64,000 bases of DNA from Salisaeta longa DSM 21114 (lineage in GTDB: Bacteria > Bacteroidota > Rhodothermia > Rhodothermales > Salinibacteraceae), in NCBI RefSeq assembly GCF_000419585.1, contig NZ_ATTH01000001.1:2705001-2769000 (forward strand), written 5' to 3'. Each line of letters starts with the position of its first letter. The first letter of the stretch is position 1. Under the pieces are notes generated by a model, which ran no database searches, had not been told where the DNA came from, and was given only the letters and a program-made list of their open reading frames with translations. Positions 1 through 64,000 of this stretch are shown piece by piece. Position numbers and translations under genes: made by a program.

Positions 1-105
1 TTCAGATTTGAGGCAATCGATCCGGCAGCGTTCGACCGCTTCACGCGAACTCGACCTGCGAGCAGTCGTTGTCTAAAAACCTCGACCATAAGAACGGTGG
101 ATCTC
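1..105. other. Window edge, no gene called
   Basis: One forward frame is open from the left edge to a TAA at 74-76 and could be the tail of a truncated gene. Only 24 residues are visible and they match nothing I recognise. A second forward frame is open into the antitoxin gene, which explains a possible GTG start at 97 for that gene. Confidence 0.3.
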
Positions 106-333
106 ATGAAGACCGACCAGATTACCATCCGAGTAGATGCCAAGGCTGCACAAGCCTATCGGGCCGCTTCTGAGGAAGAACGTCGCAAGATCGATTCGCT
201 GCTCAACCTAAAGCTCCGCAGCGCTACACGCTCTCAGGTGTCCCTGAAAACGTATATGGACGAGATCAGTCGACGAGCAAAACAGCGTGGACTTACTCCT
301 GAAATCTTGGATTCACTTCTGAATGAAGGATAG
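106..333 (+). CDS. Antitoxin of a PIN-type toxin-antitoxin pair
   Basis: A 75-residue, charged, mostly helical protein. It begins with a short strand-like segment (QITIRVDAKAAQAY) followed by a helix containing EEERRKIDSLLNLKL and ends GLTPEILDSLLNEG. This layout is typical of small antitoxins encoded directly before COG1569 PIN toxins: an N-terminal part for dimerisation or DNA binding and a C-terminal tail that blocks the nuclease. ATG at 106 is preferred; an in-frame GTG at 97 would add three residues. The next gene starts inside its last codons (11-base overlap), the usual arrangement for such pairs. Its toxin is broken here, so it may be a stranded antitoxin. Family assignment is from pattern recognition of the pair. 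Confidence 0.72.
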   Translation: MKTDQITIRVDAKAAQAYRAASEEERRKIDSLLNLKLRSATRSQVSLKTYMDEISRRAKQRGLTPEILDSLLNEG

Positions 334-758
334 ACCTCCGTGCGTTTTCGACACCAACAGTCTTATTAGTGCTCTCCTGATTAGCACCTCTGTCCCACGT
401 AGAGCGTTTGACAAAGCGTTGGATTACTATCAGCTTTTGATCTCGGATGAGGTCGTAGGCGCGTTCGACGACGTGGCCGGACGCGAAAAATTCGAGGCGT
501 ATCTCAGCGTAGGTGAGCGAGAAGAATTTGAAGAGTTATTGCATCGAGAAGCACAATTTGTAGCGGTCACAAACAATAGAAGCGAGCCGCGATCCAGATG
601 ACGATAAGTTCCTGGAGCTGGCTCTTGCTGGCGGTGCAGAAGTGATCATCAGTGGAGACAACAATCTTTTGGTCCTTGATCCATTTCGAGGTGTACGTAT
701 TGCGAGGCCAAGAGCATTTGTTGAAGCATTTCCTCCATTGGAGAACGAAGCGCGATAA
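323..758 (+). pseudogene. PIN-domain toxin (COG1569), frameshifted
   Basis: The first frame (323-601) gives a PIN N-terminus, CVFDTNSLISALL, with the first metal-binding Asp, and helices up to EEFEELLHREAQFVAVT. It then derails and stops. From about 570 the next frame continues perfectly as TIEASRDPDDDKFLELALAG and then VIISGDNNLLVLDPFRGV, which are the second half of a PIN ribonuclease including the Asp cluster and the GD motif, ending at TAA 756-758. The joined product would be about 145 residues, a normal length for the family. The break is a net +1 (one base gained or two lost) near 566-572. PIN toxins cleave RNA; this copy should be inactive unless the frameshift is a sequencing error or is corrected. 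Confidence 0.75.
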
Positions 759-1195
759 TTCCCCGTGACTGAATAAGCGTCCGGGGATACGTCAGTGCGA
801 GGGGGCATCCGGCACTGTTTCGGCCGCATCGATTTATCAACCAGTGGCGGTGCAAGAGTGCGACCTGCGAGTCTCTGGCAGTGGTGACAGACCCGGAGCG
901 CAGGAAGAGCAGAGCCGCTACGTGACAGGTCGCTGGCCTACACCTCTCGTGGCGGTAAAACTGCGCTACAGCTGACAACGGACCGGGCCGTTCTGATTGC
1001 ATCCAATCGCGCTGGCAACGCGCGCTACGCTTCATGCTTTGTAATGAAAGCAGAAAGACGGTTTTCTGTATCAATCACGTCTGAAGGTGGCGTCTTTGCT
1101 GCAGCTTTTGTATGGTAAAAATGATGAACGCCTGAGCTGCGGCGTTATCTAGCCCTTGCACTCGTTGGTAGTTGAACAGATCAAACAGTTGCAGC
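759..1195. other. Intergenic, no supported gene
   Basis: About 440 bases separate the PIN remnant from the beta-barrel gene. Several frames are open for 60-140 codons on either strand, but none has a plausible start together with a recognisable product. The stretch probably carries the promoter of the next gene and possibly decayed sequence. Confidence 0.4.
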
Positions 1196-1765
1196 ATGAG
1201 ATACCTCTCCCTTCTCCTTGTCGTTGGCCTTTGCTGGGCCGCCCCGGTGTGCGCCCAACACCGCACCCTATCGCTTGAAGCAAGCTATCCGCTTCCAATT
1301 GGCAATACGTTTCTTTCCCAGTACGACGGTGTCGTCGGCGGTAGCGTCACGATGGGACAGCCGATCGGCGGACGTTTTGCGCTTCGTCTTGGGCTCCAGT
1401 ACAACCGGTTGCATTGGGACCGCGCGGGTACAAACGCGAACATCTATACCCCGCGCGTTGGACTGGCCTACCAATGGAAGGTCAGCGATCGCATCGCGAT
1501 CATCCCCGCCGTGGGCGGAAGCTACACGCGGTTCGTATTCGTGAACGACGTCGTAAGACCCGAAAAATATGTCGCCACACTAAACGGCGGCGGGTTCTGG
1601 GTCGGGCTCACGCCGCAGTACCGGGTAAATGATCGATGGGCACTTGGACTTGCGATGGAGTACAGGGCTACGTTCATGGAGAGGTCTGATACTAGTATTA
1701 ATACGCAATATAACGAACAGTACCACGCGCTGGTATTTGGCATTGTCGGAACGTATACATTCTGA
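1196..1765 (+). CDS. Outer-membrane beta-barrel protein
   Basis: A 189-residue protein with a signal peptide (MRYLSLLLVVGLCWAAPVCA, cleavage before QHR). The rest is alternating polar/hydrophobic strands rich in Tyr, Gly and Arg, for example RFALRLGLQYNRLHW, RVGLAYQWKVSDRIAI and WALGLAMEYRATF. It ends GIVGTYTF with the terminal Phe expected of barrel proteins recognised by the Bam machine. The size fits an eight-stranded barrel of the OmpX/OmpA-like porin class (DUF6089-like). ATG 1196 is chosen because it starts the signal peptide directly; an upstream in-frame start at 1172 would put polar residues before it. It sits in the lower-GC accessory tip and is apparently monocistronic. Specific function unknown. 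Confidence 0.7.
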   Translation: MRYLSLLLVVGLCWAAPVCAQHRTLSLEASYPLPIGNTFLSQYDGVVGGSVTMGQPIGGRFALRLGLQYNRLHWDRAGTNANIYTPRVGLAYQWKVSDRIAIIPAVGGSYTRFVFVNDVVRPEKYVATLNGGGFWVGLTPQYRVNDRWALGLAMEYRATFMERSDTSINTQYNEQYHALVFGIVGTYTF

Positions 1766-1845
1766 CAGAACCGGCAAACCATCTGATGGCCGCATAGACG
1801 GCGTGCCGCCATTTGCCGCGTCATCTTCAAAGCTTCTACGGCATC

Positions 1846-2301
1846 ATGAGTGTCCAACGCAGCATCCGAAAGGTTGCACTGATTCTGCTCCTGCCCCTTG
1901 TGCTCTGGGGCTGTGACGTGACGGGCGCGCCCGACATCGAGGAAGCCCTCACCGTCGTCTCCGAGCAAGCGCAATACACGCTCAATCCCGTAGCGGAGGT
2001 TACGCTGGTTGTGACCAACAAATCGCCGCAAGCGCTCTTCCTCCCAACCTGCGGCCCCAACTTGTCCTACAGCGTAGAGCGACGGGTGCGCGCAACGTGG
2101 AAAACCCACAGCGTCGTACTGTGTCCGGCGGTATTGGGTTGGGAGGACAAACGAGTCGCTCCTGGCGCCACCTTCCGCTTTACCGTGCGCATAAGCGAGG
2201 AAGGGCGCTACCGGGTACATCTGTCATACGAGACGAGCCCGGATGCCGAGCCGTCGAAAAATGTCCGGTCGGAGGTGTTTGTCGTCAAAGCAAACGCATG
2301 A
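1846..2301 (+). CDS. Putative lipoprotein, Ig-like fold
   Basis: A 151-residue protein with a type II signal peptide: a basic start (MSVQRSIRKVA), a hydrophobic core and the lipobox LWGC, so Cys23 is the likely lipidated residue. The mature part is short and beta-rich (YTLNPVAEVTLVVTNKSPQ, then a CGPN segment and FRFTVRISEEGRYRVHLSYE), which resembles an immunoglobulin-like or BsuPI-type adhesion or inhibitor domain. There are two further Cys in the mature part, which could pair. The in-frame ATG at 1846 is preferred over 1813 because it starts the signal peptide. Role unknown; it is an accessory gene beside a beta-barrel. Confidence 0.6.
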   Translation: MSVQRSIRKVALILLLPLVLWGCDVTGAPDIEEALTVVSEQAQYTLNPVAEVTLVVTNKSPQALFLPTCGPNLSYSVERRVRATWKTHSVVLCPAVLGWEDKRVAPGATFRFTVRISEEGRYRVHLSYETSPDAEPSKNVRSEVFVVKANA

Positions 2302-2456
2302 GGCGAAGCCGCGCCGCGGCAACCGGCAGACCTGTCGAGGAAAGATGGGCAGCAAGCCAACCTGCGTGCTGCCAGGCCAATGCGTTGACTTTTAGGTCAT
2401 GGGTTGTTTATCCTTTGATGTATTTTGTAAAAAGGTCAAGGGCTGTACAGGTTGAG

Positions 2457-2786
2457 ATGAACGATGCAGCGACTAAGGAGACCAAGGATTCGTTCGCGCG
2501 CTCGGCGGGCCTTTGGGCCTTGTCTGTTGCGGTTGCGGTGGTGGTAATGATGGGGTTTAAAGCCCTGGCTTACCAACTTGGCGCAGACGATCTGTCCACC
2601 AATCATCCGGTGGCCATGGGCGTTAGCATGGTTGCCTTTATCCTTTTGAACCGGGGATTCAGAAAGGGGTGGTCGGACATTGGTCGAGCAGATGTGGTGT
2701 ATGGACTTGCTGTGGGCAGTGGTGTAGCGATACTCGCGACGCTACTTCGTCCCGATGTATTGCAATGGATTGTCGGCCTCCTGTAG
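2457..2786 (+). CDS. Small integral membrane protein
   Basis: A 109-residue protein with a short charged N-terminus (MNDAATKETKDSFARS) and about three hydrophobic segments: around residues 18-37 (LWALSVAVAVVVMMGFKALA), 52-66 (AMGVSMVAFILLNRG) and 80-109 (VVYGLAVGSGVAILATLL). No catalytic motif is seen and I do not recognise the family. The frame is open further upstream to 2097, but that extension is low-complexity and basic and overlaps the preceding lipoprotein gene. ATG 2457, preceded by a GGTTGAG-like ribosome-binding stretch, is the sensible start. Confidence 0.5.
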   Translation: MNDAATKETKDSFARSAGLWALSVAVAVVVMMGFKALAYQLGADDLSTNHPVAMGVSMVAFILLNRGFRKGWSDIGRADVVYGLAVGSGVAILATLLRPDVLQWIVGLL

Positions 2787-3143
2787 CGGGTCCGACGAAC
2801 TACTACGCACGCAGTATCCTCGCAGAGACCTTTACATTGTGGTGGATGGGGGCAGTGCGCACTTTTCACGGTGGGTGTACGGTCGGGGGATGATAAGCGG
2901 CACTACGCACGGCCCACCGGGTGGATCGGTCGCGTCGCTGCTCATGGGGCTTGGAATCGCCATTGGTCGGTAGGCGGAAGGAAAGAAAAAGGCACTGGAT
3001 CAGATCCGTGAGAATGTGGCGCAGCTGAAAGCCCGTCTAAAGACGAAAGAGTAGCTCGTTTCTATGGCGCAGCGGGTGCAACCAACACCGCCGCCCGCTC
3101 ATAGCACACACGTCCATGTGTTTGTTCGTATGCTTGTGTGCCC
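2787..3143. other. Intergenic with decayed coding sequence
   Basis: No intact gene. The middle holds the interrupted small frame described separately at 2890-3054. Just before it, in the same frame, 2818-2887 encodes RRDLYIVVDGGSAHFSRWVY. That loosely resembles the catalytic-strand region of DDE transposases (IS630-like), but it is too short to call. After 3055 the base composition rises to the high GC of the core chromosome. Confidence 0.35.
2890..3054 (+). pseudogene. Remnant of a small membrane/coiled-coil protein
   Basis: ATG 2890 follows a G-rich GGTCGGGGG stretch and encodes a glycine-rich hydrophobic segment ending LLMGLGIAIGR, then an in-frame TAG (2971-2973). The same frame continues without interruption as AEGKKKALDQIRENVAQLKA and stops at TAG 3052-3054. 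A transmembrane stretch followed directly by a charged amphipathic helix in one frame suggests one former 54-codon protein broken by a nonsense mutation. Family unknown; it may be chance. Confidence 0.3.
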
Positions 3144-3890
3144 ATGACCCTCGCGCTTGTTGGAACCGGCCAGATGGGCCAGGCCGTCGCGGCGCTCGCG
3201 CCCGATCGCGGCCATACCATCGCCGCCCGCTTCAACACCGACCGCCCGCTCACCGACGCGGCCCCCGCGGCCCTCGCGGGCGTCGACGCTGTCATCGACT
3301 TCTCGCTGCCCGATGTGGCCCTCGCGCACCTCAAGCGCTACGCCCGCTGGCAGGTGCCGGCCGTCATGGGCACCACCGGCTGGTACGACGCGCGCGCCAC
3401 GGTGCACGACTGGTTCACGGCCCACGACGGCACGCTCCTCTACGCGGCCAACTTCTCGCTTGGCATCGCGGTGCTGCGCCGCGCCCTGGCCGGCGCCCTC
3501 CCCCTCCTCAACGCGCTGCCCGACTACGACGCGTTCGTCCACGAGACGCACCACAACCAAAAGGTCGACAGCCCCAGCGGCACGGCGGAGATGCTGGCCG
3601 AAGATGTGCTGGCGGCGCTCGACCGGAAGACGCACGCCACCCCCGAGGCGCAGCACGAACGGATCGATCCGGCCGCGCTGCACGTGTCGTCGACCCGCGT
3701 GGGCACCACGTTTGGCGAACACACCGTCGGGTTCGACGGCGCGCACGACCGCCTGGAGCTCTCGCACCGCGCGAAGGGCCGCACCGGGTTCGCCTTTGGC
3801 GCGCTTCGCTGTGCGGAGTGGGTGCAGGGCCGCACCGGCGTGTTTACGCTCGACGACGTGCTCGACGACTGGCTAGCGCCCACCGACTGA
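3144..3890 (+). CDS. dapB: 4-hydroxy-tetrahydrodipicolinate reductase
   Basis: Reduces the DapA product to tetrahydrodipicolinate with NAD(P)H in the lysine/diaminopimelate pathway; cytoplasmic. The 248-residue length is normal for a slightly short DapB. Visible motifs are the Rossmann loop GTGQMG (7-12), the GTTGW loop (76-80), ANFSLG (102-107) and the DapB signature ETHHNQKVDSPSGTA (134-148) with the catalytic His pair and Lys140. ATG 3144 is preferred; a GTG two codons earlier is also in frame. It marks the left end of the high-GC core and is followed 21 bases later by dapA, an obvious two-gene unit feeding meso-DAP to peptidoglycan and lysine to protein. Confidence 0.95.
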   Translation: MTLALVGTGQMGQAVAALAPDRGHTIAARFNTDRPLTDAAPAALAGVDAVIDFSLPDVALAHLKRYARWQVPAVMGTTGWYDARATVHDWFTAHDGTLLYAANFSLGIAVLRRALAGALPLLNALPDYDAFVHETHHNQKVDSPSGTAEMLAEDVLAALDRKTHATPEAQHERIDPAALHVSSTRVGTTFGEHTVGFDGAHDRLELSHRAKGRTGFAFGALRCAEWVQGRTGVFTLDDVLDDWLAPTD

Positions 3891-3911
3891 TTCCAAGCTT
3901 CCTCTTGCCTT

Positions 3912-4820
3912 ATGTCTGATCTTCTGTTTCGGGGCGCGGCCCCGGCCCTCGTGACGCCGTTCACCGCTGACGGCGCGCTCGACCTCGCGGCGTTTCGGCG
4001 CCTCATCGACACGCAAATCGACGGCGGCGTGTCGGCGCTGGTGGTGCTGGGCACCACGGGCGAAAATCCGACCGTGACCGATGCCGAACGGGCGACGCTC
4101 GTGGACGCCGCCGTGGCGCACACCGCCGGGCGCGTGCCGGTGATTGTGGGCACCGGGACGAACAACACCGCCCAAAGCATCCGCTTCTCCGAAGAAGCCG
4201 CCGCCGCTGGTGCTGACGGGCTGCTGGTGGTGGGCCCCTACTACAACAAACCCTCGCAGGCTAGCTTTCAGGCCCACGTGCGGGCCATCGCCGAGGCCAC
4301 GCCGCTGCCCATCCTACTGTACAACGTACCGGGCCGCACCAGCTTCAACATCAGTGCCGACACGACGCTCAAGCTGGCCACCACGGTAGAGACGGTGGTG
4401 GGCGTGAAGGAGGCCTCGGGCAACCTGGCCCAAATTGGCGACATCCTGGCGGGGCGCCCCGATGGGTTTGCGGTGTACGCGGGCGACGACGAAATCTTCC
4501 TCCCGCTGGCCGCGCTTGGGGCCGACGGCGTCGTCTCGGTGGTGGCCAACGCCGTGCCCGACGACTTCTGCGCCATGGTTGCCGCTGCCCTCAACGGACG
4601 CTTCGATGCGGCGCGCACCCAGCACGAGGCGTTGCTGCCGGCCATGCGGGCGTGCTTCCTGGAAACCAATCCCGTGCCCGTAAAAACGGTGCTCGCGGCC
4701 ACCGGCGCCATGGCCGACCGCGTGCGGTTGCCGCTGGAGCCGCTCGCCCCCAACGCGGCGCTCCGGGGGCGCATCCTGGATGCCTTCGCTCCGTTCCTGG
4801 CGCTCGACCGCCCGGCGTGA
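3912..4820 (+). CDS. dapA: 4-hydroxy-tetrahydrodipicolinate synthase
   Basis: Condenses pyruvate with aspartate semialdehyde in the first committed step to DAP and lysine. The 302-residue TIM barrel shows the GTTGE substrate loop (47-51), YYNKP (110-114), the catalytic Tyr in LYNVPGRT (Tyr137) and the Schiff-base lysine in VGVKEASG (Lys166). All key residues are in place. The start at ATG 3912 gives MSDLLFRGAAPALVTPF, the standard N-terminus. No clear Shine-Dalgarno precedes it; the leader is pyrimidine-rich. Pairing with dapB in this order suggests co-transcription. Confidence 0.96.
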   Translation: MSDLLFRGAAPALVTPFTADGALDLAAFRRLIDTQIDGGVSALVVLGTTGENPTVTDAERATLVDAAVAHTAGRVPVIVGTGTNNTAQSIRFSEEAAAAGADGLLVVGPYYNKPSQASFQAHVRAIAEATPLPILLYNVPGRTSFNISADTTLKLATTVETVVGVKEASGNLAQIGDILAGRPDGFAVYAGDDEIFLPLAALGADGVVSVVANAVPDDFCAMVAAALNGRFDAARTQHEALLPAMRACFLETNPVPVKTVLAATGAMADRVRLPLEPLAPNAALRGRILDAFAPFLALDRPA

Positions 4821-4883
4821 TCTTGCGTCCGCCTCGGGCGTACAACGCCATCCGCGTTCCGCTTTCTTCCGTGTTGTATCGCT

Positions 4884-5543
4884 ATGCTACGCTTGCTTCG
4901 CATCGGGCTGCTCTGTGCGCTGGTGGCGCTTGGTAGCGGCAGTGGCGCCGCGCCGTTTACCGTTGCCGCGGTGAAGTACGACGGCGGCGGCGACTGGTAC
5001 CAAGCCAAAACGCCCCTCCCGAACCTGCTGCAGTTTGTGCGGCAGCAAACGGCCATTCCCATCGCTACCGAGCCCGCCGTGGTGGAGCTCTCCGGCAGCG
5101 ACCTGTTCCGCTACCCCGTGCTCTTCTTGTCGGGCCACGGGAATGTGGTGTTCAGTGCAGAAGAAGCACGCACCCTGCGGCGCTATCTGATGGGCGGCGG
5201 CTTCCTGTACGTCGACGACGATTACGGCCTGGATAAGCACATCCGGCGCGAGCTGCAGAAGGTCTTTCCCGAGCGCGCGCTGCAAGAGGTGCCGTTCGAC
5301 CATCCCATCTACCAGACGCCGTTTTCGTTCAGCGGCGGCCCGCCCAAGATCCACGCGCACGATGGCAAAGCGCCACAGGGCTTCGGCCTCTTTGTGGAGG
5401 GGCGCCTGGCGGTGTACTACACGTACGAAACCAACATCAGCGACGGGTGGGAGGCGCCCAGCGTGCACCACGATCCGCCCGATGTGCGCCGCACGGCACT
5501 GCGCATGGGAACGAACATTCTAACGTATGCGCTTACCCACTGA
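4884..5543 (+). CDS. DUF4159 domain protein, exported
   Basis: A 219-residue protein with an N-terminal signal peptide (LLRIGLLCALVALGSGSGAA) followed by one DUF4159 domain. Recognisable features are VAAVKYDGGGDWYQ, the PVLFLSGHGNVVFS strand-turn, the GGGFLYVDDDYG segment and the late WEAPSVHHDPPDVR stretch. The fold resembles class I glutamine amidotransferase/ThuA-like domains, but no biochemical role is established for DUF4159. It starts 63 bases after dapA in the same direction and 25 bases before the next gene, so it may share the dap transcript. Periplasmic or secreted by inference. Confidence 0.75.
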   Translation: MLRLLRIGLLCALVALGSGSGAAPFTVAAVKYDGGGDWYQAKTPLPNLLQFVRQQTAIPIATEPAVVELSGSDLFRYPVLFLSGHGNVVFSAEEARTLRRYLMGGGFLYVDDDYGLDKHIRRELQKVFPERALQEVPFDHPIYQTPFSFSGGPPKIHAHDGKAPQGFGLFVEGRLAVYYTYETNISDGWEAPSVHHDPPDVRRTALRMGTNILTYALTH

Positions 5544-5568
5544 CGTTTTTTGCTTATAGCTTGCCTGC

Positions 5569-6378
5569 ATGATTCCCGTTTGGCTCACCGACACCGTTAC
5601 GCCCAACCTGCACCGCGCCCTGCACTACACCAACCTGTGGGGGCTGGAAGGCATTGAGCTGCGTACCGTGGGCGGGCCGGAGGATCGCGTGCCGGAGGTC
5701 AACGAGAAGAAGGTGGTGGAGCAGCTGCGCGACCGGCACGTGCTCGTCGCCGCCATCAACCCCAGCTTGTTTGAGGGGCCCGTGGCCGCGCGGGCCGCGT
5801 GGATGAACGACCTGATTCGGCTGGACGAGGCGCTGCGCTTTGCCGAGCGCCTCGGGTGCCCGCGCATCGTCATTCCGCCGTTTGCGGCCACGCCCACGGC
5901 CGATGTGGACGCCATGGCCGAGGCGCTGCGCCGCGCCAGTGACCGGGCCGCCGGGCACGACGTGCACCTGGCCCTTGCGCACGGTCCCGCCACCGGATGC
6001 CCGACGGGCGCCGCCCTCGCCGATCTGCTTATCGCCATCGACCGATCCAATGTGCGCGCCGTGTGGGACCCCGCGGCCGCCGTGCGGGCCGGCGAAGATC
6101 CCGCCGAAGGCATCATGGCGCTGGGCGAGCGCATTAGCCTGGTGCGGTGCAGCAACGGCACGATCACCGAAGACGGGCACTGGACCGACACGCTGCTCAC
6201 CGAAGGAATGATCGACTGGTCCGAACAGCTTCAGCTCCTCGACGCCCTTGGCTTCCGCGGCCCCCTAAGCCTGGAAGTGTACACGGAGCCGCGTCCCAAA
6301 GCCGGCGTCCGCGATGCTGCCACCCTCATCCGTCACATCCGCAGCGTGCATCAGGCGGCCGCCTCCTCGGCCGGGTAA
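5569..6378 (+). CDS. Sugar phosphate isomerase/epimerase-like TIM barrel
   Basis: A 269-residue protein of the xylose-isomerase-like TIM-barrel superfamily (AP endonuclease 2 fold). Strands of the barrel can be followed: IPVWLTDTV, WGLEGIELRTV, HVLVAAINPS, CPRIVIPPF, VHLALAHGP, NVRAVWDPAAA, ISLVRCSNG and GPLSLEVYTEPRP. The usual metal-ligand set is partly visible (Glu in GIELR, Asp in VWDP, Glu in SLEVYTE), but the His-bearing strand reads LALAHG rather than the common ENH, so substrate and activity cannot be inferred. It lies 25 bases after the DUF4159 gene and ends 3 bases from the convergent membrane protein gene. Confidence 0.75.
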   Translation: MIPVWLTDTVTPNLHRALHYTNLWGLEGIELRTVGGPEDRVPEVNEKKVVEQLRDRHVLVAAINPSLFEGPVAARAAWMNDLIRLDEALRFAERLGCPRIVIPPFAATPTADVDAMAEALRRASDRAAGHDVHLALAHGPATGCPTGAALADLLIAIDRSNVRAVWDPAAAVRAGEDPAEGIMALGERISLVRCSNGTITEDGHWTDTLLTEGMIDWSEQLQLLDALGFRGPLSLEVYTEPRPKAGVRDAATLIRHIRSVHQAAASSAG

Positions 6379-6381
6379 GGG

Positions 6382-7368
6382 CTAGGCATCCTCCGTTGAG
6401 GTCGACCACTCGCTGATCGGCGAAGAGGTCTCATCGCTCCATTGCAGCGCCTCGTACAGCCCCAGCATCAGGGCGCTGATCACCAAGGGCAGCAAGTGAA
6501 AGATACCACGAAAGGCCAGCAGCACCCCCGCGATGGTCGAAGTTTCCAGATACGGCTGCAAGAGGAGAAGCAGGAGGCCGTCAAACACGCCCAACCCGCC
6601 CGGAATCTGACTCAGTACGCCTGCGCTAAGGGCCAGTACAAACGCGCCCACCACGTAAAAGAAGGGAATGGAAGCGCTGGTGGGCAGCAAGATGTAAAGC
6701 ACCGCCGCCGTAACCATCAGCTCCAGTGCGGCCAGGCCCACCTGCACAGGAATCATCCAGAGCTTGGGCATGGGGAGGACGGTGCCCATCAGCCGTACAG
6801 GGCGCGAGCGAACCGCCGCGGTCACCACGTAGGCCACCACCGGCAATCCGATAAGGATGCCCACCATCCAGGCGTGCTGCTTCATCTCAAGCGCGCCCAC
6901 CAGGGCCGGCGGCTCCATAAACAGGAGCAGGCTGCCAATGCTCAGCAGCCCAATCCAGAACGAAACGCCGCCAAACACGACCGTTGTGGCAATCGTGTAG
7001 GGGTCCACATCCCATTCCGAGTACAGCCGGTACCGCACCGAGCCGCCGGTAACCAGCGCCCCCCCTAAGGCGTGGCTAAAACTGTAGCCGATGAACGACG
7101 CCAGCAGCACGCGCCGGTACGCCAGGCGGCGATGGGCAAAGCGGAGCGCGAGGACATCGTAGCCCGAGAGGATGACGAAGTTGAGGGCCGTGAGCACGAT
7201 GCCCCACCCGATGTTGAGCAAGGGCAGGCGCGAAAGATAGTCGCCTACTTCGTAGTACGGAAAGCCCCGCACCTCGTGGTAAATAAACCATGCGGCAGCA
7301 CCAAAGAGCACCAGCCCAAGAAGGGGCGGCAGGTATTTGCGGAGGGCTGCACGAGAAGGCATAGGCAT
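6382..7368 (-). CDS. YbhN/UPF0104-type integral membrane protein
   Basis: A 328-residue polytopic protein of the lysylphosphatidylglycerol-synthase transmembrane (YbhN, UPF0104) superfamily. About eight hydrophobic segments are seen, with the conserved features SFIGYSFSHALGGALVTGGSVRYRLY and, near the end, GVLSQIPGGLGVFDG, which is a hallmark of this group. Only the membrane (flippase-like) half is present; there is no C-terminal aminoacyl-transfer domain, so lipid aminoacylation is not implied. The start is taken at 7368 (MPMPSRAALRKYLPP) because the longer frame to 7440 adds a low-complexity basic extension. It is divergent from nothing and converges on the TIM-barrel gene. Confidence 0.78.
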   Translation of the reverse strand: MPMPSRAALRKYLPPLLGLVLFGAAAWFIYHEVRGFPYYEVGDYLSRLPLLNIGWGIVLTALNFVILSGYDVLALRFAHRRLAYRRVLLASFIGYSFSHALGGALVTGGSVRYRLYSEWDVDPYTIATTVVFGGVSFWIGLLSIGSLLLFMEPPALVGALEMKQHAWMVGILIGLPVVAYVVTAAVRSRPVRLMGTVLPMPKLWMIPVQVGLAALELMVTAAVLYILLPTSASIPFFYVVGAFVLALSAGVLSQIPGGLGVFDGLLLLLLQPYLETSTIAGVLLAFRGIFHLLPLVISALMLGLYEALQWSDETSSPISEWSTSTEDA

Positions 7369-7512
7369 GCGCACAGGCGATGAGGGACGAGCACTTGCAT
7401 TGCGCCGTACGGCGTTGGGTTCCGCCACGGGCGACAACATTACGCGATACTACAAAAACCTTGCGAGCGCGCCGCCAAAATGCGTGGCCAAACAGCTTGC
7501 TGCGAAGGCGCA

Positions 7513-9186
7513 TCAGGCAGCGTCCAGTGCGTCCAACACGCGGCCCGCGAAAGCCCCGGGCGCCGACGCGTTCCAGCGCACCACGTGGATGGCCTCGCGG
7601 TGGCCGTACAGCCAGTGCGCAAGCAGCCGCATCTCGTCCACCGCTCGCTTCGAGAGCCCCGCGGGCGCCTCTACATCGGGGGCAAAGTGCGGGGTGAGCG
7701 CGCGCGTGAGGCGTTGCATCGAGGATCCGTTGTTGGAAACGCCGGTCAGGCTGGCCACAAAGCGGCCGTGGCGGATGAGCAAAAGGGTGTGACCTTCCGC
7801 GTGCGGCGGCCGGTAGAGCACCACCGCATGCTGCTGACGCACGGGCGCTTGCAGGGCGGCCTGGCGGTCGAGGAAGCGCTCAAACAGCGCGTGATCGTCG
7901 CGGAACGCCGCGGCCTGCTCAAAAGCAAGCTGCTCGGAGGCTTGCGCCATGCGCTGCTGCAAGTGGTCGAGGATGGAACGGTCGCGGCCGGTGAGCACGG
8001 CTTGCACGTTGGCCACGGCGTGCGCATAGCGCGTCTCGTCGTCGTTTTCGCACGGCGCCGTGCAGCGGTCCATGTCGGCGTAGAGGCAGCGCTGGCCCAG
8101 GCGCAGCGTGTCGTTGTCGCAGGTGCGCAGGCGGTGCTGCTGCCCGATGCGCTCGATGATGCGTTCGGCCTGCTCCACATTGCGCAGCGGACCGTAGTAC
8201 TCGGCGGCGTCATCGTGCAGGGTGCGTTCCCAGCCCAGGCGCGGAAAGGCTTCCTCGGTCGACAGGCGCAAAAACGGACGGCTGCGGTAGCGTCGCTGCG
8301 CCCGGTTGTAGCGGGGTTTGTGGCGCTTGATGAGGCGCGACTCCAGCAGCAGCGCCTCCAGCTCGGTGTCGGTGGGGGTCCACTCCAGGCGGCGCATGTG
8401 CTTCATGAGCTTACGCCGCCGCGGCGTGTGGCTTTCAATGCCGGTGAAGTAGCTGCGCACGCGCCGCGCCAGCCGTTTGGCCTTGCCAATGTAGAGCACC
8501 TCGCCGTTGGCTCGCGTCATGCGATACACGCCGGGCGCGTCGGGTACATCCGGGAGCACCTCCGTCCGTAGGCGCTCCAGGTGCTTGGGCGCCGAGCGCA
8601 CGGTTTTGTAGCTGCGGTGCTGAAAGGCCAAGAGCTCCTTCGTCGTATCCACCTCATGCTCAAACGCGAGCTGGCTCAAAAAGCGTTGGAGCACCACCGC
8701 AGTGGCTTCGGCATCGCCCAGGGCGCGGTGCCGTCCGTTGATGGTGATGCCGTAGAAGTCGATCAGCCGCGACAGCCCGCGCTTGCGCAGGCCGGGCAGC
8801 AGGCGACGGGCGAGCCGCAGCGTGCACAGGCCCTCGTTAGCCAGCGGATCGTACCCGAGGCGTGAGCAGGCCGCGTTCACGAAGCGCTCATCGAACGGCA
8901 GGTTGTGGGCCACGAACACGCCGTCGCCCAGAAAGTCGAGAAAGTCCGGCAGCACGTCGTCCATTGGCGGCGCATCGACAACCATCCCCGTGCTGATGCC
9001 GGTGAGCCGCGTGATGCGCCGCGGGATGCTGCGCTGGGGATTGATGAGCTGCTGAAAGCGGTCGACGATGGTGGAGCCGCGGAGCTTCACCGCGCCGATT
9101 TCGATGATTCGGTCGGTGGGCGTTTTGGTGCCCGTCGTCTCGGTGTCGGTGACGACGAACGTAGTGTCAGCGAGGGGCATGCTCAT
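7513..9186 (-). CDS. DEDDh exonuclease fused to UvrC/Cho-type GIY-YIG nuclease
   Basis: A 557-residue two-domain protein. Residues 8-175 form a DnaQ-type 3'-5' exonuclease: Asp14/Glu16 in TDTETTG, Asp99 in AHNLPFDERF, and His153/Asp158 in HRALGDAEAT. Residues 215-300 form a GIY-YIG endonuclease like UvrC and Cho: GVY at 219-221, YIG at 232-234, Glu276/Glu279 region TELEALLLESRLIKRHKPRY. A UvrC-like Cys cluster follows (Cys356, Cys367, Cys375, Cys379, DRCTAPC) and a UVR-like helix around 405-431. The UvrC C-terminal RNase H-like 5' nuclease and HhH domains are absent. The likely role is DNA repair incision plus trimming; this domain pairing is known in some bacteria. The start overlaps the upstream flavoprotein stop by 4 bases (coupled). 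Confidence 0.88.
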   Translation of the reverse strand: MSMPLADTTFVVTDTETTGTKTPTDRIIEIGAVKLRGSTIVDRFQQLINPQRSIPRRITRLTGISTGMVVDAPPMDDVLPDFLDFLGDGVFVAHNLPFDERFVNAACSRLGYDPLANEGLCTLRLARRLLPGLRKRGLSRLIDFYGITINGRHRALGDAEATAVVLQRFLSQLAFEHEVDTTKELLAFQHRSYKTVRSAPKHLERLRTEVLPDVPDAPGVYRMTRANGEVLYIGKAKRLARRVRSYFTGIESHTPRRRKLMKHMRRLEWTPTDTELEALLLESRLIKRHKPRYNRAQRRYRSRPFLRLSTEEAFPRLGWERTLHDDAAEYYGPLRNVEQAERIIERIGQQHRLRTCDNDTLRLGQRCLYADMDRCTAPCENDDETRYAHAVANVQAVLTGRDRSILDHLQQRMAQASEQLAFEQAAAFRDDHALFERFLDRQAALQAPVRQQHAVVLYRPPHAEGHTLLLIRHGRFVASLTGVSNNGSSMQRLTRALTPHFAPDVEAPAGLSKRAVDEMRLLAHWLYGHREAIHVVRWNASAPGAFAGRVLDALDAA

Positions 9187-10217
9187 GAGAGCGCGTCGGT
9201 GATGCGGAGCGCTGCGTCGAAGCCCGTGTCGAGGGCCAGCCCCACACGGCCTTTGCCGGCCACATAGTCGCCCGCAAAGAAGAGGCCGTCGCTGGCGTAG
9301 CCGTGCAGCGTGGAGCGATCCGCCGCAGCGGTGGGCAGCGCGTAGCGCCAGCGTTGCGTGTCGTACCAGGCCGGGCGGCGCAGATCGATGCCCAGCACGT
9401 CGGCCGCTTTTTCCTTGGCATCAGAGAAGAAGTCGTCCGGATCGCTGTCAACGCGCTGCGTCGTCCAGTGCGGGGCCATCTGTATCACGAGGGTGCTGTG
9501 GCCGCTGGGCACGTGGCCGGGCTTGTCGTTCTCGTACGCAATCCAGGCCACGTCGTGGGCCTTGTCGGTGTTTACGGCGGCGTAGAAGTCGCCGGGGCGT
9601 TTCAGGCGGCGGTCGTAGCCCAGCACGTAGCTAAACTGCGGATCGTACGCCACCGCGCTCAGTGCATCGTAGGCGTTCTTAAAGGCATCGGGCAGGGCGC
9701 TGGCGGCCAGCAGGTCGGCCGTTTGGGGGGCGGGCGGCGTGAGGAGGACGCCGTCGAACGGCCCGTACGAAGAGTGCTCGTCGTCGATCAGGCGCCAGCC
9801 ATCGCGGCGCCGGTCGAGCCGCTCGATGCGCGTCTCGGTTTCCACCGTCAGCTGCCCGGTGCGCACGAGCAGCTTGCCCAGCGTGCTGATGCCCGAGCGG
9901 TACGTCCACTGCGGCTCGTTGCGGTCTTCGCCCGGCGCCAGCGTGCCGTCTTGGTCGAAGGTCCAGATGGCCCCGTCGATGTCTTCCAGCTGATCGGTGG
10001 GGAGCACCTCGGTGATGAGGCGCCGCACGCGCGGCGACGTGGGCTTGATGTAGTTCGCCCCATGGTCGTAGCGCACCTCGCGCCGGCCGCGCGTTGCTGC
10101 CCGGCCGGTGTAGCCGCGGCTCTTCTCAAAGATCGTGCAGTTGATAGGTTGCGGCTGGAGCGCAAACGCCGCGGCCAACCCAGCAGCCCCGGCGCCTACA
10201 ATGGCAAAATGGGCCAT
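9183..10217 (-). CDS. Renalase-like FAD-dependent oxidoreductase
   Basis: A 344-residue flavoprotein. The N-terminus MAHFAIVGAGAAGLAAAFAL is the dinucleotide-binding GxGxxG fold, followed by IFEKSRGYTGRAATR, the Glu-and-Arg motif typical of renalase/amine-oxidase-like proteins. The second FAD contact near the C-terminus is GLFFAGDYVAGKGRVGLALD. Substrate unknown; bacterial renalases oxidise off-pathway dihydronicotinamides, but that is only a family analogy. ATG 10217 is chosen because it begins the Rossmann strand; the frame is open upstream to 10526 through the region of the tenA riboswitch on the other strand. It precedes the exonuclease-Cho gene with a 4-base overlap, so the two are translated from one message. 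Confidence 0.8.
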   Translation of the reverse strand: MAHFAIVGAGAAGLAAAFALQPQPINCTIFEKSRGYTGRAATRGRREVRYDHGANYIKPTSPRVRRLITEVLPTDQLEDIDGAIWTFDQDGTLAPGEDRNEPQWTYRSGISTLGKLLVRTGQLTVETETRIERLDRRRDGWRLIDDEHSSYGPFDGVLLTPPAPQTADLLAASALPDAFKNAYDALSAVAYDPQFSYVLGYDRRLKRPGDFYAAVNTDKAHDVAWIAYENDKPGHVPSGHSTLVIQMAPHWTTQRVDSDPDDFFSDAKEKAADVLGIDLRRPAWYDTQRWRYALPTAAADRSTLHGYASDGLFFAGDYVAGKGRVGLALDTGFDAALRITDALS

Positions 10218-10327
10218 AAACAAGCAGTTGATGGTGGATTGTGACGCGGTGCTGAAATTGTTCGCGGCCCGCGCGCGTTCCAACCAGTGGCCCTTGCAAC
10301 CCACGTGCGTAACCACTATTCTACACG

Positions 10328-10409
10328 TGGCTGGAGGTGCCTGCGCCGCGCGCAGCGCTGAGAACATACTCCCGAACCTGCTCCGGATTATGCCGGCGAA
10401 GGAAAGCCA
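10328..10409 (+). ncRNA. TPP riboswitch (THI element) upstream of tenA
   Basis: The conserved THI-box parts are present in order: closing helix strand TGGCT (10328-10332) with partner AGCCA (10405-10409), GGAGGTGCC, a GC-rich variable helix, GCTGAGA (about 10367-10373), CCGAACCTG, and CCGG...ATGCCGGCGAAGGAA. The core CTGATCC of the consensus reads CTGCTCC here, a single departure. It lies 82 bases before the tenA ATG. TPP binding would be expected to lower expression of the downstream genes, as known for this class. No obvious intrinsic terminator follows, so control of translation or a weak terminator is possible. Confidence 0.88.
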
Positions 10410-10491
10410 AGCGACGTGGTGCGTAGGCGTCGCGCTTCGGCCCGCAGCACGGCCAGCCGTCCTGCTTCCGTGCACAATCCTACGTTCTGCC

Positions 10492-11226
10492 ATGTCTGTA
10501 TCTGCCGACGCCCTCGAAGCGCCCACCCCGCTCGACGCGTATCCCTTTGCGGTGCCCCCGTTTGCCGTTCGCTGTATGGAGGCGGCGCACGACGCATGGG
10601 GCGCCGCGTTTGGCCATCCGTTCGTGCAAGCGCTGGCCGAAGGCTCGCTGGCGACCGACCGGTTTCGATTTTACCAGATGCAGGATGCCCGCTACCTCGA
10701 AGCCTTTGCCGACGCCGCGGCGCTCATCGCCACACGGTGCCCGCGCCCTGCAGACAAAGAGTGGTTTATCGACGCGGCGCGCCTGGCCCTGGTGGTGGAA
10801 CGCGAATTGCACGCGGAATATGGTGCCACGTTGGGCTACACGCCCGACGACATTCGCACCCTTACGCTCACGCCCAACAACCGGGCCTACCAAGATCACA
10901 TGATCCGTCAGGCGCAAACGGCTTCGTTGGTGGAAGCCACCGCGGCCCTTACGCCGTGTCCGTGGCTGTACGTCGACCTGGGCCAGCGGCTGGCACGCGT
11001 GCTTCCCGAGATTCCCGACGACCACCCGTACGCCGACTGGCTGGCCACCTACCGCGACCCGTCGTTCAACGAATACATGGACCACCTGCTGACGCGCCTG
11101 CAGCGCTTTGCCGAGGCGGCCGATGATGCGGCCCGGCAGCGAGCGGTTGCGGCGTTCCGAACCAGTGTGCGCTACGAGTGGATGTTCTGGGAGCAAGCGT
11201 GGACGCAGCAGGCGTGGCCGGTATAA
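10492..11226 (+). CDS. tenA: TenA family thiaminase II
   Basis: A 244-residue all-helical TenA protein. TenA hydrolyses aminopyrimidines such as aminomethyl-HMP for thiamine salvage; some members lack this activity. Visible residues are Cys156 in TPCPWLYVDLG (the usual catalytic Cys region, with Tyr160), and RYEWMFWEQAW near the end (Glu229, Trp233), matching the C-terminal acid-aromatic motif. Length is close to the family's 220-240. ATG 10492 follows the TPP riboswitch by 82 bases, which independently supports thiamine metabolism. The next gene begins 30 bases downstream in the same direction. Confidence 0.92.
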   Translation: MSVSADALEAPTPLDAYPFAVPPFAVRCMEAAHDAWGAAFGHPFVQALAEGSLATDRFRFYQMQDARYLEAFADAAALIATRCPRPADKEWFIDAARLALVVERELHAEYGATLGYTPDDIRTLTLTPNNRAYQDHMIRQAQTASLVEATAALTPCPWLYVDLGQRLARVLPEIPDDHPYADWLATYRDPSFNEYMDHLLTRLQRFAEAADDAARQRAVAAFRTSVRYEWMFWEQAWTQQAWPV

Positions 11227-11256
11227 CGATAGCTTTTTCCTCGTCTTTCCATTGCC

Positions 11257-12048
11257 ATGGTTGCGGCTTCCGAGCAATCCCGTGCCGCCTCAATCCCCGA
11301 TGAGACCTTTGCGAGCGGCGCGTACGAAGCTTTTTTTGCGCGCACCGTCCGCGCCATACGGGCCGCGCAGTGCCTGCGGTACCAGGTCTTCAACATGGAA
11401 AAAGCGCAGGGCCTTGCCGCCGGCCCCGCGGGGCGTGACGCCGATGCGTACGACCCGGCCTGCCATCACCTCATCGTGCAACACAGCCCTACGCAATCGG
11501 TGGTGGGCACCTACCGGATGCAAACGCATGCCATGGCGCAAGCGGGCAACGGCTGGTACAGCACGTCGCTGTTCGATTTGAGCAGTTGGCCGCTGGCGGT
11601 CCAGCAGCAGGCGGTGGAAGTGGGCCGGGCCTGCATTGCCCGCGACCACCGGGCGCTGCCCGTGTTAAACCTGCTGTGGCGCGGCATTGGGGCCTACCTG
11701 GCCCATCACGAGGCGCGCTACCTCTTCGGCTGCTGCTCGGTAGACAGTCAGGACCCTGCCGTTGGGGTGGCGCTGCACCGCTATCTCCAGAACGAAGGTG
11801 TGGTCCATCCAACGCTTCATGCGCCGCCCCAACCGGGGCACGCGTGTGTACTGGCCGGTGACGACGCGCCGTCCGCCGCCGATGCCTCTGCCATCCCACG
11901 CCTGATGCGCGTCTACCTGCGCATGGGAACGCGCATCTGCAGCTCGCCCGCTATCGACCGTGCATTCAAAACCATCGACTTCCTTGCCTTCTTCGACATC
12001 AACGCCCTCAGCGACTCCGCCGCCCGTTTCTTTGGGTACGATCGGTAA
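11257..12048 (+). CDS. OlsB-like GNAT acyltransferase (ornithine N-acyltransferase type)
   Basis: A 263-residue protein of the GNAT-fold OlsB family, which transfers a 3-hydroxyacyl group from acyl-ACP to ornithine to make lyso-ornithine lipid. Family features: AAQCLRYQVFNME early, CHHLIVQHSP, VVGTYRMQTH, the LFDLSSWPL stretch, VEVGRACIARDHR, LLWRGIGAYLAHHEARYLFGC and SVDSQDP. It is followed immediately by a PlsC-type acyltransferase, the OlsA position, which strengthens the ornithine-lipid reading. It lies 30 bases after tenA with no clear terminator between, so it may sit under the TPP riboswitch. Amino-acid specificity (ornithine, glycine, glutamine) cannot be told from sequence. Confidence 0.78.
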   Translation: MVAASEQSRAASIPDETFASGAYEAFFARTVRAIRAAQCLRYQVFNMEKAQGLAAGPAGRDADAYDPACHHLIVQHSPTQSVVGTYRMQTHAMAQAGNGWYSTSLFDLSSWPLAVQQQAVEVGRACIARDHRALPVLNLLWRGIGAYLAHHEARYLFGCCSVDSQDPAVGVALHRYLQNEGVVHPTLHAPPQPGHACVLAGDDAPSAADASAIPRLMRVYLRMGTRICSSPAIDRAFKTIDFLAFFDINALSDSAARFFGYDR

Positions 12049-12058
12049 AGCGCGCGCC

Positions 12059-12829
12059 GTGCGCCGCCTGCTTGGCATCATCGGGTGGACGCTCCTGATG
12101 CTCGTGCCGGTGCTGTCGGGCAACGCCCTGGTGTGGGGGCACGAGCGCTGGGGCGGCCTGCCGTTCAGCTATTCGTGGCGCGACCGCTCGGTGTCGTGGT
12201 GGGCCCGCGGCCTTATCTTCTTGGCGGGCGTGCGGATACGAGTGCGCGGCGCGGTGCCCACACCGCCCTTCTTTTTGGTCTCCAACCACCTCAGCTACGT
12301 CGATGTGTTTGTGCTGCAGGGGCTAACGCCCACGGCCTTTGTGGCCAAGGCGGAGGTGCGCTCGTGGCCGGTGCTGGGCTTTTTGGCCATCATCGGCGGC
12401 ACGCTCTTCATCGACCGCGAGGCCCGGCGCGACGTGCTGCGCATCAACCGGTTGCTGGAGGACGCCCTCGACCGCGGCGCGGGCATCGCGATCTTTCCGG
12501 AAGCGACCACCACGGCGGGCGACCGCGTGCTACCGTTTAAGGCATCGCTCCTGGCCCCCATCGCCGCGTCTACGCAACCCGTGCAGGTGGCCACCATCCA
12601 CTACGACACGCCCGAGGGTGCGCCGCCCGCGAGCGATGCGGTGTGCTGGTGGGGCGACATGGCGTTTGCGCCGCACGGGTGGGGCCTGCTGCAGTTGCCG
12701 CGCGTGCAGGCGACGGTCACCTTCCAGAAAGCCCCGAACGCTACCGACGACCGAAAGATGCTTGCCCAAACCCTGGAGGCCAGCGTGCGCGAGGCCTTCG
12801 TGCCGGTCGATGCCCCGGTTCCTTCCTAG
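12059..12829 (+). CDS. PlsC/OlsA-like 1-acyl-sn-glycerol-3-phosphate-type acyltransferase
   Basis: A membrane-bound acyltransferase of about 256 residues. Hydrophobic anchor at the start (LLGIIGWTLLMLVPVLSG), then the catalytic HX4D motif in SNHLSYVDVF, the substrate-binding GGTLFIDRE block, and FPEATTT in place of the usual FPEGTRS. In OlsBA systems this enzyme adds the second acyl chain to lyso-ornithine lipid; elsewhere it makes phosphatidic acid. The GTG at 12059 is preferred because it lies 10 bases after the olsB-like stop; an ATG at 11960 would overlap that gene by 89 bases. The stop overlaps the convergent gene by 4 bases. Confidence 0.8.
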   Translation: MRRLLGIIGWTLLMLVPVLSGNALVWGHERWGGLPFSYSWRDRSVSWWARGLIFLAGVRIRVRGAVPTPPFFLVSNHLSYVDVFVLQGLTPTAFVAKAEVRSWPVLGFLAIIGGTLFIDREARRDVLRINRLLEDALDRGAGIAIFPEATTTAGDRVLPFKASLLAPIAASTQPVQVATIHYDTPEGAPPASDAVCWWGDMAFAPHGWGLLQLPRVQATVTFQKAPNATDDRKMLAQTLEASVREAFVPVDAPVPS

Positions 12830-13290
12830 CTGGTTTGGCGATGCGCGAGCCACGCCGCGATGGGCGCGCCAATGGCAACGGCCCGCAGCACCAGCGTGCG
12901 CAAAAAGTCATCGAGCAGGCGGCCGGCCGGTGCGCCGGCCACGGCGAGGGCAGCCGCCCCGATGAGCACGCCGGCAAACCCCAGGTGAAAGAGGGCCACG
13001 TACAGCCAGTACAGCCGGTGCGGCCAGCCCACGAGGAGCAGCGCCGCCGGCAGGAGCAGCAGGATGCCGCCGATCATGGTGAACGAAACCGCTGGCGCGT
13101 GTGGTGCCTCAAAGATCAGGCGTCCGGGCGGAGCGCTTACCAGGGCGTAGTCGCCAGCGGCCCGTACAAGCAGCGGCCGCGCCACGTGCGCGGTGACGGC
13201 GTGGCGCAGCGGCGTCCACGCATACAGGTAGGCCACCAGCAGAAGCGCAAGTAAGCCTGCACGATGGAGCGCTGCGTGCGTCCAGGACAT
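12826..13290 (-). CDS. Hypothetical integral membrane protein
   Basis: A 154-residue protein with about four hydrophobic segments: residues 8-24 (HRAGLLALLLVAYLYAW), about 71-88 (MIGGILLLLPAALLLVGW), 93-118 (LYWLYVALFHLGFAGVLIGA) and 127-149 (LRTLVLRAVAIGAPIAAW). Between the first two is a roughly 45-residue polar loop (VRAAGDYALVSAPPGRLIFE), probably on the outer side. I recognise no family, though the topology recalls exosortase-associated small proteins; that is only a resemblance. It is transcribed away from pfkA's upstream end and overlaps the stop of the OlsA-like gene convergently. Confidence 0.6.
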   Translation of the reverse strand: MSWTHAALHRAGLLALLLVAYLYAWTPLRHAVTAHVARPLLVRAAGDYALVSAPPGRLIFEAPHAPAVSFTMIGGILLLLPAALLLVGWPHRLYWLYVALFHLGFAGVLIGAAALAVAGAPAGRLLDDFLRTLVLRAVAIGAPIAAWLAHRQTS

Positions 13291-13331
13291 AGCCGCTTGC
13301 GGTTGATGGAGGGCGTCGGGCGGAAGCGCGG

Positions 13332-14315
13332 TTAGCTTAGCACCTGCGTAAGCTTCAGCAGGTCGTAGTCGATCGACTTTTTGCGGCTGTACACGTTGCG
13401 GAGGGGCGTCAGCTTTGTTTCGCCGTTCACGACGCCCACCATTACATCGGCGTGTCCGTCGACAAGCGCCTCTACTGCGGCCACGCCCAGCCGGCTGGCC
13501 AGTACGCGGTCGCTGGCCGACGGCGAGCCCCCGCGTTGCGTGTGGCCCAGGATGGTAGCGCGCAGGTCAATGTCGGCAAAGTCGGAATCTTCGCGGAGCG
13601 CCTGTTCAATGCCGCGGGCCCCGCCAAACTCGTCGCCCTCGGCCACGATGACGATGGTGGAGCGCCGCTGCGCCGACATGAGCGAGAGGATGCGCTCCTT
13701 AATCATGTCCATCTCCGTGATCGTCTCGGGGATGAGGACGAGCTCGGCCCCGCCGCCAATGCCGCTGTGCAGCGCAATGAAGCCCGCATCGCGGCCCATC
13801 ACTTCCACCAGGAACAGGCGGTTGTGGGCGTCGGCGGTGTCGCGGATCCGGTCGATATTTTCCAGCGCCGTGTTCAGCGCCGTATCAAAGCCGATGGTTG
13901 CGTCGGTTCCAAACAGGTCGTTGTCGATGGTGCCGGGACAGCCCACCACGGCGATGCCGTGCTCCTCGTGCAGCTTCGAGGCGCCACGGAAGGTGCCGTC
14001 GCCGCCCACAGCCACAAGCGCGCTGATGCCATACTTTTGTAGGTTGGCTGCCGCTTTTTCGCGGCCCTCCGGGGTACGAAAGACCTCCGAGCGGGCGCTC
14101 TTGAGTACGGTGCCCCCGCTCTGCAAGATGTTAGACACCGAGCGGCGGTCCATCTCTACAAAGTCGTCCTCGATCATTCCTTCGTAGCCACGCCGGATGC
14201 CCATGACCTCCAGGTCGTTGGCCACGGCGGCCCGTACCACGGCGCGCACGCAGGCATTCATGCCCGGAGCGTCGCCGCCGCTGGTGTACACGCCGATCCG
14301 TTCGATGTCTTGCAT
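13332..14315 (-). CDS. pfkA: ATP-dependent 6-phosphofructokinase
   Basis: Phosphorylates fructose 6-phosphate in glycolysis. 327 residues, near the standard 320. Motifs: TSGGDAPGMNA (11-21), GGDGTFRGA (104-112) and PGTIDNDL (127-134) with catalytic Asp131. Gly107 after the GGD and Gly128 in PGTIDND are the residues found in ATP-using rather than PPi-using enzymes. The later MGRDAGFIAL and GHTQRGGSPSASDR blocks are also intact. ATG 14315 gives MQDIERIGVYTSGGD. It is followed, 41 bases on, by the small membrane protein gene on the same strand. Confidence 0.96.
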   Translation of the reverse strand: MQDIERIGVYTSGGDAPGMNACVRAVVRAAVANDLEVMGIRRGYEGMIEDDFVEMDRRSVSNILQSGGTVLKSARSEVFRTPEGREKAAANLQKYGISALVAVGGDGTFRGASKLHEEHGIAVVGCPGTIDNDLFGTDATIGFDTALNTALENIDRIRDTADAHNRLFLVEVMGRDAGFIALHSGIGGGAELVLIPETITEMDMIKERILSLMSAQRRSTIVIVAEGDEFGGARGIEQALREDSDFADIDLRATILGHTQRGGSPSASDRVLASRLGVAAVEALVDGHADVMVGVVNGETKLTPLRNVYSRKKSIDYDLLKLTQVLS

Positions 14316-14356
14316 GAGGGGCTCGTTGCAATCGATTCGGGGAGTATCGGAGGGGG

Positions 14357-15289
14357 CTACGCACCGGGGCGCGGCCGCGCTACCACAATACCGATTTGCG
14401 TGTCGATCCGTTGGACGTAGCGTTGAAGATCGGGCAAAACCTCCACGCCGCCCGTCGTGGAGGCATGCAGCAGGCCCACACGGCCGTCATCGAACCGGTA
14501 CACGAGGCCCGTGTGCGTCATGTCGAGGCCCTTCAGGTCCGTCGCGAAGCCCACAATGTCTCCGGCCTTCAGCTTGGGATACACCGCCCGAATCGAATCC
14601 TCTGGGACGTAGTAGATGGGCTGCCCCGCAAGGCGCGCCTCCATCGCCTGGATGCACGCGTACAGGCTGTCGTTGGTAGCAAATTTGTCGTAGGCCGACC
14701 GGTGCGCGCTCATAAACGTGAGCGAGTCTTTCAGCACGCGCCCGCCCAGGGCTTGCGTGAGGGGCTGCACGCGGTCGCGGCCCGCGTTGTCGCGCAGCCA
14801 GTCCGAGAAGTAGTGCAGGCGGCTGCAGTAGCCGTTCATGCGGCCGCTGCGGTAGCGCCCGGCCGCCAGCCGGCGCGCAAACGATGCGTAGCGGTAGTCT
14901 TGCCGGGCTATGCCCTGCGCTATGGCCAGCAGCGTTTCGATGTAGGTCACGCAGTCGAAGCCATCGAGGCGCACAACCAGCGTCTCGCGCGGCGGCGCAT
15001 CGAGGGTGCCCGCCAGGTACGGCGCGCCCTTAAAGCGCACGCCCAGGGCTTGCATGATGCGGCCCACCGGCTCGGTGTGCAGATCTGCCGCGCGGGCGTA
15101 CGCCATGAGGGTGTCGAAGCGCGCCGCCGTGGCGGGGTCGGGCGGGGTGAGCAGCGAGTCGGGCAGCGCCGTGGGGCCGGATGCTGCAGGGGGGACAGAC
15201 GAAGAGGCGGGCGCGCGCGGCCTATCGTCGGGGGTGGCGCAGCCAACCAAAAGAAGAAAAGTGCAGAGCAGCGCCGCACACAGCGTCAT
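14357..15289 (-). CDS. DUF1460 N-acetylmuramoyl-L-alanine amidase-like lipoprotein
   Basis: A 310-residue DUF1460 protein, an NlpC/P60-related cysteine hydrolase group known from Bacteroidota and proteobacteria and thought to cut peptidoglycan peptides or amide bonds. The signal peptide contains a lipobox (LLLVGC, Cys17), followed by a Ser/Pro/Ala-rich linker to about residue 45. The catalytic Cys is in LDGFDCVTYIETLL, and the late DMTHTGLVYR carries the likely His. GRMNGYCSRLHYFSDWL and AGDIVGFATDLKG are other family blocks. ATG 15289 begins the signal peptide; the frame extends upstream to 15589 without a plausible start. Acts at the cell envelope. Confidence 0.85.
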   Translation of the reverse strand: MTLCAALLCTFLLLVGCATPDDRPRAPASSSVPPAASGPTALPDSLLTPPDPATAARFDTLMAYARAADLHTEPVGRIMQALGVRFKGAPYLAGTLDAPPRETLVVRLDGFDCVTYIETLLAIAQGIARQDYRYASFARRLAAGRYRSGRMNGYCSRLHYFSDWLRDNAGRDRVQPLTQALGGRVLKDSLTFMSAHRSAYDKFATNDSLYACIQAMEARLAGQPIYYVPEDSIRAVYPKLKAGDIVGFATDLKGLDMTHTGLVYRFDDGRVGLLHASTTGGVEVLPDLQRYVQRIDTQIGIVVARPRPGA

Positions 15290-15399
15290 GGCAGTCCGTC
15301 CGTTGTTGGGTGGGAAAGGGCCGTTTCGTACGCTGATGCGGCCAAACGTTTCCCCCGATCGGCGCCCGGCACGCGTCCCCTGCGCGAACAGCACAGCCG

Positions 15400-16476
15400 T
15401 TACGCAAACCGCGTAAGGCGGACGGTGACTTCGCGGGCTTGGGCGGTTTCGTTGCGCCACTGCACCAAGATGGGGCTTTGGTAGCGGCCCTGCACGATGG
15501 TGCCTTCGCCGTTCGCCGGATCTTCGTTGACAAGCAGGTTCACGCGGCGCTTCATCCGCAGGAAGCGCTCGGCCGGAAAGGCCATGCACCGGTCAATGAC
15601 GCGCTCCACGAGCGACTCGCTGAGGCCCAGCGTGTCGAGGACGCGGTTTACGAGACGGACGAGGTCGTACTTCGCGTAGTTCTTCATCTTGTCGGGCACC
15701 GAGCGCGGGTCGCGCAGCGCACTGCGGCCCTTGCGCGCCATGAAGCGCAGCGGATCGCGCAGCACACGCGCCAGATCCTCCTTCATGAGCAGCGTCTCGT
15801 ACTCGTTCACCGTAAGGCCCGCGTGCTGCTCGTCTCGCGGAAGGGCCAGCGTCACGCGTCCTTGCGTGATGTCGTGCGCGGCAATCAGCTCGTGCAGCTC
15901 ATCGAAAACGCCGAGCCGCGGGTCGCGCAAGCTCACCGAGTCAATGGGATGTTGCGAGACGGGCACCGAAATGGTGGTTTCGTGCACCACCTCCTCGGTA
16001 TTGTAGCCAATCACGGTAGCGCGCCGGTTGCGTACCGCCGCATTGTCCTTGTTGATGCCGTCGAGGTCGATGAAGAAGACCGGCCGCTGCGGACTGCTGG
16101 GGTACGTCACGCAATTTTCCAGCCCCGACCCAATAAAGGTAAGGTGCGAGTCGGCGTTGCGGGGTTCGGTTTTGCGCTGCTCCGGACTCAGCTCGGTCCG
16201 GCGGTGCATCTGATCGTGCTGATAGTCGGCGCCGAAGGGGAAGATTTCCTGAAAGGGCTCCAGGAAATCGTGGATGCCGTCGCGGCACTCCAGCCGCTTG
16301 CAAATGGTCTCCTCCAGGAAGCCCGCTGTGGTGTGATGCGAGCAGTACAGCGCGTGTGCGTAGGTCTCCAGGAAACCATCAGCGTGGGCTTCCACGTGCT
16401 TGTTCACATCGATCACGTCGATGCGCTGCTGCGGCTGCAGCTGGAGCGTAAGTGTATGAGGCGCGGTGGTCGTCAT
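15400..16476 (-). CDS. YjbQ/UPF0047-family protein with a long C-terminal extension
   Basis: A 358-residue protein whose first 165 residues match the YjbQ (UPF0047) fold: SHHTTAGFLEE (46-56), ADYQHDQMHRR (83-93), NADSHLTFIGSG (107-118) and FFIDLDG (134-140) followed by RNRRATVIGY. The His residues of the metal/active site are present. YjbQ members are annotated as secondary thiamine-phosphate synthases from complementation data; normal length is about 135-140. Here residues 166-358 add a charged domain with no family I recognise (HETTISVPVSQHP, RSVPDKMKNYAKYDLVRLVN, FLRMKRRVNLLVNE). ATG 16476 is chosen; the frame runs to 16632 but adds low-complexity residues. Function uncertain. Confidence 0.7.
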   Translation of the reverse strand: MTTTAPHTLTLQLQPQQRIDVIDVNKHVEAHADGFLETYAHALYCSHHTTAGFLEETICKRLECRDGIHDFLEPFQEIFPFGADYQHDQMHRRTELSPEQRKTEPRNADSHLTFIGSGLENCVTYPSSPQRPVFFIDLDGINKDNAAVRNRRATVIGYNTEEVVHETTISVPVSQHPIDSVSLRDPRLGVFDELHELIAAHDITQGRVTLALPRDEQHAGLTVNEYETLLMKEDLARVLRDPLRFMARKGRSALRDPRSVPDKMKNYAKYDLVRLVNRVLDTLGLSESLVERVIDRCMAFPAERFLRMKRRVNLLVNEDPANGEGTIVQGRYQSPILVQWRNETAQAREVTVRLTRFA

Positions 16477-16814
16477 GGGTTTGCGGGCTGGCAGCACGGC
16501 CGTTGGAAGTACGCCGGTCGACAGAAAATGGCGTGGAATACCTGCCGACGTAGAAAAATCAGATCCGTCCGATGTACAGGCAATGGTTTGGGCAGTTCCA
16601 CTTGGCATACGCTGTAACCTCTTCGATAGCATCGTAAATTGCGATTCCTCAATGTAACGTATGCGTTGCGCGCCCGCGACCGAAACGTAACAAATCGCCC
16701 CATCGGGTCGCTCCGCACAGAGCAGCGGCAGGAGCGCCGCGGGCGAATCATCGCCTTTGGGTTAGAAGTTGGGAGGGGTGCGCGTAGCCGTTTCGCTTAA
16801 TTCCTCTGCCGTTT
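16477..16814. other. Divergent intergenic region between the YjbQ-like gene and priA
   Basis: About 340 bases separate two divergent genes and must hold both promoters. I see no convincing promoter, hairpin or small gene. A less GC-rich stretch at about 16610-16700 is the likeliest promoter area. Confidence 0.35.
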
Positions 16815-19268
16815 GTGACCGTTAACGTTGCACCGCTTCTCCCCCTGCAAGGCACCTTTACCTACGGCGTGCCCGACGCGCTCACGGCCGACGCCCGCGT
16901 GGGGTGCCGGGTGGTGGTGCCGTTCCGATCGCGCACCATCACCGGCGTCATTGTAGGAGAAGGGCCCGCGCCGGACACGCTCGACTTTGCGGTGAAGCCC
17001 ATCGCCGATGTGCTGGATGACACCCCGGCCGTGTCGGAGGAGCTGTTGCGGCTGACCCGATGGATGGCGCGCTACTACGTGTGCAGCTGGGGCGTTGTGC
17101 TGAAGGCGGCCCTGCCGTCGGGCACCAACGTGCGCACGCAGCGCCGCGTGCGCCGCACCGAGGCGCCGGCGACCGGCTGGACGGGGCACGCGCGGGCCCA
17201 GGCGGTGCTGCGCGACCTGGCGGCGCATCCCGATACTACCGTGCGCGCGCTGCGGCGGCGCGTCAACGAAACGATTCCGCTGGCATTATTCCGGCAACTG
17301 GCCGACGACGGGCTGCTCACGCTCACCACCACGCTGTCCGAGCCCAACGTTACGATACGCACCGAGACGCACCTCCAACTGGCCGAGGCGTACCAAACCG
17401 ACGAGGCGCTTGCCGCGCTCTTGGACGACCTGCGCGGGGCGAAGCAGCAGGCCGTGGTGCGGGCCCTCGCGGCCTGGGAGGCGCCGGCGTTGCCCCTGCG
17501 CACCACCATCATGGAGCGCGCCGATGCGTCGTACAGCACCGTGCGCAACCTGGCCGATAAAGGCGTGGTGGAGCTGGTCGAGCAGCCGGTGCACCGCTCG
17601 GCGCTCGACGCCCTGCCCGCCCCGCCGCCCGCGCCCAATCATACCCTCAACGCACACCAGCAGGCGGCCGTCGAGGCGCTAGCGGATGCTGCAGCGGATG
17701 CGCGCTACGAGACGTTTCTGCTGCACGGCGTTACCGGCAGCGGCAAAACGGAGGTGTACCTGCGCGCCCTCAAGGCCACGCGGGCCGCCGGGCGCACGGC
17801 CATCATCCTTGTGCCCGAAATTGCCCTCACGCCGCAAACGGTGCAGCGCTTTCGGGCGCACGTGGGCGACGACGTGGCGGTGCTGCACTCGCAGATGAGC
17901 GCTGGGGAGCGCTACGACACCTGGCGGGCGCTGCGCGCGGGCCGTCGCTCGGTGGTGATCGGCCCGCGGTCGGCCGTGCTGGCGCCGCTCGACAATCTGG
18001 GCCTGATCGTGGTCGACGAGGAGCATGAGACGTCGTACAAGCAGTTCGATCCGGCCCCGCGCTACCATGCCCGCGACGTGGCCGTCATGCGCGCCCACCA
18101 AAACGACGCCGTGTGCATCCTGGGCTCGGCCACGCCCAGTCTGGAGAGCCACATGAACGCCGAATGGGGCAAGTACACGCGGCTGTCGCTTCCCGAGCGT
18201 GTGCCCAACGCGGCCGGCCGCACGGCACAGCTGCCCCCGGTGCGCGTCATCGATCTGACGAAGGAGCGCAAAAAGCGCACGCTCGACGAGGGCCTTTCGG
18301 CGCCGCTGCGCGAGGCCATCGCGACGCGGCTAGACCGCGACGAGCAGGTCATTGTGCTGCACAACCGCCGCGGCTTTGCGCCGGTGATTGAGTGCGAGGA
18401 TTGCGGCTGGGCGCCGGAGTGCACGGCATGCTCGGTGTCGCTCACGTACCACAAGCACAAGCGCCAGTTGCGCTGTCACTACTGCGGGCGCGCCCAGCGC
18501 ATGCCGGCGCGGTGTCCCACCTGCGGCTCGGAGGCCCTCGCGCGCCTCGGGCAGGGCACACAGCGCATCGAAGAGGCCCTCAAACGCCACTTTCCGGCGG
18601 CTACGGTGCTGCGCATGGACCGCGACACCACGAGCGGTAAGCACGGCCACCACCAAATCCTGGAAGCCTTTCGCACCGGCGGCGACATTTTGCTGGGTAC
18701 GCAGATGATTGCCAAGGGGCTCGACTTTCCGCGCGTTACGCTGGTGGGCATTGTGGATGCCGATGTGGGCCTGCGCTTCCCCGACTTCCGGGCCGAGGAG
18801 ACGACGTTTCAGCTGCTCACGCAGGTGGCGGGCCGCGCGGGCCGCGCCGAACGGGCCGGAGAGGTCCTGCTTCAAACGCGCACGCCCAAGCACGTGGCCA
18901 TCCAATGCGCCCAGGCGCACGACTACGAGGCCTTTGCGGCGCACGCCCTGCAGGAGCGGCAGCAATTCAACTACCCCCCGTTTGGATCGGTGGCCAGCGT
19001 TGAGGTGCGGGGGCCGCGCGAGCAGCGGGTGGAGCGCTTGGCCAACACGTGGGTTGATGCCCTCTGCACCCACGAGGCCATTACCGTTTTGGGCCCCGAG
19101 CCCGCGTTTATCCAGCGCGTCAAGCGCCAACACCGCTACCGTATCATCCTAAAGGCGCGGCGCCACCCTCCGCTGCAGCAGGCCTTGCAACAGGCCCGCG
19201 ACGCCTGCGGGGCGCCCGGCAACGGATACCACGTAAGCATCGACGTGGATGCGTACAACCTGCTATAA
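16815..19268 (+). CDS. priA: Primosomal protein N' (replication restart helicase)
   Basis: An 817-residue superfamily 2 helicase that reloads the replisome at stalled forks. The N-terminal 3'-DNA-binding domain (APLLPLQGTFTYGVPD) is followed by the helicase core with Walker A GVTGSGKTEVY (about residues 304-315), DEEHETSYKQ (about 400) and GSATPSLES. A two-zinc insertion follows, with CEDCGWAPECTACS and CHYCGRAQRMPARCPTCGS (about 527-575). The C-terminal helicase motifs include GTQMIAKGLDFPRVTLV and QVAGRAGRAERAG. The start is GTG at 16815; no ATG lies near. Complete and normal in length. Confidence 0.95.
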   Translation: MTVNVAPLLPLQGTFTYGVPDALTADARVGCRVVVPFRSRTITGVIVGEGPAPDTLDFAVKPIADVLDDTPAVSEELLRLTRWMARYYVCSWGVVLKAALPSGTNVRTQRRVRRTEAPATGWTGHARAQAVLRDLAAHPDTTVRALRRRVNETIPLALFRQLADDGLLTLTTTLSEPNVTIRTETHLQLAEAYQTDEALAALLDDLRGAKQQAVVRALAAWEAPALPLRTTIMERADASYSTVRNLADKGVVELVEQPVHRSALDALPAPPPAPNHTLNAHQQAAVEALADAAADARYETFLLHGVTGSGKTEVYLRALKATRAAGRTAIILVPEIALTPQTVQRFRAHVGDDVAVLHSQMSAGERYDTWRALRAGRRSVVIGPRSAVLAPLDNLGLIVVDEEHETSYKQFDPAPRYHARDVAVMRAHQNDAVCILGSATPSLESHMNAEWGKYTRLSLPERVPNAAGRTAQLPPVRVIDLTKERKKRTLDEGLSAPLREAIATRLDRDEQVIVLHNRRGFAPVIECEDCGWAPECTACSVSLTYHKHKRQLRCHYCGRAQRMPARCPTCGSEALARLGQGTQRIEEALKRHFPAATVLRMDRDTTSGKHGHHQILEAFRTGGDILLGTQMIAKGLDFPRVTLVGIVDADVGLRFPDFRAEETTFQLLTQVAGRAGRAERAGEVLLQTRTPKHVAIQCAQAHDYEAFAAHALQERQQFNYPPFGSVASVEVRGPREQRVERLANTWVDALCTHEAITVLGPEPAFIQRVKRQHRYRIILKARRHPPLQQALQQARDACGAPGNGYHVSIDVDAYNLL

Positions 19269-19347
19269 CCGGCGATCTTTGCGGCCGCGCCCCGCGTATA
19301 CTAATCCACCGCCTGCCTCCGTTACACCCACCCGAGGCACTCGATCG

Positions 19348-19983
19348 ATGGCTCGCCACGCAGTCTCTTCCCGGATGCCGGACACGCCCAGCGACGAAGC
19401 GCTGGTAGCTGCTTACCTCGACGAGGCCGATGACCAGGCCTTTCGTCAGCTGGTGGAGCGGTACCAGAATCAAATTTTTGGATACATCATGGGCATGGTG
19501 AAAAACCGCGCCGTGGCCAACGACCTGTTTCAGGAGACGTTTGTGCGCGTCATCGACGCCATGAACGGCCGCCGCGGGTCGTACAACCGCCAGGGCCAGT
19601 GGAAGAGCTGGGTGATGCGCATTGCCCACAACACCACCATCGACCACCTGCGCAAGCAGAAAAAGTGGGCGGATGTTGACGACCGCGCCCCCGACGAGCG
19701 ATCCTTCTGGGATACCCTCGAAACGGATGAGCCCGCGGCCGATGAAGCCCTGCACCGGAGGCAGCAGCGCGAGCTATTGGATGCGTACATCCAAGACCTA
19801 GCCCCCGAGCAACGCGAAGTGCTCCTGCTGCGCCAGGAAACCGACCTGACGTTCCGGGAGATTGCCGAGCTGACCGACGTGTCGATCAATACGGCGCTGG
19901 GCCGCATGCGCTATGCGCTGAAGAACCTCCGGAAAATGATTGAAGGAGCGGGCCAGTCTTCGCTGGCCGGGCGCCTAGACTAA
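19348..19983 (+). CDS. ECF-type RNA polymerase sigma factor
   Basis: A 211-residue sigma-70 family protein with region 2 (AFRQLVERYQNQIFGYIMGM through DLFQETFVRVIDAM and SWVMRIAHNTTIDHLRKQKK) and region 4 (LAPEQREVLLLRQETDLTFR, EIAELTDVSINTALGRMRYA). It lacks regions 1 and 3, as expected for the ECF group. ATG 19348 is chosen; the open frame begins at 19249 inside priA. The next two genes follow at 27 and 12 bases and encode a membrane protein that looks like an anti-sigma factor and a secreted coiled-coil protein, suggesting one regulatory operon, probably for envelope stress. Confidence 0.9.
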   Translation: MARHAVSSRMPDTPSDEALVAAYLDEADDQAFRQLVERYQNQIFGYIMGMVKNRAVANDLFQETFVRVIDAMNGRRGSYNRQGQWKSWVMRIAHNTTIDHLRKQKKWADVDDRAPDERSFWDTLETDEPAADEALHRRQQRELLDAYIQDLAPEQREVLLLRQETDLTFREIAELTDVSINTALGRMRYALKNLRKMIEGAGQSSLAGRLD

Positions 19984-20010
19984 CTACTTTTGGATTGGCT
20001 ACATGACGTG

Positions 20011-20547
20011 ATGGAAAAAGAGCTACAACTGCTTCCCATATTGTACAACGAGACGGCCTGCCCCGAGGCCCTGGCCAATGCGCTAGCCGACGATCCGGCC
20101 CTGCGGGCGCGCTACGAGGCGATGCAGGAGACGAAAGCCCATCTGGATGCCGTGCGCGGACAGCACCGCCCGGCGCCGTCGGTGGTCGATGACGTAGTGG
20201 CGCGTGCCGGGGCGGTTGCGCGCGACCGGCAGGCGGCGGCGCGTCGTGCACGGCCCGCAACCGAGCGCGCCCGGCCTCGTCGTCATCGCTGGATGCGCGC
20301 CACGGTGGCGGCAACGGCCCTGGCCCTGCTGCTTGGCGTAGGCTGGTGGCAATGGGAGACGGAGGCGCCGCCTGCGAGAATGACCGCCAGTACGCCGCCC
20401 GCCCCAGCCACTGAGGCTTCGCTTCCGGCCTGGGACACCAGCGGCGAGGTGCAGCGCCTCTACCACCAGGCGCAACAGCTTGAGCGTCGCAGTCGCGCCG
20501 CCGCGTGGGCCCCGTTTCAGCCTGCCATGCAGCCGACGACGCCGTAA
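20011..20547 (+). CDS. Putative membrane-anchored anti-sigma factor
   Basis: A 178-residue protein with a cytoplasmic helical N-terminus (LANALADDPALRARYEAMQE), a strongly basic Arg/Ala linker, one transmembrane segment at about 93-114 (MRATVAATALALLLGVGW) and a short Pro/Ala-rich periplasmic tail ending in QRLYHQAQQLERRSRAA. This topology directly downstream of an ECF sigma gene is that of an anti-sigma factor, but the ZAS HxxxCxxC motif is absent, so the assignment rests on context. ATG 20011 is preferred over the TTG at 19990. Confidence 0.6.
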   Translation: MEKELQLLPILYNETACPEALANALADDPALRARYEAMQETKAHLDAVRGQHRPAPSVVDDVVARAGAVARDRQAAARRARPATERARPRRHRWMRATVAATALALLLGVGWWQWETEAPPARMTASTPPAPATEASLPAWDTSGEVQRLYHQAQQLERRSRAAAWAPFQPAMQPTTP

Positions 20548-20559
20548 CTGTTGTACCTC

Positions 20560-21327
20560 ATGATGAAGCTTTCTGCTATGTCGATCTTCTCGTCTACTGT
20601 GCAGCGTACGGCTACGCTCGTGGCATTGTGCGTGGCCCTCTCCACCACCGCGTACGCACAATCGTCGGCCCCAAACGTGCGCACGCTCACCATCCAGAAC
20701 GGGGTGGTGTACGTTGACGGCCGCGCGGTGTCGAGCGCGCTGCTGCCCGACTCGCTCAACATTCAGGGCATCGAGGCCCACTACCAGTTTGTCGGCATCC
20801 AGCAGCCGGTGGTCGAGCTCGACGGCCGCCTGTATGCCGTAGGCAGCCGCCTCATTCCAGTCACCGAAGCCCAGGTGCGGGCGCACGAGGCCGCCGTCAT
20901 CGTGCGTTCGCCGCGGCCATCGATGGTGGAGCGGGCCGTGGCCCCGCGCAGCGTGGGCACCAACGCCCAGCAATCGTATCTGCAGGCCATGCAGCGCAAG
21001 AGCCAGACGCTCTACCAACAGCTGTTGCGTGAACGGAGCCTGGAGGCCCAGGCGCTGGAATACGCACGCGCCATTCGCCTGATGGCCCCAAGTCCTACCC
21101 GGGCTCAGCAGATCGACTCGCTGCGCGCGATGCTACGGGACATCTTCGCCCTGAAGCAGGCGAACCGCCGCCGCGAGATCGAGCAGATCCAGCAGCAACT
21201 GGCCGAGTTGCAGCGCCAGCTACAGCGCCGCGAAGCCATGAAGGAGGCGATGATTGACCATCGCCTGGAGCAGCTGTTGGGCCCTGTGTACAACGCGCCC
21301 GACGCGCCGCCACGTGAGCGCCGATAA
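20560..21327 (+). CDS. Secreted protein with C-terminal coiled coil
   Basis: A 255-residue protein with a signal peptide ending TTAYAQ. The mature part begins with beta-rich sequence (VRTLTIQNGVVYVDGRAV, HYQFVGIQQPVVELDGRLYA), then from about residue 130 becomes a long, highly charged coiled coil with many Gln/Arg/Leu (RREIEQIQQQLAELQRQLQR). It ends with a basic tail. Family unknown. It lies 12 bases after the putative anti-sigma gene and probably senses or titrates something in the periplasm for that system; this is inference from position only. Two ATGs (20560, 20563) are possible; a signal-like start supports either. Confidence 0.6.
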   Translation: MMKLSAMSIFSSTVQRTATLVALCVALSTTAYAQSSAPNVRTLTIQNGVVYVDGRAVSSALLPDSLNIQGIEAHYQFVGIQQPVVELDGRLYAVGSRLIPVTEAQVRAHEAAVIVRSPRPSMVERAVAPRSVGTNAQQSYLQAMQRKSQTLYQQLLRERSLEAQALEYARAIRLMAPSPTRAQQIDSLRAMLRDIFALKQANRRREIEQIQQQLAELQRQLQRREAMKEAMIDHRLEQLLGPVYNAPDAPPRERR

Positions 21328-21383
21328 ACCGCGCGTCGAGGGTTCGGCCACTCGGCTTAGTTTACACAAAAAGCAGTCTCCTT

Positions 21384-21524
21384 GTCATCGCGAGGAACGA
21401 CCGTAGGGAGTGACGTGGCAATCTCCATGTGCGAAGGTAAACGATCGATTGCGGAGAGTGCCCCTCCAGGATGACCTTGCGCCCTCCGTTCCAGGTTAAC
21501 CTAACGCCTCCCTTCCAGGAAGAC
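21384..21524. repeat. Cluster of dispersed intergenic repeats
   Basis: Bases 21384-21426 match the widespread non-coding repeat that begins GTCATCGCGAGGAACGA and ends GTGACGTGGCAATCTCC, seen in intergenic regions of many bacteria. Three degenerate copies of a second unit follow, best read on the minus strand as GTCATCCTGGAGGGG: at 21461-21475 (GTCATCCTGGAGGGG), 21482-21500 (GTTAACCTGGAACGGAGGG) and 21507-21524 (GTCTTCCTGGAAGGGAGG). They fill the gap between the secreted coiled-coil gene and the thiC riboswitch. No open frame is present. Confidence 0.55.
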
Positions 21525-21592
21525 CAAAAGGCGCACGGCAGCGCAGACGCCGGTTGTATTTGCGCGGGTGCCGCGTTAGCTTGAGGTCATGC

Positions 21593-23728
<2,136 letters not shown>

Positions 23729-23779
23729 CCCGCGCCCTTTCCGCGCGGAACTGCATCGCACAGCGCAGTGCCATCCAAC

Positions 23780-23811
23780 GGGCCGTCAACGTCTCCGGGC
23801 GTTGGCGGCCC
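23780..23811. terminator. Stem-loop between convergent thiC and purF
   Basis: GGGCCGTCAACG (23780-23791) pairs with CGTTGGCGGCCC (23800-23811) through one G-T pair, with an eight-base loop. It lies between two converging genes, the place for a bidirectional terminator, but no T-run follows on either strand. Confidence 0.5.
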
Positions 23812-23826
23812 GCGGGGTTGAGTGCG

Positions 23827-25332
23827 CTACACCTGCCACTCGTTTTCCTCCTTCGCCGCGTCTTTGTTGACGGGCACCGGGTAGTTGTCGGTAAAGCAGG
23901 CGCTGCAATAGCCCATCTCCGACTTGTTGGCGCCTTGTACGGCGCGCATCAGGCCCTCGGGCGAGAGATAGGCCAGCGAGTCGACGCCCAGCCAGTCGCC
24001 CATCTCCTCGACGCTGTCAAACTGATTGGCCAGCAGCTCGTCCTTGCTCGGGAAGTCCATGCCGTAGAAGCACGGGCTGATAACCGGCGGGGCCGACACG
24101 CGAAAATGCACGCTCTTTGCGCCCGCGTCGCGCAGCATGTCGATGAGGTAGCGGGCGGTGGTGCCACGCACAATCGAGTCGTCGAGCACGATGACGGTGC
24201 GATCCTTCAGCAAGCCCTCGACGGTGTTAAACTTGAGGCGCACCTTCATCTCGCGCCGGTCTTGGCCCGGGGCAATGAAGGTGCGGCCCACGTAATGATT
24301 GCGGATCAGTCCCAGCTCGAAGCGGCAGCGATAGCCCATGTTCTGGCACTCGGTGGCGTAGCCCAGCGTGGCGGTGTTGGCCGAGTCGGGCACCGGAATG
24401 ACGATCGGGGTCTTCTCATCGTCGCCCACCTCGGGCACCGGCGCTTCCTTGGCGAGCTCTACGCCCAGGCGCCGCCGCACCTTATCGACCATTTCCCCAA
24501 AGATTTTGGAGTCGGGCCGCGAGAAATACACGTACTCGAACACGCACTGGCTGATGCCAAACTTGTTGGGCAGCTCGTAGCTCGTGAAGGAGCCGCCGTT
24601 TGCGCAGCCCTCGCGGTCGATGACGAGCACCTCGCCGGGCGCAATGTCGCGCACGTACTCGGCCCCGATCATGTCGAAGGCGCACGTTTCGCTGGCCACG
24701 CAGTACGCCGCGCCGCCGGGCTGGTCGGGCGCGCCGATGCGGCCCAGGGCAAGCGGACGAAAGCCGTTGGGGTCGCGCACCGCAATGAGCTGCTCGTCGG
24801 TGAGGAGCACGAGCGAGTAGGCGCCCTCAATTTGCATGAGCGCGTCGATGATCTGGTCGAGATGGTTCTGCCGACGGCTCTGGGCCGCCAGATGCAAGAT
24901 CAGCTCGCTATCGCTGGTGGTTTGGAAGAGGGTGCCGCGTTCGCTGAAGCTCGTACGCAGCTCGCGGGCGTTCGAGAGGTTGCCGTTGTGCGCGAGGGCC
25001 AGGTTGCCGCGCCGGTGGTGCACCACGAAGGGCTGAATGTTGGCCCGGTTGGCCGCAGCGCCGCTCGTCGAGTAGCGGTTGTGGCCGATGGCCGCGTCGC
25101 CCAGCAGCTTTTCGTCGAACAGCCCCGGATCGTCGAACGCGTCCAGCACGAGGCCAAAATCTTTGTGCACCGGCATTACCGGCTGTTCGTGCTGCTCATC
25201 GAAGGTGGAGGTGACGATGCCCGAGGATTCTTGGCCGCGGTGTTGCAGGGCATGCAGGCCATAGTAGGTGTGGCGGGCGGCCTCCGGATCGTTGAACGTG
25301 CCGAAGATGCCGCAGTGGTCTTTAACGCTCAT
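23827..25332 (-). CDS. purF: Amidophosphoribosyltransferase
   Basis: First committed enzyme of purine synthesis: transfers ammonia from glutamine to PRPP. 501 residues. The N-terminal glutaminase begins after a short propeptide, MSVKDHCGIFGTF, so Cys7 is the mature N-terminal nucleophile after processing. YYGLHALQHRGQESSGI, GHNRYST and NGNLSN are glutaminase blocks. The C-terminal phosphoribosyltransferase has VIVLDDSIVRGTTARYLIDM, the PRPP-binding loop, and SAPPVISPCFYGMDFPS with a Cys found in Fe-S-bearing PurF enzymes. No fusion or break seen. Convergent with thiC across a stem-loop. Confidence 0.96.
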   Translation of the reverse strand: MSVKDHCGIFGTFNDPEAARHTYYGLHALQHRGQESSGIVTSTFDEQHEQPVMPVHKDFGLVLDAFDDPGLFDEKLLGDAAIGHNRYSTSGAAANRANIQPFVVHHRRGNLALAHNGNLSNARELRTSFSERGTLFQTTSDSELILHLAAQSRRQNHLDQIIDALMQIEGAYSLVLLTDEQLIAVRDPNGFRPLALGRIGAPDQPGGAAYCVASETCAFDMIGAEYVRDIAPGEVLVIDREGCANGGSFTSYELPNKFGISQCVFEYVYFSRPDSKIFGEMVDKVRRRLGVELAKEAPVPEVGDDEKTPIVIPVPDSANTATLGYATECQNMGYRCRFELGLIRNHYVGRTFIAPGQDRREMKVRLKFNTVEGLLKDRTVIVLDDSIVRGTTARYLIDMLRDAGAKSVHFRVSAPPVISPCFYGMDFPSKDELLANQFDSVEEMGDWLGVDSLAYLSPEGLMRAVQGANKSEMGYCSACFTDNYPVPVNKDAAKEENEWQV

Positions 25333-25428
25333 GGAGCAGCAGGAATGACCGGACAGACAAGAGACGCTCCGTGAACCGCGGGCCGCGGCGGATTGATCCA
25401 GCCCGGTGGCGAATCCAAGCGCCCGGCG

Positions 25429-25836
25429 CTACAGCAGAATGATGCCCACGCCCAGGGCAATGCCTACCGCATCGGCCACCAGGTCGCGGCGGCTAAAGTG
25501 CCGCGTTGTGCCCCAGCGCCAGTCGTACACCTCCTTGGCCACGCCCACGGCGCCGGCCGTGCCTACGGAAAGCGGAAGCGCGTCGCCGCGCGTCCAGTGG
25601 GCCTTCTGTACGAGCACGTACTGCGTGGAGAGGGTCCACAGCGTGCTAAACGCCACGTGCTTGGCCTTGTCGCGCGCCCACCAGCGGTCGGCGGCAGGCG
25701 TAAGCGCCGGACGCACCGACAGCCCGCGAGGTGTCGCGCGTGCAGGCGCCCCCGAGCGCTGGCCCATCGCCGCAGGGGCGCAGCCGCCCGTGGCCAGGAC
25801 AATCGCGAGAAGGGCATGCAGGAACGCAATGCGCAT
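25429..25836 (-). CDS. YfiM/DUF2279-type lipoprotein
   Basis: A 135-residue putative lipoprotein: signal peptide with lipobox ATGGC (Cys19), then a YfiM-like core. The core is recognised by ARDKAKHVAFSTLWT, a hydrophobic turn, GVAKEVYDWRWG and FSRRDLVADAVGIALGVGI. These KAKH, KEvyD and DLvaDa motifs are characteristic of YfiM/DUF2279, small membrane-associated proteins with no known activity. It lies upstream of purF on the same strand with about 96 bases between, and 28 bases after the transporter gene, suggesting it follows that gene in an operon. Confidence 0.72.
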   Translation of the reverse strand: MRIAFLHALLAIVLATGGCAPAAMGQRSGAPARATPRGLSVRPALTPAADRWWARDKAKHVAFSTLWTLSTQYVLVQKAHWTRGDALPLSVGTAGAVGVAKEVYDWRWGTTRHFSRRDLVADAVGIALGVGIILL

Positions 25837-25864
25837 AATAGCGGGTGAGCCCGTGGGGGCTCGA

Positions 25865-27226
25865 TTAAATGGTGCCCAGCACCTTGCCCACCAAGATGGC
25901 CGCGATGAAGAGCGGGCAGACGTACTTCACGAAGAAGCGCCACACGGCCACGGCCATACCGGTGAAGCCGTCAGCGCCCTGTTGCAGCTCACGCACGGCC
26001 GCATCGGCGCCCCATACCCACGAGACGAAGATGCTAAGGAGCAGCGCGCCCAAGGCCAGCGACACATTGCCCCAAATGTAATCCATGATGTTCAAGAAGC
26101 CCGTCTGCCCAAACAGCTGAAGCTGATTCGTGAAGAAATCCGAGCCGCCCTGCGACAGCGCCGACGGCACGCCTACCAGAAAGGTGAAGCCACCCACGAG
26201 CCACGCCGACTTCTTGCGCGACCACGACGTTTCATCGACGAAGTACGACACGACGACCTCCAACAACGACACGGTAGAGGTGAGGGCCGCGATGGAGAGC
26301 AGCGTGAAGAACACCGCGCCCACGAACGAGCCCAGCGGCATGGCCCCAAACACTTCGGGCAAAATGACAAACACGAGCGCCGGTCCCTCGCTCGGGTTCT
26401 GCCCCATCGCAAACACGGCGGGGAAAATCATGAGGCCTGCCAGGAGTGCGATCGCGGTGTCGAAGAGCGCCACGTAGCCGCCCGAGACCAGCAGGTTCTC
26501 GCTTTTGGGCAGGTACGAGCCGTACGTAATCATCGCGCCCATCCCCAGGCTAAGGGAGAAGAACGCCTGCCCCAGCGCGGCAAGGACAACGCCGCCGTCT
26601 ACCTTCGAGAAGTCGGGGTTTAGGTAAAACTCCAACCCGGCCCCAGCCCCTGGCAGTGTGACCGACCGAAAGATGACCACCAGGATGAGCACCAGCAGAA
26701 TGGGCATGAGCACCTTCGAGGCACGCTCGATGCCCTGCTCAACGCCGCTCGCCACAATGCTGATGGTAAACAGCATGAAAAACCCCATGAGCGGGATGAC
26801 CGTCCACGGATCAGCAATAAACGACGCAAAGTAGGTGCCGGCATCGGTCGCAGGGGCCACAAGGCCCTTAAAGATGTACCCAAACGCCCAGCCCGCAACC
26901 ACGCCGTAGTAGCTTAAGATGAACACACCGGTGAGCACGCACAGCGCCCCCACGAGCATCCAGGGCGTGCGGGCCTTGATGGCAGCGATGGCGCCCACGG
27001 GGTTCTTTTGGCTGTTCCGCCCCAGCGCCAGTTCCGCAAACAAGTACGGCAGGCAGATGAAGGCAATGCACAGCAGGTAGAGGACAACGAACGCGGCACC
27101 GCCGTTCTCGCCGGTGATGTATGGAAACCGCCAGATGTTACCGAGTCCAATGGCCGAACCGGCGGCTGCCAGTACAAAACCGATGCGAGATCCCCACTGC
27201 TCGCGGTCTGCTGTTGCCGTTGCCAT
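25865..27226 (-). CDS. Sodium-dependent neurotransmitter-symporter (NSS/SNF) family transporter
   Basis: A 453-residue polytopic membrane protein with about 11-12 hydrophobic segments. The signature of the NSS family is at the start: FVLAAAGSAIGLGNIWRFPY, whose unwound TM1 binds Na+ and substrate, then GENGGAAFVVLYLL. YYGVVAGWAFGYIFKG and GQAFFSLSLGMGAMITYGSY (TM6 region) are other conserved parts. Members import amino acids or related solutes with Na+; substrate cannot be assigned. A Na+-driven importer suits a salt-rich habitat. ATG 27226 gives MATATADREQWGSRIGF. The start has no clear Shine-Dalgarno. Confidence 0.92.
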   Translation of the reverse strand: MATATADREQWGSRIGFVLAAAGSAIGLGNIWRFPYITGENGGAAFVVLYLLCIAFICLPYLFAELALGRNSQKNPVGAIAAIKARTPWMLVGALCVLTGVFILSYYGVVAGWAFGYIFKGLVAPATDAGTYFASFIADPWTVIPLMGFFMLFTISIVASGVEQGIERASKVLMPILLVLILVVIFRSVTLPGAGAGLEFYLNPDFSKVDGGVVLAALGQAFFSLSLGMGAMITYGSYLPKSENLLVSGGYVALFDTAIALLAGLMIFPAVFAMGQNPSEGPALVFVILPEVFGAMPLGSFVGAVFFTLLSIAALTSTVSLLEVVVSYFVDETSWSRKKSAWLVGGFTFLVGVPSALSQGGSDFFTNQLQLFGQTGFLNIMDYIWGNVSLALGALLLSIFVSWVWGADAAVRELQQGADGFTGMAVAVWRFFVKYVCPLFIAAILVGKVLGTI

Positions 27227-27374
27227 AGTGCGCTATTGGATAGATGGAAAGAAAGCCTGCACGGTAGCGTGTGCCTGTACGTTACGACAGGGTTACGGTA
27301 CCCTCGAAAGTAATGGCCATGTGGGCGTATCGCAACGTAGGGTGAGGGCTGTTGGCGGCGCAAACCGCGAAGAA

Positions 27375-28469
27375 TCATTCAAGAAAGGAGGCCACGGCCT
27401 GTTCGATGCACGCCACGTAGCGCGTGCGGTGGCGCTGCACCCACGTCCGAAAGGTGTTTTGATGAGACCGGCCAGCGGCGCACAGGCGCTCGGGGTGGGC
27501 CGGTGCGAAGTGGGTGCTTCGGATGCCCGCGCCGGCGCGCACCGTGTCGAAGGCGTTGCACCACTGCTCGTAGTGGCCTTCCACCGGAACGACCTGTACG
27601 GGCTTGCCGAGGTACATGGCCTCGGCGATCGACTCGAAGCCCGCGGTGCACACCAGGCCCTTGCAGCGGGTCATGAGGTCGATGAAGCGCCGGTCGTCGA
27701 GCCGGTGAAACGTGAGGGTGGCATCGTACCGGTCGGTGGCGGGAGCCGCGGGGCGGTCCCAAAAGCAGTGCAGCGGCACCGCCGGGTGGCGCTCGTGCCA
27801 CCGAATGATCTCTTGGGCGTAGCCGCTATTCACGATGTACACTAGATAAAACGGCTCGGCCGTACGTTGTGGGGCGTTGAGCACGGCCCGTCGCAGCAGC
27901 GGCGGCAGCACCTGCAAGCGGCCGTGCGCAGGCGCCGGATAGAGCGAGAGGGCCAGGCAGGCCGCGGCCCGCGCGGCGGTGAGGTGCGTAAACGCTTGGA
28001 CCCCCCAGCGGTGCAGCCTGCGCCCCGGCGGGAAGCGGTAGGCCGGATGCAAAAACATGTACTGATGCGCGATGCTGACCATGGGCACTGCGGGCCGGTC
28101 GCGCAGCATGTAGGCACCCGTCAGTGGCTCGTAAAAGTTGATCACCACGTCTGGACGGTGCCGGTCGATGCAGGTGCCAATGGCGTCGAGCGTGCGGTAC
28201 AGCATCGGCAGCCGCCGCAGCCCGCGCTGCAGCGAGCGCCACGGATGCACCGCGCGGCGCTGGGCATCGGCCACAAACGTGGGGCTGGGCATTGAGGTGA
28301 TGGGCGCGCGCAACCGCTCCCGGAAGAACGCGGGCACGGGGCGCTCTTCGCTATGGCCCACGAGTGCGGCGCACACCTCGTGGCCCGCTTCCGCCAGCAG
28401 GTCTTGCAGGGCAAGGGCCTGCGTCAGGTGGCCACGGCCCTCGCCCTGGATGGTAAACAAACACCGCAT
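27375..28469 (-). CDS. Glycosyltransferase, MJ1255/TIGR00661-like GT-B fold
   Basis: A 364-residue protein beginning MRCLFTIQGEGRGHLTQALA, the typical N-terminus of a GT-B glycosyltransferase of the MurG/TIGR00661 type, with the Gly-rich G-x-GH loop. The donor-binding C-terminal domain contains CKGLVCTAGFESIAEAMYLG and KPVQVVPVEGHYEQWCNA, matching the sugar-nucleotide site. No signal peptide or membrane segment; probably works at the inner face of the membrane on a lipid or cell-wall acceptor. It starts 12 bases after the stop of the TonB-C lipoprotein gene, so both are likely on one message. Confidence 0.8.
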   Translation of the reverse strand: MRCLFTIQGEGRGHLTQALALQDLLAEAGHEVCAALVGHSEERPVPAFFRERLRAPITSMPSPTFVADAQRRAVHPWRSLQRGLRRLPMLYRTLDAIGTCIDRHRPDVVINFYEPLTGAYMLRDRPAVPMVSIAHQYMFLHPAYRFPPGRRLHRWGVQAFTHLTAARAAACLALSLYPAPAHGRLQVLPPLLRRAVLNAPQRTAEPFYLVYIVNSGYAQEIIRWHERHPAVPLHCFWDRPAAPATDRYDATLTFHRLDDRRFIDLMTRCKGLVCTAGFESIAEAMYLGKPVQVVPVEGHYEQWCNAFDTVRAGAGIRSTHFAPAHPERLCAAGRSHQNTFRTWVQRHRTRYVACIEQAVASFLE

Positions 28470-28481
28470 ATCCGCCGGCTG

Positions 28482-29198
28482 CTACGACGTGGAGGGGGCT
28501 TGGAAGTTGAGCGTGAAGTGCACCCAGGACGGAATGGGGGCCCAGTCGCCATTGTTCAAGACGAAGGCGGGCTGCCAGCGCCGCAGTGCGGCCGAGCGCA
28601 GGGCAATGCGGTTTAGGGTGGGGTGTACGCCCTGCAGCACGCGCACGGCCTGGGGCACGCCCTCTTTGTTCAGGTACACCTGCAGGCGCACGCGTCCGCT
28701 GGTGGACGGCTGGCGCAGGCTATCGGGGTAGGCGACCGGCGGGGCGTCGCTCTGCACTTCCACCGGATCGCGGAAGTGGCGCTTGAGGGCCTGATACGCT
28801 TCTTGCTTGAGCGGGCCGCGCACGCGCTTGTTGATGGCCGCTGGCGTGCCGCTCAGGTCGGCATCCTGAAGGACCGGCACGGCATAGGCGGCAAACAACG
28901 AATCGACGACCTCGGGGTTGTGCCGATACATCGGCAGAAGCGCACGCTTCACGGCGCGGTTGAGCTGCTGCCGCGAGATGCCCTGTTGCGAGATCATGGC
29001 GCGGGATTGCTCCGCGAGGCCCATCGCCTGCAGATCGGTGAGCGAGCGAAAGGCGCGGGTGGTGTCGGTGCCGGGGCGCCACCAGCGGGTATCGGCGGCG
29101 GTCCAGCCGTCAGGAACGGCGGTCGGGTCGGATCCGCTGCTGCCGCAGCCCATGAGCAACAGCGCAGCAAAAAGGAGCGAAGCAAGACGCGTGAACAT
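28482..29198 (-). CDS. Lipoprotein with TonB C-terminal-like domain
   Basis: A 238-residue protein with a lipobox (ALLLMGC, Cys18) and an acidic linker. Residues 150-238 resemble the TonB C-terminal domain: VAYPDSLRQPSTSGRVRLQV, YLNKEGVPQAVRVLQG, LNRIALRSAALRRWQPA and WVHFTLNF. True TonB proteins are inner-membrane proteins with an N-terminal helix; here that is replaced by a lipid anchor, so it is more likely a TonB-domain lipoprotein that binds peptidoglycan or a receptor than an energy transducer. It is upstream of the glycosyltransferase with a 12-base gap. Confidence 0.72.
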   Translation of the reverse strand: MFTRLASLLFAALLLMGCGSSGSDPTAVPDGWTAADTRWWRPGTDTTRAFRSLTDLQAMGLAEQSRAMISQQGISRQQLNRAVKRALLPMYRHNPEVVDSLFAAYAVPVLQDADLSGTPAAINKRVRGPLKQEAYQALKRHFRDPVEVQSDAPPVAYPDSLRQPSTSGRVRLQVYLNKEGVPQAVRVLQGVHPTLNRIALRSAALRRWQPAFVLNNGDWAPIPSWVHFTLNFQAPSTS

Positions 29199-29273
29199 GC
29201 GGTGGGGCGTTGGTTATGGAGATAGCAAAGCAAGCAAAAGAAAACGGGCCGCGCCCTGCAAAAGCAAACGGCG

Positions 29274-30089
29274 CTACTCAATGAGCACAGGCGTGCCTAC
29301 CTGCGTCCACCACCACAGCGTCTGCATGTCGCGGTTGTGCAGTGCAATGCAGCCCTGCGTCCAGTTCACGCCGGCACCGGTGCCATCGCCGTGCAGCTCA
29401 ATCCAGCCGCCGAGCGGCGTATTCATGGGCGGCATGCGGCGCTGGGCATTGGCCTGCACGATGGCGTTGCGCGTCGTGCGCGAGATGAGCCCTTGCGCAA
29501 ACCCGCGGCGCGCGTCGGCAGCCGTGGGGTAGTTGAGGACCAGGGCTTTATCGAAGGCGCTGTTCGGATTCTTCCGCACAATGTAGAACAGGCCCTCGGG
29601 CGTGCGCCAGTGGTCGCGGCGGCTGGTGCTGCCCTGGCGCACCTTGTCGAGGAACGCGTTGTAGCCGAAGTCGGCCTTGAAGGTGTGCAGGCGGGCAGCG
29701 CCGCGGTACAGCTCCACCCGATGCCCGCGCTTCGACACGCGAATCCATACATTGGAAATGGCGCGCCGCGCAACGTAGCCCACGCGGCCGCTCTCGGTTT
29801 CAATCTGGCACCACCCGTCGTTGCAGTAGTGCCGGTGCACGGGGGTGCGCACCGCAAGGGTAGCCAGCGACGTTTGACTGTTGGGGAAGCGGTACAGCGT
29901 CGCTTCGTCGCCCGCAATGTAGTAGAGGGCGGCATCGCGCGGTGCGGTATCGAGCGTGTACGAGGCCGACGATGCTGCGGGCGTCTCCACCGCTGGCGGA
30001 ACGGCCGTTTGCGCGTGAGCCGGTAGCGGCGTACCCCACCCCAGCAGGCCGATGAGGAGAACCAAACGCGTGAATCGGAGCACAGACAC
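29274..30089 (-). CDS. L,D-transpeptidase (YkuD) with SH3-like N-terminus
   Basis: A 271-residue secreted protein. Signal peptide ending PAHAQ; a Pro/Ala/Ser-rich spacer; an SH3b-like segment (about 48-110: YYIAGDEATLYRFPNSQ, DGWCQIETESGRVGYV); then the YkuD domain, with the motif HGDGTGAGVNWTQGCIALHN, giving His233 and catalytic Cys247 in the standard HXGX...SHGC-like arrangement. These enzymes cross-link DAP-DAP in peptidoglycan or attach lipoprotein; the substrate is not set by sequence. Transcribed divergently from the uracil-DNA glycosylase gene. Confidence 0.88.
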   Translation of the reverse strand: MSVLRFTRLVLLIGLLGWGTPLPAHAQTAVPPAVETPAASSASYTLDTAPRDAALYYIAGDEATLYRFPNSQTSLATLAVRTPVHRHYCNDGWCQIETESGRVGYVARRAISNVWIRVSKRGHRVELYRGAARLHTFKADFGYNAFLDKVRQGSTSRRDHWRTPEGLFYIVRKNPNSAFDKALVLNYPTAADARRGFAQGLISRTTRNAIVQANAQRRMPPMNTPLGGWIELHGDGTGAGVNWTQGCIALHNRDMQTLWWWTQVGTPVLIE

Positions 30090-30262
30090 AGCGAGGAAGC
30101 AGGCGAAGGCAACAAGACAGCGGGCTCTGTGCTACGACGCAACCGCCCGTCCGATCCACGCCCCCACCGGCGCCACCCGGCGGCAGAGGGATCTGCGGGT
30201 CCGGTCGTGCATTGCCAGCACGTGCCGCCTTCGAACCTCCCGTCAACGCCCTTTCGCCGCCC

Positions 30263-30922
30263 ATGCACGATACCCTGTGGTCGCTGGTAGACACGCATCT
30301 CTCGGATGTGCCTTCGACCGACACGCTGTTTAACCCGTACGCGACCACGCATCCCATCCTCGACCGTCCCCAAGCTGCTGCGACGCGCCGTGCCAACCTG
30401 CGTGCCTACCTCGAACAGCTCGTGCCCCGGCCCCGGCTGTTTTTGCTGCTTGAGGCCCCCGGCCCATGGGGCTGCCGGTTTACCGGCGTGCCCATCACCA
30501 GCGAAGCGCAGCTCCTCGATCCGTCGTTTCCGCTTGGCGGCCAACGCACCAGCCGGACGCCCGCGCCGCATACCGAGTACAGCGCCTCCATCTTTTGGCG
30601 CACGCTGCAGCCGTACGCCGCGCAGGTAATGGTGTGGAATAGCGTACCGTTGCATCCGCACGATGCGGGCGCGCCACTCTCCATCCGTACGCCGCGGCGG
30701 CGCGAGGTGGCGCGGTGGGACGACCTCACCCGGGGCCTGCTGGACGCGGTGCAACCGGAGCGCGTGGTGGGCGTGGGGCGCAAGGCCGAGCGCGCCCTGC
30801 GGGATGTGGGCGCTGATCCGACCTACGTGCGGCATCCCTCACAGGGCGGGGCGAAGAAGTTTGCCGCCGGTATGACAACGATCTTGGATGCGCTGCAACT
30901 GGAGCGGACAGAGGAGCGGTAG
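30263..30922 (+). CDS. Uracil-DNA glycosylase superfamily protein
   Basis: A 219-residue protein with uracil-DNA-glycosylase-fold motifs: LLLEAPGPWGCRFTGVPITSE (motif 1 with the Gly-rich uracil-binding turn), VMVWNSVPLHPHD (a UDG-like Asn in the strand), RVVGVGRKAERAL (motif of a late strand-helix) and VRHPSQGGAKKF (HPS motif 2). The order fits UDG families 4/5 or an unclassified UDG-like group; the Fe-S Cys set of family 4 is not seen. Would remove uracil from DNA in base-excision repair. ATG 30263 is preferred over 30212, and the next gene is recG. Confidence 0.75.
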   Translation: MHDTLWSLVDTHLSDVPSTDTLFNPYATTHPILDRPQAAATRRANLRAYLEQLVPRPRLFLLLEAPGPWGCRFTGVPITSEAQLLDPSFPLGGQRTSRTPAPHTEYSASIFWRTLQPYAAQVMVWNSVPLHPHDAGAPLSIRTPRRREVARWDDLTRGLLDAVQPERVVGVGRKAERALRDVGADPTYVRHPSQGGAKKFAAGMTTILDALQLERTEER

Positions 30923-31003
30923 CGGCTGCACGGAAGGCACCATGCCGCGCCGCCCGCGTGCAATACACCCGCTACACGTTGTGCAACCGACGCTGCACAA
31001 GCC

Positions 31004-33118
31004 ATGCCGGCATCAACAGAATCAGACATCTTGGATCGCCCGGTGCGCTTTTTGAAAGGCGTGGGCGAAAAACGGGCGTCGGTGTGGGCCGAGGCCCATC
31101 AGGTGCGCACCGTGCGCGACCTCTTGCACTTCTACCCGCGGCGCTACCTCGATCGCTCCACCGTGGCCTCCATCCGCCAACTGACGGAAGGCCCCGATCC
31201 CGTAACGGTGGTGGGCACCGTGCAGTACGCCCGGGTGGTGGACGGGCGGTCCACCAAGCGCCTCGAACTGGTGGTGGAAGGGGCCGACGGCGGCCGCATG
31301 AAAGCCGTGTGGTTTCGGGGCTTCCGCTGGGTGCAACGCGCCTTCGAGGCGGGCGACCGCGTGGCCTTCCATGGCAAGGTGCAGCGCTTTGGCCGCTGGT
31401 TCTCGATGACGCACCCCGACTACGACCGCCTCGATGCCGCCGAGGCCCGCCTGGATACGGGCCGCATCGTGGCGCTCTACCCGGGCGGCGAGGCCATGGA
31501 CAACGTGGGGCTCACCAGCCGACGGGTGCGCCGCATCGTGTACACGTTTTTTAAGGAGCATGGCCTCGAACTCCGCGACCCGTTTCCGGAGACGCTCCGC
31601 TCCACGTTTGACTTGATGGATGGACGGGTGGCGCGCCGTGCGATCCACTTCCCCAAAACGCAGGCCGAGCTTGCCCGCGCCACCGTGCGCCTCAAGTTTG
31701 AGGAGTTGTTTTACATTCAGTTGCTGTTGGCCACCCTGCGCGCGCAGCGCAGCGCCGTGCCCGGTGCGGTGTTTGGCGCGCCGCAGCCGCTGCTCACCCG
31801 GTTTGTGAACGAGGTGCTGCCGTTCGAGCTGACGAGCGCGCAGCGGGAGGCGCTAAAAGACGTCATCGCCGATACGCAGTCGGGGCATCAGATGAACCGG
31901 CTGGTGCAGGGGGATGTGGGCAGCGGCAAGACGGTGGTGGCCGTGGCCGCGATGCTCCACGCGTGGTCGCACGGCTACCAGAGCGCCTTTATGGCGCCCA
32001 CCGAGATTTTGGCCGAGCAGCACCACCACAGCCTGAAGCAATACCTCGCGCCGCTCGACCTGGCGCCCGCGCTGCTCACCGGCAGCCAGGGGGCTGCCGA
32101 GCGCCGTGAGGCGCAAGCCGCGCTGGCCGAAGGGACGGTGCCGGTGGGCGTGGGCACGCACGCGCTCATCCAAGACGATGTGGCCTTCGACCGGTTGGGA
32201 CTGGCCATTGTAGATGAGCAGCACCGCTTTGGGGTAGAGCAGCGCGCCACGATGTTCGAGAAGGGCGAGCGCCCGCACATGCTGCTGATGACCGCGACGC
32301 CTATTCCGCGCTCGCTGGCCATGACGCTGTACGGCGACCTCGACGTGTCGATCATGGACGAGATGCCCGCGGGCCGCAAGCCGGTCGAAACGCGCCTGCG
32401 CACCGAAAAGCGCCGCGGCGAGGTATACGCCTTTCTGCGCGACCAGCTGGCGCAGGGCCGCCAGGCCTACGTGGTGTATCCGCTGGTGGAGGAAAGCGAA
32501 AAGGTGGACCTGAAAGACGCGGTGAGCGGCTACGAGGCCCTGCAGGCCCAATTTCCGGAGGCTACGGTGGGCCTGGTGCACGGCCAACTGCCCACGGATG
32601 AAAAGGACGACGTGATGCGCCGCTTCAAAGCCGGCGCCATCGATCTGCTGGTGTCAACCACCGTGATTGAAGTGGGCGTCGACGTGGCCAATGCCACGGT
32701 GATGATCATTGAGCATGCCGAGCGGTTTGGGCTCAGCCAGCTGCATCAGCTGCGGGGCCGCGTGGGGCGCAGCGACCAGCAAAGCTACTGCATCCTGATG
32801 GCCGGGTACAAGCAATCGGCCGAGGCGAAGCAGCGCCTGCAGGCCATGGCGCGCACCAACGACGGCTTCGAGATTAGCGAGGTGGACCTGAAGATTCGCG
32901 GGGCCGGTGACTTTTTTGGCACGCGCCAAAGCGGCTTGCCCGACCTCAAGATTGCCGACATCACGCAGGATCAGGACATCCTCGAAGAAGCGCGGGCCGC
33001 CGCGCAGCAGATCGTGGCGCAGGATCCGCAATTGCGCGACCCGGCCCACGCCGACATCCGCACGCACTTTGAGCGCTACTACGTGCGGCGCGATCTCGAC
33101 TTTGCCCGCGTGGGATGA
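31004..33118 (+). CDS. recG: ATP-dependent DNA helicase RecG
   Basis: A 704-residue helicase that remodels stalled forks and Holliday junctions. The N-terminal wedge/OB domain (RFLKGVGEKRASVWAEA, DLLHFYPRRYLDRSTV, and VTVVGTVQYARVVDGRS) binds the junction. The SF2 motor has Walker A in GDVGSGKTVVAVAAML (about residue 304), DEQHRFGVEQR (motif II), MTATPIPRSLAMTLYG, and late TTVIEVGVDVANATVM and QLRGRVGRSDQQSYC. Complete. Its stop at 33118 abuts the convergent kinase gene with no gap, so no room for a terminator. Confidence 0.96.
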   Translation: MPASTESDILDRPVRFLKGVGEKRASVWAEAHQVRTVRDLLHFYPRRYLDRSTVASIRQLTEGPDPVTVVGTVQYARVVDGRSTKRLELVVEGADGGRMKAVWFRGFRWVQRAFEAGDRVAFHGKVQRFGRWFSMTHPDYDRLDAAEARLDTGRIVALYPGGEAMDNVGLTSRRVRRIVYTFFKEHGLELRDPFPETLRSTFDLMDGRVARRAIHFPKTQAELARATVRLKFEELFYIQLLLATLRAQRSAVPGAVFGAPQPLLTRFVNEVLPFELTSAQREALKDVIADTQSGHQMNRLVQGDVGSGKTVVAVAAMLHAWSHGYQSAFMAPTEILAEQHHHSLKQYLAPLDLAPALLTGSQGAAERREAQAALAEGTVPVGVGTHALIQDDVAFDRLGLAIVDEQHRFGVEQRATMFEKGERPHMLLMTATPIPRSLAMTLYGDLDVSIMDEMPAGRKPVETRLRTEKRRGEVYAFLRDQLAQGRQAYVVYPLVEESEKVDLKDAVSGYEALQAQFPEATVGLVHGQLPTDEKDDVMRRFKAGAIDLLVSTTVIEVGVDVANATVMIIEHAERFGLSQLHQLRGRVGRSDQQSYCILMAGYKQSAEAKQRLQAMARTNDGFEISEVDLKIRGAGDFFGTRQSGLPDLKIADITQDQDILEEARAAAQQIVAQDPQLRDPAHADIRTHFERYYVRRDLDFARVG

Positions 33119-35572
33119 TCAGGAGCCCGATGGTACGTTGGCTGCCGCTTGCACGATTCGTTGATAGCGGGCGGCGGCCTGGGGCCGTCCAGCGGCCTGG
33201 TACATGCCCATCAGCGCCCGTGCCGCCGACTGCGTACGCCAGTTGTCCAGCCCAAATTGCTGCTTGAAGACCGTGAAGCTGCGCTGCATGACGGGCAGCG
33301 CCTCCGCAACCTTTCCTTGCCGGGCCCACACCAGCGCCTGTACACTCTCGGCGGCTGCAATCTGCCAGTGGTCGGCCGGCAGAAGCGTGCGTAGGATGGA
33401 CAGCCCCTCACGAATGAGCGGGGCCGCCTCTTGCGTGCGGCCCTGCTCGGCCAGCAGCCAGCTCAGGCGCACGAGCGACGAGGCGATGTGCGGGTGCCCG
33501 GCCGGGAGCAGCTTGCGGCGCATGTTCAGCGCATCGTAATACAGCGACTCGGCGACCGCGAGCGAGTCCATGCGGTGGTAGGTGAAGGCCAGGCGCACGA
33601 GTACGTTGGCAATGGCCGGATGGCGGCTGCCGTATTGTTCGCGGTAGCGGCGCAGGGCGCGTTTGCGAAGCGCAAGCGACTCCTCAAATTTCCCCATGTT
33701 TTGCAGCGTACTGGCAAAATTGTGCAGCAGCGTAGCGGGCACCGGGGCGTCGGCGGCCTTGTACGTCGCAAGGCTGGTGCGACCAATGGCTTCCGCCTCT
33801 TTGTGTCGGCCGGTTTCGTTGAGCGTCATCAGCAAGCCGTTGCGCGCGTCATTCAGGCGGACATCGGTAGCGCCGTAGGCCGCTCGGTAGTGCGCCAGGG
33901 TTTCGCGGTAGAGGCTATCGGCACGGGCGTAGCGTCCCTGGCGAAAGGCCGAGTAGGCGAGGGCCTGCTCGGTGGCCGCGAGGGCCTCGGGGCGCGCCTC
34001 CGTTCGGTGCCGGGCGGCAAGGGCCGATTGCAGGAGTGCGTCGGCCGGCGGATACAAGCCCAGGCTGGTGTACACGTTGCCCATTACGGTTTGGAGATCC
34101 GAGCGCACGGCGGGCTGGCCGTCAAGCTGCGTGTCGATGCGCTCTGCGCCGCGGTCGAGCACGGTGCGCACCTTCAGGTTGGGATTGCCCTGGCGGAGCG
34201 GATCGGTTTGCTCAAACAGGCGGGTCAGGAAGGAGGTCACCGCCTCGGCCTTGTCGCGTTCCTGTGCGATCTGCTCGGCCTGCCACGTCACCGTTACCGC
34301 GTAGGTGACGAGCAGCAGCAGGATGACGGCCGCGGTGCTCAGCGAGGCCCAGTACCGCCGCGCAAACTTTTGCACCCGGTAGGCCGTGGAGCCTGCGCGT
34401 GCGTGCACCGGCGCATCGGAGCGGTGCCGGTCGAGATCTTCCGTCAGTGCATCAACGGTGGGGTAGCGGTCGGCCGGGGGCTTGCGGAGCGTTTTAAGGA
34501 TGATGGCGTCGAGGTCGCCGCTGAGGCGCCGCCGCAGCTGATCGGTGGAGGTTTGGCGGGCGTCGGCCGGGTCATCCGAAGGGTCAGGCGAGGTCCGCGT
34601 GACGATGGTGCTGGGGCGCGTGGGGGCGTCCTCGCAAATCGCCTGAATCAGCTGGTAGGTAGAGCGCTCGTCCAGCCGGTAGGGGCGGTGGCCGGTCAGT
34701 AGCTCGTAGAGCAAGATGCCTAGCGCGTACACGTCGGTTGCGGTGGTGATGGCTTCGCCGGTCACCTGCTCGGGGGCCGCGTACTCCGGAGTCATCAGTT
34801 GCAGCCCGGTGCGCGTGCGCGGAAGCGACGCGTCGGGCGCAAAGGCGGGCGCCTCATCCAGCAGTTTGGCAATGCCAAAGTCGAGCAGCTTCACCGTGCC
34901 GTCCTTGGTCACCAAAATGTTTGACGGCTTGAGGTCGCGGTGCACGATCAGGTTCTGGTGGGCGTGCTGCACCGCGCGGCACACCGTGTCGAAGAGGGCG
35001 AGGCGTTCATCAATCGAGGCCCGCTGCTCATCGCAATAGGTGGTGATGGGCGTGCCCTCCACCAGCTCCATCACAAAGTAGGGGCGCCCGTCCTCGGTGG
35101 TCCCGCCATCAAAGACGCGCGCAATGTTTGGGTGCGTGATGGAGGCCAGGATCTGGCGCTCGTTCAGGAAGCGCTGCACAAACGACGCATCGCCCGCAAA
35201 CGAGCGCATCACCTTCAGCGCCACGTCTTGCGTGAACGATCCGTCGCTGCGCGAGCCGCGGTACACCACGCTCATGCCGCCGCGTCCCAGCACCCCCTCA
35301 ATGCGGTAGGGGGGAAGTTCGGTGCCGGGCGACAGCAGGTCCGGGCCGTGGATGGCCTCTCCAGAGGCGAAGGCGTCCTCGGCAAGATCGGCAGCCGCGC
35401 CATCCAGGAACGACGGCGCATCAGCTTCTGCTGCAAGGAGCGCCTCCACCTCCTGGCGCAGCGCGGGGTCGTCGCAGTTGGCCTCCAGATACGCCGCCTG
35501 TTCATCGGGCGGGCGGTCGAGCACCGCATCCAATAGCGCACTAATTTCTGCCCACCGATCAGAAGCCGCCAT
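33119..35572 (-). CDS. Transmembrane Ser/Thr protein kinase with TPR sensor
   Basis: An 817-residue PknB-type kinase. Residues 90-380 form the kinase: glycine loop GRGGMSVVYRG (96-106), Lys120, HRDLKPSNIL (211-220), DFGIAK (231-236), and APEQVTGEAITTATDVYALG. One membrane segment (WASLSTAAVILLLLVTYAVT) at about 445-465. The periplasmic half is built of TPR-like repeats (LQTVMGNVYTSLGLYPPADA, LLMTLNETGRHKEAEAIGRT and similar), to about residue 810. This architecture is common in Bacteroidota and Planctomycetes beside ECF sigma genes, as here. ATG 35572 is chosen; the frame is open to 35716 but the added 48 residues are not conserved in type. Confidence 0.93.
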   Translation of the reverse strand: MAASDRWAEISALLDAVLDRPPDEQAAYLEANCDDPALRQEVEALLAAEADAPSFLDGAAADLAEDAFASGEAIHGPDLLSPGTELPPYRIEGVLGRGGMSVVYRGSRSDGSFTQDVALKVMRSFAGDASFVQRFLNERQILASITHPNIARVFDGGTTEDGRPYFVMELVEGTPITTYCDEQRASIDERLALFDTVCRAVQHAHQNLIVHRDLKPSNILVTKDGTVKLLDFGIAKLLDEAPAFAPDASLPRTRTGLQLMTPEYAAPEQVTGEAITTATDVYALGILLYELLTGHRPYRLDERSTYQLIQAICEDAPTRPSTIVTRTSPDPSDDPADARQTSTDQLRRRLSGDLDAIILKTLRKPPADRYPTVDALTEDLDRHRSDAPVHARAGSTAYRVQKFARRYWASLSTAAVILLLLVTYAVTVTWQAEQIAQERDKAEAVTSFLTRLFEQTDPLRQGNPNLKVRTVLDRGAERIDTQLDGQPAVRSDLQTVMGNVYTSLGLYPPADALLQSALAARHRTEARPEALAATEQALAYSAFRQGRYARADSLYRETLAHYRAAYGATDVRLNDARNGLLMTLNETGRHKEAEAIGRTSLATYKAADAPVPATLLHNFASTLQNMGKFEESLALRKRALRRYREQYGSRHPAIANVLVRLAFTYHRMDSLAVAESLYYDALNMRRKLLPAGHPHIASSLVRLSWLLAEQGRTQEAAPLIREGLSILRTLLPADHWQIAAAESVQALVWARQGKVAEALPVMQRSFTVFKQQFGLDNWRTQSAARALMGMYQAAGRPQAAARYQRIVQAAANVPSGS

Positions 35573-35722
35573 GTCGTGTTGTTTGGTTGATAAAGCACAG
35601 CATACCAGCATACGGCGCCCGGGCGCACGCGCTGTTGAAAACCCCGCGCGGACGACACCCGGCTGGGGCGTTCCCCACGTCTGCCACAGGCTCACGTGCA
35701 CGCCGCGAGCCCACATAGAGCC

Positions 35723-36301
35723 CTAGGCCGAAGGCACCGGTTCCGGCGACTCCTTGAGGGCACGGCTGAGCCAGGCTTTGGCTTTGCGCCAGTCGCGGCG
35801 AATGGTGCGCGGCGAGAGGTCGAGCAGCTCAGCAATCTCTTTTTCCTGCATACCGCCAAAGAACCGATACTCCACCACGCGGGCCAGGCGTTCGTCCACC
35901 GTGGCCAATTGGGAGAGGGCCTTGTCGAGCGCAAGGAAAACGTCGGCCGATTCGTCGGCGGCCACCACGGCATCCTCCAGTTGCAGATGGGCCGCGTCGC
36001 CGCCCCGTTTTTGGGCCTTTCGCTTGCGGGCGTAGTCAATCAGGATGTTGCGCATGATGCGCGAGGACATGGCAAAAAAGTGCAGGCGGTCTTGCCACTC
36101 CACCTGGGTCTGATCAATCAGCTTGAGATACGCCTCGTGCACCAGGGCGGTGGTGCTAAGGGTATGGCCCTGGCGCTCGCGCAGGAGCTTAAAGTGCGCG
36201 ATGCGGCGGAGCTCATCGTACACCTCATCCCACAGCGCATCGGCCGCGGTGTCGGCGCCCCCCTGCAAGTTCGAAAGGAGTTGGGTAACATCATTCGGCA
36301 T
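35723..36301 (-). CDS. ECF sigma factor (TIGR02999-like)
   Basis: A 192-residue ECF sigma factor. Region 2 reads ALWDEVYDELRRIAHFKLLR, TTALVHEAYLKLID, HFFAMSSRIMRNILIDYARK, the signature of the TIGR02999 class that accompanies Ser/Thr kinases; region 4 is EKEIAELLDLSPRTIRRDWR. ATG 36301 is preferred; the frame extends to 36343. It lies directly upstream of the TPR kinase (150 bases), a pairing in which the kinase may control the sigma factor by phosphorylation. No anti-sigma gene is beside it, which supports this. Confidence 0.88.
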   Translation of the reverse strand: MPNDVTQLLSNLQGGADTAADALWDEVYDELRRIAHFKLLRERQGHTLSTTALVHEAYLKLIDQTQVEWQDRLHFFAMSSRIMRNILIDYARKRKAQKRGGDAAHLQLEDAVVAADESADVFLALDKALSQLATVDERLARVVEYRFFGGMQEKEIAELLDLSPRTIRRDWRKAKAWLSRALKESPEPVPSA

Positions 36302-36597
36302 GAGCACGTGGCAGCAGTAGGCTGCACTTAGGAAACAGAACACGTCAGCCGCACGCAGTAGGGGGAGACGGTGTGCAGCATCACATCATAAAGACGCTTC
36401 AATACGTAGACACGTCACGTTGTATCCTGCAACGGCCGCGGGCATCCGGGGTAAATGCCCGAATACATCCAGTCCGCACGGCCACAGGTGTCGTGCGGCA
36501 GGCAACAGACCGCGCAGGGTGCGTAGACGGACGATACTACATCAACATAGCCCAATATATGTCAGCATATTCAAAATGTAAATAACTAGTGAACGTT
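36302..36597. other. Intergenic region with two hairpins and low-GC block
   Basis: About 300 bases on the upstream side of the sigma gene and downstream of the GT2 gene. Two simple hairpins lie close together: 36440-36445 with 36455-36460 (GGGCAT/ATGCCC) and 36474-36480 with 36492-36498 (CCGCACG/CGTGCGG). The AT-rich end (about 36540-36597) may be a promoter for an unlisted transcript or merely a spacer. No open frame has a recognisable product. Confidence 0.35.
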
Positions 36598-37731
36598 TCA
36601 CAGGGGGCGTCCTTTCCAGCGCCCGGGGGCTACGGCTGCGCGCAGGGCCGCGTAACATACGAGCGGGCCTTCGGCCAGCACAACGGCGGCCAGCAGGGGC
36701 AGCGTGAAGGGCACGCGGTAGGCACGGGCGGCCGGAACGACAAGGGCGGCATCAACGAGCGCCTTGAGCGCAAAGGCTGCGGCCACCGGCAGGCGCCAGG
36801 CGGGCAGTGCGAGCGCGCCCAGGGCGCCAAGGAGCAGGAGCGCCATGGGAAGCATGTAGGCCGCGAGGAGGGCGCGTGCACGGCCATGCGGGTAGGTGGC
36901 TCCGGTGCTGGCCCAGCGCACCCGCTGCTGCATGAAGGCGCGCCACGAGGCCACGGCGTCGGTGGTTACACACGCGGCCGCCGGGTGTGCAAACGCGGGC
37001 TGCTGATCGGTGGCGTAGGCGACGTGCTGAAGCAGCAGCTCGTCGGTGGCAGGCCCCTCGGGCAGGTGCGCGCGGCCCGCGAGGTACAGCGCGCGCCGGT
37101 AAGCCACGTTGGCGCTGTTGCAGAACGTGGGTGCGCCCAGGGCGATGTGTCCGGCCCCCAGCGCCACAGCGCCGACGATGCTCACGCCTTGAAAGCGACC
37201 GAGCGTGCGCGGGCTGGTTCGGTAGCGGACGGGCCCCGCCACGAACGGCGTCTCGGGCGTACAAAAGCGCGCCATCGTCTCGATCCAGCGCGGCCCGACG
37301 GTGCAATCGGCGTCGGTGGTGAGCACAACCGCTCCGGTGGCCTGCGCAATGCCGGCCTGCAGGGCGCCTTGCTTCTGCTGTGGGTTGTGGGGCATGTGCG
37401 CGTCGAGCCGCAGCAGACGCACGGGCGCGTCCAGCGGCGCTTCGCGATCGATGTGGCGCGCCACGATGGCGGCGGTGGCATCGGTGGAAAAGTCATCCAC
37501 CACAATCACCTCGCACGGGCCGGGGTAGCGGTTGGCGCGGATGCTGCACAGGCAAGCGGCGATGGCGTCGGCTTCATTGCGGGCGGGCACAATCACCGAG
37601 ACAGACGGCCATGGAGAAGGCGCGGGCGGCAGCGGGCGCCGGAGCGTCTGCCGCACGCCCCACGCGGTGGCCCCCTGTACGCCGCAGTAGACCAGCAGGG
37701 CAACGGCAAGCACACCAAGCGCTACGGGCAT
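36598..37731 (-). CDS. Membrane-bound GT2 glycosyltransferase
   Basis: A 377-residue family 2 glycosyltransferase. N-terminal membrane helix (VALGVLAVALLVYCG), then the catalytic domain: VSVIVPARNEADAIAAC, VIVVDDFSTD (Asp79/Asp80), VLTTDADCTV (DAD at 140-142), TDELLLQHVA and QQRVRWASTG, the QxxRW motif. This set is that of processive, polymer-making or hopanoid/carotenoid-type GT2 enzymes such as HpnI or CrtQ. Several C-terminal membrane helices. Its ATG overlaps the stop of the YbhN-like gene by one base (TAATG), so the two are translationally coupled. Confidence 0.85.
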   Translation of the reverse strand: MPVALGVLAVALLVYCGVQGATAWGVRQTLRRPLPPAPSPWPSVSVIVPARNEADAIAACLCSIRANRYPGPCEVIVVDDFSTDATAAIVARHIDREAPLDAPVRLLRLDAHMPHNPQQKQGALQAGIAQATGAVVLTTDADCTVGPRWIETMARFCTPETPFVAGPVRYRTSPRTLGRFQGVSIVGAVALGAGHIALGAPTFCNSANVAYRRALYLAGRAHLPEGPATDELLLQHVAYATDQQPAFAHPAAACVTTDAVASWRAFMQQRVRWASTGATYPHGRARALLAAYMLPMALLLLGALGALALPAWRLPVAAAFALKALVDAALVVPAARAYRVPFTLPLLAAVVLAEGPLVCYAALRAAVAPGRWKGRPL

Positions 37732-38687
37732 TAGGCCGGGAGGGGCGATGAGGAGAGCGCGAGGCGACGATGCAGCACCAGCGCGCCAAGGCCCGCGGGC
37801 ACGGCGACGTTCAGCACAAACAGCAGCAGCGCGGCGCCCACAGCAGCAGGAGCCGGCCAGCCTAGCTGCGCAAAGGCAAACAGGGCTGTCCCTTCGCGAA
37901 TGCCCAGGTCCAGCGCGAGCGACGGGAGGAGCACCTTCACGAAGAAGATAAATCCGCTGGCAGCCGCGAGGAGACCCACCGGCAGCGACGGGGCAAACGC
38001 CCAGGCCAGCAGCACAAACTGTCCGGCGTAGAGGGCATAGCGCACCAGCGTAGCGCCCAGTAGCAGGCCCACACGAAGAGGCGACAGGTCGCGCAAAAAT
38101 AGAAGCCTACGTGCGGCGGGCCGCGTGCGCGACCAGCGGCGCAGCCAAGCGACCACCCGCCCCGGCCGGAGCATCACCCAAGACAGGCCCGCGAGGGTAC
38201 CGGCCGTAGCGCCAACAACGAGCCCCCAAAGCGTAGGAGCCGGCAGCACATCGGCCGCGAGAAGCCCGCCGACGCCCACAAGGCCGCCCGCCAACGCCGC
38301 CCACAAGTCCATGACGCGCTGCACCCCCACCGCGCCCACCAGCGTCCACCGATCGGCGCGGGGCACCGCCCAGGCGCGTGCCGGAAATTCCCCGAGTTGG
38401 GCCGGCGTCACAAAGCCCGCGGCGCATCCGCACAGCGTAGCCCCCGCCCACGTGCGCCAGGGCATAACCACCCGCGGCCGCGCGGCCCGCGCCCAGATCC
38501 ATCCATCAAGGGCGAGGTTCGGAAGGGTGAGCAGGCCCGCAGCCGCCACGTAAAGCAAATCGGCCGTGCGCAGCGCACGCCACAGGGCCACGCGGTCAAC
38601 GCTGTACACCACCGCGCCGAGCAGGCCAAGGGCCAGCACGCCCTGTATAACCGGATGACGCACCAAGCGACCCAGAGGTACAAGCAC
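37731..38687 (-). CDS. YbhN-like integral membrane protein (LPG synthase TM family)
   Basis: A 318-residue polytopic protein with about eight hydrophobic segments. Family features are ATLCGCAAGFVTPAQLGEFP, then RVMDLWAALAGG and, near the end, GIREGTALFAFAQLGWP. It is the second member of the YbhN/UPF0104 superfamily in the window (see 6382-7368) and again lacks a transferase domain. Start is GTG 38687. It is coupled to the GT2 gene (TAATG junction), so both probably act on one lipid-linked glycan; function by context only. Confidence 0.78.
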   Translation of the reverse strand: MLVPLGRLVRHPVIQGVLALGLLGAVVYSVDRVALWRALRTADLLYVAAAGLLTLPNLALDGWIWARAARPRVVMPWRTWAGATLCGCAAGFVTPAQLGEFPARAWAVPRADRWTLVGAVGVQRVMDLWAALAGGLVGVGGLLAADVLPAPTLWGLVVGATAGTLAGLSWVMLRPGRVVAWLRRWSRTRPAARRLLFLRDLSPLRVGLLLGATLVRYALYAGQFVLLAWAFAPSLPVGLLAAASGFIFFVKVLLPSLALDLGIREGTALFAFAQLGWPAPAAVGAALLLFVLNVAVPAGLGALVLHRRLALSSSPLPA

Positions 38688-38777
38688 GGCGGGTTGAACG
38701 CGAAGGAGGAGCAGGCAATATGGCTACAACATACGTCGGGCAACGGGGCGGCGTCAACACAAGCAATCGTTAAGCGA

Positions 38778-41456
38778 TCAGGCGTCCAGTTTTGCTTTCC
38801 ACTCCGAGAGCTTCATGAGGGCCTCGATGGGCGTCAGGCGGTTGGGGTCGATTGCGGCCAGCGCTTCTTTCAGCTCGGCAGCCATCGGATCGGGCTGCCC
38901 AAACAGATTCATCTGCATGGCTTCGTCACCCAGAGCGGGAATATCGTCGCCGGACGGGGCGGCGCCATCGCCCTGCTGCGCATCGTCCATGGCCAGGTCT
39001 TGGGCCTCCAGGTGGTGCAAAATTTCGTGCGCCCGCGCAATCACCGGGCGGGGTAGGCCGGCCATGCGCGCCACCTCAATGCCGTAGCTGTGGTCGGCGC
39101 CGCCGGGCACTAGCTTCCGCAAAAAGATGATGTCGCCCTCGTGCTCCTGCACCTGAATGCGATAGTTGCGCACCCGATCGAGCCGCTGGGCCAGGGCATT
39201 GAGCTCGTGGTAGTGCGTGGCAAACAGGGTGCGCGCGGCCACCTCGGGGCGCTCGTGGAGGTACTCCACAATTGACCAGGCAATGGAGAGGCCATCGAAG
39301 GTGCTGGTGCCGCGGCCCACTTCATCGAGCAGGATAAGGGAGCGGCTCGTGGCGTTGTTGAGGATGTTGGCCGCCTCGTTCATTTCCACGAGGAAGGTGC
39401 TTTCGCCGGCCGCGAGATTGTCGGAAGCGCCCACGCGGGTAAAGATGCGATCGACGAGGCCCACATGGGCGGCCTCGGCCGGCACGAAGCTGCCAATTTG
39501 CGCAAGCAGCACAATGAGGCCCACCTGTCGCAAGGCAACGCTCTTGCCCGCCATGTTGGGGCCGGTGATGATGAGAATCTGGTCGTCGTCGGGGTCAACA
39601 TGCGTGTCGTTCGGGATGAAGGCCTCGCCGGGCGGCAGCGTTTGCTCGACCACCGGGTGGCGCCCCGCGGTGATGTCGAGCGTGAGGCTGTCGTCCACCG
39701 TCGGCCGCGCATAATCGTGGCGGTCGGCCACCGCGGCCAGGCTCGCCAGCACATCGAGGCGCGCAAGGGCATCGGCGTTGTCCTGCAGATCGGCCGTGCG
39801 CTGCGCAATCGCCTCGCGGAGCGCGTTGAACAGCTCCAGCTCCAGCCGTTCGATCTGCTCCTCGGCGGTTAGGATCTTCTCCTCGTACTCTTTTAGCTCG
39901 GGCGTAATGTAGCGCTCCGAGTTGACGAGCGTTTGCTTTCGGATGTAGTGCTCGGGGACTTTCTCGGTGTGCGTGTGGGTAATTTCCAGGTAGTACCCAA
40001 ACACCTTGTTAAAGCCGACCTTGAGCGACGGGATGCCGGTGCGCTCGCGTTCGGTAGCCTCCAGGTTGGCCACCCACTCCTTGCCCGAGGACGCGATCTG
40101 GCGGAGTTCGTCGAGTTCGTCGTCGTAGCCGTCGCGGATGAGGCCGCCTTCGCTAATTTTGGCCGGTGGATCGTCAACGAGGGCCTGCTCGATGCGCGCG
40201 ATGAGGTCGGGGCAGGGGGTGAGCGCCGCGCGGAGAGCGGGCAGCGTGGTGCCGGGGGCGTCTTCTAGGTGCGCTTGCACCGCGGGCAGCTGCTGGAGCG
40301 CCGTTTTTACGGCATTCAGGTCGCGAGGCGAGGCGCGCCCCGTGGCAATTTTTCCGGCCAGCCGTTCCAGGTCGCCCATGTGGCCTAACGTGTCGCGCAG
40401 GGCGTCGCGCCGGTCGCGATCGGCTACGAGCTCGGCCACGGCTTCTTGGCGGGCGTTGATGGCATCGAGGGTGCGGAGCGGGCGCACCAGCCAGGCCCGC
40501 AGCCGTCGCCCGCCCATGGGCGTTTGCGTATCGTCGAGGATGTGCACGAGCGATCCCTCGCGGCCGCCGTCGTGCATGGTCGCCACGAGTTCGAGGTTGC
40601 GCTTCGTCTGCGGATCGAGCGCGATATGCTCATCGCCCGCAAACCGCCGAATTTTTTGGATGTGCGGCAGCGCGCCCTTCTGCGTCTCCTGCAGGTAGTG
40701 CAGCGCAGCGCCAGCGGCCACGAGTCCCACGTCGAGGGCCTCCACGCCAAATCCCTTGAGCGAGTGGGTTTCAAAGTGGTCGAGCAGGGTCTCGTAGGCG
40801 AAGTCGTAGCCAAACACCCAATCCTCCTGCGGCGTGATGGTAAACGGCTGTTCGCGGAGGGCATCGAGCGTGCTGCGGCGGCGCTTGTCCAGAATGACCT
40901 CCGCGGGCTGGATGGTTTGCAGCAGGTCGGCCAGTTGCGGAGCGGGCGCTTCGGTGACGGCAAACTCGCCCGTCGAGGCATCGATGTAGGCTACGCCCAG
41001 ACGGTCGCCGCTCCAGTGCAACGCCGCGAGGTAGTTGGATTGCTTTGGGTTGAGCAACTGATCATGAAACGACACGCCCGGCGTGACGACCTCCACCACG
41101 TCGCGGTCAACGACCTTCCCGCTCGACGTGCTTGCGTCTTCAATCTGTTCGCAGATGGCCACGCGCAACCCGGCCCGGATGAGCTTCGGCAAGTGGCTAT
41201 CCAGCGCATGATGCGGAAAGCCCGCCATGGGCACATCATCGGCCTTGCCGTTGTTGCGCGAGGTGAGCGTAATGCCCAGGATGCGGCTTACCGTTTTGGC
41301 ATCATCTACAAAGGTTTCGTAAAAGTCACCCATCCGAAAGAGGAGCAGCGCCTGGGGGTGCCGCTCCTTAATCGCAAAGTACTGACGCATGAGGGGCGTT
41401 TGGCCCCGGGTGGAGGTTGCGGAGGAAGCCACGTCGGCAGAAAACGCAAGTTGCAA
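38778..41456 (-). CDS. mutS: DNA mismatch repair protein MutS
   Basis: An 892-residue mismatch-recognition ATPase. The mismatch-binding loop RMGDFYETF (42-50, Phe45 and Glu47 of the F-x-E motif), the clamp and lever domains, then the ATPase: Walker A in ITGPNMAGKSVALRQVG, SFVPAEAAHVGLVDRIFTRV, STFLVEMNEAANIL, and LILLDEVGRGTSTFDGLS. The C-terminal helix-turn-helix region is present. Start is TTG 41456; a GTG at 41432 is an alternative, both before PLMRQYFAIK. Followed by 90 bases with no obvious terminator before the YbhN gene. Confidence 0.96.
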   Translation of the reverse strand: MQLAFSADVASSATSTRGQTPLMRQYFAIKERHPQALLLFRMGDFYETFVDDAKTVSRILGITLTSRNNGKADDVPMAGFPHHALDSHLPKLIRAGLRVAICEQIEDASTSSGKVVDRDVVEVVTPGVSFHDQLLNPKQSNYLAALHWSGDRLGVAYIDASTGEFAVTEAPAPQLADLLQTIQPAEVILDKRRRSTLDALREQPFTITPQEDWVFGYDFAYETLLDHFETHSLKGFGVEALDVGLVAAGAALHYLQETQKGALPHIQKIRRFAGDEHIALDPQTKRNLELVATMHDGGREGSLVHILDDTQTPMGGRRLRAWLVRPLRTLDAINARQEAVAELVADRDRRDALRDTLGHMGDLERLAGKIATGRASPRDLNAVKTALQQLPAVQAHLEDAPGTTLPALRAALTPCPDLIARIEQALVDDPPAKISEGGLIRDGYDDELDELRQIASSGKEWVANLEATERERTGIPSLKVGFNKVFGYYLEITHTHTEKVPEHYIRKQTLVNSERYITPELKEYEEKILTAEEQIERLELELFNALREAIAQRTADLQDNADALARLDVLASLAAVADRHDYARPTVDDSLTLDITAGRHPVVEQTLPPGEAFIPNDTHVDPDDDQILIITGPNMAGKSVALRQVGLIVLLAQIGSFVPAEAAHVGLVDRIFTRVGASDNLAAGESTFLVEMNEAANILNNATSRSLILLDEVGRGTSTFDGLSIAWSIVEYLHERPEVAARTLFATHYHELNALAQRLDRVRNYRIQVQEHEGDIIFLRKLVPGGADHSYGIEVARMAGLPRPVIARAHEILHHLEAQDLAMDDAQQGDGAAPSGDDIPALGDEAMQMNLFGQPDPMAAELKEALAAIDPNRLTPIEALMKLSEWKAKLDA

Positions 41457-41682
41457 GGATGCACGAACAGCACGTCAAACGGCTCGTGTGGTTGTGTGTG
41501 CCCATCGCCGATGGAGGCACAATTTATGCTGGTTTGGGAACGCGTGGCAGAAGTGCGGCGCTATTCGTTGAATTATTGCCGACCGCGTCGTACCTTTCGA
41601 TCATCGCATCTATATATTCTGAACGGCGCGTGTACGATTGCCGCACGGGCCTTGCCGGTTCTAAAGGGATGAGCACAAACGT
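41457..41682. other. Divergent intergenic region mutS / WecA-fusion gene
   Basis: Holds promoters for both divergent genes. A short AT-rich element at about 41600-41625 (CATCTATATATTCTGAAC) has a TATATTCTG core, somewhat like the TAnnTTTG -7 element known for Bacteroidota promoters, and would direct transcription to the right. No hairpin or gene seen. Confidence 0.3.
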
Positions 41683-43590
41683 ATGACGACATTGCATCCG
41701 TTGCTGTATGGGGGGACAGCGGACCTTGCATATCGTACGTTACAGGCGTTGTACTGGGGAGGCGGTGCGGCACTCATGGCCGCGTTGCTTCTTACGCCGT
41801 TGGTTATTTGGGGCGTTCATCGGGCCGGATGGATTGCGTATCCTAAGGATGACCGCTGGCACACGCGTCCGGTTGCGCTGCTTGGCGGGTTGGGAATTTT
41901 TGCCAGTGTGGGTGTCGGATTATGGGCCAGCGGCGCGTGGGCCTCGCTCCCGGTGGGCGTGCTTCTGGGCGGCGTGGTGATGTTTGGCACGGGCCTAGCG
42001 GATGATCTGTACGACATTCGTCCGGAAGCCAAGCTCGTGGCCCAGGTTGTGGCTACGGCGTTGGTGTTGTGGGCGGGCCTGGCGTTTTGGCGGGGCGGGC
42101 CGGTGTGGCTGTCGGTGCCGCTCACGTTTCTGTGGGTCATCGGCATCAGCAATGCCGTAAACCTCATCGACGGGATGGACGGGCTCGCGGCCGGTATTAC
42201 GGCCATTGCCGGCGGTATCCTGGGCGTCATCGCGCTGTGGCTGGATCATGCCTCGATGGCGGTGCTTGCGCTCGTGCTGGCTGCTGCATGCATTGGTTTT
42301 TTGGTGTACAACGTGAAGCCGGCGCGCGTCTTCATGGGCGACTGCGGCAGTCTGTTTTTAGGCTACGTGCTCGCGGTGCTGGCAATGACGGTGCAGAGCA
42401 GCGGCGGCCCATTTGCGGCGACGTTAGTGCCCATCGTGGTGCTGGCCGTTCCTATTTTTGACACGACGTTTGTGACCGTCACGCGCATCTTGCAAGGACG
42501 GCCGATTACCGAGGGCGGCGTCGATCATACCATGCACCGGCTGGTGCACGACGGGCTGTCGGAGCGGCAGACGGTGTACGTGCTGTACGTGGTGAGCCTC
42601 GTCTTTGGCGTTGCGGGGCTCGCGGTATACCAATCCACGGCACAGCTCTTCTACGCCTTGTTGCTGCTGTGCGGCGTGGCGACTGTCGTGTTTGGGCTGT
42701 ACCTCGCCGGGACGCCCGTGCCCGGACACGAGGCGGTGCATCGCAGCGCCACCGAGCGCCTCGGGGCCTGGATGCGCGCCGTAGCGGGCGGCGTATCGTG
42801 GAAATCGGTGATGGGCATGATGGCCGACCTGATGGTGGTCATGGCCGCGTTCATTCTGGCGCATTACCTCCGGTACGCCGGGGCGCTCCCGGCCAATGTG
42901 CAGCACCTCGTGAGCACGGCGCTTCCACTGGTGGCCGTTGCCAAGGTGGCCGTATTCTACATGTTTGGGCTGTATCACGGCATCTGGCGTCATGCCGGCA
43001 CCCCCGAGGTCATCCGGCTCTTCGGTGCTACGATGGCCGCCGCAGCACTCACGTGGGGGGTGGTGGCGCTGGCGTATGGCGTGGCCGTGTTGTCTGTCGC
43101 GGTTGTCATTCTCGATTTGATGATCGTGACCCTTGCGCTCTTGGGCGTACGCTTCGGGTTTCGCGCGCTGCGGCAGTATGCAGCATCGCAGCGGCGCCGG
43201 GGGCAGCCGGTGCTCCTGTTTGGCACCGACGAAGCGGCGATGTTGGCGCTCCGGCACCTTCGCCAAGACGATGCCACCAATCATGTGGTGGTGGGCCTTA
43301 TCGCGGCCCGTCCGTCAAAGATTGGTCTTCACCTGCAAGGCGTCTCGGTGGTGGGGACGCCCGCGAGCCTCGCCGCGGCGCAGCAGAAAAGCGGGGCGAC
43401 GGCCGTCATCGTGCCGGTGTTGGCCGGGACGCCGGCCGCGCGGCGCGCGCTTCGCACGGCGTGTGAAGCCCTAAACCTCACGTGCCTCACCTTCCGCACC
43501 ACCCTCCAGTCCACGGCCCCCCTGCCGGCGGCCTCGGGCGATGGCTTGCTCGTCCACAGCCGCTTCGATGATTCATCGGCGGCCGGCTAG
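41683..43590 (+). CDS. WecA/TagO-type phosphosugar transferase fused to FlaA1/WbpM-like membrane-Rossmann half
   Basis: A 635-residue protein with two parts. Residues 1-330 are a polyprenyl-phosphate GlcNAc-1-phosphate transferase: ADDLYDIRPEAKL (DDxxD region about 106-110), NAVNLIDGMDGLAAG, FMGDCGSLFLGY, and GVDHTMHRLV (about 279-288). Residues about 370-635 resemble the N-terminal half of FlaA1/WbpM/CapD: four membrane helices (DLMVVMAAFILAHYLRYAG, then FYMFGLYHGIWRH) and a Rossmann domain starting RGQPVLLFGTDEAAMLALRH, continuing VVGLIAARPSKIGLHLQGV. The C-terminal epimerase/dehydratase domain of FlaA1 is missing. It would start O-antigen or capsule chains on undecaprenol; the second part's role is unknown. 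No similar genes adjoin it. Confidence 0.82.
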   Translation: MTTLHPLLYGGTADLAYRTLQALYWGGGAALMAALLLTPLVIWGVHRAGWIAYPKDDRWHTRPVALLGGLGIFASVGVGLWASGAWASLPVGVLLGGVVMFGTGLADDLYDIRPEAKLVAQVVATALVLWAGLAFWRGGPVWLSVPLTFLWVIGISNAVNLIDGMDGLAAGITAIAGGILGVIALWLDHASMAVLALVLAAACIGFLVYNVKPARVFMGDCGSLFLGYVLAVLAMTVQSSGGPFAATLVPIVVLAVPIFDTTFVTVTRILQGRPITEGGVDHTMHRLVHDGLSERQTVYVLYVVSLVFGVAGLAVYQSTAQLFYALLLLCGVATVVFGLYLAGTPVPGHEAVHRSATERLGAWMRAVAGGVSWKSVMGMMADLMVVMAAFILAHYLRYAGALPANVQHLVSTALPLVAVAKVAVFYMFGLYHGIWRHAGTPEVIRLFGATMAAAALTWGVVALAYGVAVLSVAVVILDLMIVTLALLGVRFGFRALRQYAASQRRRGQPVLLFGTDEAAMLALRHLRQDDATNHVVVGLIAARPSKIGLHLQGVSVVGTPASLAAAQQKSGATAVIVPVLAGTPAARRALRTACEALNLTCLTFRTTLQSTAPLPAASGDGLLVHSRFDDSSAAG

Positions 43591-43780
43591 TGCAAGGCGT
43601 ATTTCATATCGCGGGCCCCGGTTGATTCGGTCGCAACGACCGGTGGCCGCGTCTTCTGTGCGCTTCATGTCTTTTCTGTGCCCATGCGTAACATCGGGTA
43701 AGGCCTAATCGTTACGTGGCTGACTCCTTTGCGAGTGGTTTGCTGCACGACGTTCGCTGACGATTTCCTTCCCTACGCCT

Positions 43781-45253
43781 ATGTTTTTCTCTTCGGTACG
43801 CTGCGCTGCAGCGGTGCTCACCCTGTGCCTCGCGATGGGTCCGGTGGCCCAAGCGCAATCGGTCGATACGCTTCAAATTACATTTGATCGGGCCGTAGAT
43901 ATTGCGCTGGATCAGAACACGGACGTGAAGCGCGCCCAGAGCGCCGTGCGTCAACAAGAAACGGTGCTCACGCAACGAAAATTCGCGTTTGGGCCCAGCT
44001 TTTCTGCTTCGTCGGCCGGACAGCGCAGCTTTGGCCGTAGCTTTAGCCAAGAGGAGGGCGCGATTGTCAACGAGACGACCGACTTCTTCACGGTCAATGC
44101 GCGGGGGTCCATCAACCTGTTCAACGGATGGGGCGATGTGGCCGCGCTCAACCAGGCGCAAGAAAATGCCGCCGCGTCCACCCTCAGCCTAGAGCGCACC
44201 CGCAAGAACGTCGTCTTTCGCGTGATGAACCAGTACCTGGCGCTCGTGCAGGACCGCGAGGTGCTGGCGGTGCAGCGCGAGGAACTGGCCGCCCGGCTGC
44301 AGCAGCTAGAACAAATCCGGGCGTTTGTGGAAAGCGGCGCCCGCCCGCCCTCGGCCCTGTACGAGCAGCAGGCCGCCGTGGCCGAGCAGCGCACGTCGGT
44401 GCTGGAGGCCGAGCGCGCGGTGAGCCTCGACAAGACGCAGCTGATCCAGACGCTGCAGCTTGACCCGATGAAAAATTACACGTTTCAGGCCCCTGCGCTC
44501 AATGAGCCGGTTACGGCCGCGGCCACCTTCCGCTACGAAAACCTGCTCAAGGAGGCTTACCGCCGCCGCAACGACCTGCAGGCGCAACGGGCGGAAGCCA
44601 ACGCCACGGCGTACGGCATTGACGTAGCACAGTCGGCGCTGTACCCATCGCTCGATCTGAGCGTCGATTACGGGAGCAACTGGGCCAGCACGGCGCTCCT
44701 TCCGGTGCCGGGCACCGGCCGCCCGCCCACCCAGGTGCAGGTGCAAACCGCGGGCGGCGGTACCGTGCCCTATTTTGTGCCAGGCACCGGCAGCAATCCC
44801 ACGCTTGTGCAGCCGGACTTTTTTGATCAGCTGGATAACCGCCGCGGCGGTAGCATCACCCTTAGCCTCAGCATCCCGCTGTTCAACCGCTACCAAACCC
44901 GCGCCAGCATTGAGCAAGCCCGCGTGCAAGCGCTCAATGCGCAGTACGCAGTGCAAGACCGGCGCCAGCAAATTGCGGCGGAAGTGCGGCAAGCCATCCT
45001 GGACTACCGGAACGCGCAACAGCGGTTGGCGGCGGCCAAGGAGCGTCTGCAAGCCGCGCGCCTCGCGCGGGAAGCGGCCCAGGAGCGCTTTCGGCTGGGC
45101 GCCGCCTCTATCGTGGAGCTCACCAACGCCAACCGCAACTTTGTGCAGGCGGCCAGCGAAGAGGTGCGGGCGCAGTACACGCTCGTATTCCAGCAGCAGC
45201 TTATTGACTACTACATCGGCACGCTGAACCCCGAAACGCCGCTGTTTCAGTAA
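43781..45253 (+). CDS. TolC-family outer membrane efflux protein
   Basis: A 490-residue protein with a signal peptide (ending VAQAQS). Two long helical repeats of the TolC type are recognisable, with the strand/turn sections RFGGR... replaced here by SVDYGSNWASTALL and PGTGSNPTLVQPDFFDQLDN, and the alternating helices LDQNTDVKRAQSAVRQQETV, KNVVFRVMNQYLALVQDR, VQALNAQYAVQDRRQQIAAE and AAKERLQAARLAREAAQERF. It forms the trimeric outer-membrane tunnel of a tripartite exporter. It is followed by a periplasmic adaptor and an ABC ATPase, the usual order of type I secretion or MacAB-like loci. Confidence 0.9.
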   Translation: MFFSSVRCAAAVLTLCLAMGPVAQAQSVDTLQITFDRAVDIALDQNTDVKRAQSAVRQQETVLTQRKFAFGPSFSASSAGQRSFGRSFSQEEGAIVNETTDFFTVNARGSINLFNGWGDVAALNQAQENAAASTLSLERTRKNVVFRVMNQYLALVQDREVLAVQREELAARLQQLEQIRAFVESGARPPSALYEQQAAVAEQRTSVLEAERAVSLDKTQLIQTLQLDPMKNYTFQAPALNEPVTAAATFRYENLLKEAYRRRNDLQAQRAEANATAYGIDVAQSALYPSLDLSVDYGSNWASTALLPVPGTGRPPTQVQVQTAGGGTVPYFVPGTGSNPTLVQPDFFDQLDNRRGGSITLSLSIPLFNRYQTRASIEQARVQALNAQYAVQDRRQQIAAEVRQAILDYRNAQQRLAAAKERLQAARLAREAAQERFRLGAASIVELTNANRNFVQAASEEVRAQYTLVFQQQLIDYYIGTLNPETPLFQ

Positions 45254-45304
45254 CAGACAGCACGCGTCACGGCCTGTGTTTCCCCTAGACCCAACGACCC
45301 GATT

Positions 45305-46669
45305 ATGTCATCGTCTCCTACACGTCGTATCCTCTACATTGCCGGCGGTGCCCTCCTGTTTCTCCTCCTCGTCGGCGGCCTGGGGCGCTGGCTCGGCTGG
45401 TGGGGCGTAGCGCCCGAAGGGCTTGCCGTTGAAGTGGAAGCCGCTGAGCGTCGCACCGTCACGCAGGTGGTTACCGCCTTTGGGCGCACCCAGCCCGAGG
45501 TGGAAGTCACGATAAGCCCCGATGTCTCCGGCGAAATCATTGCGCTGCCGGTGCAAGAGGGCGACCGCGTACAGCAGGGCGACCTGCTGGCGCGCATCAA
45601 CCCCGATGCGTATCAGGCACAGGTTGAGCAGATGCGCGCATCGCTCAGCGGCGCCCGCGCCCGCCTGGAGCAGCGCCGTGCCGACATGCTGCAGGCTGAG
45701 CGCATTTACGAGCGCCAGAAGGAGCTGTACGCCCGCGAAGTGATCTCGGAGGCCGACTACCTGGATGCCCAAACGGCCTACAAAGTGGCCCAGTCCAACC
45801 TAAAAGCGGCCCGCTTCGAGGTCCAAAATGCCGAAGCACGGCTGGAGGAGGCCCAGAAGCAGTTGGGCAAAACCTCCATCCAGGCACCCATGAGCGGAAC
45901 CATCAGTCGGCTGAACGTGGAAGCCGGCGAGCGCGTGGTGGGTACGAGCCAAATGGCCGGCACCGAGATGATGCGCATCGCCCGCCTCAGCCAGATGGAA
46001 GTTGTGGTGGATGTCAATGAGAATGACGTGGTGAACGTCGCCCTGCGCGACACCGCGTCCATTTCCGTCGATGCGTATCCGGAGGAGTCGCTGGAAGGGG
46101 TGGTGATGGAAATTGCCAACTCGGCGCGCGTCAGTGGCGAAGGCACGCAGGAGCAAGTGACCAACTTCCCGGTCAAGATTCGGGTGACGAGCCCGCACAA
46201 CCTCCAATTCCCGGCCATGGACGCCCGGCCGACGGCTGGCTTGCAATCGCCGGAAGGAGCACCGCCTGCGACCGATGCCCCCACGCTGCGCCCGGGCATG
46301 AGCAGCACGGTCGATATCTTCACGCAAACCGTGAAGGACGCCGTGGCGGTGCCCATTCAGGCCGTTACGGTGCGCGACTTCAACAAGCTGGAGGGGCGCA
46401 AAGACGCGGCGGCTGACGATGCCACGGAAGACCTGCGGAAGGTGGTGTTCGTTGCGCAGGCCGACACGGTGGAGATGGTGGAGGTGGAGACCGGCATTGC
46501 CGATGACACGCACATCGTCATCGCCAGCGGACTGGAACCCGGTGCCCGCGTGGTAACCGGGCCCTACAGCGCCATCAGCCGCGAGCTGTCGCCGGGGGCG
46601 GCCATCACCGTGACGAACGAGGGCGCGCCCGGCGCCGGCCCAGACGCGGCGCTCGCGTCTAACGAGTGA
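45305..46669 (+). CDS. HlyD/MacA-type periplasmic adaptor (membrane fusion protein)
   Basis: A 454-residue adaptor. One N-terminal membrane helix ([20 protein letters not shown]), then lipoyl half-motifs [20 protein letters not shown] and [20 protein letters not shown], a long coiled-coil hairpin (residues about 100-190: [40 protein letters not shown]), the returning lipoyl part [20 protein letters not shown], a beta-barrel domain and a C-terminal membrane-proximal domain. It would link the inner-membrane transporter to TolC. 51 bases after tolC; 44 bases before the ATPase, so one operon. Confidence 0.9.
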
Positions 46670-46713
46670 CGCGCCCCGTTCGCCTGCCTGCGCCTCTTTG
46701 CCTCCCTGCCGCC

Positions 46714-47460
<747 letters not shown>

Positions 47461-47527
47461 ACACAGCGCGGCGCCCGCGCCACCGCCGGAGGCATAAACG
47501 AACAAGCGTGTAACGAATACCAAGCCA

Positions 47528-47550
47528 CGGGTACGTATCTTGCGTACCCG
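47528..47550. promoter_or_regulatory. Perfect inverted repeat before the TonB-receptor gene
   Basis: CGGGTACG (47528-47535) and CGTACCCG (47543-47550) form a perfect 8-base palindromic pair around a 7-base centre. It lies 41 bases before the receptor ATG and 68 bases after the ATPase stop. It could be an operator or a weak terminator stem; there is no T-run. Confidence 0.35.
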
Positions 47551-47590
47551 TCGCTGTGTTCAGCCCTCCGCATGTTTTCGTTTTCGCCTT

Positions 47591-50500
47591 ATGCGACTCC
47601 TTGCTTTGTTTGCTGCCGCGTTCGCCCTTCTCACCACCGCGGCGCCCGCGCACAGTCAGGCCACCCTGCGCGTTACAGCCCTCAACGTCGAGCGCAACGT
47701 CGGCGCCGCCGACGTGCCGCTCATCATCGAGAACAATGCCATCGGATTTCGGGATACGCTCGTGACCGACGCGCAGGGCCAGGTGGTGCGCAGCGGCCTC
47801 TCCACCGCCGGCCGCTACACCGTGCGGGCGCCGGAGACGAATCGTTTTTACGCCGCCCGCCTCGACGACCTCAGCCTGCGCAGCAACCAAACGCGCAGCG
47901 TCACGCTCTTCCTCTCGCCCCTGGCCGCGTTTGAACTGGAGCAAGTAACCGTCACCGACGCCGGCGTTGCCGAGGTCAATCGCGTGGATGCCGAAGTGTC
48001 GGCCACCCTGCCCGTCGAAACGCTGCAAGCCACCCCCGTCGAGGGCCGCGCCCTCTCGCAGGTGCTCTACCGCCTGCCCAACGTCACCCAGGCCACCGGC
48101 TTCTTCCCCGAAGCGCCCACCGTTAGCATCAACGGCGCCAACGGGCTCTATGCCAACTACATGATCGATGGCATGGACAACAACGAGAACTTTTTGGGCG
48201 GCCCGCAGATGGACCTGCCCATCAACATCATCCAGGATGTCATGGTGCTCACCAGCAACTATTCGGCGGAATACGGGCGCACCGGCAACGGCGTCATCAA
48301 CGTAACAACAAAATCCGGGAGCAATACGTGGCGTGGCGAGGCGTACTACCTGACGCGCCCGGGCCAGCCCCTCGATGGCAACACGCAGTACGCCCAGCGC
48401 GACCTGTCGGGGAACGCCGTCAGCGCGGGCTTCGAGCGTCATCAGGGCGGCGTGCATGTGGGCGGGCCGCTGGTGAAAGATCAGACGTTTGTCTTTGCAA
48501 GCGCCTCGCACATCGCCGACTGGAAGGACAACCTCTTGCGCGTCCCGCAGCTTGGCCTGCAGCAGACCGTGCCCGGACGCAATCAGTTTTCGTACGCTAC
48601 GCTGCGCCTCGATCATCGGTGGACGGACAAGTGGCGCTCCACCCTGCGTACCAACTGGCAGCGCGTGCGCATCGAGCGGCAGGGCGGCGGACTTACCGGG
48701 GGCGTGCTGTTTCCGTCGGCGGCCAACACGCAGCAGCGCGACGGCGGCCACGTGGCCCTGCAAACAACCTACGCCGGCAGCCGCCTGGTGTACGAGGGCA
48801 ACGTGCAGTACAGCCGCTTCCACTGGAACTACGCGAACCCCGCCAATCCCAACAGCCCGCAGGTGACGGTGCTCGACCCGCAAGAGACGACCATCGCCGT
48901 GCTGGGGCACCCGGGCTACACCTTCGACGAAACCGAAAACACCCTCCAGGTGCAGCAAAAGCTGACGTGGAACTGGGGCGCGCACACGCTCAAAACCGGC
49001 GTCGATGTGATCAACACGCACATCAACCTGCTCGACGGCGGCAACCCCAACGGCAACTACACCGTGCGCCTCACCGCCGATCAGGTGGCGGCGCTCAACG
49101 AACGAGGCATTACGCAGGGGCTGCGCGCCACCGACTTGTCTACCCTGCCCGGGCCGGTGAACGTGCTCAACTACGCGGTTGAGCTGCGGCCCGGCGCGCT
49201 CACCAAGTGGCAGAACCAGGTGGGCGTGTATGCGGAAGACCGGTGGGCCGTCTCGTCGGCCCTCACGGTTACGGCCGGGCTGCGGTGGGACTACGACTCG
49301 CTCTCGAAGGGCGGCGGCACCACCGGCGACTGGAACAACATTGCGCCGCGCCTTAGCCTCAACTATGCGCTGAGCCCGCGCAGCAGCGTGCGCGCCGGGT
49401 ATGGCATCTTTTATGACAAGGTGCTGGCGGCAATTTACACCGATGCGGTGATGCAGAGCACCACCTCGGCGGCCTATCGCGACCAGCTGCAGACCCTCAT
49501 CGATCAGGGCCGCCTGCCGGCGGGCACATCCATTGCCCGCATCACGGCCAATGGCAACCTCACGGCCACCGTGCCCAACGCCTCGTACCTCGACGCGCCG
49601 CGGGGGGCCGCGCTTGCCGCTGCGCGCGACGACGTGTTCAGCAACGAGCGCCGGATCCTGAACCCCAACGGCTACGAGAACCCGATGACGCAGCAGTTCT
49701 CCATTGGCTACCAGCGGCAGTTGGGGGCCAGCACGCTCTTCTACGTCGATCTGATGCACACGCGCTCGCGGCACCTGCCCCGGCTGGTGGACCTGAATGC
49801 GCCGGCGCCATACGACGTGTCGGCGGCCGAGCTTGCCGCGGCCGGCGATCCGGCCGATGTGGTGCGCTCGCAATTTGCCGCCGACCAAACGCGGCCCACG
49901 GACATCTTCCAGCGCACCAGCAGCGGCGCCATCGCGCGCGACGCAAACGGGAATCCGCTGTACCGCCCCGGCGCGGCGCGCACCATCACCATGACCGAGA
50001 TGGCCGGCGCGGCGCGCTACTGGGCTGCCACCTTCAACGTGGTCAACGCGCGGGGCCGCGACGACTTCAGCTATCGTCTCTCGTACACGCTCTCGCGGCT
50101 GCGCAACAACACGGACGACATCAACTTTCGCGCGGAGGTGGCCAACGACTTTGCCGACGAGTGGGGCCCCTCGGTGAACGACCGCACGCACGTCATGGAG
50201 GGCCTCGTGACGTACTACCCCACCGCCGGACTCGGCGTGACGCTGGGGGCCACCGTGCAAAGCGGGCAGCCCGTAAACCGCATCCCCGACGCGGTCCTGT
50301 TTGGCACCACCGACCTAAACGGCGACGGCCGCTCGTACGGCGCGGCCTACGTGGGCAACAGCGACCGCTGGCCGGGGACCGCGCGCAACAGCGACCGTCT
50401 GCCCTGGGCCGCCACGTTCGACGTGAGCGTGCGCTATGCCGTGCCGCTCTACAACGGCCGCGTACAGCTCACCGCCGACGTCTTTAACGTGCTCAACGAT

Positions 50501-50635
50501 CAAAACTGGAGCGGCTACGCCAACAGCGCCACCCAAAGCAATCAGATTCAGGTGGGGCCGGCGCGCCGCGGGCTCGTCAAGAAGAACGCCGGGCCGCCGC
50601 GTCAATTTCAATTTGGCATCGCCTACCGGTTCTAG
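47591..50635 (+). CDS. TonB-dependent receptor with N-terminal carboxypeptidase-regulatory-like domain
   Basis: A 1014-residue outer-membrane receptor. Signal peptide (MRLLALFAAAFALLTTAAPA), a CarboxypepD-reg-like beta-sandwich (about 30-110), the plug (LSQVLYRLPNVTQATGFF, INGANGLYANYMIDGMDNNE, SAEYGRTGNGVINVTTKSGS) and a 22-strand barrel ending QFQFGIAYRF with the terminal Phe. NFRAEVANDFADEWGPS, DLNGDGRSYG and YADVF-like parts of the barrel are recognisable. This is the class of receptor that imports glycans, iron chelates or peptides in Bacteroidota; substrate unknown. It lies 130 bases after the ATPase gene. No SusD-like partner is adjacent. Confidence 0.9.
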   Translation: MRLLALFAAAFALLTTAAPAHSQATLRVTALNVERNVGAADVPLIIENNAIGFRDTLVTDAQGQVVRSGLSTAGRYTVRAPETNRFYAARLDDLSLRSNQTRSVTLFLSPLAAFELEQVTVTDAGVAEVNRVDAEVSATLPVETLQATPVEGRALSQVLYRLPNVTQATGFFPEAPTVSINGANGLYANYMIDGMDNNENFLGGPQMDLPINIIQDVMVLTSNYSAEYGRTGNGVINVTTKSGSNTWRGEAYYLTRPGQPLDGNTQYAQRDLSGNAVSAGFERHQGGVHVGGPLVKDQTFVFASASHIADWKDNLLRVPQLGLQQTVPGRNQFSYATLRLDHRWTDKWRSTLRTNWQRVRIERQGGGLTGGVLFPSAANTQQRDGGHVALQTTYAGSRLVYEGNVQYSRFHWNYANPANPNSPQVTVLDPQETTIAVLGHPGYTFDETENTLQVQQKLTWNWGAHTLKTGVDVINTHINLLDGGNPNGNYTVRLTADQVAALNERGITQGLRATDLSTLPGPVNVLNYAVELRPGALTKWQNQVGVYAEDRWAVSSALTVTAGLRWDYDSLSKGGGTTGDWNNIAPRLSLNYALSPRSSVRAGYGIFYDKVLAAIYTDAVMQSTTSAAYRDQLQTLIDQGRLPAGTSIARITANGNLTATVPNASYLDAPRGAALAAARDDVFSNERRILNPNGYENPMTQQFSIGYQRQLGASTLFYVDLMHTRSRHLPRLVDLNAPAPYDVSAAELAAAGDPADVVRSQFAADQTRPTDIFQRTSSGAIARDANGNPLYRPGAARTITMTEMAGAARYWAATFNVVNARGRDDFSYRLSYTLSRLRNNTDDINFRAEVANDFADEWGPSVNDRTHVMEGLVTYYPTAGLGVTLGATVQSGQPVNRIPDAVLFGTTDLNGDGRSYGAAYVGNSDRWPGTARNSDRLPWAATFDVSVRYAVPLYNGRVQLTADVFNVLNDQNWSGYANSATQSNQIQVGPARRGLVKKNAGPPRQFQFGIAYRF

Positions 50636-50671
50636 CCGTCAGCACGATCAAACCGTCGGAGCGGCCGGCCG

Positions 50672-51373
50672 CTACCAGCGCATGACGCGGTCAGGCGCCA
50701 CCGGCAGCTTGCCGCGCCAGTACTGGATGAGCCCAAAGCCAAAGAGCATGCCGCCCAGGTGGGCGAAGTTCGCCACGCCCGCCTGCGTCCCCGAGATGCC
50801 CGAGAAGAGCTCCAGCGCCCCCAGGCCAATTACCAGCCACTTGGCCTTGATGGGAAACAGAAAGTAGAGGTAGATCGGGCGGTTGGGAAACATCATGCCA
50901 AAGGCCAGCAGCACGCCAAACACGCCGCCCGATGCGCCGATGGTGGGCACCGGGGCCTCCACAAACAGCAGATGCACCAGCGCTGCGCCCACCACACATA
51001 CGAAGTAAAAGGTGGCGAAGCGCTGCGACCCCCACTTGTTTTCAATCTGCACGCCAAACATCCAGAGCGCGAACATATTGAAGAGCAGGTGCCCAAAGCC
51101 GCCGTGCAAGAAACTGTACGATACCAGCTGCCACACGCCAAAGCCCGGCACGGCCCCGCGCCCAAAGAGGCGCACGCCGAACGCGCCTTCGCTGCCCACC
51201 GGGTACAGCGGCAGTTGGTTGAGTACGTGGGCCAGGAGCGCGCTTTCGGTTAGGGTTTGCTGTGCCACGAACTGTGCCATGAAAAACAGCACGTTCAGAA
51301 TCAGCAAGTTTTTGATGACCGGCGGAAAGACCGCGAACTGGGTAGGCGGCTGGTAGTAGGGGCGTCGATTCAT
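50672..51373 (-). CDS. Rhomboid family intramembrane serine protease
   Basis: A 233-residue polytopic rhomboid: about six helices, with FLHGGFGHLLFNM (His90, His95, Asn99 in the HxxxxHxxxN pattern of the oxyanion side), GASGGVFG with nucleophile Ser148 and AHLGG with His205. The Ser-His dyad is complete. Cleaves membrane proteins within the bilayer; substrates unknown. A second rhomboid lies at 57035-57658. Start ATG 51373 gives MNRRPYYQPPTQ. Divergent from the LpxH-like gene. Confidence 0.9.
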   Translation of the reverse strand: MNRRPYYQPPTQFAVFPPVIKNLLILNVLFFMAQFVAQQTLTESALLAHVLNQLPLYPVGSEGAFGVRLFGRGAVPGFGVWQLVSYSFLHGGFGHLLFNMFALWMFGVQIENKWGSQRFATFYFVCVVGAALVHLLFVEAPVPTIGASGGVFGVLLAFGMMFPNRPIYLYFLFPIKAKWLVIGLGALELFSGISGTQAGVANFAHLGGMLFGFGLIQYWRGKLPVAPDRVMRW

Positions 51374-51504
51374 AACGGCGGGTCTTGACCAAAAACGCGC
51401 GGCAAGGCGCTACGAAAATCAGCATTGGTACGCGGGGCGTGGCCGTGCGTTCGGGCCCCCTGTGGCGTTCGCGTGCAGAAGCGCTGTCCGGAAATCCTGC
51501 GGAG

Positions 51505-52299
51505 GTGGCGCGCCCGCTCCTGCGTCGACTTTTCAAACAGAGCGTTCGCGACGCTGTGGTTCTCTTTGTTTCCGACATGCACTTTGGCCGCTTCGATCGG
51601 CCCACGACGCGCGCCCACGAACGCGCCCTGATTGACTGCCTGAGCGCCCAGGCCGCAGACGCCACGCATCTGTACCTGGTGGGCGACGTGTTCGATGCGT
51701 ACATCGAGTACCGCCACCTTGTGCCCAAGGGCTGCGTCCGCTTTTGGGGGTTTTTGGCCGACTGGGTCGACGCCGGCCGCGCGGCTACCTACCTGCTGGG
51801 CAACCACGACCCCTGGCATCGCTCGTACCTGACGGAGGAGCTGGGCGTGCGCCTCGTGCCCAACGCCCTCACCGCGCACCATGCCAGGCACGCCGTGTAC
51901 GTGGCCCACGGCGACGCGGTGGCGGCCGGCCACGGAAACCTGGCGCGCCGCGTGCGGCCGGTGCTGCGGCATCCGTGGGCCGTGGCGGCGTATCGCACGC
52001 TGCTGCCGGCCGACTGGGGGATGGGCCTCGCCCGATGGGTGAGCCGGCGCCTGCATCGCGCACCGGAGCCCGCGGTAACACAGGCGCTTCGGGCGCACGC
52101 CGAGGCCGAGCTCCGCACCCACGACGCCGTGGTGATGGGCCATAGCCACACCCCGCTGACCCACACGCACAACGGCGGCACCTACGTCAACCTGGGGGCG
52201 TGGTACGAATCGCAGACCTTCGCCCGTTTGGATGCTGATGGGCTGGCACTCTTCCGGTGGACCGACGCCGGGGCCCGCCCGTGGCCAACAACAACGTAA
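51505..52299 (+). CDS. LpxH-like UDP-2,3-diacylglucosamine diphosphatase
   Basis: A metallophosphoesterase of the LpxH class: VSDMHFGRFD (first metal Asp/His), GDVFDAYIEY, LLGNHDPWHR, VAHGD and VMGHSHTPLTH. LpxH removes UMP from UDP-diacylglucosamine in lipid A synthesis; the family also contains other phosphoesterases, so this is by motif and envelope context. Start choice is unclear: GTG 51505 is taken because the divergent rhomboid starts at 51373; GTG 51556 is also plausible, while the TTG at 51385 would leave only 11 bases between divergent genes. Confidence 0.75.
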   Translation: MARPLLRRLFKQSVRDAVVLFVSDMHFGRFDRPTTRAHERALIDCLSAQAADATHLYLVGDVFDAYIEYRHLVPKGCVRFWGFLADWVDAGRAATYLLGNHDPWHRSYLTEELGVRLVPNALTAHHARHAVYVAHGDAVAAGHGNLARRVRPVLRHPWAVAAYRTLLPADWGMGLARWVSRRLHRAPEPAVTQALRAHAEAELRTHDAVVMGHSHTPLTHTHNGGTYVNLGAWYESQTFARLDADGLALFRWTDAGARPWPTTT

Positions 52300-52388
52300 C
52301 AAGGCCCTGCGGCCTGCGTACGAGCCCCTCTGAAGGCTGCGCCCACGCCGCGCGGCCAATCCCTTTGTATTGAACGCCCGGATGCTTC

Positions 52389-54785
52389 ATGTCTGATTGG
52401 TCCTACTCCGAAGAAGAGTTGGAGCAGTATTTCAATGATCGGACGTCGCGCCACGAACGTGCGCCCGGCGACGATGCGTCTCCTGCGTCCCCAACGCCCA
52501 ACGGGTCCAACGGCACGCCGCCCAATGCGCCCGGCGGCCTTCGGGGCTTCTTCTACGATCGGTTTGCGTCTCCCGAGAAGGCCCAAGCGGCCTTCGTGCT
52601 GTCGCTGCTGGCCGGAAGTGTGCTTCTTGTCACGCTGCTTTTGGGCGGTTACATGTGGTCGCTCACCGACGATATTCCGTCGACGAAGCGCCTGGAGAAC
52701 CCCACCTTCCAGCTCGCTACCATCGCCTACACGGCCAATGGCAAGCAACTAGCGCGCTACGCCAGCCAAAACCGCTCGTGGGCGCAGTACGACAGCATCG
52801 CGCCGGAAGTGATCAATGCGCTGGTGGCTACCGAAGACCATCGCTTCTACCAGCACTGGGGCGTTGACATCCAGGGCATCATGGGGGCCATCTTCGACAT
52901 TCTCACCGGGGGCGATTTGCGCGGCGCCTCGACCATCACGCAGCAGCTGGCGCGTAACCTCTACAACAAGGTGGTAGGCCGCGAGGTGACCATCACGCGG
53001 AAGCTGAAGGAGATGGTGACGGCCGTGGAGCTGGAGCGGCGCTACACCAAGCGCGAGATCATTGAGATGTACTTGAACACCGTGAGCTTTGGGTACAACG
53101 CGTTTGGCATTGAGGCCGCTGCGCGCACCTACTTCGGCACCTCGGCCGCGCAGCTCGATACCCTGCAATCGGCGACGCTGGTGGGCATGCTGAAGGCCAC
53201 CACGTACTACAACCCGCTTGCTAACCCCGAGAACTCGCAGGACCGCCGCAATGTGGTGCTCAGCCAGATGGTGAAGCGCGGGTACCTGTCGCAAGCGTTC
53301 TACGAGGCCCACGCCGATGATCCGGTGGATGCGGAATACCACTCGGCAGAACTCTACGCGAGCCTCGCGCCCTACTTTGCCGAGCATGTGCGCACCACCC
53401 TTGACGAGTGGACGGAAACGCCGGGCCACCCGCTGCATGGGCGCAACATTTACCAAGACGGGCTGCGTGTGTACACGACCCTCGATGCGCGGCTGCAAGG
53501 CATGGCGCGCGCGGCTGTCGACTCGCAGATGACAAAGCTACAAAAGGTTGTCAACTTTGAGTGGTCGCAGGAAACCGGTAGCCTGTACAGCACGCAGCTG
53601 GAGGACTACGTGGAACGTGCGCGTAAGGGGGGATACACGCCGTTCCAGGACTTTTGGACGGAGCGCGACGGCGTCGTCAACGACTTCATTCGCGCCACCG
53701 ACCGTTACGCTGCGCTCCGTCGCCAAGACGTGGGCGCCGAGGCTGCCATCAATCAATTGCGCCAAAATCAGGCGTTCATGGATTCGTTGCGCGCCATTGA
53801 AACGCGGCTGGAAACGGGCCTCGTGTCCATCGATCCGCGCAATGGTCACGTAAAAGCCTGGGTAGGCGGGCGTAACTTCAGAAAAGACAAGTACGACAAG
53901 GTAAGCATTGCGCGCCGTCAGCCGGGCTCTACGTTTAAGCCGTTCGTGTACACCACGGCCATCGACAACGGCTGGTCGCCCTACGACACGCTGCTCGACA
54001 GCACGTTTTCGTGGAAAGACCGAGGGGCGGATACGACATGGACGCCGCGCAACTTCGGCGGCTCCAGCGGCCAGATGCTCACCCTCAGTCAGGGCCTCGC
54101 GCGCTCTATCAACACCATCACGTCGCGCCTCATCCTTCAGGTGGGGCCGGCAAACGTAGCCCAGTACGCCCAGCGGATGGGCATCAAAAGCGACCTGCCA
54201 AAGGTGCCCTCGTTGGCATTAGGAACCGCCAACGTGCGTTTACTGGAGATGGCCGCAGCCTATTCCACACTGGCCAATGGCGGGTTGTACTACGAGCCCA
54301 CAGCGATTACTCGCGTGGAGGACCGCTACGGAAACGTTCTGTGGCAGGCCCAAACCACGCCTCGGGAGGCGCTCTCTGAACAGACGGCGTACACGGTGGT
54401 CGACATGATGCGCGGCGTCATTGACTACGGCACCGGTATCCGCATCCGTACGCAGTGGGGGCTGGGCGAATACGATTTTGCAGGCAAGACGGGCACCACG
54501 CAGCGCAGCGCGGATGGCTGGTTCATGCTGATGCATCCCGAGCTGGTGAGTGGATCGTGGGTGGGCTTTAACGACCCGCGCCTTACCTTCCGCACCAGTT
54601 TTTGGGGCCAGGGGGCGCACAATGCGCTGTTCGTTGTGGGCGACTACTATCAGCAGATGGCAGCTTCGGAGAAGGCAAAGCTGCGCGAAGACGCAACCTT
54701 CCCGATGCCCGACCAATTCCGCACCGCGTCCGATTCCACAACCGCCCGCCCGATGCCCACGCGCCAAAACCGGGTGGGCTGGTGA
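52389..54785 (+). CDS. Penicillin-binding protein 1A (bifunctional transglycosylase/transpeptidase)
   Basis: A 798-residue class A PBP. A 60-residue cytoplasmic N-terminus rich in Asp/Ser/Pro/Asn, one membrane anchor (FVLSLLAGSVLLVTLLLGG), then the GT51 transglycosylase: TEDHRFYQHWGVD (catalytic Glu about 151), ASTITQQLARNLY, and RKLKEMVTAVELER. The transpeptidase has SxxK in GSTFKPF (about 514-517), SxN in RSINTITS, and KTGT in FAGKTGTTQRS (about 700). All catalytic residues are present. Followed at 11 bases by the Omp85-like gene. Confidence 0.94.
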   Translation: MSDWSYSEEELEQYFNDRTSRHERAPGDDASPASPTPNGSNGTPPNAPGGLRGFFYDRFASPEKAQAAFVLSLLAGSVLLVTLLLGGYMWSLTDDIPSTKRLENPTFQLATIAYTANGKQLARYASQNRSWAQYDSIAPEVINALVATEDHRFYQHWGVDIQGIMGAIFDILTGGDLRGASTITQQLARNLYNKVVGREVTITRKLKEMVTAVELERRYTKREIIEMYLNTVSFGYNAFGIEAAARTYFGTSAAQLDTLQSATLVGMLKATTYYNPLANPENSQDRRNVVLSQMVKRGYLSQAFYEAHADDPVDAEYHSAELYASLAPYFAEHVRTTLDEWTETPGHPLHGRNIYQDGLRVYTTLDARLQGMARAAVDSQMTKLQKVVNFEWSQETGSLYSTQLEDYVERARKGGYTPFQDFWTERDGVVNDFIRATDRYAALRRQDVGAEAAINQLRQNQAFMDSLRAIETRLETGLVSIDPRNGHVKAWVGGRNFRKDKYDKVSIARRQPGSTFKPFVYTTAIDNGWSPYDTLLDSTFSWKDRGADTTWTPRNFGGSSGQMLTLSQGLARSINTITSRLILQVGPANVAQYAQRMGIKSDLPKVPSLALGTANVRLLEMAAAYSTLANGGLYYEPTAITRVEDRYGNVLWQAQTTPREALSEQTAYTVVDMMRGVIDYGTGIRIRTQWGLGEYDFAGKTGTTQRSADGWFMLMHPELVSGSWVGFNDPRLTFRTSFWGQGAHNALFVVGDYYQQMAASEKAKLREDATFPMPDQFRTASDSTTARPMPTRQNRVGW

Positions 54786-54796
54786 CTGGTCGTTTG

Positions 54797-55870
54797 ATGC
54801 GTTGGTGGGCCGTAACGGGCGTTCTGGTGGCCGTGATGGGTCTGTTGAGCGCGGGCTGCGCGCAGGGCCAAGCGCCCGACTCGGCGGCCACAGACGACGC
54901 CTGGCTCGTGCTGCCGTACGCCGCGTATGCCCCCGAGACCAAGCTGTCGGGCGGATTGGTGGTGGGCTGGTATGCGCCGCCGCAGGGCGGCTATGCCTCC
55001 AACGTGCAGGGCCTGGTGACGGTGACGCAGCGCCGGCAGGTTATCGTGCAGGTGCAGCCCGATGTGTACCTGCGCGGCGGGCGGTGGCGGGTGCTCGGGG
55101 AGGTGCAAGGCAGCTACTTCCCGGATACGTTCTACGGCGTTGGCGGCGATACCCCGACGTCGTTTGCAACCGATTACACCAGCACCGAGGCGCTGCTCGA
55201 TGTGGCGGTGCAGCGGCGCATTACCGCCGGGTGGCATGCCGGGCCGCGGCTGCTGAGCCGCTACGAGCGGATCACGGCGCTGGAGGAGCTGCCGCCGGGC
55301 CAGGCCGCACTCGCGGGCCGCGAGCGGTCGTGGGTGCTGGGGCTGGGCGGGGTGTTCACGCGCGACCGGCGCGACAACCGCTATTTCCCGCGGCGCGGCT
55401 CCTTTGCCGAGGCATCGCTGCTGGGCGTTACGCGGCTCCTCGCCGGCGGGCGCGTCTTCGCGCAGTCGCGCATCGACCTCCGGGCGTATCGCCCGTGGGG
55501 GCCGGGCATTGCAGCGGCACAGCTGTACGGCGAAGCGACGATGGGGCAACCGCCCTTCAGCCTGCTCCCGCAACTTGGCGGTCCCGATGTGCTGCGCGGC
55601 TACCGCGAAGGCCGCTTTCGCGACCGGGTGTACTGGGCCGCACAAGCCGCCTATCGCCTGCCGCTCTTTTGGCGGTTTAAGGCGGTTGCGTTTGGCAGTG
55701 TGGGGGAAGTGGCCGGCGGGCTCACGCCAGATCTGGTGGGCGACCTCGCGTTTGCAGCGGGCGGCGGCGGACGCCTGCGGCTCACCGACGGGGGCGTGCA
55801 CGGACGCATCGACCTGGCCTATGGAAGCGGCGGCTGGCAGCTGTACCTCTCCATGCTCGAAGCCTTTTAG
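54797..55870 (+). CDS. Omp85/BamA-like surface antigen beta-barrel
   Basis: A 357-residue protein: signal peptide with a possible lipobox (LLSAGC, Cys20), then a 16-strand-like barrel domain. The D15/Omp85 character is seen in FTRDRRDNRYFPRRGSFAEA, QLGGPDVLRGYREGRFRDRV (the conserved RGY-type loop) and AYRLPLFWRF. No POTRA domains precede the barrel, so it is a short member (DUF5982 or a stand-alone barrel), not BamA. ATG 54797 follows the PBP1A stop by 11 bases; a GTG at 54782 would overlap it. Probably coupled to the PBP gene. Confidence 0.7.
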   Translation: MRWWAVTGVLVAVMGLLSAGCAQGQAPDSAATDDAWLVLPYAAYAPETKLSGGLVVGWYAPPQGGYASNVQGLVTVTQRRQVIVQVQPDVYLRGGRWRVLGEVQGSYFPDTFYGVGGDTPTSFATDYTSTEALLDVAVQRRITAGWHAGPRLLSRYERITALEELPPGQAALAGRERSWVLGLGGVFTRDRRDNRYFPRRGSFAEASLLGVTRLLAGGRVFAQSRIDLRAYRPWGPGIAAAQLYGEATMGQPPFSLLPQLGGPDVLRGYREGRFRDRVYWAAQAAYRLPLFWRFKAVAFGSVGEVAGGLTPDLVGDLAFAAGGGGRLRLTDGGVHGRIDLAYGSGGWQLYLSMLEAF

Positions 55871-55945
55871 CGACGTGGCGGGCAGAACCGCCCGCCGCCC
55901 GCCCGCATACGAAGCGTCCACTCGTTGCATACATGCTTGCCTCAT

Positions 55946-56485
55946 ATGCGCATTTTAGGCGTCGACCCCGGCTCGCGGTGCACCGGCTACGGCATCATCG
56001 ATACCGCCGACGAAACCGCCGTTGCGTTTGGCACCATCCGCCTGGATGCCGACGACAGCCACCCCGAGCGCCTCAAGCAGATCTACGACGCCCTGTGCGC
56101 GCTCATCTCCGATCATGCGCCCGAGGCGCTGTCCGTTGAGATGCCCGTCTACGGCCGCAACGCGCAGTCGATGCTCAAGCTGGGCCGGGCGCAGGCCGTG
56201 GCCATGCTGGCCGGACTCAACGCGGGCCTGTCGGTCGATCAGTACACACCGGCGGAAGTGAAAAAGGCCGTGACGGGCAACGGCAACGCCTCGAAGAAGC
56301 AGGTAGCCTTCATGGTTCGCAACATCCTGTCGCTACGTGCCGAGACATCGGTGCCGCACGACGCTTCCGATGCCCTCGCGATTGCGCTCTGCCGACAGTA
56401 CCGCGCGGGCCACGGGCACGATCAGACGTCGTACACCGGCTGGGCGAGTTTTGTGGACAACAATCCGGACCGGGTGGTGGAGTAG
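55946..56485 (+). CDS. ruvC: Crossover junction endodeoxyribonuclease RuvC
   Basis: Holliday junction resolvase, 179 residues. Catalytic acids Asp7 (MRILGVDPGS), Glu65 (SVEMPVYG), Asp139 and Asp142 (VPHDASDALAIAL) match the E. coli Asp7/Glu66/Asp138/Asp141 set. YTPAEVKKAVTGNGNASKKQ is the standard DNA-contacting region. ATG 55946 is preferred; an upstream frame extends to 55925. ruvA/B are not in the window. Convergent with the fasciclin gene. Confidence 0.95.
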   Translation: MRILGVDPGSRCTGYGIIDTADETAVAFGTIRLDADDSHPERLKQIYDALCALISDHAPEALSVEMPVYGRNAQSMLKLGRAQAVAMLAGLNAGLSVDQYTPAEVKKAVTGNGNASKKQVAFMVRNILSLRAETSVPHDASDALAIALCRQYRAGHGHDQTSYTGWASFVDNNPDRVVE

Positions 56486-56494
56486 CGCCGCTGC

Positions 56495-57025
56495 CTACGG
56501 CGCGGGCGGCGCCAGTACCCGGTCGATGACGTACACCGTTCCGTTGCGCGCCGACACGGGCGGCCCCAGCACGCGGGCCGCGCCAACCTGCAGCGTGTCG
56601 CCCGCGGTGCGCAGGGGCACGTGGAGGCTGTCGAGCGTGGCAAGGCTGTCGCGGGATCGCAGCGCCTGGGGGGAATAGGGACCGGGCGCGAGGTGGTAGC
56701 GCAGGAGCGTGCGCAAGCGCGGCCGCCGGGCGGGGGCCAACAGCGCCGCGAGGGTGCCGGGCGGAAGCGCCTCGAACGCCGCGTTGGTGGGCGCAAACAC
56801 CGTGAGCGTCGTGTCGGCGCGCAGGAGACTGCTGAGACGGGCCGAATCGAGGGCCGTGGCCAACGTAGAAAAGCGGGCATCGGTGGCGAGCAGCCCGCGC
56901 AGCGATACCGTATCGGTGGTCGCTAGCGGCTGTTGCGGGGTAGGCGCGGGCGCGTCCGTTTGTCCACAGCCGATGAGCAGAACGGCGACAAGAGAGCCAA
57001 GAACAACCCGGCGAAGCATAGGCAT
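56495..57025 (-). CDS. Fasciclin-domain lipoprotein
   Basis: A 176-residue lipoprotein: signal peptide with lipobox (LLIGC, Cys20), then a short spacer and one fasciclin (FAS1) domain: FSTLATALDSARLSSLLRA, LTVFAPTNAAFEALPPGTLA, LRTLLRYHLAPG, and NGTVYVIDRVLAPP. FAS1 domains promote adhesion. It is the last gene of a minus-strand group purQ-rhomboid-fasciclin, with a 9-base gap to the rhomboid. Function beyond adhesion unknown. Confidence 0.88.
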   Translation of the reverse strand: MPMLRRVVLGSLVAVLLIGCGQTDAPAPTPQQPLATTDTVSLRGLLATDARFSTLATALDSARLSSLLRADTTLTVFAPTNAAFEALPPGTLAALLAPARRPRLRTLLRYHLAPGPYSPQALRSRDSLATLDSLHVPLRTAGDTLQVGAARVLGPPVSARNGTVYVIDRVLAPPAP

Positions 57026-57034
57026 ACGGTGGTG

Positions 57035-57658
57035 TTAAAAGAGACCGCGGATGGCCCGCAGGAAGGTGACGATGGCGGTGGGGTCGAGCGCAATGGTGAG
57101 GAGCAGGCCGCCCAGCGCGCCGCCCAGATGGGCTTCGTGGGCAATGCCGCCGGCCATGCCCTCGCCCTGGTTCATGGCATAGATGGACCCCACCACGTAG
57201 AGTACCGCGAACAGAATAGCGGGCATTGGAATCACGAAAAATACGCCCAGCATGGCCAGCGGGCGGTACAGGCAAAAGGCAAACAGGACGCCGCTTACAG
57301 CCCCCGATGCGCCCACCGCCGCGTATTCCCAGTTGTCGCGGTGCTTGACGTAGGTGAGCCCGTGGGCCGCGAGCATCGATCCAAAGTACAGCACGAGGTA
57401 CCCGGCGGGGCCCAGAAAGCGCTCCAGCCACGGCCCGAAGAAGTAGAGCGTGATCAGATTAAACAGCAGGTGGCCGAAGCTCGCGTGCACGAAGCCCGCG
57501 CTGATAAAGCGGTAGTACTCGCCCTCGTCGCGCACGCGGCGCGGACGAAACGACAGCTCGTCGAGCAACGAGGCATCGCCCACGAAGGCGTATCCGCTCA
57601 CGAGCACGTTTGCCAGGATGAGCAGGAGCGTGATGGGGGCGTCAGAGAGTCCAGGCAT
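57035..57658 (-). CDS. Rhomboid family intramembrane serine protease
   Basis: A 207-residue rhomboid. FVHASFGHLLFNL gives His58, His63 and Asn67; GASGAVSG gives Ser119; EAHLGG gives His177. Six helices. Compared with the protein at 50672-51373 it is shorter and has a different loop after helix 1. ATG 57658 is preferred; a start at 57682 would overlap purQ. It lies 2 bases after the purQ stop, so the two are coupled. Confidence 0.9.
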   Translation of the reverse strand: MPGLSDAPITLLLILANVLVSGYAFVGDASLLDELSFRPRRVRDEGEYYRFISAGFVHASFGHLLFNLITLYFFGPWLERFLGPAGYLVLYFGSMLAAHGLTYVKHRDNWEYAAVGASGAVSGVLFAFCLYRPLAMLGVFFVIPMPAILFAVLYVVGSIYAMNQGEGMAGGIAHEAHLGGALGGLLLTIALDPTAIVTFLRAIRGLF

Positions 57659-57660
57659 GC

Positions 57661-58368
57661 TTATGCGGCAACGGCCGTGCAATGGTTAATCATCGACCGA
57701 AAGATGTGGGCGCCGTCGGGGCGGGCCAGCAGGTCTTCCACGCACCGCTCGGGGTGTGGCATCAGCCCAAACACGTTGCCTGCGCGGTTTACAATGCCGG
57801 CAATGTTGTGCACGGACCCGTTCGGGTTGGCGGCCTCCGTCACCGCGCCGTCGGGCGTGGCGTAGCGCAGCACCACTTGGTTGTGCGCTGCAAGGGCGTC
57901 CAAGACCTCGGCGTCGGCATAGTAGCGGCCCTCGCCGTGGGCCGCGGGAAACGTCACCACGTCGCCTTCCGCAAGGGTATTGGTAAACGGCGTATCGGCG
58001 CGCTCCACGCGCATCGTCACGGGCTTGCACAAGAAGCGGAGCGACGCATTGCGCATGAGCGTGCCCGGCAGCAAGCCGCTCTCACACAAAATCTGAAAGC
58101 CGTTGCAGATGCCCAGCACCAGCCCGCCGTCGGCAGCAAAGCGCTGCACGTCTTCCATGATGGGGGCGAAGCGGGCCACGGCCCCCGAGCGGAGGTAGTC
58201 GCCATACGAAAAGCCGCCCGGAACGATGACGGCATCCACGTCGCCCACCGACGAATCTTCGTGCCAGATGAACCGGGCCGATTGGCCAAAAACGTGCCTT
58301 GCGGCATGGTACGCATCGTGATCGCAGTTCGAGCCGGGAAAGACGATCACACCGAAGCGGGTGGACAT
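57661..58368 (-). CDS. purQ: Phosphoribosylformylglycinamidine synthase subunit PurQ
   Basis: The glutaminase subunit of the PurS-PurQ-PurL complex in purine synthesis. 235 residues, normal for a Bacillus-type small PurQ. RFGVIVFPGSNCDHDA, PGGFSYGDYLRSGA and GICNGFQILCES with nucleophile Cys88; GLMPHPER with His205 and Glu207. Complete. purS and purL are not adjacent. Confidence 0.95.
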   Translation of the reverse strand: MSTRFGVIVFPGSNCDHDAYHAARHVFGQSARFIWHEDSSVGDVDAVIVPGGFSYGDYLRSGAVARFAPIMEDVQRFAADGGLVLGICNGFQILCESGLLPGTLMRNASLRFLCKPVTMRVERADTPFTNTLAEGDVVTFPAAHGEGRYYADAEVLDALAAHNQVVLRYATPDGAVTEAANPNGSVHNIAGIVNRAGNVFGLMPHPERCVEDLLARPDGAHIFRSMINHCTAVAA

Positions 58369-58456
58369 GAAGCCAGGGGCGCAAGGAGGCAGTCAGCGAA
58401 GAAACCATCCGGTAAACGACGCGGCTCCGCGGCGGTTCGGAGGAGGCACACGTCAC

Positions 58457-58491
58457 AAAAAAAGCGCCGACGGGAGATCCCATCGGCGCTT
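58457..58491 (-). terminator. Rho-independent terminator after tRNA-Glu
   Basis: On the minus strand the tRNA-Glu 3' end is followed at once by AAGCGCCGA, a loop, and TCGGCGCTT, then a run of seven T. The 9-base perfect stem and T-run are a textbook intrinsic terminator, ending the tRNA-His/tRNA-Glu transcript before purQ. Confidence 0.9.
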
Positions 58492-58493
58492 GG

Positions 58494-58568
58494 TACCGCG
58501 TACGGGATTTGAACCCGTGTTACCGCCGTGAAAGGGCGGCGTCCTGGACCAGGCTAGACGAACGCGGC
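58494..58568 (-). tRNA. tRNA-Glu(TTC)
   Basis: Cloverleaf on the minus strand: acceptor GCCGCGT pairing with ACGCGGT, D-arm GTCTAGCCTGGTCCAGGAC, anticodon stem CCGCC/GGCGG with loop CTTTCAC (anticodon TTC), T-arm ACGGG-TTCAAAT-CCCGT. CCA is not encoded. Confidence 0.95.
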
Positions 58569-58587
58569 ATGTAGGGGCTACAGCGGG

Positions 58588-58661
58588 GTGGACAGTGGGA
58601 TTTGAACCCACGGCCTCCAGGACCACAACCTGGCGCTCTAACCAACTGAGCTATGCCCACC
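58588..58661 (-). tRNA. tRNA-His(GTG)
   Basis: Cloverleaf on the minus strand: extra G at -1 followed by acceptor GTGGGCA pairing with TGTCCAC, anticodon stem CCAGG/CCTGG with loop TTGTGGT (anticodon GTG), T-arm GTGGG-TTCAAAT-CCCAC. The G-1:C73 feature is the histidine identity mark. CCA not encoded. 19 bases upstream of tRNA-Glu. Confidence 0.95.
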
Positions 58662-58921
58662 ATCATGTGTAACCATCGGACCCATACGATAGGCGATGGT
58701 TTCGGCGAACGCAAGCCCGCCGTTTACAGTCGGGGTGAACTTTCGGTGGAAGGCGTGTTGGGGCCGCAGCTGCTCGCGGCGCGCGCAAGTGAACGCCCGT
58801 GCACCAGACGTAACGGATCGGCCAAGAGCGGCCGCCGTGGGGATCGACCGGACCGGGCGCATCCGTTGAGCCATGCGGCATTGAGCAGACGCATCCTCTA
58901 CAACAAGATACACCCAACGCA

Positions 58922-59641
58922 ATGAACATACAAGACAAAGTAGCCGTGGTAACCGGTGCCAGCAGCGGCATCGGCCGCGTTATTTCCACCCAGCTGGTTG
59001 AGGGCGGGGCAACCGTCTTTGGACTGGCGCGCTCGGGCGACACGTTGTCTGCGGTGCGCGACGAGCTGGGCGACGCGTTTCATCCGGTGACGTGCGACGT
59101 GCGCGACGCCGCATCGGTCGCCGAGGCCTTTGCCGTGGTGGAAGACAGTGCGGGCCGCTGCGATGTGCTCGTAAATAACGCCGGCTATGGCGAGTTTGGT
59201 GGTATTGAAGACCTCACCCCTGAGGCCTTCGACCAGCAGCAAGCCACCAACGTGAACGGCGTCTTTTTGTGCACGCAGCAGGCCGTCCCGATGATGCGCG
59301 CGCAGAACGAGGCCGAGGGCTTTGGCGGGCACATCGTAAACATCGCCTCTATCGCCGGCTTGCTTGGCAACCCCAACATCAGCGCGTACAACGCCAGTAA
59401 GTTTGCCGTCCGCGGCTTTAGCGACGCGATGATGAAAGAGCTGCGCGACGATGGCATCAAGGTGACGTGCGTGTACCCTGGCTCGGTGGAAACGAACTTC
59501 TCCGATGTGGCCGGCAGCAGCATTGCGCCCAACCCGATGCAACCCGAAGATGTAGCGGGCACGGTGCTGCACGTCATCGAAGGGCCCGACAACTATCTCA
59601 TCTCGGAAGTGGTGATGCGCCCGCTGCGCCCCCGCGGTTGA
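58922..59641 (+). CDS. SDR family NAD(P)-dependent oxidoreductase
   Basis: A 239-residue classical short-chain dehydrogenase: TGASSGIG cofactor loop (11-18), DVRD, NNAGYG (about 83-88), the Ser/Tyr/Lys triad in IASIAGLLG and YNASKFAV, and PGSVET. Cofactor choice and substrate cannot be told: the residue after the second strand is AR (LARSG), which favours NADP. No Shine-Dalgarno. Followed by a strong hairpin shared with the convergent peptidase gene. Confidence 0.9.
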   Translation: MNIQDKVAVVTGASSGIGRVISTQLVEGGATVFGLARSGDTLSAVRDELGDAFHPVTCDVRDAASVAEAFAVVEDSAGRCDVLVNNAGYGEFGGIEDLTPEAFDQQQATNVNGVFLCTQQAVPMMRAQNEAEGFGGHIVNIASIAGLLGNPNISAYNASKFAVRGFSDAMMKELRDDGIKVTCVYPGSVETNFSDVAGSSIAPNPMQPEDVAGTVLHVIEGPDNYLISEVVMRPLRPRG

Positions 59642-59686
59642 TGGCGCTCTGCTGCGGGCCCCAACGGCCTGCGGCATCCAACAACA

Positions 59687-59720
59687 AAGCGGCCGCCTCC
59701 CGAAAGGGAAGCGGCCGCTT
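59687..59720. terminator. Bidirectional terminator with NotI-site stem
   Basis: AAGCGGCCGC (59687-59696), then CTCCC-GAAA-GGGA and GCGGCCGCTT (59711-59720) form a 10-base perfect stem extended by an inner GGGA/TCCC pair around a GAAA tetraloop. Located between converging SDR and peptidase genes; short T- and A-rich ends on the two sides. Confidence 0.85.
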
Positions 59721-59751
59721 CTTTGCTAGGGTTAAGCGCAGGGCGCACCGT

Positions 59752-61377
<1,626 letters not shown>

Positions 61378-61856
61378 AAAAGGTGGTGGGTAAACCAAAC
61401 AAATACGAGTGATGAAAAGGCACAACAGCGCGATGCGGCTGCATGGATGGCGTGAGAGCAGCAGCCGGTGGGAGCGGCTGCTACGCATGCAAAACGAATC
61501 GCTGGCGGAAGCGCAGGCTTCTCCTGCGTGCTTGGTGGACGCATAAACGTAAGCGATCCCTCCCGCGCCCTTTGCGTTTTGTGCCCTCTTAAAAAGTCAA
61601 CCTGTGGAGCCATCGCCCGGCAGGCATTCGGCACTTTTTCTTTGCAAAGGTGACGGATATTAACAAACAGGAAACAAATAACCAGGGATTCACGGGTCAG
61701 GCGCTACAAATTTACCGAAACCGTATGGAAACTTCATAGTCGGGTGCACCTGTGGGCAGTGAGCGGCATCGTCCGTGATGTAAACGGTTGAAACGACATG
61801 GCAATGCCGGCTGCCGAAAGGCCGCCGGCTGCCCGCGCGAATCTATCGGTGAGCGG
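61378..61856. other. Long intergenic leader with two hairpins
   Basis: About 480 bases between divergent genes. Two stems lie within the probable minus-strand leader of the protease: AGCAGCCG/CGGCTGCT (61460-61467 with 61475-61482) and AAGCGCAGG with CCTGCGTGCTT (61509-61517 with 61523-61533). Further right (61640-61740) it is AT-rich, the likeliest promoter zone. No gene with a recognisable product on either strand. Confidence 0.35.
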
Positions 61857-62867
61857 ATGAATCTATCGGCGCGCCCATTGCGTGTGGGAGGTTGCCCTAC
61901 GCGTTTTTGCTACCTGCAGGCCCTCATGGTTCGCTCCTTCCTTCAATCGCTTGTGCAGCCGGTGGTGCGCCGCATCTCGCCGGTGTGGTGGGCCAACGTG
62001 CCGGGGCTGCGTGGCCACTTGGCCCGGGCGTATCCGCCCGCACAGCCGCCGCTTCTGCTGATGGGCTTTCCGCGGAGCGGCACCACCTGGGTGGCCGATG
62101 TGATCGGGCGCGCGCCGGAGCTCCTCTACCTGCAAGAACCCGTCACGCAGTCGCGTCCGGCGGGGCGCTATGCCGTCGAAGACAAGGGCCGTGGCGAGGC
62201 CCCGGCGTACTACGCCCGCTGGGCCGACCGGGCGTTTGCGGGCGTGCCGGCATTTTCCACAAACATCGTGCGGCGCCCGCGGCAGTGGCGGATCGGCGCG
62301 CGTGCCCACCGGCGGGTATTTGTGAAGGAGGTGCATCCGCTGGCCCTGCGGTGGTACGCGGGTCGCTATCAGCCGCAGGTCATCTATCTGGTGCGGCACC
62401 CCGCGGCCGTCGCGTACAGCTTCCGCCGTCTGGGGTGGACGCGCCAGCCGCGCGATGCGTACGTGCATCCGTCGCGGCAGGCGCAGTATCCGCCCCCGCC
62501 GCGCGACACCTTTTGGGCGCGGATGGGCTACGTGCAAGGGGTTGCGCTGCGGGCCGCGATGGAGGTTGTGCACGACCGGCCGGAGGCCACGGTGCTGCGG
62601 TACGAGGCGGTGTGCGCCACGCCGGAGGCGCAGTTTCGGGCGGTGTATGACGCTGCAGGGCTTTCGTGGACGCCTGCAGCGCGCGCGGGCCTCGCGGAGC
62701 GCATCACCACCGAGCAGCCGGGCGGCACCCCCTTTGGCACCGCCCGCGATCTTTCCGCACACAACACCGAGCGCTGGCGCGACGAAGTGCCGCAGGCCGC
62801 GCAAGAGGCCCTCCGGACGGCGTTCCTGGCCGTCGACCCGCCGTTGTACACCGCTGAGGCCTGGTAG
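61857..62867 (+). CDS. Sulfotransferase family protein
   Basis: A roughly 336-residue P-loop sulfotransferase: LLMGFPRSGTTWVADVIG (5'-PAPS loop), QPQVIYLVRHPAAVAYSFR (3'-phosphate binding Arg/Ser region), HDRPEATVLRYEAVCATPEA. Transfers sulfate from PAPS to a hydroxyl or amine of a glycan, lipid or small molecule; acceptor unknown. Start: ATG 61857 with GAGCGG spaced before it; ATG 61926 (MVRSFLQSLVQ) is also possible and gives a more compact N-terminus. Neighbours do not point to a pathway. Confidence 0.82.
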   Translation: MNLSARPLRVGGCPTRFCYLQALMVRSFLQSLVQPVVRRISPVWWANVPGLRGHLARAYPPAQPPLLLMGFPRSGTTWVADVIGRAPELLYLQEPVTQSRPAGRYAVEDKGRGEAPAYYARWADRAFAGVPAFSTNIVRRPRQWRIGARAHRRVFVKEVHPLALRWYAGRYQPQVIYLVRHPAAVAYSFRRLGWTRQPRDAYVHPSRQAQYPPPPRDTFWARMGYVQGVALRAAMEVVHDRPEATVLRYEAVCATPEAQFRAVYDAAGLSWTPAARAGLAERITTEQPGGTPFGTARDLSAHNTERWRDEVPQAAQEALRTAFLAVDPPLYTAEAW

Positions 62868-63160
62868 CACCGCCCCCTACATGTCGCTTCGGTCGCCGCA
62901 CGCGTCCGGTATTAACGGGCATTTCGGATTCTGGCGCGCCCTCCGGTTGCATCCATAGCCTGCGGTGCGTACGCTATCCGTACCCCTGTTGCAAACTATG
63001 CAGCACACTGCAGCGGTTGTGCGTGCAGTAGATCGCAACGCCGCTGTAGCCTGTACCGAGTGCCCGGTGCCGAGCGCATCGCTCACGATGCTCCCATGCC
63101 GCACACGCCGGGCCCTGCACTGTTTTACTCGTTGCCCCCACAAGGCGGACCGCCTGCGCT
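62868..63160. other. Intergenic region upstream of nuo operon
   Basis: About 290 bases, expected to contain the nuo promoter. I see no hairpin with a T-run, no tRNA, and no recognisable small gene. Confidence 0.3.
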
Positions 63161-63532
63161 ATGTTTTCCGACTTTATCCCGCTGTACATCCAGATGCTCA
63201 TCGCGCTGGGCCTCTCGATGACGCTTCTGAAGGCGGCCGAGCTGATCGGTCCGCGGCGCCTCAATCGTGTAAAGCGCACGCCGTACGAAAGCGGCATGGA
63301 TCCCATTGGGTCGGCCCGCGAGCGCTACTCCGTCAAGTTCTATCTGGTCGCCATGATCTTCATCGTCTTCGACGTGGAGGTCGTGTTTATGTACCCGTGG
63401 GCCGTCAGCTTCCACGACTTCATCGACGCCGGCGCGGCCGTTGGCGTCATGACCGTCGTGATTCTCTTTACCGTCATTCTGGCCATCGGGCTGCTCTACG
63501 ACATCAAGAAGGGCGGCCTTGAGTTTGAGTGA
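63161..63532 (+). CDS. nuoA: NADH-quinone oxidoreductase subunit A
   Basis: A 123-residue small membrane subunit of respiratory complex I. Three helices: FIPLYIQMLIALGLSMTL, FYLVAMIFIVFDVEVVFMYP and VGVMTVVILFTVILAIGLLYD. The conserved loop TPYESGMDPIGSARERYSVK between helices 1 and 2 and the FDVEVVF motif with its Asp and Glu in helix 2 are intact. First gene of the nuo operon, followed by nuoB after 152 bases. Confidence 0.95.
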   Translation: MFSDFIPLYIQMLIALGLSMTLLKAAELIGPRRLNRVKRTPYESGMDPIGSARERYSVKFYLVAMIFIVFDVEVVFMYPWAVSFHDFIDAGAAVGVMTVVILFTVILAIGLLYDIKKGGLEFE

Positions 63533-63684
63533 CGGCACACGTTTCATGTTTTTCTGAAAATTGAGACCGTGGGCGTCGCCGGTGCCGAAACAGGGGGCGA
63601 ACGTGGGTCATTGAACACGTGACGGATTGGCCTCGGCCGATCGCTGCCGCATACGCATGCTTCACTCCATAGCGCATCCCAACC

Positions 63685-64000
63685 ATGGCTGGATCGAACC
63701 CCTCCGGCGGACAAGGTTTTCTTACCACGCGGCTCGACGCCGTCCTCAACTGGGCGCGCTCCAACTCGCTGATGCCCATGCCCATGGGGCTGGCGTGCTG
63801 CGCCATTGAGATGATGGCGTTTGCTGGGCCCAAAACCGACGCGGCCCGCTTTGGGAGCGAAGCCATGCGCTTCTCGCCCCGCCAGGCCGACCTCATGATC
63901 GTGGCGGGCTGGTGCTCGTACAAGATGAGCCACGCCATCCGCCGCGTGTGGGACCAGATGCCCGACCCCAAGTGGTGCATTGCGATGGGCGCATGTGCCT
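63685..64000 (+). CDS. nuoB: NADH-quinone oxidoreductase subunit B (partial, right edge)
   Basis: Begins ATG 63685 and runs off the window in frame, 105 codons visible. Encodes the complex I subunit holding the terminal 4Fe-4S cluster N2. Visible family blocks: [19 protein letters not shown], with the adjacent Cys-Cys pair ligating N2; [20 protein letters not shown] and [18 protein letters not shown], with the third ligand. The stretch [16 protein letters not shown] reads WCSY where most NuoB have T or TLT, a small oddity. Second gene of the nuo operon. Confidence 0.93.

What the first reader, a model, noticed from the sequence alone, without database searches (positions are those of the whole stretch)
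10328..12829. TPP riboswitch heads an apparent tenA-olsB-olsA operon
A THI-box riboswitch precedes tenA, as expected. But tenA is followed at 30 bases by an OlsB-like gene and then an OlsA-like gene, with no hairpin terminator between, so ornithine-lipid-type synthesis may be co-regulated with thiamine status. I know of no such coupling. It could instead be a chance gene order with an unseen promoter.
Basis: partly seen in the sequence, partly recalled or inferred. Interest (0 to 1): 0.6.

Follow-up and report, generated by a model that had tools for sequence, protein, structure and literature searches.

The report
Thiamine-switch gene fused to lipid genes
In this salt-lake-type bacterium a vitamin-B1-sensing RNA switch and its usual gene sit only 30 bases upstream of two genes for amino-acid-containing membrane lipids, and relatives show that the signals which normally separate the two units are missing here, so the lipid genes are probably read from the vitamin switch's promoter, though whether vitamin B1 really controls the lipids is unproven.

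Summary
A TPP aptamer (10323-10421, 51.1 bits, E 2e-8) precedes tenA (10492-11226). olsB (11257-12048) follows 30 nt later, then olsA (probably GTG 12059-12829). No terminator or promoter-like signal lies in the tenA-olsB gap. The gene order is not chance: all four olsB-bearing genomes of the family (three genera) have olsB directly after tenA, although both flanks differ. In 13 genomes of other families with both genes they are unlinked. But the relatives do not support ancestral co-regulation. Their gap is about 240-390 nt and holds a conserved promoter (CTGG-N-CTCGTACGTTwC, 15-16 bits), plus, in one genus, a strong hairpin after tenA. Both are missing in the window genome, where the only visible promoter is the one before the aptamer. 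So tenA-olsB-olsA is probably one transcript here, a lineage-specific joining of two units. TPP switches in this family look translational (a hairpin over the start codon, no U-tract). TPP would therefore reach olsBA only indirectly, by polarity, and the window's tenA leader shows no predicted switching. Thiamine-lipid coupling is possible but weakly supported. No paper found reports it.

The parts
10294..10324 (+). promoter-like TTG-N20-TATTCT (Bacteroidota -33/-7 type) directly 5' of the aptamer
   Evidence: PWM trained de novo on this genome, 9.0 bits, 88th percentile of coding controls; spacing 20 as enriched genome-wide
10323..10421 (+). TPP riboswitch aptamer (RF00059)
   Evidence: cmscan 51.1 bits, E 2.2e-8; TPP before tenA in 23 of 24 tenA-bearing genomes of the family
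10413..10494 (+). tenA leader: GACGUGGUGCGUAGG pairs with CCUACGUUCUGCCAUGUC, covering the tenA start codon; no U-tract
   Evidence: MFE folds with and without aptamer enforced
10492..11226 (+). tenA, thiamine salvage (TenA/thiaminase II family, with the PCPWLY cysteine motif)
   Evidence: PF03070 124 bits; TIGR04306 134 bits, over cut-off
11227..11256 (+). 30-nt tenA-olsB gap lacking terminator and promoter
11257..12048 (+). olsB-like amino-acid N-acyltransferase
   Evidence: PF13444 97 bits; closest NCBIfam models OlsB, below cut-off; clade with the other olsB genes of the family, 97/93
12059..12829 (+). olsA-like lyso-lipid O-acyltransferase (start GTG 12059 inferred from homology)
   Evidence: PF01553; closest NCBIfam models OlsA, below cut-off; homologue downstream of olsB in relatives
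21589..21688 (+). second TPP riboswitch, upstream of thiC (21737-23728): reference for how the family's switch works
   Evidence: 70.2 bits; ThiC equivalog 1035 bits; fold predicts start-codon occlusion when the aptamer forms

Best explanation
In this genome tenA, olsB and olsA form one transcription unit started at the promoter just 5' of the TPP aptamer. It arose because the tenA-olsB intergenic region lost, or never contained, the tenA terminator and olsB promoter seen in relatives. The riboswitch itself most likely acts on translation of tenA: TPP makes a hairpin close over the start codon. TPP therefore affects olsBA only secondarily, through polarity (early termination or decay of an untranslated tenA message), or hardly at all. 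Shown: the parts, the linkage, the conserved promoter in relatives and its absence here. Inferred: co-transcription, the translational mode, the direction of the change, and the weak effect on lipids.
For: The tenA-olsB gap is 30 nt with no terminator-like site and no promoter better than the median of coding controls within 200 nt upstream (best 4.3 bits). The three relatives with the same order (G003, G010, G005) have gaps of about 240-390 nt with a near-perfect promoter of the genome-derived Bacteroidota type (16.0, 16.0, 15.3 bits; above all coding controls). The unlinked olsB of another family (G032) also has one (13.1 bits). A strong GC hairpin follows tenA in G003 and G010. Same-strand gaps of -60..50 nt are strongly operonic in this genome (87 of 215 same-strand pairs against 6 of 53 divergent pairs). 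Neighbour pairs with opposite strands or wider gaps are never kept between G000 and G003 (0 of 32), while tight same-strand pairs often are (13 of 18, tenA-olsB among them). Family tenA leaders share GGCUUCGC...GCGAAGCC-AUG over the start codon, with the P1 5' strand repeating GCGAAGC. For thiC in the window the start is predicted open when free and closed when the aptamer folds (0.69 to 0.27).
Against: No transcript data. The promoter matrix has limited sensitivity: only about a quarter of intergenic upstream regions exceed 10 bits, and it does not cover alternative sigma factors. A promoter inside tenA cannot be excluded. The direction of change is not settled, because the window's olsB branches first among the four. 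Folding of the window's own tenA leader predicts an occluded start with or without the aptamer, so even TPP control of tenA is uncertain here.
Confidence: 0.62

Rival explanations
1. Real functional coupling: TPP scarcity raises tenA and olsBA together, so that aminolipid synthesis responds to thiamine status as a regulated trait.
For: TPP-tenA-olsBA is kept as a block in three genera although both flanks differ. In the window genome nothing separates the units. In Bacteroides thetaiotaomicron the whole TPP-led biosynthetic operon falls at the RNA level with thiamine (PMC5613172).
Against: In the relatives olsB has its own strong conserved promoter, and G003/G010 have a hairpin between. In G005 the aptamer is degenerate (20.4 bits, E 0.83) while olsB is intact. 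The family's expression platform is translational, and the window leader shows no predicted switching. No biochemical rationale is known.
Confidence: 0.2
2. Neighbours by descent only: olsBA keeps its own promoter, here hidden inside the tenA 3' end or of another sigma class, and is independent of the riboswitch.
For: Independent promoter in all three linked relatives. Promoter matrix of limited sensitivity. T-rich TAGCTTTT at 11230 resembles a weak -7 element (4.3 bits).
Against: Best candidate scores like random coding sequence, and the 30-nt gap leaves no room for the 35-nt promoter outside tenA.
Confidence: 0.18

Closest known systems
TPP (THI-box) riboswitch upstream of tenA
   Same: Aptamer, position and gene are the classic arrangement, ancestral in this family
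   Different: Two membrane-lipid genes follow tenA without a separating signal; leader P1 and start-codon hairpin sequence differ from the family's GGCUUCGC/GCGAAGCC form
OlsB/OlsA ornithine lipid synthesis pair
   Same: Gene order olsB-olsA, acyltransferase families, closest curated models are OlsB and OlsA
   Different: Scores lie below the curated cut-offs; amino acid unknown; known induction is by phosphate limitation and other stress (PMC11631085), not thiamine
TPP-led operons of Bacteroides thetaiotaomicron (thiSEGCHF-tenI, OMthi, pnuT-tnr3)
   Same: TPP-led multi-gene units in the same wider group; whole biosynthetic operon responds at RNA level (PMC5613172)
   Different: All genes there are thiamine biosynthesis or transport genes; none makes lipids

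Membership tests
TPP riboswitch (RF00059) | Covariance-model score at or above gathering score 54.3 | tested here: not met
   51.1 bits, E 2.2e-8; narrow miss
TPP riboswitch (RF00059) | Full-length aptamer with CUGAGA and GAACCUG-type ligand-binding cores, in front of a thiamine gene | tested here: met
   Model positions 1-105 matched, CUGAGA and ACCUG..UCCGG kept; orthologous elements before tenA in 22 further genomes, most above cut-off
TPP riboswitch (RF00059) | Binds TPP and changes expression | not testable with these tools
   Needs in-line probing or reporter; folding shows no predicted switch for this leader
TenA (TIGR04306) | Score over curated cut-off 130 | tested here: met
   134.1 bits
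OlsB (NF052555 / NF052554) | Score over curated cut-off 320 / 350 | tested here: not met
   133.3 / 114.7 bits; best-matching families nonetheless, GlsB only 20 bits
OlsA (NF052553 / NF052552) | Score over curated cut-off 300 | tested here: not met
   144.4 / 134.5 bits
OlsB/OlsA pathway | Adjacent olsB-olsA order in homologues | tested here: met
   63 of 80 OlsB loci from many phyla have an OlsA homologue within 500 nt downstream
OlsB/OlsA pathway | Product is an ornithine lipid | not testable with these tools
   Needs lipid mass spectrometry
Operon (single transcript) | No promoter or terminator between genes | tested here: met
Operon (single transcript) | Bridging transcript observed | not testable with these tools
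   Needs RT-PCR or RNA-seq

The most novel reading that the evidence does not exclude
A thiamine pyrophosphate riboswitch controls synthesis of phosphorus-free aminolipids in one halophile lineage, through a transcription unit created by loss of an intergenic terminator and promoter.
Probability: 0.2. Interest if true: 0.65.

Novelty: new variant of a known kind. Interest (0 to 1): 0.42.

Why it matters
If the lipid genes really follow the vitamin switch, this would be a first link between thiamine status and membrane aminolipids. More surely, the four related genomes give a compact natural series: one gene order, with and without separating signals, with intact and decayed aptamers. In it one can watch an unrelated gene pair come under, or escape, a riboswitch. 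The family-wide start-codon hairpin also bears on the stated uncertainty of how TPP riboswitches work in Bacteroidetes (PMC5613172).

Tried and rejected
Chance gene order: rejected, since all four olsB genomes of the family share it while 13 genomes of other families with both genes do not. Conserved TPP control of olsB across the clade: rejected as the reason for linkage, because relatives have an olsB promoter in the gap and G005's aptamer is degenerate. Transcription terminator in the leader: no U-tract after the aptamer in the window, and T-runs in only a minority of the 19 leaders. E. coli-type promoter consensus: no site in the region, and TATAAT is depleted genome-wide, so a Bacteroidota-type matrix was trained instead. 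Glycine lipid synthase GlsB: only 20 bits. The first genome-contig scan with the single sequence found no relative; the alignment query found 440 relatives, the best 80 of which were kept, and only two of those, both already known from the family, have tenA nearby. Literature searches joining TPP riboswitch or thiamine with ornithine lipid returned nothing.

Full report
The parts are real. The Rfam default scan finds only one TPP aptamer in the window, the one before thiC at 21589-21688 (thiC). A sensitive scan finds a second at 10323-10421, 51.1 bits, E 2.2e-8, just below the curated cut-off. It is credible because the same element stands before tenA in 23 of the 24 tenA-bearing genomes of the family, mostly above cut-off. 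tenA, olsB and olsA are confirmed by domain and family models. The OlsB and OlsA scores lie well below the curated cut-offs, so the amino acid of the lipid is not established; glycine-type GlsB fits much worse.

The window lies in a 3.4-Mb genome of a family of Rhodothermales-type bacteria (named relatives). One relative's chromosome length, 3,551,823, is what I remember for Salinibacter ruber, so I take the family to be Salinibacteraceae; that identification is from memory and was not tested.

Linkage. In 114 genomes of the order, 23 have this OlsB and 57 have TenA. Within the window's family, OlsB occurs in four genomes of three genera, and in all four it lies directly downstream of tenA on the same strand. 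In the 13 genomes of other families that hold both, they lie on different contigs or, in one case, 114 kb apart. OlsB of the four forms one clade (97/93), the window's branching first. Upstream neighbours of tenA differ between the window and G003/G010 (whose neighbours are shared with G001, which lacks olsB), and the genes downstream of olsA differ too. So the block has been kept while its surroundings changed. Between the window genome and G003, adjacent pairs on opposite strands or more than 50 nt apart were never kept (0 of 32 comparisons), and only tight same-strand pairs were (13 of 18, tenA-olsB and olsB-olsA among them). These counts use a simple gene caller, 400 kb of one genome and 800 kb of the other, and count pairs in both directions.

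What separates the units in relatives. In G003, G010 and G005 the tenA-olsB gap is about 240-390 nt. I recovered the promoter type of the window genome from 214 intergenic upstream regions: TTG, exactly 20 nt, TAnnTT (10 forward against 1 reverse), the Bacteroidota form. A matrix trained on these scores 16.0, 16.0 and 15.3 bits at a conserved site in the three gaps (CTGG...CTCGTACGTTwC), higher than every coding control. The unlinked olsB of G032 in another family has a similar site at 13.1 bits, which suggests that an own promoter is the older state. G003 and G010 also carry a strong hairpin after tenA, GCGGCGTCGC...GCGACGCCGC and a longer variant with paired changes in the outer stem. In the window genome the gap is 30 nt; neither element is there, and the best promoter score within 200 nt upstream of olsB is 4.3 bits, the median of coding sequence. 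The only plausible promoter is the one ending at the aptamer (9.0 bits). Gaps of this size are mostly within operons here. I therefore think tenA-olsB-olsA is one transcript in this genome, and that this is a local change rather than an old regulatory design.

What the riboswitch would do. Leaders of tenA across the family carry GGCUUCGC, then a loop, then GCGAAGCC directly before AUG, and the 5' strand of the aptamer's closing helix repeats GCGAAGC. This is a ready-made choice. Without TPP the closing strand can pair with GGCUUCGC and leave the start free; with TPP the closing helix forms and GGCUUCGC covers the start. Folding the thiC leader of the window with and without the aptamer enforced gives just that (mean unpaired probability around the start 0.69 free, 0.27 with aptamer). 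Forcing the closing helix lowers start accessibility by at least 0.1 in 13 of 21 leaders. No U-tract follows the aptamer in the window. So TPP most likely blocks translation, not transcription. A translational switch on tenA does not directly cover olsB, which has its own start; an effect on olsBA would need polarity. In B. thetaiotaomicron a whole TPP-led operon does fall at the RNA level with thiamine, and the authors call the mode in Bacteroidetes uncertain (PMC5613172), so polarity is plausible. The window's own tenA leader, however, has a changed closing helix and a different start-codon stem, and no switching is predicted (0.25 against 0.26). In G005 the aptamer itself is degenerate (20.4 bits, E 0.83). 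In two of the three olsBA-linked genera, then, the tenA switch looks altered. I do not know whether this is related to the linkage.

Verdict. The further step, that ornithine-type lipid synthesis is regulated by thiamine, is possible but not favoured. Known induction of ornithine lipids is by phosphorus limitation and other stress (PMC11631085), and the two literature searches that joined thiamine or the TPP riboswitch with ornithine lipid found no paper.

Noticed in passing
21589-21780: TPP riboswitch before thiC with a predicted clean translational switch: aptamer closing strand and start-codon hairpin compete for GGUUUCGCAU.
   Followed up: yes
L001 (own genome C1:857808-857900, - strand): The genome's best-scoring TPP riboswitch (74.9 bits) precedes a short-chain dehydrogenase/FabG-like gene rather than a known thiamine enzyme (named by eye from its translation, not searched).
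   Followed up: partly
L003 (own genome C1:1836651-1836746): Fourth TPP riboswitch, before a ThiY/NMT1-like substrate-binding protein gene (named by eye from its translation, not searched).
   Followed up: no
L049 2106-2201 (G005, - strand): TPP element before tenA is degenerate (20.4 bits): GC-rich with many broken pairs, but CUGAGA kept.
   Followed up: partly
6382-7440: Lone MprF-like flippase/transmembrane domain protein (190 bits to MprF N-terminal part) near the lipid genes.
   Followed up: no
G000 400 kb (L097-L116): De novo promoter pattern TTG-N20-TAnnTT, Bacteroidota type, with sharp spacing of 20 and -7 consensus TACGTT/TACCTT.
   Followed up: yes
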